Shown here: piece by piece, positions 1 to 56,728 of the stretch
Numbering within the stretch: the first letter of the stretch is position 1
How the letters are laid out: the number at the start of each line of letters is the position of its first letter
From: Ignavibacteria bacterium
Lineage (GTDB): Bacteria > Bacteroidota > Ignavibacteria > Tepidaquicellales > OLB5
Length of the DNA: 56,728 bases
NCBI GenBank assembly: GCA_030835085.1
Contig: JAUQWQ010000038.1
Location: forward strand, 1 to 56,728
Direction: 5' to 3'
Position numbers and translations under genes: made by a program
Notes under the pieces: model-generated
What the model saw: the letters and a program-made list of their open reading frames with translations, nothing else
The model's database searches: none
What the model was told of the DNA's origin: nothing

Positions 1-453
1 TTCGGTGGAATTGAACAGCACATTAAGCTCTCCCCCTTTATCCAGGTAAAGCAGCTGAACCGGGAAGCCATCCCATGTTTTAAATCCTTTTACTTCATAC
101 TTTATCAGTGAGCCGCCCTTAGTAGAAAACTCAGCGTAATATTTATCGGTCTCAATAATTATGACCTTATCTTCGCCTTTTTCAAACTTACCAAACAGCG
201 CTCCGTATTTTTCAGATACAGGCTGTGTTACTTTTGATGTATCGCCTGCTACATTCTTCTTGACTGTATCCTGCAGCACCTGCTGCTGCTTTTTCTGCTC
301 GACTTCCTGAACTTTCTTTAAGCTATCCTGGTTTACCTGCTCGGTTTTCTTTTCATCTTTATTTACAGGGGGAGTGTTTTTATTCTGGAAATACAACCAG
401 CCTATTAATATTACCCCGATCAATACAAAACCAATTATCGAATTTCTATCCAT
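1..453 (-). CDS. yidC: Membrane protein insertase YidC, N-terminal part (cut by window edge)
   Basis: YidC inserts and folds inner-membrane proteins, alone or with SecYEG. Only the first 151 residues are in the window. The ATG lies at 451-453, eight bases after the yidD stop. Residues 5-22 form the N-terminal membrane helix (SIIGFVLIGVILIGWLYF), followed by a Lys/Gln/Glu-rich linker of about 60 residues and the beginning of the periplasmic beta-sandwich (near residue 95, KVIIIETDKYYAEFSTKGG). This long first periplasmic region is the Gram-negative form of the family. It is the last gene of an rpmH-rnpA-yidD-yidC cluster, an order conserved across bacteria, and that context supports the call strongly. 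The insertase domain itself is outside the window. Confidence 0.93.
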   Translation of the reverse strand, partial: MDRNSIIGFVLIGVILIGWLYFQNKNTPPVNKDEKKTEQVNQDSLKKVQEVEQKKQQQVLQDTVKKNVAGDTSKVTQPVSEKYGALFGKFEKGEDKVIIIETDKYYAEFSTKGGSLIKYEVKGFKTWDGFPVQLLYLDKGGELNVLFNSTE

Positions 454-460
454 TGTTTAT

Positions 461-706
461 TTAATTCACTTTTAATTTTTTTTCGGGAACAGGGTCATAA
501 CCGCCGGCGAAGAAGGGGTTACATTTCAATATCCTGACTGACGCCATATAAAACCCTTTGAAGAGCCCGTGCTTTTCAAGCGCTTCTACGGAATATGTTG
601 AGCACGTTGGATAGTGCCTGCATGATGGCGGGAAGAGCGGCGATATCGCATACTTGTATAATTTTATGAATAAAATCAGCAGGTATTTGGGGTTCAGATA
701 TTTCAG
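461..706 (-). CDS. yidD: Membrane protein insertion efficiency factor YidD (start uncertain, non-ATG)
   Basis: YidD is a small peripheral inner-membrane protein that helps YidC-dependent insertion. The reading frame contains the family hallmarks: [19 protein letters not shown], then [11 protein letters not shown] and a C-terminal [13 protein letters not shown]. The stop is at 461-463. The frame is open only back to 721, where an in-frame TAA occurs at 722-724, and it contains no upstream ATG, GTG or TTG; the CTG at 704-706 is the best-placed start, giving about 81 residues, a normal YidD length. An ATT farther in is also possible. It sits between rnpA (stop at 748) and yidC, as expected. The missing start may be genuine or a sequence error. 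Confidence 0.85.
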
Positions 707-747
707 TGGATTATTGATATTTTATACCGGTTAAGACGTTTAACAAA

Positions 748-1148
748 TTATTTTATTCTTTCAGAAATCTTCCCGAGAAGCCCGGGCATTCCCGAAGAAA
801 TTTCCTTAAAACTTAGTTCTGTGTGGCTTTTGTATGCTGAGCTTGACAGGGTGAATAGAATTCTGAGGCACTGCTCTTTCTCTGCGGCTGCCTTCAGCAG
901 CCCGGGCTTGTTAAGCCTGTATGATTCCTTCAGCAGTCTTCTTAAACGGTTACGCTCAGTGGATTTTTTAATTTTTTTTTTGATAACAAAAAACCGACTT
1001 TAACTGGAAAGCCGGTCTTAAGATCTGAAAAATTTAAAAACGCATTAACGTATTTCGATTCAAGTTTTACTGAAGCAGAAAGTATTTCTTCGAATACACC
1101 GAATCCCCTGATTATCTCACCGCGTCCTAATGTAAATACCTTACTCAA
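748..1148 (-). pseudogene. rnpA: Ribonuclease P protein component RnpA, frameshifted in a poly-A run
   Basis: RnpA is the protein cofactor of RNase P, which matures tRNA 5' ends. The first part begins at 1148 ([20 protein letters not shown]) and reads to LLSKKK, where a run of ten A on the coding strand (plus-strand T run at 972-981) puts translation out of frame and stops it after LKNPLSVTV. One base away the gene continues: [20 protein letters not shown], with the conserved RNR signature, ending ISERIK at 748. With eleven A the protein would be one continuous chain of about 133 residues. RnpA is essential, so either the assembly lacks one base or polymerase/ribosome slippage on the A run restores the frame. 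Confidence 0.88.
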
Positions 1149-1189
1149 AGTTCAATGTTTTAAGTTAATTTTTTTTGATTAAACTTAAA

Positions 1190-1348
1190 TTACCTTGTAA
1201 ACTTTTTTTCATCGCTTACTGTGAGCTTTTTTCTGCCCTTAGCTCTGCGGCTGGCTAAAACAGCTCTTCCGTTCTTGGTACTCATTCTTTCCCTGAAACC
1301 GTGCTTGTTTTTCCTTTTTGTATTGCTTGGCTGAAACGTTCTTTTCAC
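1190..1348 (-). CDS. rpmH: 50S ribosomal protein L34
   Basis: L34 is a small basic protein of the large ribosomal subunit. The 52-residue product starts with GTG at 1346-1348 and reads [20 protein letters not shown] followed by [20 protein letters not shown], a near-textbook L34. It is too short for a 60-residue ORF cut-off. It is the first gene of the rpmH-rnpA-yidD-yidC cluster; 41 bp separate it from rnpA. A C-terminal tail ([12 protein letters not shown]) is slightly longer than in E. coli L34. Confidence 0.96.
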
Positions 1349-1712
1349 AACTACTCCTGTTTACCCTGTGGTTTATCCCGAAGTTTATCCCTACGGGAGT
1401 CCGCATTAGCGGTGGTCTGTTTATAAAATTTACTCTTAATAAAACGCTAAAATAACGAAAAATTTCAACACTTTCAAGGCTTCAAAAGCTGTATAAATTG
1501 CGCATATTTACTAATTTGATAATTTTACAAAAGCTCCCCTCCTTCCCCAAGGAGGGGTAGAAATCCGGCAGCCGCCGGATTGAGGGGCTACGCCTTACAA
1601 CCACGGAGTGGGAGGAAGGCGGTATCAGAATCAAAATCAAAACAAAAGACCACCACAAAGTCTCAAAGGCTCAAAGGAACTCAAAGAATCAAGAAATTAT
1701 TACCGCTTTTGT

Positions 1713-1772
1713 GTAGCCCCGCCCTTTAGGGCGGGGGTTAAAGTAAAGAAATAGACGGGCTTTAGCCCTGAA
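1713..1772. repeat. Solo two-hairpin REP unit of the RAYT-associated family
   Basis: The unit consists of a GC-rich palindrome (gccccgccctttagggcggg), an A/T-rich spacer of about 20 bp and a second palindrome (gggctttagccc). The same two-palindrome arrangement, with the same spacer length and similar sequence, lies directly upstream of the transposase gene at 18445. It is therefore probably a non-autonomous copy mobilised in trans. A degenerate copy of the first palindrome lies near 4200. Confidence 0.75.
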
Positions 1773-1779
1773 TTCCCCC

Positions 1780-1803
1780 GTTGTTGGTCTTGTGACCAAC
1801 AAC
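1780..1803. repeat. 24-nt perfect palindrome, left of lipoprotein gene
   Basis: Arms GTTGTTGGTC and GACCAACAAC enclose the four bases TTGT. An identical 24-nt copy lies at 2342-2365, so the pair brackets the lipoprotein gene at 1831-2289. It may be a terminator-like hairpin or a small REP element. Confidence 0.85.
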
Positions 1804-1830
1804 AATTATATTTGTATAATTAGTCGACAA

Positions 1831-2289
1831 ATGAAAAACTGCATAAGATTAAAGTTAAGTACTTTCATATTTATAAGTATTTTATTCTCTTCATGTAATA
1901 TAAAGCATGGGATAGATGCTTCTAAAGATTTCTACAATGTTCATAAAGTCGATTTATCGATTATCTCTGATGAATTTGGGAAGTTTAAAAATATCAATTC
2001 AATAACATTAAACGATTTAAGAGATTCTTCCAACAAGATGGTAAACATTGATAATCTGAGCTCTTCCGAAATAAGTTTTGTCAATAAGGTAAGAGACTTC
2101 CTAAGATCTACAAGTGCATCAAGTGTTAAAAAAAGCCATAATGATAAATTGATCCTATTCCATTTAGGAATAATGGATGGTATTGCATACAAGGTCTCAG
2201 AAGATTCATATATTGATTTACATATGGCATTTGCGAAAACGGTTGTTATAGAAAATAGTTGGTTTTACTTTTTGGAAAAAACAATTTAA
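1831..2289 (+). CDS. Small putative lipoprotein, function unknown
   Basis: The ATG at 1831 gives a 152-residue protein; a GTG at 1792 would extend it by 13 residues into the palindrome and is less likely. The N-terminus (MKNCIRLKLSTFIFISILFS) is a lipoprotein signal sequence ending in the lipobox LFSSC, so Cys 21 is probably lipidated and the protein anchored to a membrane facing the periplasm. The rest is mostly polar, Ser/Asn/Lys-rich, without motifs I recognise. The gene is more AT-rich than the housekeeping genes. It stands alone between two identical 24-nt palindromes, which suggests it arrived as a small cassette, but that is inference. Confidence 0.6.
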   Translation: MKNCIRLKLSTFIFISILFSSCNIKHGIDASKDFYNVHKVDLSIISDEFGKFKNINSITLNDLRDSSNKMVNIDNLSSSEISFVNKVRDFLRSTSASSVKKSHNDKLILFHLGIMDGIAYKVSEDSYIDLHMAFAKTVVIENSWFYFLEKTI

Positions 2290-3694
2290 ATCATCACTTT
2301 TTTGCTCCTTTCTACTTCTTTAATTTCTGATTAAATCCCACGTTGTTGGTCTTGTGACCAACAACATATAAGACCTCCCCTAAATCCCCTCCTTGGTAAG
2401 GAGGGGACTTAAAATATACAATTGTAAACTTATCATTTCCCCCTATAAGGCCGAAGGACTGCCCCGGCATGTGGGAGATACAGAGGGGGTTTTGCTTCTA
2501 CTGTCACCCTGAACTTGTTTCAGGGTCTGCCGCCATACTCGAAAATTATGGAGTAGGAGGACAGATGCTGAAACGAGTTCAGCATGACAATATTTGTGAG
2601 GTTTTTGCTTCTAACCCTGTAGGCCGATGGAATCTGCTCCTTCCCCTTCGGGGCTTCCCCTACCCTCAACCCATTCCCAACATGATTCCCACGATGATCA
2701 TGATTTTTTTTCCGGGGGATTTCCATCGTGCGAATGCACTTTACGCGCTATAATCGCAATATTCCCACGATGAATCCATTCCCATTATGAATATTTGATG
2801 ATGGTAATCCGCTTTCTGGATGATAATCTAAATGAGAAAACCCCCAAAACAGCCTGAAATTGGCACCTGCAAAATTCCCAAGATGATTATTCATGTTGGG
2901 AAAATTATTAGTGAAAAGAAAAATTATTTTTAATGCGGCAAGTATGGACATATAAAATAAAGGATAAATTAAGAATTAATATGCTTTCTGCATACTAACG
3001 GTAATATAATATATGCTAATTGCATTGTCAAGTCAATCAATAAGTCAAATGCTGCGAAGCAGTGCCTGCAAGCCAAAGACCTGCTTAAAGCAGGGGAAAA
3101 GAGAAGAAAAATGTGAAACGTCAAACGTGAAATGTGAAACGGATAAAGTCTTTAACCCCGTAGGCCGTAGGACCGGATTCTTGCCTGCCTTATTTTATGG
3201 AATTAAAGAAGGTCTGCTCCGGCTGATGGCTCCGAAACGTCGTAGATCTGGCTCTGACAGATGGGAGATACAGAGCGGGGCCACGCCTTAATCTGCCCTG
3301 GCAGAGGAAGGTAATGCTCTTGCCTCTCCTGTCATGCTGAACTTGGTTCAGCATCCTGGCGCTTTTTCCAGTCCCGCACCGGCGGGATGTCCTCCTACTC
3401 TATAATTTTCGGGTTTGGCAGCAGACCCTGAAACGCCTGCCTGCCGTAACGGCTTGCCTTACTGAGCTTGGGAAGGAACGGCAGTTCAGGCAGGAGTTCA
3501 GGGTGACAATATTTTTGTGGTTTATCCTCTAACCCCGTAAGGCCGAAGGACTGGCTTTGACACGTCGTAGATCCGGCTCTGACGGATGGGAGACTTTCTT
3601 CCCCCCCCCAAAAAAAAATATCATCCCATGATATGAAACCGCGGGGATTTAAACATATATTTAAATGTACAACTGAAGCTAAACTCACAAAAAA
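2290..3694. repeat. 1.4-kb repeat mosaic without a gene
   Basis: The region contains a second 24-nt palindrome (2342-2365), a copy of the 'cctcccctaaatcccctcc' repeat (about 2369-2413), two or three copies of a hairpin repeat resembling 'gtcaccctgaacttg..cagcatgaca' (2500-2590, 3330-3400, 3410-3515), and several copies of a block around 'ggccgaaggac' and 'gtagatccggctctgac' (2449, 3165, 3240, 3540-3595). Around 2680-2900 is an unusual run of variants of 'ttcccacgatga'. The open frames here translate to the well-known spurious peptides CHPELVSGS and MLKRVQHD, so I treat them as non-coding. Confidence 0.8.
2342..2365. repeat. 24-nt perfect palindrome, right of lipoprotein gene
   Basis: Identical to 1780-1803 (arms GTTGTTGGTC / GACCAACAAC). 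It starts 53 bp after the lipoprotein stop codon and is followed at once by another repeat family. It lacks a T-run on either strand directly next to it, so an ordinary terminator is not obvious. Confidence 0.85.
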
Positions 3695-4138
3695 ATGAAA
3701 ACAACTCTGAATTACAGGCTCTGCACTGGCGCAAAAACAGGAATTATTATAATTTTTATGCTGCTGGGGGCCACGGCACACGCACAGTCAAGCGGTGACT
3801 ACACAGAAAACATTTTGGGATTTGTTGAAACCGGGAAGTATTACGATACCAAAACGGGAGAAATGGTTGGCGATGTTAGCAATATTTTAAGCGGAGAACA
3901 AATTGTTTGGTACTTTAACGCCATACATGACCTCGGCGAATATACACTTAAGCTATGCTGCTATAATTTTGAGCTGAAACAGTATACCAGAACAATTAAA
4001 ATTGATGTTAGCAGAGACGGAGCCATAGGCGTGATAACTCCCGAGCCCGGGATATGGAGATTTGATATAATGAACAGCAATTTCGAGATCCTTGCCAGAA
4101 GCAAAATTATTGTTGTGGATGATTTTAAGAAGCTATAG
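3695..4138 (+). CDS. Secreted protein of unknown function
   Basis: A 147-residue protein with a signal peptide: a basic start, hydrophobic core IIIIFMLLG and a signal peptidase I site after AHAQ (about residue 31). The mature part of some 116 residues looks like a single beta-rich domain (LGEYTLKLCCYNFELKQYTR, TPEPGIWRFDI, EILARSKIIVVDDF), the pattern of an Ig-like or filament-type extracellular fold, but I do not recognise a family. It is preceded by repeat DNA and followed by a repeat-bearing gap before the R-M operon on the other strand, so it appears monocistronic. The strong C-terminal alternation of hydrophobic residues argues that it is a real protein. Confidence 0.65.
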   Translation: MKTTLNYRLCTGAKTGIIIIFMLLGATAHAQSSGDYTENILGFVETGKYYDTKTGEMVGDVSNILSGEQIVWYFNAIHDLGEYTLKLCCYNFELKQYTRTIKIDVSRDGAIGVITPEPGIWRFDIMNSNFEILARSKIIVVDDFKKL

Positions 4139-4344
4139 GGTGATGAAGAAAACATTTACCGCAATGCCGCAAAGAGATGTAGCGGTAAGATTTTTTTGTG
4201 TAGCCCCGCACTTCAGAGCTGGGGTTAGGATAACCTAAAATAAAAAAGCCCTGGAGGGGAGACTTTTTGCTTTGATGTTGGTGGCAACACAAACAACGGG
4301 GATCAATATATTCTATTTTCAAAGTTAAGGGGCTGTTAAATAAC

Positions 4345-5280
4345 TTATCTATTTATCATTTCTTTCAATATTTTAACATTTTCGATACTTAAATCTTTAT
4401 TTTTTTGAGATATCTCTGGCAAAGTCTCTAAATTACCAATTAAGTTTTTAGATTTACCAATAAAAAATTCAAATCTATCTTGAAATCTATTTACGCTATA
4501 ATTATACTTTTCAACAATCTTAGAATACTGCATATCATTTTCGTAATTTAAAATTATTCTATTACCTAAATCATAAATGTGACTCAAATCACCAAATAAT
4601 GTATTTGCATTTCTAAATATTGAAAAGTAAGATTGGTCTTCTAATAACCAATAAACATTCACAATCATTTGGTCTATTGAAGCTTTTACTTTAGGAATTG
4701 AATTGATTGTAGAATATATTTTCCTAATGGATGGGTTTAGTCTTTTTATTCTCTTACTGTTTATGCGATATAATTTTTGATTGCGTGTTATTACACTTCT
4801 AATTTTATTTCTATGAGAAATAGATTTCATTCTTTTTATACTATCAATAGTAAAGTCAAGAAATTCATTTTTTAGAATATCAAAATTGTCAAATTTTTTG
4901 AAGGTTACAACTTCAATTCTTTTTTCTATACTATGGGTTGTAAAATTTAGAGAACCAAAATACATTTCATTTTCATTTAGTAACCATTTAGAATGATTAT
5001 TTGGTTCTAATGAAACTGAGACACCATTATTGATTAATTCTATTGCATTATATCGGTTATAGTCTTTGGACATAAAAAGACTAATGGGGAATATGCAATG
5101 TTTTATTCTAGCATTAGAGTTAATTATCTTTAACAGTGTTGATTTTTTATTACTGGTTTTAGTAAAGGAATAACCACAAATGATTAAGGTATTCAATGCT
5201 TTGGAAATTATATTATCAATTTCTTTCGTAATATCAATATTTTTGATACCAATTAAATGGTATGATCCATCTGTAATCAT
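4345..5280 (-). CDS. Phospholipase D-like protein in type I R-M operon
   Basis: This 311-residue protein is the last gene of the first type I R-M operon; its ATG overlaps the hsdR stop in ATGA, so the two are translationally coupled. Residues 96-112 read HSKWLLNENEMYFGSLN, close to the PLD/HKD motif (HxKx4Dx6GSxN) but with Glu in place of Asp and one residue fewer before the glycine. Only one such motif is present, so a dimer would be needed for activity, as in the Nuc/BfiI-type single-motif PLD nucleases. The C-terminal two thirds is Lys/Asn/Ile-rich and probably helical. PLD-like nucleases do accompany restriction loci, so a DNA-cleavage accessory role is plausible. Activity is uncertain because of the variant motif. 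Confidence 0.65.
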   Translation of the reverse strand: MITDGSYHLIGIKNIDITKEIDNIISKALNTLIICGYSFTKTSNKKSTLLKIINSNARIKHCIFPISLFMSKDYNRYNAIELINNGVSVSLEPNNHSKWLLNENEMYFGSLNFTTHSIEKRIEVVTFKKFDNFDILKNEFLDFTIDSIKRMKSISHRNKIRSVITRNQKLYRINSKRIKRLNPSIRKIYSTINSIPKVKASIDQMIVNVYWLLEDQSYFSIFRNANTLFGDLSHIYDLGNRIILNYENDMQYSKIVEKYNYSVNRFQDRFEFFIGKSKNLIGNLETLPEISQKNKDLSIENVKILKEMINR

Positions 5281-8200
5281 ATATTGTTACCAGTATTATT
5301 AGAATTCTTCCACAATATTTCAAAAATAAATTCCTGATATTGGCGTTGGAAATCCTTATCTTGAGTATACTTTTTGAATATTTCCGTTTGAGTATATAAA
5401 TAACGTTCCATCAATTCTTTTAATTTTTTATCTGATGTTATTCTGGCATTTTGTCTATCAGAATATTTGATGGCATTAACTGTTTCATCATCAGCTTTCA
5501 TCTCAGCCGGTAACTGCTCAGTTAAAATTTTGTTTACTTTGTCTTTATCTGTCCAGTCAATATCTCCAAACCTATGATTAAACGCATTTAATATATTTTC
5601 TAATGTATCTAATTCTGGTTCTGGCTTACCTGCGCTTATATCCACTGACATAGGGTCAATCAAGGAAGGTTCATCTTCCAAACCAATCGATTCCTTCTTT
5701 TGCTTCGAGGGGCGATAACTATCCATATCAATTGTATCAATAATCCCTTGTGCAAGGTCGTCGTCATCTTCGATTTTTAATTTCTGAACTAATAGTTTTA
5801 AGAACCACCATAACTCTTCCCAATAATGGTTATTAAAATCCATAATTTTTGATAAGAAGCTATATGAACGCAAAAATGATTTTGCTTTTGCTTTAAAATT
5901 AATCTGGTCATTTGCAGCTAAATTTTTAGAAAATACAAATACTGATGAATCAAGAATAGGGTCAATAATTGTTCTTTCTGCTTTGTTAGCATATTTCTTG
6001 AAAAAATCTAATACCTGTTCTTCAGAATAAACTTCGAATTTATCCAATTCATCAACTAAATCATTTAACCTGTTTGGATCTGTTTCTTCACTCAGTATAG
6101 TTGAAGTATAATAAGGCTCAAATCCCTTTTTGATTTCCTCTACTTTATTGTAAAAATCCAAAACAAAGGTATCTCTTTTGAAAGGTTTATATGAACGATT
6201 AAGACGGGACAGAGTTTGAACAGCCTGTACACCTTGTAATTTCTTATCTACATACATAGTATGAAGCAGTGGTTGATCAAAACCAGTTTGAAATTTATTA
6301 GCTACTATCAGGAATTTATATTCACTTTTTTTGAAGTTTTTGGGAATATCATTCTTTTTTGTTTCAAAATTATTCATTCCCTTTTCATCGTATTCAATAC
6401 CATTGTACAATTTCTTACCCGAAAATGCAACGACTGCCTTATATGGTGAATGAATTTCTTTTAGATAAATATCAAAAGCATGTTTATATTTGATCGCAGA
6501 AAGTATACTTTTTGTGATAACCATTGCTTTGGCTTCACCATTGATTAAATGTCTGACATCATTATGGAAATGGTCAATCATAATCTTAGCTTTTTCTGCT
6601 ATTGCAAATTCGTGGCCTTCAACATATGCCCTTAGTTTTTTCTGTGCTTTCTTAGTATCAAATTCAGGATTGCCTTCTACTGATTTTATTAATTTATAAT
6701 ATGAATTGTATGTCGTATAATTCTTTAGAACGTCTAAAATAAATTCTTCTTCAATAGCTTGTTTCATAGAATATAAATGGAATGGATAATGCCTGATTTT
6801 TTCACCTTCGGCAGTATTTTCTGAAACCGGTTCGCCAAACATTTCAAGTGTCTTATTCTTCGGGGTTGCTGTAAATGCAAAATAAGAACCGTTTTTAATC
6901 ATTTTACGGTTCTCAATTAATTCGTTTATTTTGTCTTCTAGTGTTGGTTCTTCTGGTTCCTGGTCATCTTCTTCAATTTCTTTTTCCCCTAAAACTGCAT
7001 TCATCTTTGCTGAACTTTCACCACTTTGACTGCTATGTGCTTCATCAATAATTATTCCAAATTTCAAAGCGGGCATATCCTGCATTTCATCTAATAAATG
7101 CGGGAATGTTTGAACAGTTGTTATTATAATCTTTTTTCTGTCTGTTATTGCATCTCTTAATTGATTTGTTTTACTTGTGCCTTCACCTGTAATTGCCTCA
7201 ACTATACCTTTGACTTGCGCAAATTGCTTTATATTATCACGCAATTGTCTGTCTAGAACTGTTCTATCAGTAACAACAATTATAGAATCGAAAATATGAT
7301 TTTCACCACTATCATCAAATAAGCTAATTAATTGATGCGCTAGCCATGTTATAGAATTAGATTTACCTGAGCCAGCTGAATGTTGAATCAAATATTTTTG
7401 ACCTAACCCAAACTGCTTAGAATGATCTAATATCTTTCTAACAGAAGTAAGTTGGTGGTAACGTGGAAATATCATTTTCTTTGTTTTTTTACCTGTGTCT
7501 TCATCTGTTTCTTCTGCAACTTGAGCAAATTGTTCAATAATATTACTCAATGAATCTTTGCTTAATACTTCTTCCCAAAGGTAATGTGTTTTTAAACCAT
7601 TCGGATTTAAAGGATTTCCTTTTCCGAACGGAGGAATTGATGTCCCATCATTCAATCCTTTGTTGAAAGGAAGAAAATCAGTTTTTTTGCCTCTCAAATG
7701 CGAACACATATAAACCAATTCCGTATCTGCTGCAAAATGAACCATACAACGTGCAAACGAAAAGATTTTATCCTTTGGGTTCCTATCATTTTGGTATTGT
7801 CGAGTTCCATTTTGCACTGTTTGCCCGCTCAAAGGATTTTTTAACTCCATTGTAATTACCGGGATGCCATTTACAAAAATTGATAAGTCTAAACGATTGT
7901 TATGGTCTAAACTGTATTTCAATTCTTGAATTACAGAAAAAACATTTGAATTATAGTTGGTAAAGTCTTTCTGATTGAAATTGGATGGTGGTTTGCGGTA
8001 AAATAAATTTATAGACTTATCAAAGTGCTTAACGCCTTTTCTCAAAACTTCTATAACACCAAGTTCTTTAATCTTTTCATCTAATCGCACTAAAAAACTT
8101 CGTTCACCCTTTTTTTGTATCATTTCATAAGCATCTTTTTGAGATGATTTTATAAAAGCCATAATTTGACTAACATTTACGCAAAACTCACGATCAAATT

Positions 8201-8297
8201 CAACGGCTAAGCATTCTGCATATTTATGCTCATTAACCAAAAATTTGGTTATGAAATGTTGGAAGCCTTCTTCTGAGGTATCTGTGAATGATTTCAT
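5277..8297 (-). CDS. hsdR: Type I restriction enzyme R subunit (first system)
   Basis: HsdR is the ATP-dependent translocase and nuclease of type I restriction enzymes. I start it at the ATG at 8297 (MKSFTDTSEEGFQHFITKFL), giving 1006 residues; a TTG 14 codons upstream lies inside the end of hsdS. The N-terminal nuclease site is D137 with E151-L-K153 (ITMELKNP). The SF2 helicase motor has Walker A HSAGSGKS (306-313), DEAH (418-421) and motif III FTATP near residue 478. The C-terminal part ends in a helical region that should bind the methylase core. Thirteen bases separate it from hsdS; the gene looks intact, so the system is likely active. It is only distantly similar to the second HsdR in the window at 32004. 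Confidence 0.95.
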   Translation of the reverse strand: MKSFTDTSEEGFQHFITKFLVNEHKYAECLAVEFDREFCVNVSQIMAFIKSSQKDAYEMIQKKGERSFLVRLDEKIKELGVIEVLRKGVKHFDKSINLFYRKPPSNFNQKDFTNYNSNVFSVIQELKYSLDHNNRLDLSIFVNGIPVITMELKNPLSGQTVQNGTRQYQNDRNPKDKIFSFARCMVHFAADTELVYMCSHLRGKKTDFLPFNKGLNDGTSIPPFGKGNPLNPNGLKTHYLWEEVLSKDSLSNIIEQFAQVAEETDEDTGKKTKKMIFPRYHQLTSVRKILDHSKQFGLGQKYLIQHSAGSGKSNSITWLAHQLISLFDDSGENHIFDSIIVVTDRTVLDRQLRDNIKQFAQVKGIVEAITGEGTSKTNQLRDAITDRKKIIITTVQTFPHLLDEMQDMPALKFGIIIDEAHSSQSGESSAKMNAVLGEKEIEEDDQEPEEPTLEDKINELIENRKMIKNGSYFAFTATPKNKTLEMFGEPVSENTAEGEKIRHYPFHLYSMKQAIEEEFILDVLKNYTTYNSYYKLIKSVEGNPEFDTKKAQKKLRAYVEGHEFAIAEKAKIMIDHFHNDVRHLINGEAKAMVITKSILSAIKYKHAFDIYLKEIHSPYKAVVAFSGKKLYNGIEYDEKGMNNFETKKNDIPKNFKKSEYKFLIVANKFQTGFDQPLLHTMYVDKKLQGVQAVQTLSRLNRSYKPFKRDTFVLDFYNKVEEIKKGFEPYYTSTILSEETDPNRLNDLVDELDKFEVYSEEQVLDFFKKYANKAERTIIDPILDSSVFVFSKNLAANDQINFKAKAKSFLRSYSFLSKIMDFNNHYWEELWWFLKLLVQKLKIEDDDDLAQGIIDTIDMDSYRPSKQKKESIGLEDEPSLIDPMSVDISAGKPEPELDTLENILNAFNHRFGDIDWTDKDKVNKILTEQLPAEMKADDETVNAIKYSDRQNARITSDKKLKELMERYLYTQTEIFKKYTQDKDFQRQYQEFIFEILWKNSNNTGNNI

Positions 8298-8310
8298 TAT
8301 AAATGATGAA

Positions 8311-9582
8311 TTATTTAATTTTGTGCTTGCCTGTAACAATGAATGAAATTAAAGATTCTCGAAATTCTTTAATATAATGTATTTCATCCATAGCCATATC
8401 AATTGCCTTATCTATTTTTGTAAATTCTTCATCTAATAACTTTACAATAGCATTTTGAACAGTAATTGGTGGCACTAATGAATACATTCTTTTAAAATCC
8501 ACGTATCTGAGCGGTATTTGACCATCTGCGATACCATAAGAAAAACATTCGATATACTCTTTATAAAATTGTGTTTTAAACAAATAATAATAAAACTTTA
8601 AATTAATTTGTTTTGGTTCTCTCGGCCTTAATACCGTACATGCAGGACTAACTATGCCATTTAGGTTACTAACTCCACAAGATCCTTGTCTGAACCGCAT
8701 ACTATAGACAAAATCCCCTTTTTGAACATATAGGTATTTAGATTTGTCCAATGTTGAAGAATCTCTTTTTTCTGAATCTAATTGTCTAATAATTCCTTTT
8801 CCAATTGTAACTGAAAGTAATTCTGCATCAGGTCTATTTCTCTCTACAATTTCTTTAAAAATTGCAATATTAGGCAATACTTGCCAATCGGAATTTATAT
8901 TTCCTAACCAAGCTATATGAGACAATCTTAATTTTGACACATTATTGAGACCAACCCTAGTATATAATTCTTGAAACGACTTTTTTTTCTCTTTCAATAA
9001 TGAAATCAAATCTTCTTTCTTTACGATATACTCTTCGATTTCACTATTTTTTCTATCTAAGTAATCAACAATTTCATCTTGTACGTGAATTGGAGGTACT
9101 ATGCTGTACATTCGCTTAAAGTCTGTGTACCTTAAACTCAATTGGTCATCTACAATACCATAAGAAAATCTTTTGCTGTAATTATTATAGAATCTTGTTC
9201 TAAACAAATAATGGAAAAACTTTGAGTTTAATTTATGTTTCGGTTTCAATATTACATAAGCAGGACTAGTAATACCTCTGTAATTGCTGTATCCAACTGC
9301 TCCTTGCCACATTCTCATTTTATTGTATGCAATATCACCTTCTTTTATTAATTTATAATTGCTCTTATCTTCGTTACTACTGTCCTTTTTAACTTCTATT
9401 TCCTTTTGTTTGATTATGCCATTCGAAATAGTAACCGATAAGAGCTCTTCATTAGTAAATCCACGTTCAATTCGTTCCTCGTATATGGCGATATTCGGCA
9501 ATAGTTGCCAACCAACAGGTAATCTTTTCACATAATCATAATTTTCTTGTTTAATATTGTAATATTTTAAATAGGTTACCAT
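8311..9582 (-). CDS. hsdS: Type I R-M specificity subunit with two similar TRDs
   Basis: HsdS determines the DNA target for methylation and cleavage. The 423-residue chain has two half-subunits. Their target-recognition domains are clearly alike: GWQLLPNIAIYEERIERG against DWQVLPNIAIFKEIVERN, ELLSVTISNGIIKQ against ELLSVTIGKGIIRQ, and GITSPAYVILKP against GIVSPACTVLRP, followed by FSYGIVDDQLSLRYTDFKRM against FSYGIADGQIPLRYVDFKRM. A helical spacer (EEYIVKKEDLISLLKEKKKS) separates them. Most HsdS proteins have unrelated TRDs, so this one probably recognises two identical or nearly identical half-sites. Its ATG overlaps the hsdM stop by one base (TAATG). Confidence 0.93.
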   Translation of the reverse strand: MVTYLKYYNIKQENYDYVKRLPVGWQLLPNIAIYEERIERGFTNEELLSVTISNGIIKQKEIEVKKDSSNEDKSNYKLIKEGDIAYNKMRMWQGAVGYSNYRGITSPAYVILKPKHKLNSKFFHYLFRTRFYNNYSKRFSYGIVDDQLSLRYTDFKRMYSIVPPIHVQDEIVDYLDRKNSEIEEYIVKKEDLISLLKEKKKSFQELYTRVGLNNVSKLRLSHIAWLGNINSDWQVLPNIAIFKEIVERNRPDAELLSVTIGKGIIRQLDSEKRDSSTLDKSKYLYVQKGDFVYSMRFRQGSCGVSNLNGIVSPACTVLRPREPKQINLKFYYYLFKTQFYKEYIECFSYGIADGQIPLRYVDFKRMYSLVPPITVQNAIVKLLDEEFTKIDKAIDMAMDEIHYIKEFRESLISFIVTGKHKIK

Positions 9583-11759
9583 TATTCCTTAATAATTTTA
9601 TGAAGTATTCCTTCAGTTTCTCTTTCAATTTTGATTATATCCTTAATAATAGTTTTCAAACTGCGGGGTTCTTCATAATTATGAAAATATCTTGTAAATG
9701 AAATCTCATACCCTTTAAGTGTTCTATTTTCATCTATCCAAGCATCAGGTACGTGTTGTAATACTTCTCTTATAAAAAAATGATTTATATCTTGATCTAA
9801 AGGTACTTTCTCGATATCTCTTAAATCACTGTCTGTTTCGTATATTATTGCTCCATTTCCATCAATCTTTTTAATCACTCTTTCAGCGTTTTCATTTTTC
9901 CAGCTAATTCGTTCTAAAATATACTTTTGTTCGGTCGGTTCAATCTGTAATTTTTTAGACTTAACTATCTCTCTAACTAAATTTGTCAAGTGATTATAGT
10001 CATTATGTTGTTTATCACTAATAAAATTTGCCAGTAACATAGCTTTTTGCATTAATTTCAAATGCATATCCCAGTTTTCTTGTTTTAATAGTCTAGTCTT
10101 ATCATTTGGCTTAAGTTTTATTTCATTTTTATTCAAATAATTTTCGATTTCACTCTTAAATTTATTGACTTTTTTATAGACTTCATCTCCAAATTGACTA
10201 TAAATCCACTGCATCTCATTTATCAAGTTCTTATCATAGCGTATATTCTGTATTGCTTTACTTGTAAATTTCGAAGACAATCTCAATGGTCTTTCAACAA
10301 TAATCCTATTGTATCCAAAAAATTCGTTTGGGTAAATTTTCGAAATATCAGTTTCAACAAAATTTAAATACAGATTTGTAATTTCTTTTATATGTTCTTT
10401 CGTCATTTCGCAATTTTTCTTCCCCAAATTTTTTCTTAATTTTTCATATAAATTTATTGCATTTATTAACTGTACTTTACCTTTTCTATTATCTGTTTTT
10501 TTGTTAGATATTATCCAAACGTATGTTGGTATCCCAGTGTTGTAAAAAATATTAAGTGGCAATGCTATTATGCATTCTAATAAATCACTTTCAATGATAT
10601 ATTTCCTGATTTCACTTTCTCCGCTCCCTGCTTCACCGGTAAACAATGCAGATCCATTGTGTACACTCGCAATTCTACTACCTAATTTTGTATCAAATTT
10701 GATTTTGCTGATCATATTCATAAGAAAAAGCAATTGACCATCTGAAATTGTCGGTAGCCCTATTTGAAACCTTGGGTCCTTTATAATTTCATTATCTTTT
10801 TTGCCCCTATCAATAACAATAGAATCTTCATCTAATTTCCAGGTTTTTCCATATGGTGGATTTGATAGCATAAAATCAAAATGGAGATGCGAGAATCCAT
10901 CCTTTGAAAGGGTAGAACCATACTTAATATTATTTGCGTTCTCACCTTTTATTAACATATCACTGGTGCAAATGGCATAAGTTTCAGGATTGACTTCTTG
11001 TCCATACAATAGAAAATTTGCTTTTCTTTCTGTTAATTCCAATGCATACTGTTCAGCTTCTGTTAACATTCCTCCAGAGCCGCACGCAGGATCATAAATT
11101 AAATACGCACCTTTCTTTATACTATCTTTAACTGGAGTAAATAACAAGTGTGTCATTAACCTAATAATCTCACGTGGAGTAAAATGCTCTCCAGCTTCTT
11201 CATTATTTTCTTCGTTAAATTTTCTTATCAATTCTTCAAAAACATATCCCATTCCATGATTTGTAAGAGGAGGCAATATATTGCCTTTACTATTTTTTGC
11301 TTCTTTTGTGCTTAGATTAATCTCTTTTGAAGTAAATTTGTCAATTAAAGCAAAAGTTATCTCAGCCTCGCGCATTGTTTGAAGCTGATTTCTTAACTTA
11401 AATTTACTTATTATTTCCTGTATATTAGGACTATATCCATCCAGATACGCTCCTAAATTACTGTTTATATTGTAGGCATCATTTAACAGATTATCTAAAG
11501 TGAATTTTGAAGTGTTCCAAAAAGGATATCCAGTAATATTTTGTAATGCTGATTTATCATCTATATTTTGGTTGTCCATAAAAAGACTGGCTTCAATTAC
11601 CTTTTCTTTTGTTCCAACTAACAAAACATCTAACCGCCTCAATACTGTAAATGGAAGTATGATGTCTCTATATTTACCTCTGACAAACACATCTCTTAAG
11701 ACATCATCTGCAATACTCCAGATGAAACTAACTATTTGATTATGTACTTTATTATTCAA
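9582..11759 (-). CDS. hsdM: Type I DNA methyltransferase M subunit, long form
   Basis: HsdM transfers a methyl group from SAM to adenine N6 and forms the core complex with HsdS. The 725-residue protein has the helical N-terminal domain (1-150), then EHFTP (191-195), SAM-binding DPACGSGG (223-230) and catalytic NPPY (300-303), the gamma-type N6-adenine methylase order. It is about 200 residues longer than the usual 500-550; the extra C-terminal part (from about 520) is helical with an ending around EGILHKIIKE. The start is TTG at 11757-11759; no good ATG lies nearby. First gene of the hsdM-hsdS-hsdR-PLD operon. Confidence 0.93.
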   Translation of the reverse strand: MNNKVHNQIVSFIWSIADDVLRDVFVRGKYRDIILPFTVLRRLDVLLVGTKEKVIEASLFMDNQNIDDKSALQNITGYPFWNTSKFTLDNLLNDAYNINSNLGAYLDGYSPNIQEIISKFKLRNQLQTMREAEITFALIDKFTSKEINLSTKEAKNSKGNILPPLTNHGMGYVFEELIRKFNEENNEEAGEHFTPREIIRLMTHLLFTPVKDSIKKGAYLIYDPACGSGGMLTEAEQYALELTERKANFLLYGQEVNPETYAICTSDMLIKGENANNIKYGSTLSKDGFSHLHFDFMLSNPPYGKTWKLDEDSIVIDRGKKDNEIIKDPRFQIGLPTISDGQLLFLMNMISKIKFDTKLGSRIASVHNGSALFTGEAGSGESEIRKYIIESDLLECIIALPLNIFYNTGIPTYVWIISNKKTDNRKGKVQLINAINLYEKLRKNLGKKNCEMTKEHIKEITNLYLNFVETDISKIYPNEFFGYNRIIVERPLRLSSKFTSKAIQNIRYDKNLINEMQWIYSQFGDEVYKKVNKFKSEIENYLNKNEIKLKPNDKTRLLKQENWDMHLKLMQKAMLLANFISDKQHNDYNHLTNLVREIVKSKKLQIEPTEQKYILERISWKNENAERVIKKIDGNGAIIYETDSDLRDIEKVPLDQDINHFFIREVLQHVPDAWIDENRTLKGYEISFTRYFHNYEEPRSLKTIIKDIIKIERETEGILHKIIKE

Positions 11760-11846
11760 TTTATAATATTTTGTAATTGCAAAAGTAATTAATCCTCTAA
11801 ATTACCAATAAGTTAATATAAAGTAAACGGTTAAGGATATGGATAT

Positions 11847-11879
11847 AAAAAAAGGGGGCCGTATGGTATACGCCCCCTT
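11847..11879 (-). terminator. Intrinsic terminator of the 11935-12150 gene
   Basis: On the minus strand, the stem caaggggg/cccccttt-like arms (plus-strand ggggg at 854-858 pairing with ccccc at 873-877, extended by AA/TT) is followed by a run of seven T. It lies 56 bp past the stop of the small gene at 11935 and about 90 bp before the hsdM start, so it would insulate the R-M operon from upstream transcription. Confidence 0.8.
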
Positions 11880-11934
11880 GGGTATTAGTACTCTTTTACG
11901 AGCTGCACTCAAACCAATTTAACTATTTTCCTGT

Positions 11935-12150
11935 TTAATCATTTTCGTTTTTGGTATCGCTTGAGTCTTCTTCAAACTTAGGGTTATCAAGCTTTCCGTT
12001 TTCATCATACCCGGCTTTCCTGGTGTCATCGGTTTTTTGGGGTGACTCGCTGATAGCTTTTCTTTTTTGCTCTTCACTGATCTTGTTATTGTTGGGGTCA
12101 ACGGGTGAGTTTGGCTCGCTGGTTTGATTTGATTTGGTTTTTTCAGGCAT
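11935..12150 (-). CDS. Small hydrophilic, probably disordered protein
   Basis: This 71-residue protein (start MPEKTKSNQTSEPNSPVDPN) is made almost only of Asp, Glu, Lys, Ser, Asn and Pro, with no hydrophobic core and no cysteine. It must be intrinsically disordered; I recognise no family. The frame is supported by a good terminator 56 bp downstream on the same strand and by an ATG start. An overlapping frame on the same strand (11919-12101) has a less protein-like composition. Cytoplasmic small acidic proteins of this sort are common in Bacteroidota-type genomes with unknown function. Confidence 0.5.
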   Translation of the reverse strand: MPEKTKSNQTSEPNSPVDPNNNKISEEQKRKAISESPQKTDDTRKAGYDENGKLDNPKFEEDSSDTKNEND

Positions 12151-12445
12151 GTTGGCTGTATTTAAGTTAGTATTGATATATACTATAACATTGGCTAATA
12201 GCCCAGGGTTTTCCTGACGCCCCGGAGGTGCGTCTCTACACTAATTCCCATCCGTCAGAGCCGGACCTGCGACATGTCATCGCCATCTGCCGGAGCAGAC
12301 AAGAATCCGGTCCTTCGGCCTAAATCCTATGTAAGACCTCCCCTAAATCCCCTCCTTGGTAAGGAGGGGACTTAAAGGCAAAAAGCAAAAAACAGATTGT
12401 CTCCCCCTTACCAAGGGGGAGTGGGCTTTAGCCCGAGGGGGTCGT
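12151..12445. repeat. Repeat mosaic between small ORF and CapA gene
   Basis: Contains an inverted copy of the block 'gtcagagccggacc' (about 12247-12275), 'aagaatccggtccttcggcc' (12300-12319), a copy of the 'cctcccctaaatcccctcc' repeat (about 12333-12374) and a hairpin 'ccccttaccaaggggg' joined to 'gggctttagccc' (12403-12435). These are the same families as at 2290-3694. No gene seen. Confidence 0.8.
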
Positions 12446-13564
12446 TCACTTCTTAGAAATTTTGCCGTCGGGGGAGATTTCTATGCCTGTTTCGGGGAAA
12501 TCGTTTTGTGTCATCCTGCTCATGAGCTCTACAGCCTCGTAACTATCATCAAACACAGGGAAGCCGCGCCTTATCTGCTTGAATGGGAAGATGCGCCCGT
12601 GGGAAAAATCGCCGGACTTTGTAATGTACAATTTTAACACCGGGGCTAAACCAAGGTTACCGCTTAAGCCAAACTTACCGTATGTGCAAAAGTTACCCAG
12701 CGAGTACGCGATGAACTTATCTTTGTAAAGCTCAACTCCGCGCGGCACATGTGGTCCGTGCCCGAAAACAATATCAGCGCCTGCGTCAATCATCTCATGC
12801 GCAAATTCGTAACAGTTGCCTCTATCCTCGCCCAGGTAAAACTCACGTTTGCGGTTTACGTGTGTAGCGCCGCTGCCCTCGGCTCCCCCATGGAAAGCCA
12901 CAATAACAATATCACACTCTTTCTTCAGGTCACTTACAATTTTGGCGGCCTTTTTATGATCATTGATGCTCAGTGTTCCTGTATTCGGCGCAAATCCGGT
13001 TAATCCGAATTTAATGCCATCCTTAACAAATACCGCAGTTGGCGCGGTTATTTGCCCGGCATATTTTATGCCGTAGTGTTTAAGCGTGTTTTGCGTTGAG
13101 GTGCGTCCAATATCACCCATATCCCCGCTGTGATTGTTGGCAAGGTTCATCATATCAAACCCGGCATCTTTTATATATCCCGCGTAATGCTCCGGCATTC
13201 TGAATGCCACGCAGTTATCGGGGTTGGCGCACACTTTCGGAGTGCCGCCTTTATCAAGCAATGTGCCTTCAAGGTTGCCAATGGTCACATCGGCTATTTC
13301 AAGGAATTCCTTCGCTTCGCTGAGTATATCCGCGCCATCGTTGGGCGGCAACGATGCCGCCGAGGGGTAGTTTGTCCCCAGCATCATATCCCCCACCATG
13401 ATTATGGAGTAAACAGAATCGGAGCTGGTGGTGTTTTCAATTACATTCTTATCTTTGGATTTTTCGTCAATGTTATTAAGGGTCTTTTGTTTATTATCAG
13501 GATTACATCCTGATGCAATCAGCAAAATTATTACAAGCGTAAACGAGGAAAAAAGTTTATTCAC
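12446..13564 (-). CDS. CapA-family lipoprotein (metallophosphatase-like)
   Basis: CapA/PgsA-type proteins belong to the calcineurin-like phosphoesterase group and act at the cell surface; some take part in poly-gamma-glutamate export, most are uncharacterised. The 372-residue protein starts with a lipoprotein signal (MNKLFSSFTLVIILLIASGC, Cys 20). Family motifs in order: MVGDMMLGTNYP near residue 56, TIGNLEGTL, NLANNHSGDMG, AFHGGAEGSG and VFGHGPHVPRG, which supply the metal-binding Asp, Asn and His residues. The start is GTG at 13562-13564. It stands between repeat-rich gaps, apparently monocistronic. The domain is complete, but without a pgsBC-like neighbour its substrate remains unknown. 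Confidence 0.87.
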   Translation of the reverse strand: MNKLFSSFTLVIILLIASGCNPDNKQKTLNNIDEKSKDKNVIENTTSSDSVYSIIMVGDMMLGTNYPSAASLPPNDGADILSEAKEFLEIADVTIGNLEGTLLDKGGTPKVCANPDNCVAFRMPEHYAGYIKDAGFDMMNLANNHSGDMGDIGRTSTQNTLKHYGIKYAGQITAPTAVFVKDGIKFGLTGFAPNTGTLSINDHKKAAKIVSDLKKECDIVIVAFHGGAEGSGATHVNRKREFYLGEDRGNCYEFAHEMIDAGADIVFGHGPHVPRGVELYKDKFIAYSLGNFCTYGKFGLSGNLGLAPVLKLYITKSGDFSHGRIFPFKQIRRGFPVFDDSYEAVELMSRMTQNDFPETGIEISPDGKISKK

Positions 13565-13831
13565 AGGTATATGTTCGATTTATATTCCATTTAATGCTTT
13601 GTAAGTCCTCCAAGTGTCAGAGTCAGTCCTCTTATGTAAGACCTCCCCTAAATCCCCTCCTTGGTAAGGAGGGGACTTAAAATCGAAAAACAGAACTCTT
13701 ATTGTCTCCCCTCTGTCAGAGCCAGATCTACGACTTACCAAGCCGAAGGACTGCCCCAGCATGTTGGGAGTGTCCGGCAGCTGCCGGACGAGGGCTACGC
13801 CTTGCTGAGCGAAGCTAAGAAAGGGGTCGCT
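13565..13831. repeat. Repeat mosaic upstream of CapA gene
   Basis: Holds a copy of the 'cctcccctaaatcccctcc' repeat (about 13636-13680), an inverted 'ctgtcagagccagatctacg' block (13716-13735), 'gccgaaggactgcccc' (13741-13757) and a TCCGGCAGCTGCCGGA palindrome at about 13772-13788. The capA promoter must lie in or beside these repeats. No gene seen. Confidence 0.75.
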
Positions 13832-14203
13832 TTATTTAACAGCCAATTCTTCTATCTTTTTCTTTAAACTCTCTATAACATTCTCAAGGGTTTCATAAAT
13901 TTCGGTATTTGTAAATCTTATAAATTGAATATTAAGCGGTCGAATTTCATCTTCTCTACTTCTGTCATATTCTAATTCTTCAACTGTTTGATGAGTAACT
14001 CCGTCAACTTCAATAGCTAATTTTAGTTCAGTGCAATAAAAGTCAACGACATATGCTCCAATTCCAAATTGTCTCCGAAATTTGAATCCAAGAATCTTTC
14101 TGTTTTTTATCTCGTCCCAAAGTATTGCTTCAGCTTTGGTCATATTATTTCGAAGCGTTTTCCTTTTTTCGTAATCTATTTTCCTGTTGTAGATTTTGCC
14201 CAT
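13832..14203 (-). CDS. DUF559-type endonuclease-like protein
   Basis: DUF559 proteins are compact Vsr-like relatives of the PD-(D/E)xK nucleases. The 123-residue chain has the family pattern: NNMTKAEAILWDEIKNRKI, then GFKFRRQFGIGAYVVDFYC, where the Asp of VVDFYC, and KLAIEVDGVTH with its Glu and Asp, are the expected metal-binding residues, then RDEI-like and IQFIRFTNTEI. It ends in a helix rich in Lys and Glu. The length is normal. DUF559 genes are widely spread and often solitary, as here between two repeat clusters; a DNA-repair or mobile-element role is guessed in the family but not shown. Confidence 0.88.
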   Translation of the reverse strand: MGKIYNRKIDYEKRKTLRNNMTKAEAILWDEIKNRKILGFKFRRQFGIGAYVVDFYCTELKLAIEVDGVTHQTVEELEYDRSREDEIRPLNIQFIRFTNTEIYETLENVIESLKKKIEELAVK

Positions 14204-14381
14204 GTTAATATCTGCTTCTCAGACTTCCTCCGTCAAAGCTGGTTCTGCGATTTAAATCTTTCGTAAGACCTCCCCTAAATCCCCTCCTTGGTAAGGAGCG
14301 GACTTTGAAAAGCAAACTATTGCAAACTTATTGTCTCCCCCTTACCAAGGGGGAGTGTCCGGCAGCTGCCGGACGAGGGGG
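14204..14381. repeat. Repeat cluster downstream of lgt
   Basis: Contains 'cctcccctaaatcccctcc' (about 14268-14304), 'cccccttaccaaggggg' (14336-14353) fused to a TCCGGCAGCTGCCGGA palindrome (14356-14372). The lgt stop follows directly, so the right-hand hairpin may also serve as its terminator. Confidence 0.75.
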
Positions 14382-15263
14382 TCATTTTGTCGTTTTCTTC
14401 TGCGGTTTGCCGGTGACTTTTGCTTTTTCCATAAATGTTGTAGGCTTACGGTAATATAAAAATACGCCGATGCCTATAAGGACTACTGAAATAAGCTGCG
14501 CTTCTGAGAGTCCGAACATGTAACGCGGATTTAAGCGGATGAACTCAACCAATAGCCTGGATGCACCCGAGAGCATTAAGTACAGCCCGAAGAGTTTTCC
14601 ATCACCCAGAAACACGCTGCGCTTTTTCCACAGCAGCCAGAAGATGAGCCCGCCGATGATGAACTCATACATTGGTGTGGGGTGGCATAGAGTGTTATCC
14701 GGCACTACGCCGCCAAACTTGGCGGCAATATCGCTTCCGCGGAAAGCTACTGATGGCGGGAGCGTACCCTTGGAGTAATCGGTGCCCCACGGTACCCATG
14801 ACATGAACTCCGATACCGGCAAGCCGTAGTCGCCATCACCTGAAAGGTGACAGCCTACCCTTGCGATGCCGTAACCTATTGCAAGTGATGGAGCTGCCGC
14901 ATCGCATACGCGGAGGAACGGTACCTTTTTAACCCTTGTGTAAATGTAAATAAGCGCTGTTGCGAGGATAAGTCCGCCATAGAACGTTAAACCAGCGGGC
15001 GAAAATAATCCTTCGGTAGAAAATATCTGCGATGCCGGCATACTGGAAAATGATTTCCATTCTTCGATGACATAGAGGAGCTTCGAGCCGATGACTCCCC
15101 CAACCAGCGCGAGGAATGTTATGTTAACGGCTGCGCCTTCATCAAGCTTTTTGCGCTTGAACTCGCGCTGCAAAAGCCAGCTTGCCACAATAAAACAAAT
15201 ACCAAGCATTAAGCCGTAGCTGTAAACAGGTATCGGCCCCAGTTGAAATAGTTTAGGAATCAT
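14382..15263 (-). CDS. lgt: Prolipoprotein diacylglyceryl transferase
   Basis: Lgt transfers diacylglycerol from phosphatidylglycerol to the lipobox cysteine of prolipoproteins, the first step of lipoprotein maturation in the inner membrane. The 293-residue protein has about seven membrane helices. Signature residues are in YGIARVGCHLSGDGDYGLP, the Arg-containing Lgt motif, and in CHPTPMYEFIIG, with YSYGLMLGICF at the N-terminus. The ATG overlaps the preceding gene by 11 bp, so it is co-transcribed with hisS and the 139-residue gene. Several lipoprotein substrates are encoded in this window (1831, 12446, 55524). The C-terminus ends in a basic tail KPQKKTTK. Confidence 0.96.
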   Translation of the reverse strand: MIPKLFQLGPIPVYSYGLMLGICFIVASWLLQREFKRKKLDEGAAVNITFLALVGGVIGSKLLYVIEEWKSFSSMPASQIFSTEGLFSPAGLTFYGGLILATALIYIYTRVKKVPFLRVCDAAAPSLAIGYGIARVGCHLSGDGDYGLPVSEFMSWVPWGTDYSKGTLPPSVAFRGSDIAAKFGGVVPDNTLCHPTPMYEFIIGGLIFWLLWKKRSVFLGDGKLFGLYLMLSGASRLLVEFIRLNPRYMFGLSEAQLISVVLIGIGVFLYYRKPTTFMEKAKVTGKPQKKTTK

Positions 15264-15672
15264 AATCTGAGATAATTTCTATAAAACTTTTTTTGGATAG
15301 ATGCGATAGCTTCACGGGCTCTGATTTTGACCGTTGAATTGCAAGCCTGAACTTCGTTTTATCTGAATCCTTCTTATCGATGGTTACACAGTACTCGGTA
15401 AGCTTGTAATCATAGAGCCTGTATTCATATCCCGCGGTACCGCTTGACGAGAGATCTCCCACCGGGGCTGTAAAGCCCAGGATATTGAAGAAAATATTCT
15501 TATCCTCCACCCTGTTATCCATTTTGAGGATATACTGGAATGTCAGAAATTCTTTCGTGGTCTGAAACCGGAATGAAATGTAATCTTTCTTCTTAACTTC
15601 ATCATGCTCCTTAGAGATATTAAGGACATATTCAAATTTTTTTGGCGGCGGTTTAACTTTTTTAGTACGCAC
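15253..15672 (-). CDS. Conserved-looking hypothetical protein between hisS and lgt
   Basis: This 139-residue protein starts with GTG at 15670-15672, directly after the hisS stop, and its end overlaps lgt by 11 bp, so it sits in a tight hisS-X-lgt operon. The N-terminus is strongly basic (MRTKKVKPPPKKFEYVLNIS); the rest alternates polar and hydrophobic residues in a way expected for a beta-sandwich (KDYISFRFQTTKEFLTFQYI, YEYRLYDYKLTEYCVTID). No signal peptide or membrane segment is present. I do not recognise a family. The coupling to both neighbours argues that it is genuinely expressed. Confidence 0.7.
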   Translation of the reverse strand: MRTKKVKPPPKKFEYVLNISKEHDEVKKKDYISFRFQTTKEFLTFQYILKMDNRVEDKNIFFNILGFTAPVGDLSSSGTAGYEYRLYDYKLTEYCVTIDKKDSDKTKFRLAIQRSKSEPVKLSHLSKKSFIEIISDYDS

Positions 15673-16923
15673 TTAACTGATGGCCTCCGCAATTTTATCA
15701 AATTCAACTTCACTTTGTGAGCTGTCACTCATATTCTTTAACTGTCCTTTTCCTTTGTTAAGTTCATCTTCACCGAGTATATAAACATATTTCACGCCCA
15801 ATCTGTTCGCGTCGCGCATCTGCGCTTTGAAGCTGCGGTTAAGCATATCGGTTTCACATGCGATATTATTTTTCCGCAGTGCCTGAATCAGCTCAAATGC
15901 TTTATCACGTGCGGCATCGTTCAATGAAATGAAATAGATAACCGGCTTATTGGGCTCACCGAAAGTGAAGCCGTTCTTTTCGGCGACTATCAACACTCGT
16001 TCCAGCCCGCTGCCGAATCCAACACCAGGGCAAGGCTTGCCGCCAAGCTGTTCGATAAGTCCGTCGTACCTTCCTCCGCCGCCCAGGGCGTCCTGAGAGC
16101 CGAGATCTTCGGAGACAAACTCGAATGTGGTATCGGTGTAGTAATCCAGTCCCCGTACAAGGCGGAAATCAACTTCGAGGTTTACCGAAAGTTTGGTGAG
16201 CTCATTTACAACTTTATCAAAGCGGCTGCGTGATTCAGTGCCTAAGTGATCAAGTATCTTAGGGGCTGAATCGGTAATTGTTCTATCGCCGGGATTCTTT
16301 GAGTCAAGTATCCTCAGCGCGTTTGTTTCAAATCTGCGTTTGCTGTCATCGGATAGCGCAGCGAGGTTATCTTTGAGGTAATCGCGAAGCTTAGCAACAT
16401 ATGCGTTTCTTTCATCGGGCTTGCCGATGGAATTTATCTTAACCTTAAAATTATTCACACCGCAGCGGTTGTAGACTTCCTTCGCGAGCAGGATGAGCTC
16501 CACATCAGTGTAGAAGCTATCGCTGCCGAGGATTTCGCCGCCGAACTGAGTATGCTCGCGGTATCTGCCGGCCTGCGGCCGCTCATAGCGGAACATATTT
16601 GTGATGTAATACAATTTGTGCAGGGGCGCATCGTTTAACATCGAGTTTTCCACGAATGCACGCATAACGGGCGCGGTTCCTTCAGGCCTAAGCGTTAATG
16701 AATCGCCGCTTTTGTCATCGAAAGTGTACATTTCCTTGCCAACTATATCGGTATCGGTGCCTACTCCCCTTTTGAAAAGCTCGGTGTACTCAAATGTAGG
16801 TGTGCGGACTTCGGAGAAGTTATATAAAGCGGTAACATCGCGAATGACCTGCTCAGCATAGTGCCATTTGTAAATATCTTTCGGTAATATATCCTTGGTG
16901 CCTTTAGGCTTCCTGAAATTCAT
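15673..16923 (-). CDS. hisS: Histidyl-tRNA synthetase
   Basis: HisRS charges tRNA-His. With the ATG at 16921-16923 the protein has 416 residues (MNFRKPKGTKDILPKDIYKW); a TTG eight codons upstream is less likely. Class II motifs are visible: motif 1 around the RTPTFEYTELFKRGVG segment, motif 2 YYITNMFRYERPQAGRYREH, the histidine-specific LVRGLDYYTDTTFEF and GGGGRYDGLIEQLGG, and motif 3 GVGFGSGLERVLIV. The C-terminal anticodon-binding domain follows. It leads an operon with the hypothetical protein at 15253 and lgt. The divergent hicBA operon begins 115 bp away, so the gap 16924-17037 holds two promoters. Confidence 0.97.
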   Translation of the reverse strand: MNFRKPKGTKDILPKDIYKWHYAEQVIRDVTALYNFSEVRTPTFEYTELFKRGVGTDTDIVGKEMYTFDDKSGDSLTLRPEGTAPVMRAFVENSMLNDAPLHKLYYITNMFRYERPQAGRYREHTQFGGEILGSDSFYTDVELILLAKEVYNRCGVNNFKVKINSIGKPDERNAYVAKLRDYLKDNLAALSDDSKRRFETNALRILDSKNPGDRTITDSAPKILDHLGTESRSRFDKVVNELTKLSVNLEVDFRLVRGLDYYTDTTFEFVSEDLGSQDALGGGGRYDGLIEQLGGKPCPGVGFGSGLERVLIVAEKNGFTFGEPNKPVIYFISLNDAARDKAFELIQALRKNNIACETDMLNRSFKAQMRDANRLGVKYVYILGEDELNKGKGQLKNMSDSSQSEVEFDKIAEAIS

Positions 16924-17037
16924 TATATCCTTTAAATTATCACGCAATATAATTTTCTAAATCGGCAAAATCTATGAAAATCAGCAATAAATAAATGAAT
17001 TTTCTAAAATCTTAAATAGTGTTATATTTAAAACAAT

Positions 17038-17265
17038 ATGACAAAACAATTTAAAATAGTTGTAGAAAAACACGAAGACGGGTATGTTGCATATCCTATC
17101 GGAATTGATGGTGTAATTCTGGGTCAGGGTAATACTTATGATGAAGCGTTAACTGATGTAAAGTCAGCAATACGTTTTCATATTGATACTTTTGGCTCAA
17201 ACTCAATTTCGAATGATAATGATGTTATTGAAGCTTATTTAACCGAAACCGGTATTGAGATATAA
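17038..17265 (+). CDS. hicB: HicB-like antitoxin
   Basis: HicB antitoxins neutralise the HicA mRNA interferase and repress their own operon. The 75-residue chain has the HicB partial RNase H fold: KFKIVVEKHEDGYVAYPIGI, then GQGNTYDEALTDVKSAIRFH, the hallmark EAL..(V/I)..AI helix. The C-terminal end is short and carries no obvious helix-turn-helix or ribbon-helix-helix DNA-binding domain, so autoregulation, if any, may need the complex. Its stop and the hicA ATG share one base (TAATG), so the two are translationally coupled. The order antitoxin-toxin is the less common one for hicAB but is known. Confidence 0.9.
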   Translation: MTKQFKIVVEKHEDGYVAYPIGIDGVILGQGNTYDEALTDVKSAIRFHIDTFGSNSISNDNDVIEAYLTETGIEI

Positions 17266-17504
17266 TGCCTAAATTTCCTGTTGATGCGCCAAAAAGAAAA
17301 GTCATTAGAACCCTTGAAAGTTTAGGTTTTAAAATAATAAGGGAAAAGGAGCATATTTCTATGCTTCGCGAAAATCCTGACGGAACAAAGACACCTTTAA
17401 CATTACCAAATCATTCAATAATTAAAGGCTCAACATTAAGAGCAATTTGTACTCAATCCGGTATATCCCGTGATGACTTTATTAAGAATTATAATGAAAG
17501 TTAG
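17265..17504 (+). CDS. hicA: HicA-like mRNA interferase toxin
   Basis: HicA is a small double-stranded RNA-binding-fold toxin that cleaves mRNA. The 79-residue protein has the expected layout: KVIRTLESLGFKIIREKEHI with the catalytic His in KEHISML, then the basic strand and TLPNHSIIKGSTLRAICTQS, ending DDFIKN. Length and motif agree with the family (normally 60-80 residues). It is directly followed, after three bases, by a HAD hydrolase gene. The hicBA pair sits between core genes and not in the island, so it may be a stabilised vertical gene or an old insertion. Confidence 0.9.
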   Translation: MPKFPVDAPKRKVIRTLESLGFKIIREKEHISMLRENPDGTKTPLTLPNHSIIKGSTLRAICTQSGISRDDFIKNYNES

Positions 17505-17507
17505 TTT

Positions 17508-18191
17508 ATGATAAAAGCAGTTGTTTTCGATCTGGATAATACACTCATTGATTTCATGAGGATGAAGAATACGGCAGTTGAGGCAGCTACCAAGGCTATG
17601 ATAGATGCCGGGCTGGACTTTCCGTATAAAGAAATAAGGTCTAAAATTGACGCTATATATAATGAAAAAGGAATTGAGTACCAGCAGGTTTTCGATCAGC
17701 TGCTGAATCATTTCATTGGCAGGATAGATTACAAGATACTCTCCGCCGGAATAGTTGCCTACCGCACGGCACGCGAAGCGGAGCTGAATACATATCCGCA
17801 GGTGATACCGACACTTGTGAAGCTCATCAAAATGGGAATCAAGCTCGGTGTAGTATCAGATGCGCCAAGCAAAGAAGCTTGGCTCAGGCTGACATATATC
17901 GGGCTGCATCATATGTTTGACGGGATCGTTACTTATGATGACTCCCGTGAGCGCAAACCCTCGCCGGTACCGTTTAACCTGATACTGGATAAGCTTGGAG
18001 TAAAGGCAGAAGATGCGATAATGGTCGGTGACTGGGCAGAGCGTGATGTGGTGGGAGCTAAAAGCGTTGGGATGAAGACCGCTTTCGCGAAGTACGGCGA
18101 TACGTTTGATACCAAGGTGCACGGGGCGGATTATGAGATAAACTCCGTAGCGGAGCTTGTGGAGATAGTGAAGAAGGAAAATAAACCATGA
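17508..18191 (+). CDS. HAD-IA family hydrolase
   Basis: A 227-residue phosphatase of the haloacid dehalogenase superfamily, subclass IA. Motif I is VVFDLDNTLID with nucleophile Asp 8 and general acid Asp 10; motif II is the Ser of LGVVSDAPS; motif III/IV are KPSPVPFNLILDKLG and MVGDWAERDVVGAKSVGMKT with the Mg-binding Asp of GDW-ERD. The long alpha-helical cap (about residues 20-95) is typical of phosphoglycolate- or nucleotidase-like members, but the substrate cannot be told. The start is ATG at 17508, three bases after the hicA stop, so it is likely on the hicBA transcript. Confidence 0.92.
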   Translation: MIKAVVFDLDNTLIDFMRMKNTAVEAATKAMIDAGLDFPYKEIRSKIDAIYNEKGIEYQQVFDQLLNHFIGRIDYKILSAGIVAYRTAREAELNTYPQVIPTLVKLIKMGIKLGVVSDAPSKEAWLRLTYIGLHHMFDGIVTYDDSRERKPSPVPFNLILDKLGVKAEDAIMVGDWAERDVVGAKSVGMKTAFAKYGDTFDTKVHGADYEINSVAELVEIVKKENKP

Positions 18192-18444
18192 TTATCATGA
18201 TTAGATGTTAAACATGAATATCAGTATAGTTATTTTGATAAATTAACTTTTTGAAAATAAACTAAAAAGCTGTCAGTGCTGAAGCCTATATGTTTTGTGT
18301 CAGCGTTACCCCGCTATAAATGGCGGGGTTATAAGATTCATATTCGCAGAGAGGTTATTGATCATTTTTTTAATATTCTAACCCCACCCTTCAGGGTGGG
18401 GATTATAAAGTTAAACTAACCGGGCTTTAGCCCTGACCCGTAAT
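18192..18444. repeat. REP-type palindromes on the left flank of the RAYT gene
   Basis: Contains ccccgc/gcgggg palindromes at about 18309-18328 and 18380-18402, spacer, and gggctttagccc at about 18423-18434, ending seven bases before the transposase ATG. The right flank (18866-18927) carries the same two palindromes in inverted order. Confidence 0.8.
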
Positions 18445-18876
18445 ATGTCATTTGTAAGAGTTTGGATCCATGCTGTCTGGGGAACTAAAAATCGTTCTCA
18501 TATCTTAACTAAGGATGTCAGGAAAGTCCTTTTCGGACACATAAAATCAAATGCAAAAGAAAAGGGAATATATGTTGACTATGTAAATGGTTATACTGAC
18601 CATGTACACTGTCTGTTTACATTAAATGCAGATCTGAGTTTATCAAAGACTTTACAACTCATCAAAGGAGAAGCTTCTTTTTGGGCTAATGAAAATAATT
18701 TAGTTGAACCAAAACTTAAATGGGCTGATGATTATTTTGCAGTTTCGGTAAGTGAGTCAATTGTTGATAAAGTGAGAAAATACATCAAGAAACAGGAAGA
18801 ACATCATAAAAAGATGACTTTTCAGGAAGAATACGAGGATTTTATCAAGAAATTCAATTTACAAAGTCAGGGCTGA
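18445..18876 (+). mobile_element. REP-associated tyrosine transposase (RAYT; IS200-like Y1 transposase)
   Basis: Y1 transposases of the IS200/IS605 superfamily cut and rejoin single-stranded DNA at hairpins; the RAYT branch is domesticated and acts on REP repeats. The 143-residue protein begins MSFVRVWIHAVWGTKNRSHI, with the metal-binding HUH motif as H53-V-H55 (TDHVHCLF) and the nucleophile Tyr 113 in KVRKYIKKQEEHHKK. Length and motifs match. The gene lies between REP palindromes arranged as an inverted pair: ccgggctttagccctgac before and gtcagggctgaagcccgg after. Related solo units occur at 1713-1772 and 4200 in the same window, so it is probably active in trans. It is a likely source of the palindrome spread in this genome. 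Confidence 0.93.
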
Positions 18877-18927
18877 AGCCCGGTTGTAATATAACGGCAT
18901 GACCCCCGCCATAAATGGCGGGGTTAA
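18866..18927. repeat. REP palindromes, right flank of RAYT gene
   Basis: The palindrome gggctgaagccc overlaps the end of the RAYT gene, followed by a spacer and cccccgccataaatggcggg. It mirrors the left flank, so together they form an inverted unit. A further hairpin attcccgcctt/cgcgggaat follows at about 18966-18985. Confidence 0.82.
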
Positions 18928-18998
18928 AAGAATCGAAATATAATTGTAATTTAAATTGATAGAAGAGATTCCCGCCTTCGCGGGAATGGACAAAAAAT

Positions 18999-19364
18999 AT
19001 GATAAAAGGCGTAGGAATAGACATAATAGAAGTAGCGCGGATAAAGGGCATCATGGAAAAGTACGGTGATAAGTTCTTTAAGCGTATACTTACCGATAAC
19101 GAGATAGCTTACTGCAAGAAATTCAGTGATTCGGAGCTGCATTTTGCAGGCCGCTTTGTCTCAAAGGAAGCATACAGTAAAGCAATCGGCACGGGGATAT
19201 CAAAAGATTTCGGGTGGAAAGATATTGAGATACTGAACGATGAAAGGGGCAAGCCGTATATAAATCATGTTAAGCAATCGGAATATTCAAAATTTAAGTT
19301 TCATATAAGTATTTCGCATACTAAGGAGTATGGCAGCGCTGTTGTTGTGTGTGAGGAGGCTTAG
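18999..19364 (+). CDS. acpS: Holo-[acyl-carrier-protein] synthase
   Basis: AcpS moves the phosphopantetheine arm from CoA to apo-ACP, activating fatty-acid synthesis. The 121-residue protein has GVGIDIIEVARI (Mg-binding Asp 8), then FAGRFVSKEAYSKAIGTGI (catalytic Glu in KEA), and the terminal ISISHTKEYGSAVVV motif. Length is normal for the trimeric bacterial AcpS. It is isolated from other fatty-acid genes, with REP sequence upstream and the convergent DUF1460 gene downstream. Confidence 0.95.
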   Translation: MIKGVGIDIIEVARIKGIMEKYGDKFFKRILTDNEIAYCKKFSDSELHFAGRFVSKEAYSKAIGTGISKDFGWKDIEILNDERGKPYINHVKQSEYSKFKFHISISHTKEYGSAVVVCEEA

Positions 19365-19444
19365 GCAAATATCAAATAACAAAAACCAAATAGCATAGTA
19401 TCAACACTGTACTCTATACACTTTATACACTCAAAACACTTGTT

Positions 19445-20329
19445 TTACACATCCATTGGTCTTGCGACCATAATGCCGGTTTTCTTTGAATCCCCTGCTA
19501 CATATTCCTGCAGTTCCTCGCCGGAAATTATCACACGTTTGCTTTTGCTTGAAGCATGCATGAAGTATGTGCCGCCGCCTTCTTTGTAAACATAGCCGGT
19601 GTGGGTAACATCGAGTCCACCGATGCTTGTTGTTGTAGCAATAATATCCCCAGTCTGCATCTGGTCATATGATTTCGAGATATCCTTTGTAGGTATGTAA
19701 TAGTAATACCGCGAATTGATAGCATTTTCTGCGGCTACAATGCCATCCAGCTCACTGCTGTTTGTTAATTGTTTATATGATTTGGTATGGGTTGACATAA
19801 AATCGATATTTTTATTGTACGAAACACCGCCAATATCAGCGGTAATGTTCTTAACAATGCCTTTATCTTCATTATTGGTTATCCAGTCACAGAAATAATG
19901 CAGGCGGCTTGAATAACCGTCAATTTTACCATCGCGGTAGCGTACTTTTTTGAGCTCAGCCTTGTAATCATCAAAACTTGTTTTACCCTGCTTAATACAG
20001 CGGGCAAAAACCAGGCAATTTTCCACGAAAGTTACGCAATCGAGTCCCGTTAGGTTTACTACCAGACTCTCGCTCATATTCTTGTCCAACGTACCCGCGA
20101 CGTAGTCAGTATCTATAAATGACTTCCCAACTTCAGCAATAGCATCGCCAATTGACATTGATTTCACATCGCCGTCAATTAAAAGCTTGAATTTCTTCTT
20201 GCATATTACCTCGTCGTAATCATCCCAAAACGGGTTAGCCATTGATTTAAGCGTATGCGGCACTGAGCTTAAAAATATAGCACTTAAAGCCGATGTTTTA
20301 ATGAAATTTCTGCGTGTTATCTTTGACAT
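19445..20329 (-). CDS. DUF1460 (N-acetylmuramoyl-L-alanine amidase-like) protein with Tat signal
   Basis: DUF1460 proteins have an NlpC/P60-like papain fold and are thought to cleave cell-wall peptides in the periplasm. The 294-residue protein begins MSKITRRNFIKTSALSAIFL, a twin-arginine signal with RRNFIK. The catalytic Cys lies in TGLDCVTFVENCLVFAR, and the likely His in VTHTGYVYKEGG; a conserved SSRLHYFCDWI segment lies between. The arrangement is complete, so the enzyme is likely active. It is downstream of dnaB on the same strand (19 bp) and may be co-transcribed with that operon. Confidence 0.86.
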   Translation of the reverse strand: MSKITRRNFIKTSALSAIFLSSVPHTLKSMANPFWDDYDEVICKKKFKLLIDGDVKSMSIGDAIAEVGKSFIDTDYVAGTLDKNMSESLVVNLTGLDCVTFVENCLVFARCIKQGKTSFDDYKAELKKVRYRDGKIDGYSSRLHYFCDWITNNEDKGIVKNITADIGGVSYNKNIDFMSTHTKSYKQLTNSSELDGIVAAENAINSRYYYYIPTKDISKSYDQMQTGDIIATTTSIGGLDVTHTGYVYKEGGGTYFMHASSKSKRVIISGEELQEYVAGDSKKTGIMVARPMDV

Positions 20330-20348
20330 AAATTATCCAATTTTCAAA

Positions 20349-21806
20349 TTAAAATGGTGCATCCTGCGGAGCGTAATATGAAGGCTCTGCATCCCTTGCC
20401 CTGTTTGTGAACATAGCGTAATTGTGAATAAACGTCAGCTTGGCTTCGCCAATAGGACCGTTACGCTGCTTACCGACAATTACTTCTGCCAAACCCTGTA
20501 CTTCATGGAATTTTGGGTCATCCTTGCTGATATATACTTCGGGTCTGTTAATGAAGATAACCACGTCAGCATCCTGTTCAATAGCGCCGGATTCCCTTAA
20601 GTCAGATAGCTGCGGGCGTTTTTCTTTGCCTGCGCGCTCTTCCACCTTACGGCTTAACTGGGATAACGCCACTACAGGGATATCAAGTTCCTTAGAAAGC
20701 TGCTTTAAACCTCTAGTTATGTAAGCAATTTCAAGATGCCTGTCAAGATTACCCTTGTTGGATACTTCCATTAGCTGGAGGTAATCAACCATTATCATAT
20801 CAATGTTCTGCAATGCCTTCATCCTGCGCGCCTTGGAGCGTAATTCAAGCAGACTAAGCGGTGAAGAGTCATCAATTACCACGTTAATCTTGCTGCTCAT
20901 AAGCCGTGGAGTCTGTTTGGCAATCTTAGCCCAGTCTGATTCCGGCAGACGACCAGTTTTAAGCTTCGAAATATCTACCTTTGATTCAAGGCAAATGAAC
21001 CTCAATGCAAGCTCGCGGTTACTCATTTCAATCGAAAATATGCCGATATTCTTGCCATGCTCAACTGCGGCATTCCTTGCGAAGTTAAGCGCCAAAGCTG
21101 TTTTTCCGTGCGAGGGTCTGCCTGCTATAATAATTAACTCAGATTTCTGGAAGCCGCCTGTTAAAGCATCGAGCTCATCATAACCGCTGGGTACGCCAAA
21201 TACTGTTGCACCTTTTTCATGGCGCTCGTGTATTGACTCAACATACTCCATGGTATCGCGCACTTCATCTTTAATGTGAGTATAATTTTTCTTCTGCAGG
21301 TAATTTGTTACTTCAAGTATTTCCTGCTGCGCTTTATCAAGCAGGCTCTCTGTATTCATTGTGGGATCGTAACACTGCTCATTAAGTGAATATGTAAGCA
21401 GTATCATATCACGCTTTATCCAGTTTTCGAGCACTTTATTTGCCGAAAACACAATACTTTCCTGTGAGGAGAACGCTGTGGATAGCTCCGCCAGGTAATA
21501 TGAACCGCCTACGGCGTCATACTCACCCCGTGATTTAAGTTCTTCGGAAAGCGTTATAATATCCACCGGTTCGTTCCTATCCCTCAGGTCGCTTATTGCC
21601 CTGAAAATGAGTCCGTTTGCATTGACATAAAAATGCTTGGGCTTTAAAATTGTTGTAACGGCATCAATTAACGCATTATCAATTATCATACCGCCCAGTA
21701 TGTTCATTTCAAGCTCACGGCTGTGAGGCGGAATTTTTCCGCCGTAGAGAACCTCATCGGGGATATTACTTATTTCTGTAATATTGTTTTTACTTTTTCT
21801 TGCCAA
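20349..21806 (-). CDS. dnaB: Replicative DNA helicase DnaB
   Basis: DnaB is the hexameric 5'-3' helicase at the replication fork. The 485-residue protein has the N-terminal primase-interacting domain (IPPHSRELEMNILGGMIID), then the RecA-like motor with Walker A IIAGRPSHGKTALAL, Walker B IDMIMVDYLQLM, and the conserved ISQ-like VVALSQLSRKVEERAGKRP-type loop and QDADVVIFINRPE. No intein is present. The start is a TTG at 21804-21806 (LARKSKNN in place of Met); an ATG is not available before the first conserved residues. It forms part of a minus-strand run with UDG, coaBC, rpoZ, gmk and yicC. Confidence 0.96.
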   Translation of the reverse strand: MARKSKNNITEISNIPDEVLYGGKIPPHSRELEMNILGGMIIDNALIDAVTTILKPKHFYVNANGLIFRAISDLRDRNEPVDIITLSEELKSRGEYDAVGGSYYLAELSTAFSSQESIVFSANKVLENWIKRDMILLTYSLNEQCYDPTMNTESLLDKAQQEILEVTNYLQKKNYTHIKDEVRDTMEYVESIHERHEKGATVFGVPSGYDELDALTGGFQKSELIIIAGRPSHGKTALALNFARNAAVEHGKNIGIFSIEMSNRELALRFICLESKVDISKLKTGRLPESDWAKIAKQTPRLMSSKINVVIDDSSPLSLLELRSKARRMKALQNIDMIMVDYLQLMEVSNKGNLDRHLEIAYITRGLKQLSKELDIPVVALSQLSRKVEERAGKEKRPQLSDLRESGAIEQDADVVIFINRPEVYISKDDPKFHEVQGLAEVIVGKQRNGPIGEAKLTFIHNYAMFTNRARDAEPSYYAPQDAPF

Positions 21807-21826
21807 TTGTACTGTTATGCCTTCTA

Positions 21827-22675
21827 TTAAGTATTCTTTTCTGATTCAAGTTTTTTGCCGGTCATTTCTTCGTAAAGAGCTTTGAACTGCTGCATATCTT
21901 CCCAGGTTGGGCGTTTCCAGTTAGGGTTTCTTAGCAATGCCGCCGGGTGGAAAGTTATCATAAGTTTCCAGCCCTTATAATCGTGTACCTTACCCCGTAA
22001 TTTATTCAAAGGTTCCTTAGTTTTCAAGAGAGTTTCCGAAGCCACTTTTCCCAGCAAAAGCAACAACTTGGGATTTATGAGCTTAAGCTGCTTATCCAGA
22101 TAGGGGCGGCATAATTCAGCCTCGTCGGGGGCGGGATTCCTGTTGCCCGGAGGGCGGCACTTTAAGATATTAAGAATAAACACTTCTTCGCGCTTGAATC
22201 CAGTAGCTTCGAGAATCTTGTTTAACAATTGCCCTGCCCTGCCAACAAATGGCTCGCCCTGTGCATCCTCATCAGCACCCGGTGCTTCGCCAATTACAAC
22301 AACATCAGCTTTGGGGTCACCCACACCGAATACAAAATTGGTTCTTAGCTTGCTCAAACCGCACTTGGTGCATGTGTTTATTTTTGCATTAAGCTCATCA
22401 AGAGTTTCCGCAAATTCCCATTCTTCACGTTTTATATTTTCATTGCCAAAAATATCAATTTCAGCAACTGCACTTTTATCTTTTACAACTACAGATTCTG
22501 GTTTCTTTTTTATTACTCTTGGTTTTGGTGCTTCATTTTCAACTGATTGAGTACTTACCTTAGCAATTTCGGGAATATCTTTATCGATATAAAGCTTACC
22601 TGCATAGAACCTGTCAAAATTCTTTATGATATTTTCAGTATCGGCAATTAATGTCTTTATCTTATCGTTGCTCAA
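21827..22675 (-). CDS. Type 4 (family 4) uracil-DNA glycosylase, Fe-S containing
   Basis: Removes uracil from DNA, starting base-excision repair. The 282-residue protein has an approximately 100-residue N-terminal Lys/Glu-rich linker and then the UDG domain: [16 protein letters not shown], with Cxx[21 protein letters not shown] (motif 1 with catalytic region), and [20 protein letters not shown], supplying the other two cysteines of the 4Fe-4S cluster. HPAALLRNP is the second active-site motif. Four cysteines of the cluster are all visible. The length is greater than archaeal homologues because of the N-terminal tail. Start is TTG at 22673-22675. Confidence 0.94.
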
Positions 22676-22678
22676 TTA

Positions 22679-23893
22679 TTACAGTGTTAAAATTTTATCA
22701 AGAATATTGCCTGCCGCATCAAACTTTGACATTTTGGGATACTCAGTCTGGCTGCCTTTGTTATCAATTATCGTTATCACATTTGTATCAGTCTTAAAGC
22801 CTGCACCATCTACTTTTGGGTTATTCACAACTATCATATCTAGATTCTTCTTCTCAATCTTACCCTTTGCGTAGTCAATTTCATTTTCGGTTTCAAGCGC
22901 GAATCCAACAAGCTTATATTCAGATTTGTTTTTGCCGAGGTATTCCAGTATATCAACAGTCTTTTCAGTTTCAATGGTCATATTACCGGCAGTTTTCTTG
23001 ATCTTACCCTGCACAATTGATTTAGGCTTATAATCCGCAACAGCGGCGGACATAATTACAACATCTTTCGCCTTTAAATTATCCTTTACTGCATTAAACA
23101 TTTCTTCGGCTGTGTTGATATCGATTCTGGTTACGTTACGGGGTGTTTTAAGCATTGTGGGTCCCGTTACAAGCGTTACATCTGCTCCGCGCTGCGCAGC
23201 AGCCATAGCAAGACTAAAACCCATTTTACCGCTTGAATGATTTCCTAAAAATCTGACATCATCAATTGGTTCATAAGTCGGACCCGCAGTAATAAGTATC
23301 TTCTTACCTTCAAGATCTTTTTTGGCACCACTAAGTAATTTTAAAGTATGCTGATAGATAGTTTCAGGTTCGGGAAGTCTGCCGATACCGCTCAGACCGC
23401 TGGCAAGCTCACCTGATTCAGGTTCAATTACCCAATAGCCAAGCTCCTTTAACGCGGATACATTCTTTGAAGTAGCTTCATTCAGATACATATCTTCATC
23501 CATTGCGGGTGAAATAAGCACGGGTGAACGAGCAGAGAGCACAGTAGCAGTCAGAAAATTATCACTGATACCGTGAACTATCTTTGCAATTGTATTAGCG
23601 GTTGCGGGAGCAATTACAAATACATCTGCCCACATTCCCGTATAAATATGCCATGTCTTTGTTTCCACTGTTTCTGACCTGTTGGGGTCAACTTCGGGAA
23701 ACATGTTTATCATTACTTCATTGCCTGATAGCGCTGAAAGGGTTACGGGTGAAACAAAATTTAAAGCGGAGGGCGTCATTATTACTTTGACTTCCGCTCC
23801 GCTTTTTTTATACAATCTTACAAGCTCACAGCATTTATACGCTGCAATACCGCCTGAGATACCAAGTAATATTTTCTTTCCTAATAATTCCAC
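22679..23893 (-). CDS. coaBC: Bifunctional phosphopantothenoylcysteine decarboxylase / synthetase CoaBC
   Basis: CoaBC makes 4'-phosphopantetheine from phosphopantothenate in two steps of CoA synthesis. The N-terminal flavoprotein domain starts with ILLGISGGIAAYKCCELV and holds the active-site His and MDEDMYLNEA segment; the C-terminal synthetase domain starts near residue 195 with ILITAGPTYEPIDDVRFLGN and includes SSGKMGFSLA and AAVADYKP. Full length at 404 residues. The start is GTG at 23891-23893. It is placed between rpoZ and UDG in the operon, an order common in this phylum group. Confidence 0.96.
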   Translation of the reverse strand: MELLGKKILLGISGGIAAYKCCELVRLYKKSGAEVKVIMTPSALNFVSPVTLSALSGNEVMINMFPEVDPNRSETVETKTWHIYTGMWADVFVIAPATANTIAKIVHGISDNFLTATVLSARSPVLISPAMDEDMYLNEATSKNVSALKELGYWVIEPESGELASGLSGIGRLPEPETIYQHTLKLLSGAKKDLEGKKILITAGPTYEPIDDVRFLGNHSSGKMGFSLAMAAAQRGADVTLVTGPTMLKTPRNVTRIDINTAEEMFNAVKDNLKAKDVVIMSAAVADYKPKSIVQGKIKKTAGNMTIETEKTVDILEYLGKNKSEYKLVGFALETENEIDYAKGKIEKKNLDMIVVNNPKVDGAGFKTDTNVITIIDNKGSQTEYPKMSKFDAAGNILDKILTL

Positions 23894-23965
23894 GTTTTGT
23901 GTGTGATTTGGTATTTACACATTTACCGGAAACAATACCGGTAAGTGTATGCGGTATAATCAAAA

Positions 23966-24268
23966 TTAATCTTCCGGGTTTTCGTTCCTTATTCTGAACT
24001 CAAGGCCGTCTGCAAGCAATTCATTAAGACCTGATTCAGTGGTTTTGGGCCTCTGTTCAAACTCAACGCTGATATTCATCTTATCTTTGCTTACAACAGT
24101 ATCATCACTGTCATCATCAGCCTTGATAAGAGGCTCAACACGCTGGTTGTATTCAAGCTTCTGCTCGTCGTTTATCTGTCTTGCGCGTTTAGCCGCAACA
24201 ACAACAGCTTCGTAGATATTCCCTGCTTTTGATTCGACTTCTTCAATTTCAAGAGGGGTTATTTTCAT
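23966..24268 (-). CDS. rpoZ: RNA polymerase omega subunit (RpoZ-like)
   Basis: Omega helps assemble and stabilise RNA polymerase. The 100-residue protein has the family core EVESKAGNIYEAVVVAAKRARQINDE followed by the conserved KLEYNQR. The tail is extended and acidic. The gene follows gmk, as in many bacteria (gmk-rpoZ order), 11 bp away, and a clear Shine-Dalgarno sequence AAGGAGC lies before the ATG. This RBS shows that the organism uses SD sequences, unlike many core Bacteroidia. Confidence 0.88.
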   Translation of the reverse strand: MKITPLEIEEVESKAGNIYEAVVVAAKRARQINDEQKLEYNQRVEPLIKADDDSDDTVVSKDKMNISVEFEQRPKTTESGLNELLADGLEFRIRNENPED

Positions 24269-24279
24269 TTTATTGCTCC

Positions 24280-24828
24280 TTAAGCTATATATTTATTTAT
24301 AATTTTTTCTGTTTCACTAACTGCTTTATCAATTCCCGCGCTGTTATCTACAATGTAGTCGAACTTATGCTTCAATTCAGATTCCATTTTGATCCTTGAA
24401 GAGCGTTTCTCTATTTCCGCTTCAGTTTCAGTATTACGGTTCTTTAGCCTGCTTACCAGAACTTCGTACGGAACATCGATAAAAACCGTAACAGCTTCCG
24501 GGTAAAGGTCTTTAATATTCAGCGCTCCTTTTACATCAACATCCAGTATCATGATATCTTTACTGTTCAAAAAAGGCTCAACTTCGCTTTTTAAGGTACC
24601 GTAAAAATTGCCGTGCACTTCTTCTGTTTCTATGAATTCGTTATTTGCTTTCCTTTTATTGAATTCATCAACGGAAATAAAATGATAGTCTTTTCCGTTG
24701 GTTTCCGTTGGCCGCTTTTTCCTGGTTGTGGCAGAAACCGAAAAACTGACAGCAGGAAATTTTTTAAATAATTCCCTGATAATTGTTGTTTTACCGGCTC
24801 CGCTTGATGCGCAAATTACAAAGAGCAT
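24280..24828 (-). CDS. gmk: Guanylate kinase
   Basis: Phosphorylates GMP to GDP in nucleotide metabolism. The 182-residue protein has a P-loop CASSGAGKTTIIRELF, a GMP-binding segment SVSATTRKKRPTETNGKDYH and FYGTLKSEVEPFL, and the lid region RLKNRNTETEAEIEKRSSR. Length is normal. It is in the minus-strand operon yicC-gmk-rpoZ; the 83-bp gap upstream of gmk to yicC may include a promoter. Confidence 0.96.
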   Translation of the reverse strand: MLFVICASSGAGKTTIIRELFKKFPAVSFSVSATTRKKRPTETNGKDYHFISVDEFNKRKANNEFIETEEVHGNFYGTLKSEVEPFLNSKDIMILDVDVKGALNIKDLYPEAVTVFIDVPYEVLVSRLKNRNTETEAEIEKRSSRIKMESELKHKFDYIVDNSAGIDKAVSETEKIINKYIA

Positions 24829-24911
24829 ATTGGCGTAATTCTAAATATCGTGATTTTTTTGGTTTATTAAAAGTCGATTAAAAAGCCTTTGAAAACCTGA
24901 TTTCAGCCTGA

Positions 24912-25793
24912 TTATTCAATATTTGCAAGCTGCTCTTTGATCTTTTCAAGCTCTTCTTTCATTTCAACCACATACTGTGATATTGATGAGCTGTTGGATT
25001 TAGAAGCAATTGTGTTAATTTCCCTGTTGATTTCCTGTACAAGGAAGTTAAGCCTGCGGCCGGAAAGCTCTTTCTGCTTAACGTTATTCCTGAAATAATT
25101 GATATGTGACTTAGCCCTTATCACTTCTTCGGTTATATCAAGCCTGTCGCTTATCATAATAAGCTCATACTCAAGCCTGTTGTTATCAGCCTGTATATTT
25201 GCTTCGTTGATAAGGTTACTTACCTTATCCATCATCTTCTTTTTTGTTTCAGCAACGTTATTTACCGAGAGCTTAACTACAATATCAAGCTTCTTTTCAA
25301 TCGAAGCAAGTCTGGAGAGGATATCCTTTTCAAGTACTTTCCCCTCTTTGGCTTTCATAACAACAAGATCACTAACAGCGGCAGCAATTATTTTTTTTAT
25401 TTCATTCCAGTATTCAGCCAGGTCATCGTTATTATCGCCTTTGAAAATTTCCGAGAACTTTAAAATATGCTCAAGCTTTATTTCTTCCTTTATTCCCGTG
25501 GTTTTCTTTATGCCGGTAAGAAGTTTGTGATACTCCTTTACCGCTTCGGGTTTTACCTGCAAAGTGACTTCACTGACCGTATTTTTTTCAATTGAAAGCT
25601 GCACTGAAATTTTTCCGCGTGATACTTTTTGGCTGATAAGCTCCCTGATCTCGGATTCTTTATCAGAAAATACCATCGGCAGACGGCATGATACTTCGAG
25701 ATATTTGCTGTTGATACTTCTTAATTCCGCGCTTACTTTTAATTTCTTCAGGCTTTTGGAAGCTTTCCCGAAGCCTGTCATACTGATTATCAT
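24912..25793 (-). CDS. yicC: YicC/YloC family protein (endoribonuclease-like)
   Basis: YicC proteins are reported to be endoribonucleases that act on structured RNA. The 293-residue protein has the N-terminal YicC_N signature MIISMTGFGKASKSLKKLKV followed by ELRSINSKYLEVSCRLP, and the C-terminal DUF1732 domain with EANIQADNNRLEYELIMISD and GRRLNFLVQEINREINTIAS, ending SQYVVEMKEELEKIKEQL. Full length. Gene order yicC-gmk-rpoZ is widely conserved. Confidence 0.95.
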   Translation of the reverse strand: MIISMTGFGKASKSLKKLKVSAELRSINSKYLEVSCRLPMVFSDKESEIRELISQKVSRGKISVQLSIEKNTVSEVTLQVKPEAVKEYHKLLTGIKKTTGIKEEIKLEHILKFSEIFKGDNNDDLAEYWNEIKKIIAAAVSDLVVMKAKEGKVLEKDILSRLASIEKKLDIVVKLSVNNVAETKKKMMDKVSNLINEANIQADNNRLEYELIMISDRLDITEEVIRAKSHINYFRNNVKQKELSGRRLNFLVQEINREINTIASKSNSSSISQYVVEMKEELEKIKEQLANIE

Positions 25794-25830
25794 ATATTAT
25801 AATATTTATGTTATGCTTCTTTTATTAGTT

Positions 25831-26709
25831 CTAACTCTCTTTGATTCTTTTCTTTAATTTTCTTTTTTCTTTCGGCGTTACACTTGCTTTCTGGTTGAAC
25901 AAGCTGTCAGGTTTCTGCAGGTAATGTTTGCAGAGCTCATTTTTAAGGAAATCAAATGCCTCTTCAACGGTATCAACAACATTGAATAATTTCAGATCTT
26001 CCCTGTCGATAAGTCTTTTATTGGCAAGCTCTTCCAGATTTATAATATTATTCCAGAATTTCCTGTCATAAATTACGATGGGCATTTTCTTGCGGATCTT
26101 TTTTGTCTGAATTAATGTGAGTAACTCAAACAATTCATCAAGTGTACCAAATCCGCCCGGCATTATTATAAGCGCTTTGGCAAGATAAGCGAACCAGAAT
26201 TTACGCATAAAGAAGTAATGGAATTCAAAATTAAGTGATGGAGTTATGTACGGATTCGGGTTCTGCTCAAACGGCAGACTAATGTTAAGACCTATTGATT
26301 TACCGCCTGCTTTTTTCGCTCCCCTGTTAGATGCTTCCATGATACCGGGTCCCCCGCCAGAACATACAACAAACCTGTTGCCGGGCTCCTGTTTAATTGA
26401 CCATTCAGTAAGCATTTTAGAAAGCTTAACGGTATCTTCATAGTAACGCGACATTTCAAGATCAACTTCAGCATCAATAACACGCTGCATACTTGGATTC
26501 TTAAGCTGGGTTAATGCCTTAAGCCTTTTTTTAGCTTCAGCTCTTGGCAATAACCGTGCAGACCCGTAGAACACAATCGTATCACGGACATTTTCCCTGC
26601 GGAAACGGTATTGCGGCTCCATATACTCCGCTACTATCCTCAGCGATCTTGCCGCCGGACTTTTTAAAAACTTTTCATCACTATATGCTTTTGGTGCTTT
26701 CTTAAGCAT
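25831..26709 (-). CDS. LOG-family (TIGR00730-like) protein, possible nucleotide phosphoribohydrolase
   Basis: LOG-family enzymes release free purine bases, such as cytokinins, from nucleotide monophosphates. The 292-residue chain has the two hallmark motifs: SGGGPGIMEASNRGAKKAGG (with the PGxM-like loop) and IIMPGGFGTLDELFELLTLI (PGGxGTxxE). The first 90 residues are a helical extension (RVIDAEVDLEMSRYYEDTVK), as in the longer bacterial form. It is upstream of yicC on the same strand (37 bp), with a run of 52-bp repeats on its 5' side. The substrate is not fixed by the sequence. Confidence 0.92.
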   Translation of the reverse strand: MLKKAPKAYSDEKFLKSPAARSLRIVAEYMEPQYRFRRENVRDTIVFYGSARLLPRAEAKKRLKALTQLKNPSMQRVIDAEVDLEMSRYYEDTVKLSKMLTEWSIKQEPGNRFVVCSGGGPGIMEASNRGAKKAGGKSIGLNISLPFEQNPNPYITPSLNFEFHYFFMRKFWFAYLAKALIIMPGGFGTLDELFELLTLIQTKKIRKKMPIVIYDRKFWNNIINLEELANKRLIDREDLKLFNVVDTVEEAFDFLKNELCKHYLQKPDSLFNQKASVTPKEKRKLKKRIKES

Positions 26710-26749
26710 GCTTTACTTATTATTATTTTCTACTAAAATTATTTAAGAT

Positions 26750-26903
26750 TGAGTCCGGTTTACCGGACGAAACCTTACTCCGAAGGAGGAAGGCTAATTT
26801 TTGAGTCCGGTTTACCGGACGAAACCTTACTCCGTAGGAGGAAGGCTAATTGTTAAGTCCGTTTTACCGGACGAAACCTTACTCCGAAGGGGGAAGGTTA
26901 ACT
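26750..26903. repeat. Three tandem 52-bp repeats with an internal palindrome
   Basis: Three copies begin at 26750, 26802 and 26854. Each holds a palindrome gtccggtttaccggac and then gaaaccttactccg and a purine-rich ggaggaaggct. Copies differ at few places (tta/ttt, cgaagg/cgtagg). The TCCGG..CCGGA core is shared with 13772, 14356 and 27758. No open frame crosses it and it lies between LOG and SDR genes. Confidence 0.9.
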
Positions 26904-26942
26904 CATATCAATTATACACTATAAACTATCAACTATAAACTA

Positions 26943-27671
26943 TCAATTATTAAGCATTCTTCCGCCATCGATCGGTATTACATGTCCGGTTAAATAGCTG
27001 CACTCCAGAATAAACTCAACAGCATTGATGATATCAGCCGGTGAGCCGTATTTTTTGAGCGGGATCTTTGATACATCGGTCTTAGCGGGAGTTCCTTTTT
27101 CTTCGCCCTCAATGATTATTGTCCCGGGAGCGATCGCATTCACGCGGATCTTTGGTGCCAGCCTGCGAGCAAGCAGGTATGTAAGCTTCACAGCTCCGGT
27201 TTTTGATATGCTGTATGGCATAAATCCCGTCCAGTTCTGCAATCCCCCAAGCGAGGCGATATTAATAATCACGGGAGCTTTGGACTTATTCAGATACTTT
27301 ACAGCATATTGTGAAACAAATAATGGCGCTTTGAGATTAACGGCAATTGTATCATCAAAAAGATCCTCAGTGATATCAAAAAAATCTATTTTTTTAATTA
27401 CACCCGAATTATTTACAAGAACATCTATCTTTTTGAAATCACTGCCTATTTTATCGATTGTATTTTTAAGCTGTTTGATGTTTTTAAGGTCACATTTATA
27501 AAGCTTATATTTAATACCGTAAGCATTAAGAAGAATTGATGTGCGTTTTATTTCCGCGGGCGAGCTGGAATTATAAATTATGGCAAGGTCATACCCCTTT
27601 GATGCAAGGTAAAGCGTTATATGCCTTCCAAGTCTGTGAACCCCGCCCGTAATTAGAGCAACTTTATTCAT
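26943..27671 (-). CDS. Short-chain dehydrogenase/reductase
   Basis: A 242-residue NAD(P)-dependent SDR, Rossmann fold. Cofactor motif is ITGGVHRLGRHITLYLASKG (TGGxxxxGR), then NNSGVIKKIDF (NNxG), catalytic Ser in IINIASLGGLQ, and YSISKTGAVKL (YxxxK). The terminal GHVIPIDGGRM is typical. The N-terminal GGVHRLGR and weak extra domain resemble the FolM/pteridine-reductase-like branch, but the substrate is not certain. The gene stands beside the tRNA-Arg, outside the island. Confidence 0.93.
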   Translation of the reverse strand: MNKVALITGGVHRLGRHITLYLASKGYDLAIIYNSSSPAEIKRTSILLNAYGIKYKLYKCDLKNIKQLKNTIDKIGSDFKKIDVLVNNSGVIKKIDFFDITEDLFDDTIAVNLKAPLFVSQYAVKYLNKSKAPVIINIASLGGLQNWTGFMPYSISKTGAVKLTYLLARRLAPKIRVNAIAPGTIIIEGEEKGTPAKTDVSKIPLKKYGSPADIINAVEFILECSYLTGHVIPIDGGRMLNN

Positions 27672-27746
27672 TTACTGCCTGTATCATTAATTTTAAAGCC
27701 AAATATTCCATTTTTGGGGAATTTTGGCTTTGGTATTTTGCTTCTT

Positions 27747-27780
27747 TGTACCCTCGATCCGGCTTAGCCGGATGGCCTGC
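27747..27780 (-). repeat. tRNA-Arg 3' fragment in which the T-arm is replaced by a palindrome
   Basis: 27747-27757 repeats the tRNA 3' end (tgtaccctcga), 27773-27780 repeats tggcctgc of the variable region, and between them 27758-27772 is tccggcttagccgga. In the real tRNA, at 27784-27817, the same two flanks enclose caggagtcgaacctg. Fifteen bases replace fifteen bases, and the replaced part is exactly the T-arm hairpin. The palindrome is of the genome's TCCGG..CCGGA family. Confidence 0.82.
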
Positions 27781-27785
27781 TTTTG

Positions 27786-27859
27786 TACCCTCGACAGGAG
27801 TCGAACCTGTGGCCTGCGGTTTAGGAAACCGACGCTCTATCCTACTGAGCTACGAGGGC
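27786..27859 (-). tRNA. tRNA-Arg(CCU), left copy at island end
   Basis: Read on the minus strand: acceptor GCCCTCG, D-arm with TAGCTCAGTAGGATAGAGC, anticodon loop TTCCTAA with anticodon CCT, T-arm ACAGGTTCGACTCCTGT, and CGAGGGT. The cloverleaf is complete; CCA is not encoded. It is 74 nt with discriminator A. The 3' side lies in chromosomal DNA, the 5' side in the island. It is the target of the integrase and forms the left end of the island. Confidence 0.93.
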
Positions 27860-27939
27860 TTATTGTTTTTGGAACATTTTTACAAATTTAGTGAAAATTT
27901 CTAAAACATTATATGCCTTTTTTAAACCAAAATTTAAAC

Positions 27940-27964
27940 CAAAGTAACTAATTTAGTAACTAAT
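27940..27964. promoter_or_regulatory. Candidate integrase arm site, left end
   Basis: A 25-bp sequence (caaagtaactaatt then tagtaactaat) identical to 49074-49098. It carries two direct copies of agtaactaat twelve bases apart. Its position just inside both island ends and close to the integrase gene suggests arm-type binding sites. A half copy (agttactaatt, reverse orientation) is found near 29960. Confidence 0.55.
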
Positions 27965-28004
27965 TTCCTGCCTTATTAAAAGACTTTAGAAAAGGAAAAA
28001 GTCT

Positions 28005-29039
28005 ATGTTTCTTGCTAAAGGATTCAAAGGTTACTATTACCTGTATTACAACGATGAACTAACAGGTAAAAGAAGAAAAGTATCAACAAAATCTAAACTA
28101 AAAACCGAAGCAAATGAATTTCTTAGACTCTTCAAAACTAATGAAATTAAATCTAAGACTAATACTAATAAACCTTATTGCTTGACAGAGCTACAAACTG
28201 AAGTATTGAAATATGTAAACTATAATTTAAGACAATCAACTGTTGGATTATATGATAGATGTTTCAAAATTCTTATAACTGTGTTAGAGAATAAGCCACT
28301 AAAATTCATAACAATCCATGATATAGAAAAGTTTAAGAATTATCGTTTAAATCAAGTAAGCATAAGTACGACCAATATTGATATAAGAACTTGTAAAGCC
28401 ATTTTCAATCTTGCTTTGAAGTGGAAATGGATAAATAATAATCCGGCTAAAGAAGTAAGCCTTTTGAAAGTCGCCCAAAAAGAAATATTGTCTTTCTCAA
28501 ACAATGAATTAGATATAATATTCAATTATGGTAAAATTCATAACATTAAAAACATTATTGAATTTGCTTTATTCACTGGTTGCAGGTTGAACGAAATATT
28601 GAATGTACAATTTAAAGATATCAACTTAATTGAAGGTATTATTACAATCAATAATAAACCTGATTTTAAAACAAAAAATGGTAGAGTACGCAAGCTCCCA
28701 ATTTCTCAAAAATTGAATAACTTATTACAAAGTATATTAAACAATGAAGGTAATATTTTTAATTTGTACAATCCAGAGCAGTACCTTTTCACAAAGAATG
28801 GATTAAAGTATAATAAAGATTATGTTACAAAAAGCTTTAAGAAAATATTAAGAAAATCTAAACTGCCTGAGAAGTTTCATTTTCATTGTTTAAGGCATAC
28901 TTTCATTACCAATCTTATAAAGAAAAATGTAAATATTAATTACGTTAAAGAATTAGCTGGCCATGCGAATATTTCAACAACTATGAATTATATCCACATT
29001 GTCACTGATGATTTAAGGGCAGCGGTAAATCTAATTTAA
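28005..29039 (+). CDS. Tyrosine recombinase / island integrase
   Basis: Integrates and excises the island by breaking and joining at the tRNA-Arg site. The 344-residue protein has an N-terminal SAM-like core-binding domain (about 50-150, KPLKFITIHDIEKFKNYRLN) and the catalytic domain with Arg in FALFTGCRLNEIL, HxxR in FHFHCLRHTFITNL, and Tyr in HANISTTMNYIHIVT. All catalytic residues (R, H, R, H, Y) are visible, so it should be active. The first 50 residues resemble an arm-binding domain (KGFKGYYYLYYNDELTGKRR). It is the first island gene, transcribed inward from the left end; the nearest arm-like repeat is 40 bp upstream. Confidence 0.95.
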   Translation: MFLAKGFKGYYYLYYNDELTGKRRKVSTKSKLKTEANEFLRLFKTNEIKSKTNTNKPYCLTELQTEVLKYVNYNLRQSTVGLYDRCFKILITVLENKPLKFITIHDIEKFKNYRLNQVSISTTNIDIRTCKAIFNLALKWKWINNNPAKEVSLLKVAQKEILSFSNNELDIIFNYGKIHNIKNIIEFALFTGCRLNEILNVQFKDINLIEGIITINNKPDFKTKNGRVRKLPISQKLNNLLQSILNNEGNIFNLYNPEQYLFTKNGLKYNKDYVTKSFKKILRKSKLPEKFHFHCLRHTFITNLIKKNVNINYVKELAGHANISTTMNYIHIVTDDLRAAVNLI

Positions 29040-29140
29040 GTGTTGACCATAATATATTCATAATTGTCTTGACATTTCCTAAAGACTTGTATATATTAGT
29101 GTCAAGAAATATTAGTAAATAAACAAAACATTAAAAATCT

Positions 29141-29527
29141 ATGCCATACTTAGAATTCATTAAAACAATCAACACTAAAATCGTATTTGATGTAAAAGTC
29201 TTTTCTAACTATTTTAGAACATCGCTTGGGCAACAAATATGGAAACTATTATTAAATCCAGAGTCCATTAAGCGTTTGGCTTACTATGCTGATGCTGGCA
29301 TATCCTCCGCTGAGGGAGTAGACGACCAATTGGATTTTTCATTTGGTAAAGAACTAAATAAACTGAAAAAGGCTAATTTTAACGAATACGAAATGTATAA
29401 AAAAATGATGGGTCGAATGATTAAAGAAATCTTATTGGCAAACGGATATGAACATGTATCAAAAAACTGTAAAGTCAGAAAAGGCAAAGTGTTCTCATAT
29501 GCTTCCAAATATAAGCTAATTCACTAA
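29141..29527 (+). CDS. Unrecognised small island protein
   Basis: A 128-residue protein that follows the integrase after 101 bp. It is rich in Lys and Asn, without signal peptide or membrane segment. The N-terminus (MPYLEFIKTINTKIVFDVKV) looks alpha/beta and the C-terminus (NGYEHVSKNCKVRKGKVFSY) is basic, with one Cys. I do not recognise a family. Its place after the integrase fits a recombination directionality factor or a small island protein, but there is no motif for that. Confidence 0.55.
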   Translation: MPYLEFIKTINTKIVFDVKVFSNYFRTSLGQQIWKLLLNPESIKRLAYYADAGISSAEGVDDQLDFSFGKELNKLKKANFNEYEMYKKMMGRMIKEILLANGYEHVSKNCKVRKGKVFSYASKYKLIH

Positions 29528-29553
29528 ATAAATTATAGCATTATTGACTTCAA

Positions 29554-29943
29554 TTATTTGGAACATATTTTGTCATATAGTGCTTCCCCTATTGTTCCTG
29601 GTATAACACTTTCCATTCTGCCTGGGCTTGGTGCGTTATCTGGAGTAGTTTCATATACAAAATAATAGTAACTTCCCAAGAAATTTAGAGTTCTGTCAGT
29701 GCAAAATATTTGAATCTTATCCAGCCTGTAGTCTATTTTTTTGCCTTCATGGTATTCATCTTTACTGTAAACAGTCTTAACCCATAATACAGGATAACCT
29801 GAATATTTACCTGTAAGTGTTTCAGTATCATAATACATATTTCCTAAATCATCACTTGCGAACCATATCCAACGTTCGCTTTGTGAATGAATATTGGGAA
29901 TTAGTATTAAAAAAGAAAAAATAAATAAATATATTCTAATCAT
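29554..29943 (-). CDS. Secreted protein with surface-adhesin-E-like pattern
   Basis: The ATG at 29941-29943 gives 129 residues; a TTG two codons upstream is not preferred. A signal peptide (MIRIYLFIFSFLILIPNIHS) is followed by RWIWFASDDLGNMYYDTETL, a W-x-x-ASDD-G-x-Y-x-D pattern, and YPVLWVKTVYS, IQIFCTDRTLNFLG and YYYFVYE. This spacing resembles surface-adhesin E-like domains that are widespread in exported proteins. It is the last gene of the defence operon, 24 bp after the CBASS effector; its role there is unknown and it may be a bystander. Confidence 0.6.
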   Translation of the reverse strand: MIRIYLFIFSFLILIPNIHSQSERWIWFASDDLGNMYYDTETLTGKYSGYPVLWVKTVYSKDEYHEGKKIDYRLDKIQIFCTDRTLNFLGSYYYFVYETTPDNAPSPGRMESVIPGTIGEALYDKICSK

Positions 29944-29967
29944 AAACAATCAATTTAAATTTAGTTA

Positions 29968-30759
29968 CTAATTAATATTATACTTAATTTTAATTCCGTT
30001 CCATTCCTCCATTAGTTTAGGGTTAATCTTCTTATATATTTTATTGCTTAAAACAATATTAGCCCAACCTTTATTTGATTCATAATCTGCATATAGTCTA
30101 ATAATTTGTGCTTCATGTTCAATTATTTTTGCTTTTAAAGCATCATTTGCAAATAAGTGCTGCAATTCCTCAAAATAAGAATTATTCTTTATCACAAATA
30201 TTAACAGCTTAAGAAATCCCCCTATGAAATAAGAAGATAACATAGCTTGAAGTAATAAGATAAAAAAAGAATATGAATCCTTGATACCATAAAAAGCGAG
30301 TACAATTAGAAAAGTGAATAAAAAAGCACTGAAAATGGCTCGTCTAATAATCATTTGCTTTGAAATTGTTAACGTATATAATACGCTTTCAAACAAATTA
30401 ACTGCCATTTTATAGATACCCTTTTCCAATTCATCATTAGTGTAATATTCTTCAGAACTCTCACTGGTAATAAATTTTGTACCGAAAGCATTATCAAAGA
30501 AATCACATCTTGTTTTCCTATCAGCCCCCGGCAATAGATAATAATCAATTATTCCGGTAAGAATGAATAAAAATAATGTCAAACAAATAAATATGATATC
30601 TTTAAGATTATTTAAACTTTCAGGTAATATTATAATCTTAACAGCTACCAAGGATGATATAACTGAAAGCAATAAAATAGCATAGAATACATACCTCTGA
30701 ACTCGTTGAATTTGTCTGATTAAATCAAATATTGTTGCCTGAGGTGCTTTTTTATACAT
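29968..30759 (-). CDS. Four-TM putative pore-forming CBASS effector (S-4TM-like)
   Basis: The 263-residue protein has four predicted membrane helices at about residues 24-44, 54-74, 139-158 and 163-188, with a soluble loop between helices 2 and 3 and a cytosolic C-terminus of some 75 residues. This, and its start two bases after the CD-NTase stop, match the S-4TM type of effector proposed for SMODS/CBASS systems, in which a cyclic nucleotide triggers membrane damage. The link RKTRCDFFDNAFGTK and the mid-helix pair are typical. The family assignment rests on topology and position and not on a firm sequence motif, so a SLATT-type relation is also possible. Confidence 0.68.
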   Translation of the reverse strand: MYKKAPQATIFDLIRQIQRVQRYVFYAILLLSVISSLVAVKIIILPESLNNLKDIIFICLTLFLFILTGIIDYYLLPGADRKTRCDFFDNAFGTKFITSESSEEYYTNDELEKGIYKMAVNLFESVLYTLTISKQMIIRRAIFSAFLFTFLIVLAFYGIKDSYSFFILLLQAMLSSYFIGGFLKLLIFVIKNNSYFEELQHLFANDALKAKIIEHEAQIIRLYADYESNKGWANIVLSNKIYKKINPKLMEEWNGIKIKYNIN

Positions 30760-30761
30760 AA

Positions 30762-31673
30762 TTACTCCAGTTCAGGGTCTATATATTTTACAAACTCATC
30801 TATAGGATTGTCCAATAATAACTCACGAGCGTACTTAGCTTCTTCTTCAATTTTTCTAATATCACTATCACTTAAATTACTTGTTAAAGTTGCAGAGCTA
30901 CTAAATGGGTCTGGACATGATTTTAAGTATGAATTATAATTTATGTTATATAAAGCTGCGTATAATGCTGAAAACAAATTCGGGATATCGAAAGTAATAC
31001 TATTGAAATAATTTGCTAAAACGCATTCAAAATGGTAAGAAGCTGGTGAAACTATTTTCTTCTTCTTAAACCAATACTTTAGTATTTTCAATGTGTTTAT
31101 TAAATGACCATTTATTTTACTGTTGGCGTTTTCAATTAATGAATTACCTGTGAATGGATTAGTTCTTTTCCAATAGTGTGTCCCATTTGCCGCTGCAATG
31201 AGATAATAATTCTCATTTGTAATATCAAAAGCAGGTGCTATATCAAACCCAACTCCATAACTATCCAAATAAACATTAACGACTTCTTTATCTTTTTTAA
31301 CTTCACTTTTCGAGTAGGTTTCTTTTATAGCATTTCGAATTTTATTTAATAAAATAATTGAAGATATGTTTGAGTTTGGTTCATAATCCGAAGATGTAAA
31401 CTCATAAGAACATTGAGTAATTGTATGCATATTCTCACCTACTTTTTTTTGTGCTTTTCCTATAACATATAAAATATCTACATCGTCTAAAGGTTTTATT
31501 TTTGTTTTTCTACTTATTGAACCATATGTAAAGAAATTAATAGAAGTTGGAATTTTACTCTCTGATGCTTTTGAGTTTATAGTTGATAATAGATTATCCA
31601 TAGCATCTGAGACTGTCTTAATTTCTTGTAGAGTGAAGTTTATTTTATTCAATAAATCAGTTAAATTAGCCAT
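30762..31673 (-). CDS. CBASS-type nucleotidyltransferase (CD-NTase)
   Basis: CD-NTases make cyclic oligonucleotide alarm signals on infection. The 303-residue protein has the motifs of the Pol-beta superfamily: GS at 51-52 in TYGSISRKTKIKPLD, the metal-binding pair D64-x-D66 in DDVDILYVI, and the third acid D144 in GVGFDIAPAF. After this comes the helical C-terminal half (NGHLINTLKILKYWFKK) usual for SMODS enzymes. All three acidic residues are present, so it should be active. The gene lies between YgjP and the four-TM protein, 2-19 bp from each. A two-gene CBASS without Cap2/Cap3 or HORMA/TRIP13 is the minimal (type I) form. Confidence 0.88.
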   Translation of the reverse strand: MANLTDLLNKINFTLQEIKTVSDAMDNLLSTINSKASESKIPTSINFFTYGSISRKTKIKPLDDVDILYVIGKAQKKVGENMHTITQCSYEFTSSDYEPNSNISSIILLNKIRNAIKETYSKSEVKKDKEVVNVYLDSYGVGFDIAPAFDITNENYYLIAAANGTHYWKRTNPFTGNSLIENANSKINGHLINTLKILKYWFKKKKIVSPASYHFECVLANYFNSITFDIPNLFSALYAALYNINYNSYLKSCPDPFSSSATLTSNLSDSDIRKIEEEAKYARELLLDNPIDEFVKYIDPELE

Positions 31674-31692
31674 TTCTGCATATAATTTAATT

Positions 31693-32004
31693 TTAAGTAA
31701 GTTTACTTTTCATTCTACGTTCAATCTTCTTATAGTCCCCTACATACGCCATCATTAAAGCCTTCCATAATTTACCGTGATTTGGTACTCTAAAATGTAA
31801 CAATTCATGAACTATAACATAATCAATTATACTCCTGCTCATAACCAGTAATTCATCATTAAAAGATAAATTTCCTTTTGTTGAACATGAAGCCCATTTA
31901 TTTGTCATTGGTCTAATTGAAATTGATTTTACCTTTATCCCAATTTTATCCGCAAAGAATAAAACCCTTTCCTTGAAATCAGCTTTTGTTTTTATTCTTT
32001 TCAT
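31693..32004 (-). CDS. YgjP-like (DUF45) zinc metalloprotease, restriction-associated
   Basis: A 103-residue small metalloprotease with the zinc signature HELLH in YVIVHELLHFRVPNHGKLWK. The expected downstream residues (a Glu/His of the third ligand) are at NHGKLW. It is shorter than the full YgjP family (about 230 residues) and consists mainly of the C-terminal catalytic part: MTNKWASCSTKGNLSFNDEL is the typical preceding motif. It shares one base with the end of hsdR (TAATG-type junction). Such short YgjP-like genes accompany many type I R-M hsdR genes; what they cut is unknown. Confidence 0.83.
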   Translation of the reverse strand: MKRIKTKADFKERVLFFADKIGIKVKSISIRPMTNKWASCSTKGNLSFNDELLVMSRSIIDYVIVHELLHFRVPNHGKLWKALMMAYVGDYKKIERRMKSKLT

Positions 32005-34952
32005 TATAGCTTATAAGCTTTAAATAAATACCCAAAAAATTGCTCAACAAATAGAGCTATTTTATCAACATCATCTTCAACTTTCATAATTGCAAAATAT
32101 ACAGCTTGCCTTAAATCCCGTAATTCGTTTTCACTACTTTTCCAGTATGGATATTTAATGAATGCTTCTTTAATTGTCCTTGCAATTACTTCCGGTGTAG
32201 TAAATCCTTTTTCAGTTAAAAGTAAATAAACAAAATAAGTAATTTCATCAAAGTTCTTTTCCGCCATTTCCTTTTGCTGTTCAAGAGAACGCTCGATAAG
32301 TGATTCCAGCCTTGCCAATGTTTCCTGAGTAGTATCCTGTTTATCTTCGTAATCCTCCTGAATACGTTCCGCCTTCTCTTTCATTGAAAGAAGGAGCAAA
32401 GGTTTCTCTCCTGTATCTACAAAATATTCAATACTTTTTACAAGGTTAATTACCTTTGTATCATCAGGTTTTTTATTCCTTTTGATTTCATCTAATGTAT
32501 TTTCATTTATTTCAAATATTTCGGTAATTTCATGATTCAAACCTTCAATAACAGTTTGCTTTTTTATAAGTTCTTCTGTTTTTCTTAACACTTCCCTATC
32601 TACGTAAATCCTGTCTGAAAATGCATTCTTAACTATCAGATACATATTTGTTAGAATATTATAATTATCCAAGTACGGAAGCAGGAATTTATCAGGTGAA
32701 ATAATCTCATACAATATTTCTAATTGTTTATACAGGGTAAAGAATTCAGCCCTTTTTGATTTATCTTTGAAATATTGAATCAGCTTATCTGTAGTTCTAT
32801 CAGTCCAGGGGTTTTCAGTAAGTTTAAGATACGGCTCACCTTCTTCAGTAATTTTCTGCTTAAACAAATTCTTTAATAACTCAATATCCTTAACAATTGC
32901 ATTTACTTCATCAGAATCAAAAGATAAAGCTTTTTCAAGTTTATCAAATATACCGATGAAATCTAAAACAAATCCATGAGGCTTCTTAATACCCCTTACT
33001 TCATCTTCAAATGGACGGTTTACTCTGGCAATTGCCTGTAGAAGTGTATGGTCACGCATAGGCTTATCAAGATACATAGCGTATAAAACCGGAGCGTCAT
33101 ATCCTGTTAAAAGCTTTTCAGTTACAATTAGTATTTTAGGGAAAATATCAACTTTTGCAAAATCTTTCCTAATTTGTTTCTCTTCCTTTTCTTCAATGTG
33201 ATACTTTTTCAATAGTTCCGTATCATTATGATTAGCAGTATATACAACTTTTGAATATTCAGGTGGCAGGTATTTATCTAAAGCCTCTTTATACATAGCG
33301 CAGGCTTCCCTATCAACAGCAACAAGAAATGCTTTATAATTTAAAGGCTCAATATTTTCAACGTAATGTTTTGCAACATACTGAGCAATTTCATCAACTC
33401 TTTGATGCCCTTTCAAGAATGTTCTGGTTATAACGGCTCTTTGAAGGATTTTGTTTAATTCCTCAATATCACTTATACCCTGAGTTTCAGCAAGCGAAAG
33501 AAATTCCTTTTCAAGCGTTTCCGAAGGCACAAGAAGCTTATTAGGAGCTATTGCATAGTAAAGCGGTAATGTAGTTCCATCACGAATGGAATCAGCTATT
33601 GAATATTTATGCAGGTATCCCTTTTCATCATCAATACCAAATATTTTAAATGTACCTTTTCCATAAGCAGTTAAATCTATCGGAGTGCCGGTAAAGCCGA
33701 TTAAAGTAGCATTAGGTATTGTAGCCATCAAGTATGTGCCTAAATCGCCGCCTGTTGTTCTGTGAGCCTCATCAATCAATACAAATATATTATTACGAAG
33801 GTTAAGAGATTTATCGACCTTATCAAACTTGTGAATCATGGAAACGATAATACCCCTGTAATCCTTTTCAAGTAATTTATCAAGATGATTTCTGTTTCTA
33901 ACTAATTCAACTGCACCTATTCCCATAGATTCAAGATTCCTTACCATTTGGTCTTCAAGCTCATTTCTATCAAGAAGTATCAAAACAGTAGGCTTCTCAG
34001 CTTCAGGTGCTTTATACAGCATTTCAGCGGTTTTAATTATCGTAAAAGTTTTACCGCTTCCCTGAGTATGCCAAACAAGACCTCTTTGTTTCCGTTTATC
34101 TAAAGCCCTGTTTACGCATAATTCAACAGCTTTTGTTTGATGCTGCTTTAAAATGTATTTACTGAGTTCTTCATCCTTTTCGACAAAAAGAATAAAATCC
34201 TTGATTATGGAAAGTATATTATTGATATCACAAAAACTCTTAATTTTTGCTTCAAGGTTACCAATTTCCTCATGTTTCCAATTGAAGATATTACGTCTGC
34301 TTAAATTCCATGTTACACCATAAGAAAACCCAAGGGATTCAGTTGCAGTAAATAACTGTTTAGGAATCATCATTTCAGGGGTTTCAATGTGATAACGCCT
34401 AAGCTGGTCAATGCCTATCGCAATTGCTTCATCCTTAGTTGCATTCTTACATTCAATTACCACAATAGGAATACCGTTAATCAAAAATACAATATCTTCA
34501 CGGTTAGCATAATGACCGTTAAAATAATAATATTCATCCGTCACCTGATAAATATTTGACCCCACCCCTGCCCCTCCCCCAAGGAGAGGGGAATAGTCAA
34601 TTAATTGCAGGTTATACTCTCTGTTATCAGCAGAACTATGAAATGTTTTTTCACCACGCAGATACTTTACAAATTCCCTATTACCTGTTATATAGCCTCG
34701 CAAACCGGAAAGGAGTCTAATAAATTCATCTTTTGTATATTCAATTTTAGGGTTAAATTTTACAGCCAGTTCAAATAATAAACTATCATAAAACAAACTT
34801 GCATGACGGGCTTGCTCTTTTGGCAAGCTATGGCCGGAATCAAAGTTTCTAAACTTTTCAGATTCTGACCTTGATACATAGCTCCAACCGCATTCAGTGG
34901 CATACTGAATAATTCTATCTTGAACGGATTTTTTTTCGGTTGGGTTTGACAT
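32004..34952 (-). CDS. hsdR: Type I restriction enzyme R subunit (second system)
   Basis: The 982-residue HsdR of the island's type I system. Nuclease site: D153 and E167-C-K169 (IPIVVIECKNATK). Motor: Walker A HTQGSGKT (295-302), DEAH (394-397), TGTPI near 421, and GYDAPVLYAMYLDKP with motif VI around ARVNRPFED. It begins nine bases after the STAND gene and is followed by the YgjP-like gene. Residues 121-132 (SPLLGGGAGVGS) look like a translated repeat, inserted in frame before NIYQVTDEYYYFNG, and in the loop of the nuclease domain; the reading frame is intact. Compared with the first HsdR at 5277 it is unrelated beyond the common motifs. Confidence 0.95.
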   Translation of the reverse strand: MSNPTEKKSVQDRIIQYATECGWSYVSRSESEKFRNFDSGHSLPKEQARHASLFYDSLLFELAVKFNPKIEYTKDEFIRLLSGLRGYITGNREFVKYLRGEKTFHSSADNREYNLQLIDYSPLLGGGAGVGSNIYQVTDEYYYFNGHYANREDIVFLINGIPIVVIECKNATKDEAIAIGIDQLRRYHIETPEMMIPKQLFTATESLGFSYGVTWNLSRRNIFNWKHEEIGNLEAKIKSFCDINNILSIIKDFILFVEKDEELSKYILKQHQTKAVELCVNRALDKRKQRGLVWHTQGSGKTFTIIKTAEMLYKAPEAEKPTVLILLDRNELEDQMVRNLESMGIGAVELVRNRNHLDKLLEKDYRGIIVSMIHKFDKVDKSLNLRNNIFVLIDEAHRTTGGDLGTYLMATIPNATLIGFTGTPIDLTAYGKGTFKIFGIDDEKGYLHKYSIADSIRDGTTLPLYYAIAPNKLLVPSETLEKEFLSLAETQGISDIEELNKILQRAVITRTFLKGHQRVDEIAQYVAKHYVENIEPLNYKAFLVAVDREACAMYKEALDKYLPPEYSKVVYTANHNDTELLKKYHIEEKEEKQIRKDFAKVDIFPKILIVTEKLLTGYDAPVLYAMYLDKPMRDHTLLQAIARVNRPFEDEVRGIKKPHGFVLDFIGIFDKLEKALSFDSDEVNAIVKDIELLKNLFKQKITEEGEPYLKLTENPWTDRTTDKLIQYFKDKSKRAEFFTLYKQLEILYEIISPDKFLLPYLDNYNILTNMYLIVKNAFSDRIYVDREVLRKTEELIKKQTVIEGLNHEITEIFEINENTLDEIKRNKKPDDTKVINLVKSIEYFVDTGEKPLLLLSMKEKAERIQEDYEDKQDTTQETLARLESLIERSLEQQKEMAEKNFDEITYFVYLLLTEKGFTTPEVIARTIKEAFIKYPYWKSSENELRDLRQAVYFAIMKVEDDVDKIALFVEQFFGYLFKAYKL
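34557..34592. repeat. Intergenic repeat inserted in frame inside hsdR
   Basis: The plus-strand sequence cccctgcccctcccccaagg and following agaggggaa is the same C-rich/G-rich hairpin family as at 1530, 2370, 12333 and 14336. It codes for SPLLGGGAGVGS in hsdR and fills 12 codons exactly, without shifting the frame. Confidence 0.75.
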
Positions 34953-34961
34953 TAACGTACC

Positions 34962-37166
34962 TTAAATATAATTTTCGTTTAACAATTCTTTATATTGATT
35001 TATTGTCATACTGATTTCATTTCTTTTATCTGTTAAAACTTTAATTTCATTTTCAAGCTCAATTATACTTTTTTTTAGCAATAGAATTCTTTTTTCGTCA
35101 TTACTAAAATCATTTGACAATATTTCACTTATAGGGTTAATTTCATTTGTAACTTGCTTTCCCGTTTTACTTTTATAGATTATATATATACTGATTGTTA
35201 AGACAATTAATGAAATAATGTAAATTAAAACATTAAAATTGAGTATTACTGAGTTAACAATAATTCCAAGAATGCCAACGAACAATAAAGCAAAACCAGT
35301 TTTAGAGAAGTTTAAATTACTTTTCTTATTTTCCTGATTATCGTATTGTAGTTTAACTGTTGGTTTTACAATTTTATCGGTTTTACCCAATCCCAATAAT
35401 TCTTTAGCCTTATCTTCCTTCAAGGAATTAAGATTACTGATTTTCAATTCATTTTCTTTTAAATCTGAATTACAATTATTGAGTTTATCTTCAATCTCTT
35501 GTTTTTGTATTTCCCATTTGCTTTTTATTAAATCTATTTTGAGCTTCACATCTTCTGGATTAATACTATGATAGTATTCCAGAAGCTTAATTTTATATTC
35601 AGATTTTAATGAAAATGAATGTTTATTTTTATCAAAATAATTATCATTATCATTAACAAATTCATTAATGCTAAAAGAATCAATTTCAGAAATAATACTA
35701 TAAGATTTCTGGTTAAAACATTTGAACAATGATAAATTCATCATTTTATTTTTTGTCAAAATATCAGGAAATAAATTCGATATATCTTGGTATAGCTTTA
35801 TCTTATGTCTGAAAGTTTGGAATAATTCAGGTGAACGTTGTTCTGTTGATTTTAATAGTACCTTCTTGATAATTGGATGTAGTATCAAGTTATCTGTTGT
35901 ATCAGATATGTAACGGCAAACTTCATGACACTCTTTTAAGAATTCAAAGGCGTCAATTGCTTGATTTTGGAAAAATACCCGCAAGGTATCAATATTAATA
36001 TATTCTAAGAATGCCGATGCTCTTATCCAATCTTTCTCTATATCTGTTTTCCACCAGAATACCCTGTTTTCCATTAACAAATAATTCAATCCTTCACTTT
36101 TGTTTACACTTTCACACCACATTTCAACTAAATACGGTAGTCCGTCTGTATCAAAAAGAATATTTTCATATTGCTTTTCATCTATGCCTCTCAGCCGCAA
36201 ATAATCCTTTAGTTCTTTTTCAGTAAACCGCTGTATATCTTTTTCAAGCAATAATTGTTTAAAATTATCCCATCTTCTCAATTCATCTGTAAGCAACAAC
36301 CTTTCTCTTCCTGAAATGACAAGTCTAAAATCATAATCTTCTTTTAGTGCCATTATCTTAGGAATAAAATAAAGCAGCCAGTCATTTACATCATCACTCA
36401 CTTTTTCGTATGTATCAATAACCATTATAACTTTAACTGGTTTTTTTGTAAAGTTCTTTCTCCATATTAAACGTGGATAAACAGATTCCTTTAATCCGGT
36501 TATAAAAGCTTTTGTAATTTCAGGTATAGGTTCTTTAATTAAATCTTGTGTGTATTTGTCTTTCCCTTTGGATTCAATAAAATGTTTTTCAGTAATTTCA
36601 TATTCTTCCTTTAAAGCTTCGTATACTGACTTATTATCTTTCTCAGAACCCTGAATATCACCAAAATCAGTTTCAAAACCTGCAAATTCTTTTTCTCCCC
36701 ACTTTAATTTTCCTATCTTTATCTTTGGAAGTGGATATTTTCTCTTACCCTTGTGCTTAACAAGTTTATGCATCTTTTTGAGTATTGCATTAAGCTTTTT
36801 TCTTTCGGCATCATTTAATTGAGCTTCTAATTCGCCTATTCCCTCCCGATACTTTCGTTCAATATCTTTAAGGCTTTCAAAGTCATTATCAAATTTGATA
36901 TTATTCCCTGCTATGCTTTGTGAAAGTTCGGAAACAAATACTGGTACATTATCATAATTTAAATCTTCATTTACTTTAAAATATATAAATTCATCATTTT
37001 CCTTAAGCCTATCTAATACCTTATCAAGTAGAGTAGTTTTACCAACACCACCTATACCATAAAGATTTACAATACTCTTTATATTATGAGAGGTATGATG
37101 TTTTTTGAGCTCTTTATAAAGCTCTTCAGCCTCTATGCTTCTACCAACAAAGTATGATGTGCTCAT
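34962..37166 (-). CDS. STAND-type NTPase with two C-terminal TM helices
   Basis: This 734-residue protein carries a P-loop NTPase of the STAND class: Walker A GIGGVGKT (37-44), Walker B VKVIMVIDTYE (D251), the sensor-like RLVISGRERL (281-290) and a winged-helix GLPY motif (342-345). About 250 residues of helical sequence follow. A coiled coil (about 548-590) leads to two membrane helices at about 623-641 and 645-664 and a second coiled coil (690-725). The layout suggests an infection sensor whose effector acts at the membrane, somewhat like Avs-type proteins, but no known effector domain is present. The start overlaps the preceding gene's stop (ATGA). Function is inferred only from class and context. 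Confidence 0.72.
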   Translation of the reverse strand: MSTSYFVGRSIEAEELYKELKKHHTSHNIKSIVNLYGIGGVGKTTLLDKVLDRLKENDEFIYFKVNEDLNYDNVPVFVSELSQSIAGNNIKFDNDFESLKDIERKYREGIGELEAQLNDAERKKLNAILKKMHKLVKHKGKRKYPLPKIKIGKLKWGEKEFAGFETDFGDIQGSEKDNKSVYEALKEEYEITEKHFIESKGKDKYTQDLIKEPIPEITKAFITGLKESVYPRLIWRKNFTKKPVKVIMVIDTYEKVSDDVNDWLLYFIPKIMALKEDYDFRLVISGRERLLLTDELRRWDNFKQLLLEKDIQRFTEKELKDYLRLRGIDEKQYENILFDTDGLPYLVEMWCESVNKSEGLNYLLMENRVFWWKTDIEKDWIRASAFLEYINIDTLRVFFQNQAIDAFEFLKECHEVCRYISDTTDNLILHPIIKKVLLKSTEQRSPELFQTFRHKIKLYQDISNLFPDILTKNKMMNLSLFKCFNQKSYSIISEIDSFSINEFVNDNDNYFDKNKHSFSLKSEYKIKLLEYYHSINPEDVKLKIDLIKSKWEIQKQEIEDKLNNCNSDLKENELKISNLNSLKEDKAKELLGLGKTDKIVKPTVKLQYDNQENKKSNLNFSKTGFALLFVGILGIIVNSVILNFNVLIYIISLIVLTISIYIIYKSKTGKQVTNEINPISEILSNDFSNDEKRILLLKKSIIELENEIKVLTDKRNEISMTINQYKELLNENYI

Positions 37167-37675
37167 TTCTTAATCTTGTTTAGCTGTTTTACAATATTAG
37201 ATAATTTTTGCGATAAATTAATTCCATCATACGCTACTTTTGTAACTTCATAATATCTTTCATCCCATTTGAGTTTATGTTCGTTATAGTATTTTACCAT
37301 TTCATGGATTGCTTTCCCTCTAACTTTATCCCATTTTTCTATTTCGAGCAATAATACATCCAAGCCCTTTGTTCTATCTTCGTCAGTCATTATTTGTTTT
37401 AATTGTCTAATATTACCACCAATAGTTCTCAAACTTCCGGTTTTTGTTGACTTCAAAGATTTATTTATATGATTTTCAATCCAAGCAATTCTTGCTTCTA
37501 ATCTGTCACAAATGATAGAATCTATCAAAGGAATTGTTTCTAAAGAATACCCTTTTTCTAATGATACTTTTATTCTACTATACGCTTTTTTATATAGTTC
37601 ATATCTGTCTTTACCTACTGAATTTCCAGGCAGGTTTTCTAATCTAATTTTATTAAATTTTACAATTTCTTCCAT
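37163..37675 (-). CDS. HEPN-like small protein (with R-x4-H motif), paralogue of 40873 gene
   Basis: The ATG at 37673-37675 gives 170 residues (MEEIVKFNKIRLENLPGNSV), starting 14 bp after the mcrC stop. The protein is all-helical and contains R119-G-K-A-I-H124 (EKWDKVRGKAIHEMVKYY), the R-x4-6-H catalytic motif of HEPN ribonucleases. The whole chain is similar to the product of 40873-41364: SLEKGYSLETIPLIDSIIC against SLEKGLYYDAIPIINTVLF, IAWIENHI against IDWIENNI, and IVKQLNK against LVKQLNK. It is the only one of the two with the intact R/H pair. Its stop overlaps the STAND gene's start, so they are translationally coupled. Calling it HEPN is inference from one motif and helicity. Confidence 0.6.
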   Translation of the reverse strand: MEEIVKFNKIRLENLPGNSVGKDRYELYKKAYSRIKVSLEKGYSLETIPLIDSIICDRLEARIAWIENHINKSLKSTKTGSLRTIGGNIRQLKQIMTDEDRTKGLDVLLLEIEKWDKVRGKAIHEMVKYYNEHKLKWDERYYEVTKVAYDGINLSQKLSNIVKQLNKIKK

Positions 37676-37688
37676 GACCTTATTTTTA

Positions 37689-39050
37689 TTAATTGACACC
37701 GCTATTGACATTAAGAAGGGCTTTAATTCTATCTGCAAAATCACTTTCTTTTTCTCTAAATAAAATATTCGCTGGTGTACCAACATTTGCAATCGAACTT
37801 AAATCTATTCCATCAACTATATATTTTGTATTTGATTTATCACTCATAAAAAGTCTGTCTGCCCTATTATTCTCTATTTCCGAAATGTCAAAGTTTGATG
37901 ATAATGGAAATAGTAATCCACCCAACAGAACATTTTTATAATGATGCAAGTAGTTAATATAAGTATGAATCTGAAAAAAATCTGTTCTGTCATAATCTTT
38001 AGGAATAAACCGCATTAACTTATATTTTGCGTCAAAAACTAATACATCATTATTCTTTTCAAAAACTATATCTGGGATTAGTGTCCTGTAAAATTTCTTT
38101 CCTTTATAGGCTGTAAGCTTTTCATTCTTCAATGACCAGCCATGTTTTGTAAGTACTCGTTTAAGTAATGATTTTAGATACATTTCCCATATTTCCGCCA
38201 TATCAATAAAAAAGCTAAACGAGTCTTTTGATTTATTTGGATTCTCTACACCAATGTTTTTACGTCTTATGATGTCCCATGATAAATCAACAAGCGGCTT
38301 GTATGCTTTATAAATATCCTTATAAATAATTTTATGGTATTCCCTTTCAGTTACATGACTTTTAATGAATTCCTGCATATATAACTGCTCTATCGCATCT
38401 TTTGCGTTTGCTGGGTAATTACATTCTACTAATCTGAAATTTTGAAGCAAAATCAAATACGATTGACTTAATATTTTTGCAACGGTTACATCAAGGGCTT
38501 TTTCGGTATAATTACTAATTAGTTTTTTTTCAGTATATAAGGGGTATATAGACTTTCTGATGTTAATTTTACCTTTTATTACTGTACCTTTATGAGTCAA
38601 TTTTATATTATGTTTAGGCAAACCGTGAATATTTGCTTTAGCAAGTAAATTTAACCACAAAAATGAGATTACTTTTTTAATTAAATATTGAAGGTTATCG
38701 TGCTTTGTCAATAATGATTTCGAATCAGTAAACCGTATTTTAAATATTTCTTCAAGCATTCTGAACAAAAATAAATCTCCAAATCTTGGGTTAATTTTAA
38801 TTTTGTAATTCTTACCCTTATGTTCGAATATTGCCTCGCCTACAAACCTGCCAGCATACCATTTTGAATCAGAGTAATTAAAATATGCTATTTGCGAATC
38901 ATCTTCCCGTTCATAACTACTTGAGAAGTTAAAGAAATCCCACTTAGCAGAATTTTGAATGAAATACATAATTGCTTCACTGTGTCCTTCTTGGTTATTG
39001 AACACACTGCAATCATTAGCTTCAATCAATATAAAACTTGAGTTATCCAT
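37689..39050 (-). CDS. mcrC: McrC-like nuclease subunit of type IV restriction system
   Basis: McrC joins the McrB GTPase ring and cuts DNA that carries modified cytosine. The 453-residue protein has the McrC pattern: an N-terminal part that docks to McrB (1-110) with YAGRFVGEAIFEHKGKNYKI, a helical region, and a C-terminal PD-(D/E)xK nuclease with E287 in AEIWEMYLKSL, D327 in LIPDIVFEKNN and D340-A-K342 in VLVFDAKYK. All catalytic residues are present. It begins two bases after mcrB and is followed by the small HEPN-like gene. It lacks the start region similar to E. coli McrC but is normal for the wider family. Confidence 0.92.
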   Translation of the reverse strand: MDNSSFILIEANDCSVFNNQEGHSEAIMYFIQNSAKWDFFNFSSSYEREDDSQIAYFNYSDSKWYAGRFVGEAIFEHKGKNYKIKINPRFGDLFLFRMLEEIFKIRFTDSKSLLTKHDNLQYLIKKVISFLWLNLLAKANIHGLPKHNIKLTHKGTVIKGKINIRKSIYPLYTEKKLISNYTEKALDVTVAKILSQSYLILLQNFRLVECNYPANAKDAIEQLYMQEFIKSHVTEREYHKIIYKDIYKAYKPLVDLSWDIIRRKNIGVENPNKSKDSFSFFIDMAEIWEMYLKSLLKRVLTKHGWSLKNEKLTAYKGKKFYRTLIPDIVFEKNNDVLVFDAKYKLMRFIPKDYDRTDFFQIHTYINYLHHYKNVLLGGLLFPLSSNFDISEIENNRADRLFMSDKSNTKYIVDGIDLSSIANVGTPANILFREKESDFADRIKALLNVNSGVN

Positions 39051-39052
39051 TT

Positions 39053-40831
39053 CTAAGGATAATATATTTTATAAAGTTCGTTAATTTTTTCATTTCTAGA
39101 TTCTGTTTCCATGTTACCAAGAAAGGCATTTAGCATCGGTTTTAAGGAAATATCCCATAGTATTTGAGCGGGACCGTTATCTCTGTAAAACTGTTTATTC
39201 ATTCTCTTTTTGCCTTTAATGTCTTTGTACGTTTTATAAATATTTACAATTTCTGCAAAAAAGGTGTGGCCTATTTGATATTGCTCTCCAAGTTCTGGAA
39301 TTTTACAAATAGCTTTATTTAAAGATTCAGCATTAATAATGAACTGCTCAATTTCCTCATCTTTTATTTTCGTTTCTAATTCAAGATTCTTTATATTAAT
39401 AATTTGCAACAACTTATCACTATCAAATCCATAAAAGAACCATAAAAATCTACGCCTTAATGCAAAATCAATCCTTTCCAAAGAAAAATCTATTTCGTTC
39501 ATTGTCCCTATGAGATATAGATTGTCGGGTATAGTCAGTTCTAAATTAACTTGACCTCCAATACATAATTCAATGGCTTTTTCACGGTTTTCCATTGCCG
39601 AAAATACTTCCCCAAACAACTTAGATAAATCTACCCTGTTTATTTCATCAAGTATTAAAATATGCGGATATTTATTTTTTTCGTTTAAAACAGCCTCAAT
39701 TATTTCAAATAATTTACCTTTTACTACTTCTGTAGCATTATTTCTTAATTGAACACCGGCAATAAAATCCTCATAGGAATAATTTTGATGCAATTGCAAC
39801 GAATGTATATTCCTGTTAATAATATCCACTTCACCTTTAAAATATTTCAATATGTTTTCTTTATTTCGAAGATATTCCTTTGTAATCAAATTCTCTGCTA
39901 ATGTTCGAGCAGTAAATGTTTTACTTGTTCCAGGGGGACCGTATAAAATAATAGCCTTTTTATACTGTAATGCCTGAATCTCATCAAAGGAATTTTGGGT
40001 TTTTGAATAATTCCAAGCTCTTTGATACTTTTTTTCATAAAAATCAAAATCAGGGTTTTTTGTAATTTCTCCCAGTTTAGTACGTATCATAAATACTTTT
40101 TCATCTGAATTTATTTCTTCATTATTTTGTTCTTTTTCACTTAATAAGCCTTCAAAAGTACTAATAATTTTTTCTTTGTGATTATCAGAAGCAATACGCT
40201 CATATTTTTCAGGGAAACTTAAATATAGAAGCACATTGCACATTGCAATTGTTCTATCAGGTAAGTTTTTCTTGAATTCATCCGGTAAAGGGTATTCTTT
40301 AGTTTCAATTTCATATTTTTTGAATAAACATATTTTCTCAATCCAATTGTTAATTGACTTGGTGTCAGAGATTTCCTTTTTCTCAATTTTAGACCTCAAG
40401 AATTTGAGTAGATGCAGGTTAAAGCTGACTTCCCAATACTTATTATTCTTATGGTACATACCGGCACTACCAAAACCATCCACAAATACATCTTTCAATT
40501 TGTCATCATCAGGAATATCTAATGTTCGTCTCACTATACGCTTTTTCGTTTTAATTAAAATATCATCGACGGCAAATGCCCACAACCATTCAGCATGAGC
40601 GAAAACTAAGCGTGTTTGATAATCAGCATCCTTAAATTGACCCTTTACTTTTTCTCCGAAACCACCTTCACCATCATCATAATTTTCAACGTAGTTTTTT
40701 ATACAATTATCAATTGCCGAGACAGTTAAAATACCTTTATCATCTGTAAGAATACTGTTTGTTTTTAAAATAAACTCACTCTCAAATAAATTAAATAAGC
40801 TGTAAATATTTTCAAAGTCTTTATTTTTCAT
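39053..40831 (-). CDS. mcrB: McrB-like AAA+ NTPase subunit of type IV restriction system
   Basis: McrB forms hexameric rings that hydrolyse GTP and move DNA to McrC. The 592-residue protein has an N-terminal part of about 280 residues, which in this family reads the DNA modification and is variable, and then the AAA+ core: Walker A GPPGTSKT (298-305), Walker B LILDEINR (392-399), and the McrB sensor GTMNEIDFSLERIDFALRRR (442-461). The Arg residues of IDFALRRRF are the usual arginine finger region. The N-terminal domain (YVENYDDGEGGFGEKVKGQF) is unrelated to any known EVE, YTH or DUF3578 domain that I can see, so its target is unknown. It starts 41 bp after the small gene at 40873. Confidence 0.92.
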   Translation of the reverse strand: MKNKDFENIYSLFNLFESEFILKTNSILTDDKGILTVSAIDNCIKNYVENYDDGEGGFGEKVKGQFKDADYQTRLVFAHAEWLWAFAVDDILIKTKKRIVRRTLDIPDDDKLKDVFVDGFGSAGMYHKNNKYWEVSFNLHLLKFLRSKIEKKEISDTKSINNWIEKICLFKKYEIETKEYPLPDEFKKNLPDRTIAMCNVLLYLSFPEKYERIASDNHKEKIISTFEGLLSEKEQNNEEINSDEKVFMIRTKLGEITKNPDFDFYEKKYQRAWNYSKTQNSFDEIQALQYKKAIILYGPPGTSKTFTARTLAENLITKEYLRNKENILKYFKGEVDIINRNIHSLQLHQNYSYEDFIAGVQLRNNATEVVKGKLFEIIEAVLNEKNKYPHILILDEINRVDLSKLFGEVFSAMENREKAIELCIGGQVNLELTIPDNLYLIGTMNEIDFSLERIDFALRRRFLWFFYGFDSDKLLQIINIKNLELETKIKDEEIEQFIINAESLNKAICKIPELGEQYQIGHTFFAEIVNIYKTYKDIKGKKRMNKQFYRDNGPAQILWDISLKPMLNAFLGNMETESRNEKINELYKIYYP

Positions 40832-40872
40832 TATATAGTTATAGTAATATTAATTATTGTACAATTATGTTT

Positions 40873-41364
40873 TTACTTATTTAATTGCTTAACAAGCTTT
40901 CTCAACCTGTTAAGTAGTTTAAAACCTTCTATTGCACTCACTTCGCATGGGTCTGATTTCAATTGTTCAATGATATCTTTTTCATAGTTCTCTTCCATTT
41001 CCGAAACAACTGCTGATGATTCGTAACTCCATTTTTCAATTTTATCAATTAGCCTTTCCAAGCCAATAGACTTGTCTTTCTTTGTTAGTATTCCACTTAA
41101 ATGTTTTGTAGCCTGTGAGACGGTTCTTGAGAAAAAAATTGTCCCGCCATTTTTAAAGATATTATTTTCAATCCAATCAATTCGTTCTTTCATTGTTTCA
41201 AACAAAACAGTATTGATAATCGGGATTGCGTCATAATACAATCCTTTTTCTAATGATTGCATAATTTGGTTAAATTCCAATGAATTTTTTTTACTTCTTT
41301 TAGGATTACTATCCTTTAAAATTTTATCAATCCCATCAATTTTAATATTCTTCTTGTCACTCAT
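40873..41364 (-). CDS. HEPN-like small protein without the R-x4-H motif, paralogue of 37163 gene
   Basis: A 163-residue helical protein directly downstream of hsdS, ATG overlapping the hsdS stop by four bases. It aligns end to end with the 37163 product: SLEKG (38-42), IPIINTVLFETMKERIDWIE against IPLIDSIICDRLEARIAWIE, GLERLIDKIEKWSYESSAVV against GLDVLLLEIEKWDKVRGKAI, and KLVKQLNK at the end. Where the other has R-G-K-A-I-H, this one has S116-S-A-V-V-S121, so the putative active site is gone. A partner or antitoxin-like role for the inactive copy is possible but not shown. It lies between the type I specificity gene and the mcrB gene. Confidence 0.62.
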   Translation of the reverse strand: MSDKKNIKIDGIDKILKDSNPKRSKKNSLEFNQIMQSLEKGLYYDAIPIINTVLFETMKERIDWIENNIFKNGGTIFFSRTVSQATKHLSGILTKKDKSIGLERLIDKIEKWSYESSAVVSEMEENYEKDIIEQLKSDPCEVSAIEGFKLLNRLRKLVKQLNK

Positions 41365-42563
41365 ATTTCTAAATTCTTTACTCTTATTTTACCTGTCATT
41401 AACTGATTTAAAAATGAAGAGAATAATGATTGAACCGTTTCAAGTTTTAATTTGTGAAGGTTAATTTTGGAGTCTATATTATTTAGCATAACCCGAATAT
41501 TATATTGTTCTGACTTACTCGGATATGGAATATTAATTTGGTTTATAATTCCCTGAGTAATCAAAGGCTGTCCCATTTTATTAGAATAACGATTTAAATC
41601 AAAATATTCAAAAAAATATTTAAAATATTCTAAATCCAATTCCTTTTTTATCTCTTTGGCATATAAGGCATTATCAGTAATCCAGGATAATTCTTCTGTT
41701 AAATGAGAGCACCCACAATACTCACCAACCCTTCCTAATATCAACATTTTAGAATTGCATAAAATTGAATCAGTAAATCCTAATACTCCATTTCCACCAT
41801 AAACTGGTATATTGTTTATGTCTGTTGCTATTTTTGTAGTATTAGAAGGTTTTGTTTTTCCACTCGTGAATTTAAATAATTCAGAAACAGTAACTACTTC
41901 CCAGCTTTCAGGTATCTTTCCAATTTCGGTTTCTTTCAGCGTCTCGCCGTTTAACCCTTCTGTAAAAAGCTTTTGCATTAAAGCTTTCTTGAGTTCTTGA
42001 AGAGTTTCAATGTATCTAATTTGCAAATGAATAGAATCCTGAATTGCAAAAAGAATATTCACAATATTTACCTGCTCATTTAAAGAAGGCAATGGAATTA
42101 ATAGTGATTTTAAAATTGGAGCATTTACTCCCCCTTTTAGATTGTTTTCTTTGTTTGAATTAATATACCTCCAGTAACATTCAGTATTCAAATAATAATA
42201 TACAAATGCTGAATTAAAATCCTCTTTAATTCTGAGTCTAATTAAATATGATGCAAATACACATTTAGGTGGATTTTTTATCAAATAACTCTTCCCAGTG
42301 GTAGCTCCAATACGTGCGATAACAATATCATCATCTTGCAACAGATAAGCTTCTATTTTTTCTTCTGGACAATAACAATACGGTACATTTTCCCAATTTA
42401 CGCCATTTTCCGTAATATCTGTAATTCTTAGAAACTTTGCATTTCCTTCTTTTGATGCACTATCTGTAAAACCATACTGAGGCTTAAGAGAAATTTCGCC
42501 TAATGTATTAATTTTCCAATCTTGAGGTATTAAACCTATTTCAGTTTCTTTAAAATTTTCCAA
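41361..42563 (-). CDS. hsdS: Type I R-M specificity subunit (second system)
   Basis: The 400-residue HsdS has two TRDs with conserved spacer helices. Each half begins with the family phrase: ETEIGLIPQDWKINTLGEIS at the N-terminus and ETEIGKIPESWEVVTVSELF near residue 205. TRD1 (GFTDSASKEGNAKFLRITDI) and TRD2 (FTSGKTKPSNTTKIATDINN) are unrelated, so the target is asymmetric and bipartite. Helical spacers follow each TRD (IHLQIRYIETLQELKKALMQ and INLHKLKLETVQSLFSSFLN). The start is TTG at 42561-42563, one base after the upstream stop. The next gene overlaps its stop. Confidence 0.94.
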   Translation of the reverse strand: MENFKETEIGLIPQDWKINTLGEISLKPQYGFTDSASKEGNAKFLRITDITENGVNWENVPYCYCPEEKIEAYLLQDDDIVIARIGATTGKSYLIKNPPKCVFASYLIRLRIKEDFNSAFVYYYLNTECYWRYINSNKENNLKGGVNAPILKSLLIPLPSLNEQVNIVNILFAIQDSIHLQIRYIETLQELKKALMQKLFTEGLNGETLKETEIGKIPESWEVVTVSELFKFTSGKTKPSNTTKIATDINNIPVYGGNGVLGFTDSILCNSKMLILGRVGEYCGCSHLTEELSWITDNALYAKEIKKELDLEYFKYFFEYFDLNRYSNKMGQPLITQGIINQINIPYPSKSEQYNIRVMLNNIDSKINLHKLKLETVQSLFSSFLNQLMTGKIRVKNLEI

Positions 42564-43466
42564 TTAATTAGAACTTAATTTATGTGATAGTATAACTTTG
42601 TATTGTTTTTGCCAAAGTGGAATTTGGGTCAAATTTACATTATCCATTATTGGAATTTTTAGTTCCTCGAGTGGGCAGTAATTCATTGTCTTTAGAAAAA
42701 CTAATAATGGATTAAGTGAATATTGGAAAAGGGTTTCCCAAATATCTTTAGTACTTCCAATAATTTCAGCAATCATCATAATATTCCAATCCGATTTAAT
42801 ATTTAGTTTGTCTGGTGAATCATTAAACAAAAGTACAGAAGTAGATGATGGATGAGATAATTCACATAATAATTTATATGCTTCACTTACTTTTCCTTTA
42901 ATAGATGTATCAAAGTTTTCAATCGCGTCTATATAGTCCTTTGCAGTTTTAGCAACATGAGCTTTTGGAGAATTATCACCTTTTCCAATTTTTCTACCAT
43001 AAATGAAATGTATAAAATCATTTTCTGCAGCTTCCCAATTCACAAGTTTTTTGTTTAAACTTCCGCTCAAACCTAAATATAATGTGTTCCAATTCTCTCT
43101 AATTGATGGACAAATATGCTTAAATGAATAAAATATATCTGTCAATGATTCAATTAGTCCACGTAGAGAACTTGCAAATACAAAGACATTCTCTTCGATA
43201 AATCCCAGTGCTGAACCTTCATACCACTTGGACGTTCTGAATAAGCCTGTATAAGATGAAAAAATCCCCCTGTATAGAATTTCCCGTAAATAAATTTGAT
43301 TAGCTAAAGCTTCATCTTTAAAAAGTAATTTTTGAAAATCCTTATCTTCAACGAATTCATAATCAAATCGAGGGAAGTTTTTAAGAATAGTTGCAATTAC
43401 TTTAAAGTTATATGATTCATTTGGGAAAATAATTTTAAAAGCCTCTACTTCATTAATTTTACTCAT
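42564..43466 (-). CDS. Unrecognised 300-aa protein between hsdM and hsdS
   Basis: This 300-residue protein is wedged between the methylase and the specificity gene: its stop is immediately beside the hsdS start, and 10 bp separate it from hsdM. It is helical, with a mid-part ASSLRGLIESLTDIFYSFKH (99-117) and YKLLCELSHPSSTS (197-210). An R/E pair in the first helix and the LSHP segment later resemble helical DUF5677/HEPN-like proteins of unknown function. I cannot assign it. Its position implies work with the type I complex, perhaps as a guard that senses its state. Confidence 0.6.
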   Translation of the reverse strand: MSKINEVEAFKIIFPNESYNFKVIATILKNFPRFDYEFVEDKDFQKLLFKDEALANQIYLREILYRGIFSSYTGLFRTSKWYEGSALGFIEENVFVFASSLRGLIESLTDIFYSFKHICPSIRENWNTLYLGLSGSLNKKLVNWEAAENDFIHFIYGRKIGKGDNSPKAHVAKTAKDYIDAIENFDTSIKGKVSEAYKLLCELSHPSSTSVLLFNDSPDKLNIKSDWNIMMIAEIIGSTKDIWETLFQYSLNPLLVFLKTMNYCPLEELKIPIMDNVNLTQIPLWQKQYKVILSHKLSSN

Positions 43467-43476
43467 ACTAAAATAA

Positions 43477-45045
43477 TTAATACCCTAATTTTGATAATAT
43501 ATTATTTAAATCATCATTAATAACTTTTTCTTCTTCTTCAAGCTCTCTTAACTCAGCAATAATTTCACCAATATCTCTTAATTCCTCTGAATCTGAAACA
43601 TGGATATATCTTGAAGGTGATAAATTATAATCGTTTTTTTCTATTTCTTCTTTAGTTACAATTTTACTAAACTTTTCAATTTCTTCCCATTTTTTAAAAG
43701 TATCTGCAATCTTAAGCTGTTTATCTTCTGGTATAAAATTCTTAGGCTGCCCTTTTTCAAATTCCCTGCTTGCATTAATCAGTAAATACTTACCTGTCCT
43801 GCCTGCTGCTTTTTTATTTGTATTTAATACAAGTAAAACCCCTGGAGCTGAAGTATTATAAAAAAGGTTATCTGGAAGGTAAATAACACCTTCTACCAAA
43901 TCATTTTCAATAAAGTACTTTCTAATTTCCTTTTCCTTATTAGTCATAGCGTTCCCGCTACCACGGGAAACTGCTCCTGTATCCAATACAATAACTGCCC
44001 TGCCGTTATCCTTTAAACTTGCCAATATATGCTGTACCCAACCCCAATCAGCCGTATTATTTGGCGGTATCCTGTCTCCAAACCTGCCTAACTCGTCATT
44101 TTCATAAGTCGCTGTAGTAAATGATTTCTGATTCCACATCGGATTAGCGGTTACTAAATCAAACTTCTTTAAACTCTTTTCACCAAACATGTTCGGCTTC
44201 GTCATTGTATTGCCTATTGCAATTTCGCCTTCCATTTCGTGTATAACCATATTCATATTAGCCATTGCCCATGTATTAGGTAAATATTCCTGCCCATACA
44301 GCTTTAAAGGTGCATAACGCTCTTTACTTCTAAGCTTCATCTTTTCCTGTAAGGTTAATTCAAGCTTTATTAACAAACCTGCACTTCCGCAATTCGGGTC
44401 ATAACACTCCATTCCCGGCTCAGGGTCAAGTATTCCGGCTATAATCATCCCTACTTCTTTTGGAGTGTAAAACTCACCTGCACTTTGTCCGCCACCCTCA
44501 GCAAATTTTCTTATAAGGTATTCATAGCTTCTGCCAATTATATCAGCTTCAACATCTTTAAGTCCTAACCTTTTCTCGCTTATCCTGTTAATAAGCGTTG
44601 ATATCAAGTCATCATCCATATCCCTTTGACCATGTGTTGTTGCATTATAATCAACCCTGTCAACAATCCCCGATATTCTGTTATTTTCTTTTGCGATTGC
44701 TCTCATAATATCAGTAAGCTTTTCACCAAGGCTTGATTTTGTATCACCTGTAAGCTGTCTGATAACATCCCAAATATTTTCCTTCTCAATATCTTTAGGC
44801 TTCAATGGAAGGTAAAACCTGACAAGCTTATGGTCTTTTTCAATCAATGCCAATGCCTTAGTTCTGGAGCCAGTATTTTCCGCAATCTTATTTATTTCAT
44901 CATCAAATACATCACATAACCTTTTTACAAATATTAAAGGTAATATGAAATCTTTGTATTTCGGAGCGTCAGCCGCTCCCCTGAGCGCACAAGCGGCATC
45001 CCATAGCCATGTTTCTAATGATTTATCTTTATCGTTGTTAGACAT
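43477..45045 (-). CDS. hsdM: Type I DNA methyltransferase M subunit (second system)
   Basis: The 522-residue HsdM has EFYTP (191-195), SAM motif DPNCGSAG (216-223) where DPxCGSGG is usual, and NPMW (301-304) in place of NPPY/F, a variant that occurs in a branch of type I methylases. The N-terminal helical domain (SLETWLWDAACALRGAADAP) and C-terminal helices that bind HsdS are complete. It is the first gene of a minus-strand run of 13 defence genes. The divergent gap to 45339 (about 290 bp) must hold its promoter. It is unrelated in length and detail to the first HsdM (9582-11759). Confidence 0.95.
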   Translation of the reverse strand: MSNNDKDKSLETWLWDAACALRGAADAPKYKDFILPLIFVKRLCDVFDDEINKIAENTGSRTKALALIEKDHKLVRFYLPLKPKDIEKENIWDVIRQLTGDTKSSLGEKLTDIMRAIAKENNRISGIVDRVDYNATTHGQRDMDDDLISTLINRISEKRLGLKDVEADIIGRSYEYLIRKFAEGGGQSAGEFYTPKEVGMIIAGILDPEPGMECYDPNCGSAGLLIKLELTLQEKMKLRSKERYAPLKLYGQEYLPNTWAMANMNMVIHEMEGEIAIGNTMTKPNMFGEKSLKKFDLVTANPMWNQKSFTTATYENDELGRFGDRIPPNNTADWGWVQHILASLKDNGRAVIVLDTGAVSRGSGNAMTNKEKEIRKYFIENDLVEGVIYLPDNLFYNTSAPGVLLVLNTNKKAAGRTGKYLLINASREFEKGQPKNFIPEDKQLKIADTFKKWEEIEKFSKIVTKEEIEKNDYNLSPSRYIHVSDSEELRDIGEIIAELRELEEEEKVINDDLNNILSKLGY

Positions 45046-45338
45046 TATTCCTTATTCTAATAGTATTCTTCTTGATGTAAACAAAAACAGGGTAAGCCCT
45101 TTAACTTAAAAAGGCCACCCCTATGTCCTCAAATTTAACCATTTATTATTTATAAATCAAAACAAAATCATGTAATTAACCCTACAGAAATACCTTCTGA
45201 ATTAGTTTCAAAAGATTGGGAAATGTTAGCTCTAAATTGGATATAACTTTATTGCAGTTAAGCTTGACATTTTCAAAAGTAAAATCAAAATAATTTTCTT
45301 CAAAAATGGTTTTTATTAGATAGAGGATTTTCCTCATA
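45046..45338. promoter_or_regulatory. Divergent promoter region between hsdM and the 45339 pair
   Basis: AT-rich gap of 293 bp between genes that point away from one another; both promoters must be here. A short GC-rich element (gggtaagccc with a partner cccct further on) occurs at 45090-45122. A minus-strand frame of 63 residues that crosses the 45339 start is probably not real. Confidence 0.5.
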
Positions 45339-45779
45339 ATGACAAAAGATGAAAGGATATTTAAAATGTACAAAAAAGCTAAAGAGTCAATTTTAATAAC
45401 ACCAGCGGGAGTTGTATGGCTATTCCTGCCAAATGCAACATTTGGTAAAAAGAGAATGATTGGAAAAATTGATTATAAAACTAAAATATTTTACACGAGT
45501 CCAAGGGATAAGAATCATTTACTTCGTATGAATAATTCGCTTGGAATATCCCGCTTATTATTATACCGAAAACTAAAGAGCATCAGGTATGTATGTATAA
45601 CTTATGAAGGCGAAAAGCTCTGGACTTCGGTTTTAGCCTTAAATACATTAGGGACTATATTACAATTCCCAATTAAAGGCTTTGAAGAACAAATCTTTTT
45701 AGAATTGAACAAATTCAAACAATCAAAATTAGAAGCTAAAAATGAGTGGATAGCTATTAAGAAAGGAATAATAAAATGA
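45339..45779 (+). CDS. Unrecognised protein of island, first of coupled pair
   Basis: A 146-residue basic protein (MTKDERIFKMYKKAKESILI) with no signal or membrane segment. The sequence has a mixed alpha/beta look, with KTKIFYTSPRDKNHLLRMNN and SIRYVCITYEGEKLWT near the middle. The stop overlaps the start of the next gene (ATGA), so the two are made together. I do not recognise it. With its high Lys content and place in an integrative element it may bind nucleic acid. Confidence 0.6.
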   Translation: MTKDERIFKMYKKAKESILITPAGVVWLFLPNATFGKKRMIGKIDYKTKIFYTSPRDKNHLLRMNNSLGISRLLLYRKLKSIRYVCITYEGEKLWTSVLALNTLGTILQFPIKGFEEQIFLELNKFKQSKLEAKNEWIAIKKGIIK

Positions 45780-46699
45780 AACTTAATGAAAGATTCTATG
45801 AAAAAGAGAGCTTTGCAATATTCCCTTTGTATGCCTTGAGTTTAAAATTAGATTATAAATATCTGATTAATTGTATTCTTGATTATTATGTAATTTCAGT
45901 TTTAAAATCCTATTATTCGACAAAAGCCATTAGAATTGTAGTAAAGAAAATACAGGGTGGTAAAGAATTAGAAACTTTAGAGCATGATATGATGAATGAT
46001 TTTCTTAATGTGCACAAAAAAGTCAGGAAAACCCGCAAAGCCAAATTGCCTATAGTTTACTTCAGATACAGAATAATTCATAACCTAACATATCAGTATA
46101 AAAAACTCAATATAGGCATTGATGCAAAGGTGGGTATCTATACTGATTTATTACACGACATATATACAAAATATGCTTTAACAGAAAGACAATTTAGAAT
46201 TTTGATAGCTGTGTATTCAAAAATTGGTACCAAAATGTATCAAGTAATATATAATGATGAAATTAGATACAGAGCTTGGGGATTTAAAAGCAAAGATGCC
46301 TATAATAAATTAACTTCAACAGCAGATAAATCAATAAAACTATATTCAAATAAAATACTTAAAAAGGAAATCCTATATCTTAAAAAAGGGTCTGAAGGCA
46401 GAGGCTTTTTTGACAGATTATATGATGGCAGACGATATTATTATTCAATAAAACAAACAGGAAGTCATTTAAGTCAAATTGTCCAGAATATATTAAGCCT
46501 GCACAAAATCAGAAGCATTGAGGAAAATAAAAGGAACAAAGCTCTAAGAAACAGGGTCAATAAAATTCTAAACAGCAGCCTTACCGATAAAATGATAGGA
46601 GAAATAAACAGGAAAAGAGATATTATTAGAAAACCAAAATATATTATCAAAGCTGAGTATTATAAAAAACAATATCGAGACGATGAAATGCTTGAGTGA
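45776..46699 (+). CDS. Unrecognised basic protein, possible DNA-binding or replication protein
   Basis: A 307-residue strongly basic protein. The middle has LTERQFRILIAVYSKIGTKM followed by NDEIRYRAWGFKSKDAYNKL, which looks like a winged-helix or helix-turn-helix motif: recognition helix near GFKSKDAY. The C-terminus is Lys/Arg-rich and helical (KRNKALRNRVNKIL). Translationally coupled to 45339. A region with four spaced copies of an AT-rich decamer lies 100-190 bp after its stop, so a Rep-like role with iterons is conceivable. No Rep family is recognised, and this remains speculative. Confidence 0.58.
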   Translation: MKLNERFYEKESFAIFPLYALSLKLDYKYLINCILDYYVISVLKSYYSTKAIRIVVKKIQGGKELETLEHDMMNDFLNVHKKVRKTRKAKLPIVYFRYRIIHNLTYQYKKLNIGIDAKVGIYTDLLHDIYTKYALTERQFRILIAVYSKIGTKMYQVIYNDEIRYRAWGFKSKDAYNKLTSTADKSIKLYSNKILKKEILYLKKGSEGRGFFDRLYDGRRYYYSIKQTGSHLSQIVQNILSLHKIRSIEENKRNKALRNRVNKILNSSLTDKMIGEINRKRDIIRKPKYIIKAEYYKKQYRDDEMLE

Positions 46700-46800
46700 A
46701 TTCCTTTAACAAGAATCCATATTTTATTTGTTCTTACTTCAAATGAGTACTTATTTAATTCTCATGTGGATTCCAAGAAGTACTTTAAAAGGTTTCACTA

Positions 46801-46885
46801 TAATAAAACTTATATAATAATACTTAAATAATAAAACTTAATTAAATTAAACTAATGAATAATAAAAACTAATATTAATAAAACT
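46801..46885. repeat. Iteron-like cluster of an AT-rich decamer
   Basis: Copies of taataaaact start at 46801, 46829 and 46876, with a near copy (one extra A) at about 46860. They lie directly after the coupled pair 45339-46699. Iterons of this type mark some replication origins, but AT-rich DNA gives such repeats by chance too. Confidence 0.4.
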
Positions 46886-46900
46886 GATTCTAATAACAGT

Positions 46901-46922
46901 AGTATTTTCATACGAAAATACT
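46901..46922. promoter_or_regulatory. Operator-like 22-bp palindrome
   Basis: Arms agtattttc and gaaaatact, nine bases each, flank atac. It is placed just after the iteron-like cluster and may bind a dimeric regulator. Confidence 0.45.
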
Positions 46923-47383
46923 TTACTCTTTGTAGTTTAGTTTAAAATTTCTGGAATATAATTCCATTATTCATTTGATTATTCCAGTAAGAATTTATGA
47001 CATTATTTTCCATAATCGGAAATTTCTTCAGATAGATTGTTAATAATTAACTAAATAAGCTAAACATATTATTTCGTAGTTTCCGGGAACATAAATAATA
47101 TTACAGTTTTTGGGTTGTAAAATCAAAGGTTACTAAACTTGGAATTTTACAATACCAAAAATGCATTATTGAGATAAAGGAAAATGCTTAAATTCGATTC
47201 CATTCAGAAACATATATTACTTTATTTAGTTTAGTTAGTTCTAATTGACCGTAAGCCAACTATTAACTTCATACTTTAGGGCATTCTGTTGTTTATTTAT
47301 ATTATTGGTTTTTATGCCTATTTTTATAATAGTTTAGAATAAGTATTGTTGTTCTTATAGATACAGTGCTTTGTTCTTGTTCA

Positions 47384-47500
47384 GAACAGAAAATCGCCAG
47401 TTTTCATAGCAATCCAGGACAAGCAAAGATGCTGTACCCGATACATGGGTACACTGCGTCTTTATGCTTGGGTTGCAGGCGTCTGGCGATGCCTCTGTTC
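47384..47500. ncRNA. Long imperfect hairpin, candidate structured RNA or recombination site
   Basis: From outside to inside the stem has gaacag/ctgttc, atcgccag/ctggcgat, an internal loop, gcaatcc/gggttgc, a small bulge, aagc/gctt, aaagatgc/gcgtcttt and tgtaccc/gggtaca, with a loop of gatacat. About 40 base pairs, several with G-U pairs that fit RNA rather than DNA folding. It is 55 bp before the start of the 47556 operon. I can match it to no known RNA family. Confidence 0.5.
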
Positions 47501-47555
47501 ATGTCATATTGATAAGGTGTGCCCTTTTTTTATTACATTTAATAACATCATAAAT

Positions 47556-47954
47556 ATGGAAACAATATTTAACATAGTAGCAAATGTTCTATTTTCAATT
47601 GCACAAAATACAGGCTTGACGTATAATGAAATTAATATAATAATCTATTACGTCATTATACCTTTTACATTTACTGTTCTAATTGACATTTATTTTAAAA
47701 ATCATATTACAAAGTTAGTTTTTTTTGCTTTGCTGTTGATAGCCGTATTTTTCATTCAGGATTTTAGTAAGTTTTCAGACTGGTTATTCAGCGTCTCGGT
47801 TAACTTCCTTAATATATTTAGTTTTATAGGTATAAATTATATTACTTCCTCTGTGATTTTTTGCGTCCTTTTAGTAATTACGATATATATTTTTCTAATA
47901 GCAGCAATAGTCAAAAAAAGAAATAAATTAAAAAACTTAACAAATTTAATATGA
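47556..47954 (+). CDS. Small membrane protein, first of a three-gene cargo operon
   Basis: With the ATG at 47556 the protein has 132 residues; the longer frame to 47445 runs through the hairpin and is unlikely. Three hydrophobic stretches are visible: IIIYYVIIPFTFTVLIDIYF, LVFFALLLIAVFFI, and VIFCVLLVITIYIFLIAAIV, followed by a basic tail KKRNKLKNLTNLI that should face the cytoplasm. No family is recognised. It ends one base before the next gene and the third overlaps the second, so these three are one operon with a membrane, a soluble and an exported product. Confidence 0.6.
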   Translation: METIFNIVANVLFSIAQNTGLTYNEINIIIYYVIIPFTFTVLIDIYFKNHITKLVFFALLLIAVFFIQDFSKFSDWLFSVSVNFLNIFSFIGINYITSSVIFCVLLVITIYIFLIAAIVKKRNKLKNLTNLI

Positions 47955-47955
47955 A

Positions 47956-48561
47956 ATGAATAAGCATACATCAATAATATTTTCTGAGGTTTACGATTTA
48001 AAAGTTGCAAAAGAATTGAAACATTTCAAAGAATTAATCCTCTTATTGATTAATGACATTAACACTGATTTCGATAATTACAATGAACTGGAAAACAAGA
48101 AGTATTTTGTTCAATTAAATCGAGATAAATACTGGAAAAATTCAAATTCAGATTACTTTTGTTTTTGGTATGAAAACTCTATACAGGGTAAGTATCTAAA
48201 GTACAGTAAGGAAAACAATATTTCTTTAGGCTTCAAAAGTGATAATGAAAGCTATATAGATTTCTTTATTACTGACAAATTCTATAAAGAAAATGAAGAG
48301 CTTGTTGATTCTAAGATTGGTGATTGGGTAGGTGGTTTTGATTCAATTCATAACAGTTCGTTTGTAACAAAACATAATGAAATCCTTCCTTATCTCCTGT
48401 GGAGAGGTTCAGATAAATCCTTGCCCGAATATTTATTTATCGATTTTGATATCAGTAAACTTAATAATAAAGAACTGATATTGAATTCTTTTATAAACAC
48501 TGAATTTACGTTAAAAGATATTAAGAAATTTATAAAGGTCTTAACAAAGGAAATAAAATGA
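47956..48561 (+). CDS. Unrecognised soluble protein of cargo operon
   Basis: A 201-residue acidic protein rich in Asp, Asn, Lys and Tyr (MNKHTSIIFSEVYDLKVAKE). A repeated aromatic pattern is seen: KYFVQLNRDKYWKNSNSDYF and YFCFWYENSIQGKYLKY, then IGDWVGGFDSIHNSSF. There is no signal peptide. I recognise no family; the shape resembles immunity or sensing proteins found in defence islands, but that is only an impression. It starts one base after the stop of 47556 and its end overlaps the next gene by four bases. Confidence 0.58.
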   Translation: MNKHTSIIFSEVYDLKVAKELKHFKELILLLINDINTDFDNYNELENKKYFVQLNRDKYWKNSNSDYFCFWYENSIQGKYLKYSKENNISLGFKSDNESYIDFFITDKFYKENEELVDSKIGDWVGGFDSIHNSSFVTKHNEILPYLLWRGSDKSLPEYLFIDFDISKLNNKELILNSFINTEFTLKDIKKFIKVLTKEIK

Positions 48562-48929
48562 AATTACTCACTCAATTTTTTATCTTTGTTCTTTTATGTC
48601 AATCATCTTATTCTCAAATATTCAAATATGTATCGGATAAATATTTCATCAAAAACTCAAGTAATGAGATTATTGAACAGGCTGTGGCTACTCACTTAAT
48701 TACATTTAACTATGTCTTGAATATTGTTACGGTAAAAGATAATAATAACAATATTCTCAACTATGAAATTACCGAAGTTTATACAAAAGACATTGGTGGA
48801 ATTTCAACGATATATATCAATATTTCAAGTGATGTTTTTAAGTTCGTTATGATTAATGACAAGATGATTGCGTTCTGTAATCCAGATAGTAAAACAATTG
48901 CATTCCTTGATTATCATTTACTGGAATAA
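48558..48929 (+). CDS. Secreted protein, last of cargo operon
   Basis: A 123-residue exported protein with signal peptide MKLLTQFFIFVLLCQSSYSQ. The mature part of about 100 residues is beta-strand-like (VLNIVTVKDNNNNILNYEIT, VYTKDIGGISTIYINIS, VFKFVMINDKMIAFCNPDS). Not recognised. ATGA overlap with the preceding gene. It is the last protein-coding gene of the island. Confidence 0.58.
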   Translation: MKLLTQFFIFVLLCQSSYSQIFKYVSDKYFIKNSSNEIIEQAVATHLITFNYVLNIVTVKDNNNNILNYEITEVYTKDIGGISTIYINISSDVFKFVMINDKMIAFCNPDSKTIAFLDYHLLE

Positions 48930-49073
48930 CTGCTATTAAGTTATTTAAACTCACTTCTTGGATACATCTCACGAGCGTTTTAGAGCCCCTTGGAGCTGTT
49001 CTATCTATCATATTAAGTATTTATGTAAGGTATAAAAATTAAAATTAAACTAACAAGTTCTTTTAGTAGGCAG

Positions 49074-49098
49074 CAAAGTAACTAATTTAGTAACTAAT
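49074..49098. promoter_or_regulatory. Candidate integrase arm site, right end
   Basis: A 25-bp match to 27940-27964, same strand. It ends 25 bp before the right tRNA-Arg copy. See the left site. Confidence 0.55.
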
Positions 49099-49122
49099 GG
49101 TTTAGGAAAGGGTCAAAAAGAG

Positions 49123-49196
49123 CACCCACGACAGGAGTCGAACCTGTGGCCTGCGGTTTAGGAAACCGACGCTCTATCCTACTGAGCTACGAGGGC
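49123..49196 (-). tRNA. tRNA-Arg(CCU), right copy at island end (acceptor mismatch)
   Basis: Identical to the left tRNA over 68 bp from its 5' end, but the 3' acceptor strand is CGTGGGT in place of CGAGGGT, which makes a T-T mismatch with position 5, and the discriminator is G in place of A. The anticodon is CCT. Its 5' flank is chromosomal, so it keeps the original promoter, while its 3' end is from the island. It marks the right end. Confidence 0.78.
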
Positions 49197-49503
49197 AATT
49201 TACTACTGAGCTATCACGCCTTTGGCGTGACTTCATCACGATTACATCGTGGTTTGCGAGGGCAGATTGAAATCTTGTGTTTCTAGTATCCTACTGAACT
49301 ATCACGCCTTTGGCGTGACTTCATCACGATTACATCGTGGTTTGCGAGGGCATAAAATTGTGATAATTAACAAATATAGCAATTTTTAGAAACAGATAAA
49401 ATATAAATAATTTACAAAAATATCATTCAATGATACACATACGAATAATAAGTCATTTATATTTATTCCATAATAAACTATATTTCTCAACTTTTTAAAA
49501 ATT
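49197..49503. repeat. Two tRNA-Arg 5' fragments interrupted by a 43-bp double palindrome
   Basis: Each fragment reads ctactga(g/a)cta, then 43 bp, then cgagggca, the last being the tRNA's 5' end on the minus strand. The 43 bp sit at 49214-49256 and 49302-49344 and hold two palindromes, tcacgcctttggcgtga and cacgattacatcgtg. The second fragment keeps more of the D-arm (tatcctactgaacta). The remaining 150 bp to the DinB gene are AT-rich and hold no gene. Confidence 0.8.
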
Positions 49504-49995
49504 ATGGAAAGCACAATAAAAGCTGAATTATGGAATCAATACGGCGCAGCGCTGGATATGCTGGAAAACGCGCTTGTTAAATGTCCCGATAGCCTTTGGG
49601 ATGATGAAAATAAATTCTGGTATAACGCATACCACTGTTTATTCTTTACTGATTACGACCTGACAACCGACCCGGAAAATTTTCATCCGCCTGAGCCGTA
49701 TACAATGTCTGAAATGGATCCATCAGGAATAATGCCGGAGAGAACTTACACGAAGGAAGAGCTGATTGCATACCTTGGACATTCAAGAGAAAAAGCCCGC
49801 AAACTTATAGGCAGACCAATTGAAGAATTAATCAATATGAGATGGAATAACGGACGCAGAAATTACAGCATGATAGAACACCTGCTCCACAGTATGCGGC
49901 ACGTTCAGCATCACACTGGGCAATTAAATATGCTGCTTGGAAAAGTAGACCATGACCTGCCGATATGGGTATCGCAAACTAAAATTAATTTATAA
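49504..49995 (+). CDS. DinB-family protein
   Basis: DinB/YfiT-like four-helix metalloproteins; many are thiol S-transferases such as bacillithiol transferases. The 163-residue protein has the expected His in NAYHCLFFTDYDL and the HxxxH-like RHVQHHTGQLNMLLG near the C-terminus, which supply the metal ligands. It resembles the third gene downstream (50308) over its full length: SLWDDENKFWYNAYHCLFFT against SSYWYITFHTLFFTDYYLDM, and HDLPIWVSQTK against HDLPVWVSQTK. It is followed after five bases by the 50001 gene. Confidence 0.87.
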   Translation: MESTIKAELWNQYGAALDMLENALVKCPDSLWDDENKFWYNAYHCLFFTDYDLTTDPENFHPPEPYTMSEMDPSGIMPERTYTKEELIAYLGHSREKARKLIGRPIEELINMRWNNGRRNYSMIEHLLHSMRHVQHHTGQLNMLLGKVDHDLPIWVSQTKINL

Positions 49996-50000
49996 TTATT

Positions 50001-50285
50001 ATGATAATACTGCAAATTGAGCATCCTGTTCCGGATTTTGAAGGCTGGAAGAAAGCTTTTGAAAATGATCCAATGGACCGTGCTGCATCAGGAGTTAAGA
50101 GTCACAGAGTTTCAAGATTGTCTGATAATCCAAACTATGTTATAATTGAGCTTGAGTTTGTTGATATAAATGAAGCTGCTGCAATGTTGGGAAGGCTTCA
50201 ATCATTATGGAAGAAAGTAGACGGCAAAGTAATGACAGATCCTAAAACCAAAATGTTTGAAGTTGTTGATAGTAAAATTTATTAA
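50001..50285 (+). CDS. Small dimeric alpha/beta-barrel-like protein
   Basis: A 94-residue protein with the pattern of ferredoxin-like dimeric barrel proteins: MIILQIEHPVPDFEGWKKAF, then VKSHRVSRLSDNPNYVIIEL and the helical AAAMLGRLQSLWKKVDG. Such proteins include ABM-type monooxygenase relatives and many of unknown role. Not assigned further. It sits between two DinB genes with gaps of 5 and 22 bp, so it is probably in the same operon. Confidence 0.68.
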   Translation: MIILQIEHPVPDFEGWKKAFENDPMDRAASGVKSHRVSRLSDNPNYVIIELEFVDINEAAAMLGRLQSLWKKVDGKVMTDPKTKMFEVVDSKIY

Positions 50286-50307
50286 ATAAATAATAATTTG
50301 AATTTAT

Positions 50308-50847
50308 ATGGATAATTTTAAAACAGAATTGTGGAAACAATTCGGTGCAGCACTTGATATGTTTGAAAATGCTATTGCAAAATGTCCGGTTGATTTGTGG
50401 ACATATAACTATTCCACCGGTAAGGACACTCTTAATGCGAAACATATTGATGAAGTGAGGAGCAGTTACTGGTATATAACTTTCCACACATTGTTTTTTA
50501 CTGATTATTATCTTGATATGGATCCTGATAACTTCAAAATGCCTGCACCTTTCACTATAAAGGAAGAAGATATTGATGAAGTTATGCCTGAGAAAATTTA
50601 CAGCAAAGATGAGCTTTTGACCTATACTGCACATTGCCGCAGCAAGCTGCATAGTCTATTAAAGGATATGGATGAAGTAAAGGCGGCTCACAGGTGGAAG
50701 AATCCCTGGAAGGATTACAGCATGATAGAAATTACAATGTACAATATGCGGCATGTAATGCATCACACAGGTCAATTGAATATGATGCTGGGCAGGATTA
50801 ATCATGATCTGCCGGTGTGGGTATCGCAAACGAAAAATATACTATAG
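50308..50847 (+). CDS. DinB-family protein, paralogue of 49504
   Basis: A 179-residue DinB-like protein whose similarity to the 49504 product is obvious: MDNFKTELWKQFGAALDMFE against IKAELWNQYGAALDMLENAL, the helix around YSMIEITMYNMRHVMHHTGQ with the metal-binding His, and HDLPVWVSQTKNIL at the end. About 17 extra residues lie in the first loop (TYNYSTGKDTLNAKHIDEVR). It is probably a recent tandem duplicate. Confidence 0.88.
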   Translation: MDNFKTELWKQFGAALDMFENAIAKCPVDLWTYNYSTGKDTLNAKHIDEVRSSYWYITFHTLFFTDYYLDMDPDNFKMPAPFTIKEEDIDEVMPEKIYSKDELLTYTAHCRSKLHSLLKDMDEVKAAHRWKNPWKDYSMIEITMYNMRHVMHHTGQLNMMLGRINHDLPVWVSQTKNIL

Positions 50848-50872
50848 GATAAAATATTCCAATATATGTAAA

Positions 50873-51220
50873 ATGAAATTTATACTATTCTTTATCTTTA
50901 TCAGCACTTATTCTGTATGCACACAGTATCTCCCTCAGGATGAATTTGATAAACTAATCCGTATTTCAGACAACTATGAAGTTAAAAACAGAATGGGTGG
51001 AACATGGGTTGGTCACATATTTACAATAAATGTAAATAATTTTGATACAGTAAAACAGATATGCATTAACTACTTTGATAACTTAAACAAAGAAGAAGAA
51101 ATCAAAGACTGGAATATTGTGACAACTTTCTCGAACCCTGAATGGACCTTTGTTTTTTTTATAAGGTATCCGGTCGGAGAGACAAAGTCATTTACAGTAT
51201 CTGTAAATTACCGGCAATAG
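50873..51220 (+). CDS. Small exported protein
   Basis: The ATG at 50873 gives 115 residues with a signal peptide (MKFILFFIFISTYSVCTQYL). A frame that starts at 50804 overlaps the DinB gene and is not credible. The mature part (DEFDKLIRISDNYEVKNRMG, WTFVFFIRYPVGETKSFTVS) shows no known motif. It is directly followed by a relic of a third DinB gene. Confidence 0.55.
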   Translation: MKFILFFIFISTYSVCTQYLPQDEFDKLIRISDNYEVKNRMGGTWVGHIFTINVNNFDTVKQICINYFDNLNKEEEIKDWNIVTTFSNPEWTFVFFIRYPVGETKSFTVSVNYRQ

Positions 51221-51228
51221 TAATAGTT

Positions 51229-51324
51229 GACAATTTGCATCATAAGGGTCATTTGAATATGATGCTGGGTAAGATTGACCATGATTTGCCCGTTTGGGTT
51301 TCCCAGACGAAGACTGTACTTTGA
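51229..51324 (+). pseudogene. C-terminal relic of a third DinB-family gene
   Basis: The last 28 codons read HHKGHLNMMLGKIDHDLPVW followed by VSQTKTVL and a stop at 51322-51324, which is close to HHTGQLNMMLGRINHDLPVW and VSQTKNIL of the 50308 gene. No upstream DinB sequence is in frame with it. It is thus a relic left when the front of a third tandem copy was lost or replaced by the 50873 gene. Confidence 0.82.
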
Positions 51325-51360
51325 AACTGTACTTATATATTCATGAACAGCATATAAACA

Positions 51361-51393
51361 AAAAAGGTCAAAGTTTTATACTTTGACCTTTTT
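51361..51393. terminator. Bidirectional intrinsic terminator
   Basis: Stem aaaggtcaaagt and actttgacctt with loop tttat, flanked by an A-run on one side and a T-run on the other. It lies between the convergent DinB relic and the 51413 gene and should stop both. Confidence 0.85.
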
Positions 51394-51412
51394 CAATTTC
51401 ATGTACTGACTC

Positions 51413-51730
51413 TTAATAACTGAATTCATCATCCTTTTTGGGGTTCTTTGATTTTTCAAGGGCATCAAGGAACATTATGATACGGTGATTTAAACTGTCG
51501 AGCAGTTCAATTACAATCCCGAAGCTGAGATAGAGCATTCCCGAAACAATTGATGAAAGTATAATTGCTCCGCCGGCTACAATTTTTATGAGGTAAACCT
51601 GCTCCATATACGGATTCGGCGCACCCTTTAAACTTGCATAAAGACTTAATGCATCAGAAATAACATATATACCGGCAATTATTCCGATAAAGATGGTTAC
51701 AAATCCCAATATTTTTAGTAGTGTTTGCAT
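51413..51730 (-). CDS. Small two-TM membrane protein, unknown
   Basis: A 105-residue protein with two or three hydrophobic stretches: LLKILGFVTIFIGIIAGIYV, LIKIVAGGAIILSSIVSGML and the amphipathic tail FGIVIELLDSLNHRIIMFLD, ending in a Lys/Asp-rich cytosolic tail. Unrecognised. A proper terminator lies 20 bp past its stop. Monocistronic. Confidence 0.65.
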   Translation of the reverse strand: MQTLLKILGFVTIFIGIIAGIYVISDALSLYASLKGAPNPYMEQVYLIKIVAGGAIILSSIVSGMLYLSFGIVIELLDSLNHRIIMFLDALEKSKNPKKDDEFSY

Positions 51731-51877
51731 TTGTTTTATGCTGTTTTGTTATACAAAGATAATAAAAAATTAAATATAAAATGTTTGTTGCTGATAACTC
51801 TCTCAGCGAATGAGATCCTTCCTTCCTCCCGCTCCGCGGTTTTAAGGCGTGGCTTCACTTCGTGCCTCAGGATTAAA

Positions 51878-52729
51878 CTAATACTTATAAAAGCCCTGTT
51901 TGGTTTTTCTGCCAAGCAAGCCTGAGTCTACCATCTTCTGCTGTATAGGACTTGGTTTATACTTCTGGTCATAAAAGAAAGCCTCATAAACCGATTTTGT
52001 TACCGATAGATTTATATCGATGCCTATCAAGTCCATAAGCTCAAAGGGTCCCATAGCGAAGCCGCCTTCTTCCTTCATAATACTATCAATTACTTCAGCG
52101 CTAAGGTTTTCTTCACCCATAATTTTCAGTGATTCGCCGTAAAATGCCCGGGCTACCCTGTTTACAATGAAAGCAGGAGTATCCATACATAACACCGGGA
52201 CCTTACCGAGCTTTTTACAAAGCTCAGTAACCGCATTCACGGTTTCCTGGCTGGTGAACTCACCTTTAATAACCTCAACAAGCTTCATTATGTTCGCGGG
52301 ATTGAAGAAATGCATTCCCGCTACCCTGCCGGGGTTATTCTTTACGGCTGTAGATATTGATATTATTGAAAATGAAGATGTGTTTGTGGCAAGTATAGCA
52401 TCGGGTTTAGAAATTTCATCGAGCTTTTTGTAAAGCTCTTTTTTGAGATCGATATTTTCAATTGCAGCTTCAATTATGATATCGCAATCAGCCAGACCGG
52501 ATAAATCATTTACCTGAACAATATTTCCTTCGGCAGCTTTTCTTTTATCAGCATCGATCTTTCCTTTTTCTTCAAGCTTCCGGAATCCTTTGGAAATACC
52601 GGAGACTGCTTTTTGAACAGCCTCCGGTGAAATATCATACAGAAGTGTTTCAAATCCATTAATAGCTGCAGCCGCGGCTATGCCACTGCCCATTGTTCCC
52701 GCCCCTATTATACCGATCTTTTTTATCAT
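51878..52729 (-). CDS. 3-hydroxyacyl-CoA dehydrogenase (3-hydroxybutyryl-CoA type)
   Basis: Oxidises 3-hydroxyacyl-CoA with NAD+ in fatty-acid degradation or butanoate metabolism. The 283-residue chain has the Rossmann NAD motif IGIIGAGTMGSGIAAAAAIN, the catalytic signature GMHFFNPANIMKLVEVI with the conserved His, and the C-terminal PFELMDLIGIDINL. Length is that of the single-domain Hbd/PaaH form. The ATG at 52727-52729 is preferred to the TTG one codon upstream. It is 9 bp downstream of a Gfo/Idh gene and probably co-transcribed. The acyl-chain preference is not certain. Confidence 0.93.
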   Translation of the reverse strand: MIKKIGIIGAGTMGSGIAAAAAINGFETLLYDISPEAVQKAVSGISKGFRKLEEKGKIDADKRKAAEGNIVQVNDLSGLADCDIIIEAAIENIDLKKELYKKLDEISKPDAILATNTSSFSIISISTAVKNNPGRVAGMHFFNPANIMKLVEVIKGEFTSQETVNAVTELCKKLGKVPVLCMDTPAFIVNRVARAFYGESLKIMGEENLSAEVIDSIMKEEGGFAMGPFELMDLIGIDINLSVTKSVYEAFFYDQKYKPSPIQQKMVDSGLLGRKTKQGFYKY

Positions 52730-52738
52730 CAATTCAGT

Positions 52739-53743
52739 TTACTTGAATGAAATTTCTTTGCCTGCTTTGGCAGATTCATATATCGCGTCAACAATCTTCA
52801 TCCTGTCAAGCGCTTCGGAACCATCAGAGAGCGAACGCTTGCCTGTGAGCACTGAATTTACGAAATTATTCAGCTCATACTCATAAGTACGCTTAAACAG
52901 GTTTGCCGGTTTTTCAATTTTGACCGGTGTAACATTCACAAGCGTTTCATGCATGTTTTTATATATACGCAGCGGATTGATACTTGAGCTTCCTTCCTTG
53001 CCGTAGACATTGCAGTAAAACATGTCAGTTGCCCTGTGCAGTGTCCAGCTGGTTTCAATTGAAACAGTCGAACCGTTCTCAAATCTCAGCAGTACAAATG
53101 ATGAATCTTCAACATCTTTAAATGAATGGTTAAAATTCACTGCGCTTACACTTTTGATTTTGGGGAATTTCATCATCCACAATGATATATCAAGTACAAC
53201 TATTCCCAGGTCCATAAATACACCGCCGCCTGACTCAGTTTTTTTAACCGACCATTTTTCGGCAGTACTTCTTTTTTTAAGATAACCGGCTTTAATGTAG
53301 AACACTTCGCCAATTTCGCCTGCGGAAACAAAACTTTCCTGCATCATTACTTCCGGTCTGAACCGGTTGTTCATACCAACCATTAAAAGTTTTTTAGCTT
53401 TCTTTGCAGCATCAACTATCGCTGAGGCTTCTTCGTAGTTCCTTGCAAGCGGTTTTTCAACCAGTACGTTCAGTCCTTTTTTCAATCCTTTAATTGCCTG
53501 CTCATGGTGCAGGCTTGTTGGTGATGTTACCACAAGGCAATCAGCATCAACAGTATCAAGCATTTCATCAAGTGATGTAAATGCATTTTTAACATTATAT
53601 TTTTCTGCAATGGTTTTAGTTTTAGAGCGGTCAATATCGCAAACGCCTGCTATTTCAACATTATCCATTTTTGAAAGTATCGGCAAATGAGCTATCTGTG
53701 CAATGCCGCCTAATCCTGATATTAAAATCCTGGTTTTTTCCAT
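52739..53743 (-). CDS. Gfo/Idh/MocA-family oxidoreductase
   Basis: NAD(P)-dependent dehydrogenase of sugars or sugar-like compounds. The 334-residue chain has the Rossmann motif ILISGLGGIAQIAHLPILSK, the conserved VLVEKPLARNYEEA (EKPxA), and the catalytic region SGGGVFMDLGIVVLDISLWM; the last has Gly-Asp in MDLG where many have DxGxH. The substrate is unknown. It precedes the hydroxyacyl-CoA dehydrogenase gene. The region immediately upstream is occupied by SRP RNA on the same strand. Confidence 0.9.
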   Translation of the reverse strand: MEKTRILISGLGGIAQIAHLPILSKMDNVEIAGVCDIDRSKTKTIAEKYNVKNAFTSLDEMLDTVDADCLVVTSPTSLHHEQAIKGLKKGLNVLVEKPLARNYEEASAIVDAAKKAKKLLMVGMNNRFRPEVMMQESFVSAGEIGEVFYIKAGYLKKRSTAEKWSVKKTESGGGVFMDLGIVVLDISLWMMKFPKIKSVSAVNFNHSFKDVEDSSFVLLRFENGSTVSIETSWTLHRATDMFYCNVYGKEGSSSINPLRIYKNMHETLVNVTPVKIEKPANLFKRTYEYELNNFVNSVLTGKRSLSDGSEALDRMKIVDAIYESAKAGKEISFK

Positions 53744-53827
53744 TTGTATAATTTAGTAATATTCTATAAAGTGATATATAATAATATATTTTATTGATGA
53801 ACTTCCTCTGCTTCCGGCAGAGTAAGT

Positions 53828-53860
53828 CTAACAACACCAACAAAAGGGTTGGATTGTTAG
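53828..53860. other. Hairpin downstream of the SRP RNA
   Basis: ctaacaacaccaac and gttggattgttag form a long stem with loop aaaag. It follows the SRP RNA by about 11 bp on the minus strand and may add to its termination or belong to the Gfo/Idh leader. Confidence 0.5.
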
Positions 53861-53870
53861 AAATAAAAAA

Positions 53871-53965
53871 GGTCAAGTTACCCGGATCACACAATCTTTT
53901 GCTTACCGTTGCTTTCTTTCGAACCTGGCGGGGTTAGGCAAAAAACCGTTGCCCGGGACTTGACC
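53871..53965 (-). ncRNA. ffs: Bacterial SRP RNA (small, 4.5S-like)
   Basis: The 95-nt RNA binds Ffh and brings signal-bearing ribosomes to the membrane. The ends pair (ggtcaagt/acttgacc) and are extended by cccggg-type pairs. The apical domain reads CGCCAGGTTCGAAAGAAAGCAACGG, the SRP signature with the GNRA tetraloop as GAAA where GGAA is more usual. After the end a T-run on the minus strand (53865-53870) makes the terminator. It lies between the LptF/G permease gene and the Gfo/Idh gene. Confidence 0.88.
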
Positions 53966-53972
53966 ATTAAAA

Positions 53973-55325
53973 TCAAACTGGCTTAACTTTAATTGTTTTA
54001 TTTTTAAACAATCTTTTTATGTTTAAGCTATCCCTGAAAACCAAATAAATACCTGCTGAACCTAATACTATGTTTGCTGCCCACATGCTTAAAAAAGGAC
54101 TCAAAAGCTCTCTATCTGCCAGCTTTTCACCGCCTATCAAACATGCCCAATATAATAAAAAGAATCCTAAACTCATTCCTGCCGCCACTCCAAATCCGCC
54201 TTTGCGGGTTATCATTCCAAGCGGCGCTCCAATCAGTACAAATATAACACATGCAAACGGAATTGAGTACTTTTTGTAGATCTCAACAAGGTACATATCA
54301 ATCTGCTTGTTGTTCGAAGCCTCAACTGTTTTCTGGGTCATGTACTTCTGCTTCAAACCTTTGTACCTGTTAAGGATGGACATGATCTTCATCCTGTTTA
54401 GATTGCTTGCTGTGCTATCAAGCTTTGTTGTATCATAATTAAACGCTGCAAGCTCTTTTGCGATACTCTGCAGCTGTATTACAGAGTTTTCTTTATCTGT
54501 AATAAATCCTTTGCTGATGTTATTCACAATGCTCCGCATTGAATCTGCACTAAGCTCACGGTCACCTCTTGAAAAAGCGCCTTCATCTGAACTGCTGAAA
54601 CCGAACCCGGCTGCATCAATTGATACAATGTGCTTTTCAAACTTTATTTTGCGGTACGAGCCGTTTGGATTTTTCTTATCTATCTGGTGAATTTCACCCT
54701 GGTAGAGATCCAGGATTATTTTTGAATAATCATTGGAAAAATTTATCTGACCGCTATCTGCAGTGAGTGTATTTGAATAAACCGCGTTGGAATTATCAAT
54801 TATGAAAACACCTTCGAGCTTATTTGAATTCTCGAAAGTCTTCCTCACAAGCATATTGTAACCGCTGATATCATCAGTGAACCTGCCAGCCTCAATTACG
54901 AAGGTCGGCCTGGTACGCTGGATATCTGTCATTAAAACCCTTGTTCTGTGGTTAGCTTCCGGGAGAACTTTATTGTTAAAAAGTATCAGTCCGTAGCATA
55001 AAATACCTGAAAATATCAGAACGGGGAAAATAAGCTTTAACGGGCTTAAGCCCGATGCGCGCATTACTGTTGTTTCATTCGTAGATGACAAAGAGCCGAA
55101 AGCCATAAGCGTGGCTATTAGAACCGCCATGGGACCCGCCAGGGTCACCATCCACGCCAGATTCAGGGTTATTAACTGTGTGATAATCCACCAGCTTAAG
55201 CCCTTACCTACCAGGTTATCTATATACTTATAAATAAACTGGAACGTAAAAACAAAAATAACAATAAAAAAAGAAATTATAAATGGCGCAAAATGTGCCT
55301 TTAATATGTAGCGGTATATTAACAA
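53973..55325 (-). CDS. LptF/LptG-family permease
   Basis: LptF/G are the membrane subunits of the LptB2FG complex that pulls LPS from the inner membrane. The 450-residue protein has the typical layout: three N-terminal membrane helices (residues about 10-110) with MVTLAGPMAVLIATLMAFGS, the coupling motif SSTNETTVMRASGLSPLKLI, a periplasmic domain (about 120-330), and three C-terminal helices (ISMPFACVIFVLIGAPLGMI-like, then GFFLLYWACLIGGE). The start is TTG at 55323-55325. Its presence supports a Gram-negative cell with LPS. Whether it is LptF or LptG cannot be told. Confidence 0.91.
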   Translation of the reverse strand: MLIYRYILKAHFAPFIISFFIVIFVFTFQFIYKYIDNLVGKGLSWWIITQLITLNLAWMVTLAGPMAVLIATLMAFGSLSSTNETTVMRASGLSPLKLIFPVLIFSGILCYGLILFNNKVLPEANHRTRVLMTDIQRTRPTFVIEAGRFTDDISGYNMLVRKTFENSNKLEGVFIIDNSNAVYSNTLTADSGQINFSNDYSKIILDLYQGEIHQIDKKNPNGSYRKIKFEKHIVSIDAAGFGFSSSDEGAFSRGDRELSADSMRSIVNNISKGFITDKENSVIQLQSIAKELAAFNYDTTKLDSTASNLNRMKIMSILNRYKGLKQKYMTQKTVEASNNKQIDMYLVEIYKKYSIPFACVIFVLIGAPLGMITRKGGFGVAAGMSLGFFLLYWACLIGGEKLADRELLSPFLSMWAANIVLGSAGIYLVFRDSLNIKRLFKNKTIKVKPV

Positions 55326-55436
55326 TTAATTTCTCATTTTTTGTATAAATTCCATACTGTTAAAACAAAGATATGAATTTATAAGTTTTAACTGAATGCC
55401 AAAAGAAAGTGGATTTCCGGGAAGTATTAAAAAAAT

Positions 55437-55483
55437 GAGACGACCCACCCATACCTTTCGGCAAGGCATAGCGGGTCGTCTCT
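55437..55483. repeat. Palindromic repeat between LptF/G and fasciclin genes
   Basis: gagacgaccca and gggtcgtctc enclose a 26-nt loop that has a smaller hairpin (cctttcggcaagg). It is REP-like. It may also end transcription of the fasciclin gene, but has no T-run. Confidence 0.75.
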
Positions 55484-55523
55484 ACAGGATCAATTTTATC
55501 GATACTGTTTAAAAATCGAGTAA

Positions 55524-56087
55524 CTATTTAGTTGGCGGCAATACTACTTCATCAATGATGTGGACTATACCATTAGTAGCTTTAACAGATGCCGATATCT
55601 TACCTTTATCAATAAGGATAACTCCCTCTTTTTTAGATATCTTAGTATTGGTTCCATCAACCATGTTTATGGTCTGTCCGTCCTGCAGCATATCAGTTGA
55701 ATAAACCGCTACAGCTACATGATGCTGGAGGATATCAGTTAGTTTCTGTTTGTTTTCGGGTTTAAGCAGATCATCAAGTGTTCCTGCCGGAAGTTTATCA
55801 AAAGCCGCATTGGTTGGTGCAAATACTGTAAACGGACCCGCATTTGAGAGTACATCAATAAGCTCAGCAGCCTGCAGGGCTTTCACAAGGGTAGTATGGT
55901 CAGGTGAGCCGGCAGCAATTTTAACAACGTCTTTTTCTGAAACATCATCTTTTACGTTTGACTGTCCGATTGGCGTTTGTTTTGTGGTTTTATCACTTGA
56001 TTTATCTGTTGTTTTGGTTGTATCTGTTTTACCGCAGCCTATTATAAATGAAAAAAATACTATCAAAATTAATGTAAATTTGCCCAT
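55524..56087 (-). CDS. Fasciclin-domain lipoprotein
   Basis: Fasciclin (FAS1) domains mediate adhesion or binding at the cell surface. The 187-residue protein has a lipoprotein signal (MGKFTLILIVFFSFIIGC, Cys 18), a Thr/Lys/Ser-rich linker, and a single FAS1 domain (about 55-185) with LQAAELIDVLSNAGPFTVFA and PTNAAFDKLPAGTLDDLLKP, then LQHHVAVAVYSTDML and TNGIVHIIDEVVLPP. Complete and typical. It stands alone; a divergent methyltransferase starts 155 bp away. Confidence 0.94.
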   Translation of the reverse strand: MGKFTLILIVFFSFIIGCGKTDTTKTTDKSSDKTTKQTPIGQSNVKDDVSEKDVVKIAAGSPDHTTLVKALQAAELIDVLSNAGPFTVFAPTNAAFDKLPAGTLDDLLKPENKQKLTDILQHHVAVAVYSTDMLQDGQTINMVDGTNTKISKKEGVILIDKGKISASVKATNGIVHIIDEVVLPPTK

Positions 56088-56242
56088 TTATTTCCTCCTG
56101 AAATTATAAATTTATTAAATTATCTATTTTGACAATTTAAATATAAAGGTTGGAATTTGAGTGCGCATTGACTTAAGTCAATAATTTAAATATTGTAATT
56201 GAATACTGTAAATATAATTTTTGTATAAGTATTCTAAAAAAA

Positions 56243-56728
56243 ATGAACCGAACATTAAATGCCTACAAAAAATGGGCTGAAACATATGATTCACACCCTA
56301 ATCCACATACCCTGGTTGAGCATACCGATTTTATCAAATTAACGGATCCCCGGAAGAATGAGTTTATTTTAGATGCAGCGTGCGGAACAGGAAAATATAC
56401 GATAGAATTTCATAATGCAGGCGCAAAAGTGATAGGTTTAGATTTTTGCAGCGAAATGCTGGATATTGCAAAAGAAAAAATTCCCGAAGTTGAGTTCTTA
56501 CTTCATGATATCAATAAAAAATTTCCGTTCAAAGCATCGTATTTTGATAAAGTGTCATGCGGGCAGACATTAAAACACATCATGAATCTGAAACCCGTGT
56601 TTTCAGAATTTTATAGAATCTTAAAAAAAGGCGGGAAACTCATCTTTTCTGTTACACATCCGGAGATAAATTTCGAAGGATTTGCAATGAGGTACAGGCC
56701 TAAATTTAGACTAGCAGAAGCATCAGAC
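56243..56728 (+). CDS. Class I SAM-dependent methyltransferase, partial at window edge
   Basis: The first 162 residues are present; the C-terminus lies outside the window. The SAM-binding motif is LDAACGTGKYTIEFHNAGAK (motif I, DxACGTG), then VIGLDFCSEMLDIAKEKIPE and a motif II-III region ending GGKLIFSVTHPE. The N-terminus NAYKKWAETYDSHPN matches UbiE/Coq5-type small-molecule methyltransferases. The substrate is not fixed. Its promoter must be in the gap 56088-56242, shared with the divergent fasciclin gene. Confidence 0.9.
   Translation, partial: MNRTLNAYKKWAETYDSHPNPHTLVEHTDFIKLTDPRKNEFILDAACGTGKYTIEFHNAGAKVIGLDFCSEMLDIAKEKIPEVEFLLHDINKKFPFKASYFDKVSCGQTLKHIMNLKPVFSEFYRILKKGGKLIFSVTHPEINFEGFAMRYRPKFRLAEASD

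Follow-up and report, generated by a model that had tools for sequence, protein, structure and literature searches.

Hairpin-interrupted tRNA-Arg(CCU) pieces in an Ignavibacteria genome: probable gene-less relics of small tRNA-homing elements

Introduction

The tRNA genes are standard targets of genomic islands. The window analysed here, a contig of 56,728 nt from a 4.05-Mb Ignavibacteria genome (labelled G000), carries an island at positions 27785-49196 with a tyrosine recombinase, type I restriction genes and a complete tRNA-Arg(CCU) at each end, and broken pieces of the same tRNA, interrupted by palindromes, are found outside its ends. This raises the question of how these pieces arose. The first-pass annotation ascribed them to older islands that were inserted at this place and lost, and to palindromic elements, possibly with a cognate RAYT, that entered the remnants.

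Structure of the tRNA-Arg(CCU) locus

The two tandem tRNA-Arg 5' fragments that had been described at the right end, each split at the junction of the acceptor stem and the D-arm by a 43-bp double palindrome, are present as two 62-nt units (49203-49264 and 49291-49352) that are 98% identical at an offset of 88 bp (Table 1). On the minus strand, each unit consists of TGCCCTCG, 43 nt and TAGCTCAGTAG, i.e., one leader T with tRNA-Arg(CCU) nt 1-7, the insert between nt 7 and 8, and nt 8-18. The outer copy runs on to nt 22 with one C-to-T change (TAGTTCAGTAGGATA), and both units sit between the native promoter-like motif and the intact tRNA. The 43-nt insert contains two perfect palindromes with arms of 7 bp and 6 bp and loops of 3 nt. 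Its fold as single-stranded DNA has a z-score of -5.5, with 0 shuffles equal to it, and TCACGCCTTTGGCGTGA is expected by chance 0.05 times in the window. Remnants of tRNA-Arg do lie outside both island ends as claimed, with the 5' units on the right and a 3' piece on the left, which reads GTACCCTCGA, TCCGGCTTAGCCGGA and TGGCCTGC, with a hairpin of equal length in place of the T-arm.

Table 1. Positions of the tRNA-Arg(CCU) copies and associated features in the window
Feature	Position	Strand	Details
Intact tRNA-Arg(CCU), right copy	49122..49196	-	3' acceptor strand CGTGGGTGC mismatched with the GCCCTCG 5' strand
Inner 5' copy	49203..49264	-	tRNA nt 8-18 at 49203-49213; insert at 49214-49256; TGCCCTCG at 49257-49264
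Leader-like spacer, 22 nt	49265..49286	-	kept between copies in relative G012
Outer 5' copy	49287..49352	-	tRNA nt 8-22 at 49287-49301; 43-nt insert at 49302-49344; acceptor strand at 49345-49352
TATATTTG, Bacteroidota-type promoter-like motif, native leader	49371..49378	-	accompanies the outermost copy; distance to the tRNA 182 nt
Intact tRNA-Arg(CCU), left copy	27785..27859	-	promoter-like TAAATTTG on the island side, 31 nt upstream
3' copy	27748..27780	-	tRNA nt 43-50, 15-nt hairpin TCCGGCTAAGCCGGA for the T-arm, nt 66-75; then native 3' flank
Island-encoded tyrosine recombinase, between the two tRNAs	28005..29039	+	separate from the finding

Comparison of the locus in related genomes

The SDR gene that lies 3' of the tRNA served to recognise the orthologous tRNA-Arg(CCU), and the relatives with the neighbouring gene are Ignavibacteria MAGs. 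When these genomes were compared at the same locus, the tRNA pieces recurred: similar 5' units are present in G012, which has four of them, and in G005, G002, G001 and G010, and they are absent in G006, G004 and G011, the number varying from 0 to 4 between sister genomes. The 3' pieces were detected in G005 (two, with T-arm hairpins) and in G006 (one, decayed). The distance between the native promoter and the tRNA is 32 nt in G006, 182 nt in G000 and 438 nt in G012, and it is the outermost 5' copy that keeps this promoter. Similarly, in G000 and G005 the displaced 3' copy is the one that adjoins the native 3' flank aaagaagcaaaat, which in G002 comes directly after the tRNA itself. The native flanks sit on the displaced pieces, and therefore the tRNA's own ends have been pushed outwards.

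No island was present at tRNA-Arg(CCU) in the fetched stretches of G012, G005, G002, G001 and G010. Because relatives lacking the island have such pieces, the pieces are not products of the present island, and a dependence of the remnants on a local island or integrase does not agree with these genomes. The supposition that earlier tyrosine-recombinase islands repeatedly entered tRNA-Arg(CCU), brought replacement ends and were lost, with the palindromes arriving later, draws on the tyrosine-recombinase island between the two tRNA-Arg copies and on G008, in which the tRNA leader and the integrase-end sequence at the same tRNA are near-identical. However, it leaves the hairpins at the arm boundaries unexplained, and the same scars occur at many tRNA types beside genes for GIY-YIG nucleases, not integrases. 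We thus regard this history as improbable. Genomic islands that target tRNA genes also restore their target and leave partial tRNA duplicates, but they do so with tyrosine recombinases and clean direct repeats, in contrast to the hairpin-interrupted copies observed here.

The suggestion of the first-pass annotation that the second unit could be a copy of the first one fits both the identity of the units in G000 and the matching unit of G012, which has a different insert, and tandem copying or gene conversion is the best reading of their near identity. This different sequence, insert B, is located at the same junction between nt 7 and 8 in G012 and G001; as a hairpin it was not significant (z -0.8).

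With a conserved promoter motif on one side and the tRNA on the other, the pieces could also be functional, either as elements of a transcribed leader with a regulatory or assisting role in the processing of tRNA-Arg(CCU) or as decoys for tRNA-attacking enzymes. In some contexts, the predicted folding of the tRNA is better with the hairpin version (0.64 vs 0.47 here), but the effect is inconsistent over nine loci, and the pieces are missing at the same tRNA in three sister genomes and vary in number among the others, which makes a function very improbable. The related idea that the hairpins guard the real tRNA from misfolding in a joint transcript was set aside after mixed results, as the hairpins performed better than the native arms at 5/9 loci, about equally at 3/9 and worse at 1/9.

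Palindromes and Y1_Tnp genes

The exact palindrome of the insert occurs twice in the 4.05-Mb genome, both times at the tRNA-Arg(CCU) locus. The absence of the 43-bp unit from other places was part of what the first-pass annotation named as refuting its reading, and elsewhere the unit was found in sister genomes at the same locus only; a dispersed family of the element was not found beyond this locus and its orthologues in the genome and relatives searched. Short GC-rich palindromes in high copy number and six Y1_Tnp genes in G000 are reminiscent of REP/RAYT systems. Such a system is characterised by a high-copy palindrome flanking its cognate Y1_Tnp gene, and the 43-bp unit is present twice at one locus. 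Four of the six Y1_Tnp genes have nearby palindromes of their own that are of a different type, two have none, and no Y1_Tnp gene in the genome bears the 43-bp unit, so a RAYT origin for it was rejected. Unlike in REP/RAYT systems, the hairpins of the tRNA copies studied here go with GIY-YIG genes.

Among the Y1_Tnp genes, the IS200-like/RAYT-like gene at 18445-18876 has palindromes of the ACCCCGCTATAAATGGCGGGGT type on both sides (flanks 18300-18990), and palindromes matching this type are located on both sides of the Y1_Tnp genes on C115 and C182. The small ORF at 13832-14203 (region 13653-14374), which by eye is DUF559-type nuclease-like, is flanked by the repeated palindromes TCCCCTCCTTGGTAAGGAGGGGA and GTCCGGCAGCTGCCGGAC and is possibly another nuclease-palindrome unit.

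In its layout the insert also resembles the double-hairpin elements found in mitochondria of fungi and algae, which are reported as mobile palindromes and likewise have two short hairpins with a spacer. Those elements are organellar and are not known to be linked with a nuclease gene and displaced copies of a tRNA. Away from tRNA genes, at loci with TCCCGC...GCGGGA, double hairpins recur that have a CTTCG/CTGCG-like spacer and share the layout of the 43-bp insert.

Scarred tRNA copies as a general pattern

The locus is one of many in the genome. Same-strand partial self-copies were found within 500 bp of 16/42 tRNA types in G000, the corresponding values being 4.2% for cross-controls and 0 for the opposite strand (p about 6e-12). 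In G009, 6/30 tRNAs have self-copies, and in G026, a member of another family, 1/31. Over all loci, 54/93 gaps inside the copies contain a perfect stem of 6 bp or more, whereas 1.7 are expected from shuffles. The stems are mostly framed as TCC...GGA and affect the arms and loops of the tRNA, in many cases by a flush swap of 15-18 nt. A hairpin replaces or interrupts the anticodon arm in copies of Gly, Arg-UCU, Ile, Leu, Pro and Gln tRNAs, the T-arm or T-loop in those of Arg-CCU, Asp, Asn, Met and Gln, and the D-loop in those of Gln, Cys and Ser. The insertion point between nt 7 and 8 is specific to the tRNA-Arg(CCU) locus among the tabulated copies.

The tRNA types tend to have stems of their own, e.g., TCCGCC in Met and TCCCGA between nt 51 and 60 in Asp, the latter in several families. 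The Asp hairpin shows weak covariation that is at most suggestive, with variation confined to the two inner pairs. Beyond the tRNA type, the hairpin type showed no clear signal of following the nuclease lineage (identity 0.444 vs 0.430). The palindrome TCCCGC-N3-5-GCGGGA is found 51 times in the genome vs 0 for the control; about 12 copies are in tRNA copies and 39 are outside recognised ones, so that the hairpins also occur apart from the elements.

Two further arrangements were noticed. The 3' copies of tRNA-Glu at L015/L204 (G000:C108) form a tandem array with a period of about 156 bp, in which every copy has hairpins and a terminator of its own, and at L009 and other TCCCGC...GCGGGA loci hairpins are nested in hairpins.

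GIY-YIG genes adjoining tRNA genes

A small GIY-YIG gene is often situated between a tRNA and its copy, and it is with such endonuclease genes, not with integrases, that the tRNA pieces go. The encoded proteins match PF01541 with E-values from 9e-17 to 1.5e-9, the catalytic residues are conserved, with Y5, Y16, G18, R26, H30 and E63 invariant in alignment A1, and the similarity to phage homing-endonuclease profiles is weak. In G000, four of the five small GIY-YIG genes are near a tRNA (chance about 3e-8). The search with a profile from six tRNA-linked proteins covered 294 genomes in the class and 247 in the phylum. Of the best GIY-YIG loci, 25/30 in the class and 20/22 further ones in the phylum were within 400 bp of a tRNA, 45/52 in total, a figure that is biased upward since the query was built from tRNA-linked genes. 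Self-copies were present at 24/30 and 19/22 of these loci, respectively (43/52 in total).

The association is also apparent at single loci. The sole tRNA with self-copies in G026 is the one with two GIY-YIG genes. At tRNA-Pro(CGG), the nuclease gene is present in G009 and the copy in G000 is gene-less, while the element at tRNA-Met is of the 5' type in G000 and of the 3' type in G009. Similarity is higher among nucleases that share a tRNA type than in any label shuffle (0/5000), a comparison that is confounded by kinship. In L237, from another family, an occupied tRNA-Arg(CCU) consists of a 5' copy split between nt 21 and 22 by a foldback, the GIY-YIG gene and the tRNA with a duplicated leader; this locus is the direct counterpart of the tRNA-Arg(CCU) finding with the nuclease present.

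These data bear on an alternative in which ordinary tandem duplication copies the tRNA, dispersed REP-like palindromes enter the neutral copies and the nuclease genes are bystanders. The dispersal of TCCCGC-N3-5-GCGGGA and the many scarred tRNA copies that have no nuclease gene could be understood in this way. However, the hairpins take up arms and loops of the tRNA, frequently in the form of flush swaps and with stems that tend to be type-specific, GIY-YIG genes are linked to tRNA genes far more often than by chance, and the 43-bp palindrome is not associated with any Y1_Tnp gene. We consider this alternative unlikely.

A tRNA-homing element as the probable source

The anatomy of the locus and its recurrence, the nuclease-tRNA linkage, the native flanks on the displaced pieces and the ordered hairpins suggest that the pieces are probably gene-less remnants or non-autonomous versions of small tRNA-homing elements similar to SegB. 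A tested precedent is the SegB protein of T-even phages, a freestanding GIY-YIG homing endonuclease that cleaves within tRNA genes and thereby drives tandem amplification of the tRNA together with segB (PMC13096335). Its preferred motif is RAWTSGAAC (PMC13096335). On the other strand this motif reads GTTCSAWTY and corresponds to the tRNA T-loop, which is among the sites hit in the copies described here. Several copies have an intact T-loop and a swapped anticodon arm, and therefore one shared cut site is only a possibility. The two systems share a freestanding GIY-YIG nuclease gene adjoining tRNA genes, but the putative homing elements reported here are on bacterial chromosomes, one per tRNA type. 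Moreover, their displaced tRNA pieces carry arm-swapping hairpins, whereas the SegB paper (PMC13096335) does not mention a hairpin or palindrome.

A full element would comprise an intact tRNA gene, an adjoining freestanding GIY-YIG gene of about 80 codons and, beyond that gene, the displaced original tRNA piece. Elements of the 5' type, to which the right end here would belong, would push the native promoter and the 5' part of the tRNA upstream and provide both a new leader and a new start of the tRNA. With those of the 3' type, represented by the left end, the displaced 3' part would stay with its native 3' flank. We infer that the nuclease cuts the tRNA gene and that repair installs the element and restores the tRNA, after which recombination may multiply or delete units. 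As for the origin and role of the hairpins, those at arms and loops may disarm the displaced pieces, which would then not be cut again and/or would have no activity as tRNA parts. The nuclease gene would have been lost from tRNA-Arg(CCU) in G000, leaving the two near-identical 5' units. No GIY-YIG gene was found in the window or at the tRNA-Arg(CCU) loci of the same-genus genomes fetched, and because none is left there, the filing of the locus rests on parallels with occupied loci, by which it may be classed only as a gene-less remnant. The restriction of the insertion point between nt 7 and 8 to this locus and the non-significant hairpin of insert B also speak against this source.

More tentatively, and with a chance that we put somewhat below even, these elements could represent a chromosomal class of tRNA-homing GIY-YIG genes that is widespread in the phylum, with one lineage per tRNA type, a built-in hairpin that disarms the displaced target piece by blocking re-cutting and/or tRNA activity, and scarred copies as its fossils. 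The widespread chromosomal arrangement is apparently undescribed, as no chromosomal version of tRNA-homing GIY-YIG elements was found in the openly accessible literature covered. If the proposal is true, many puzzling broken tRNA copies in bacterial genomes would be fossils of a selfish nuclease gene, SegB-like tRNA homing would gain a chromosomal counterpart, and both the invasion of an essential single-copy gene and self-immunity to the element's own enzyme would become testable.

Tandem nuclease copies with fixed spacing are common among the GIY-YIG loci. Five tandem GIY-YIG genes are present at each of G184:C1:120132-122174 and G422:C1:135230-136930, with a spacing of 450 bp and about 365 bp, respectively.
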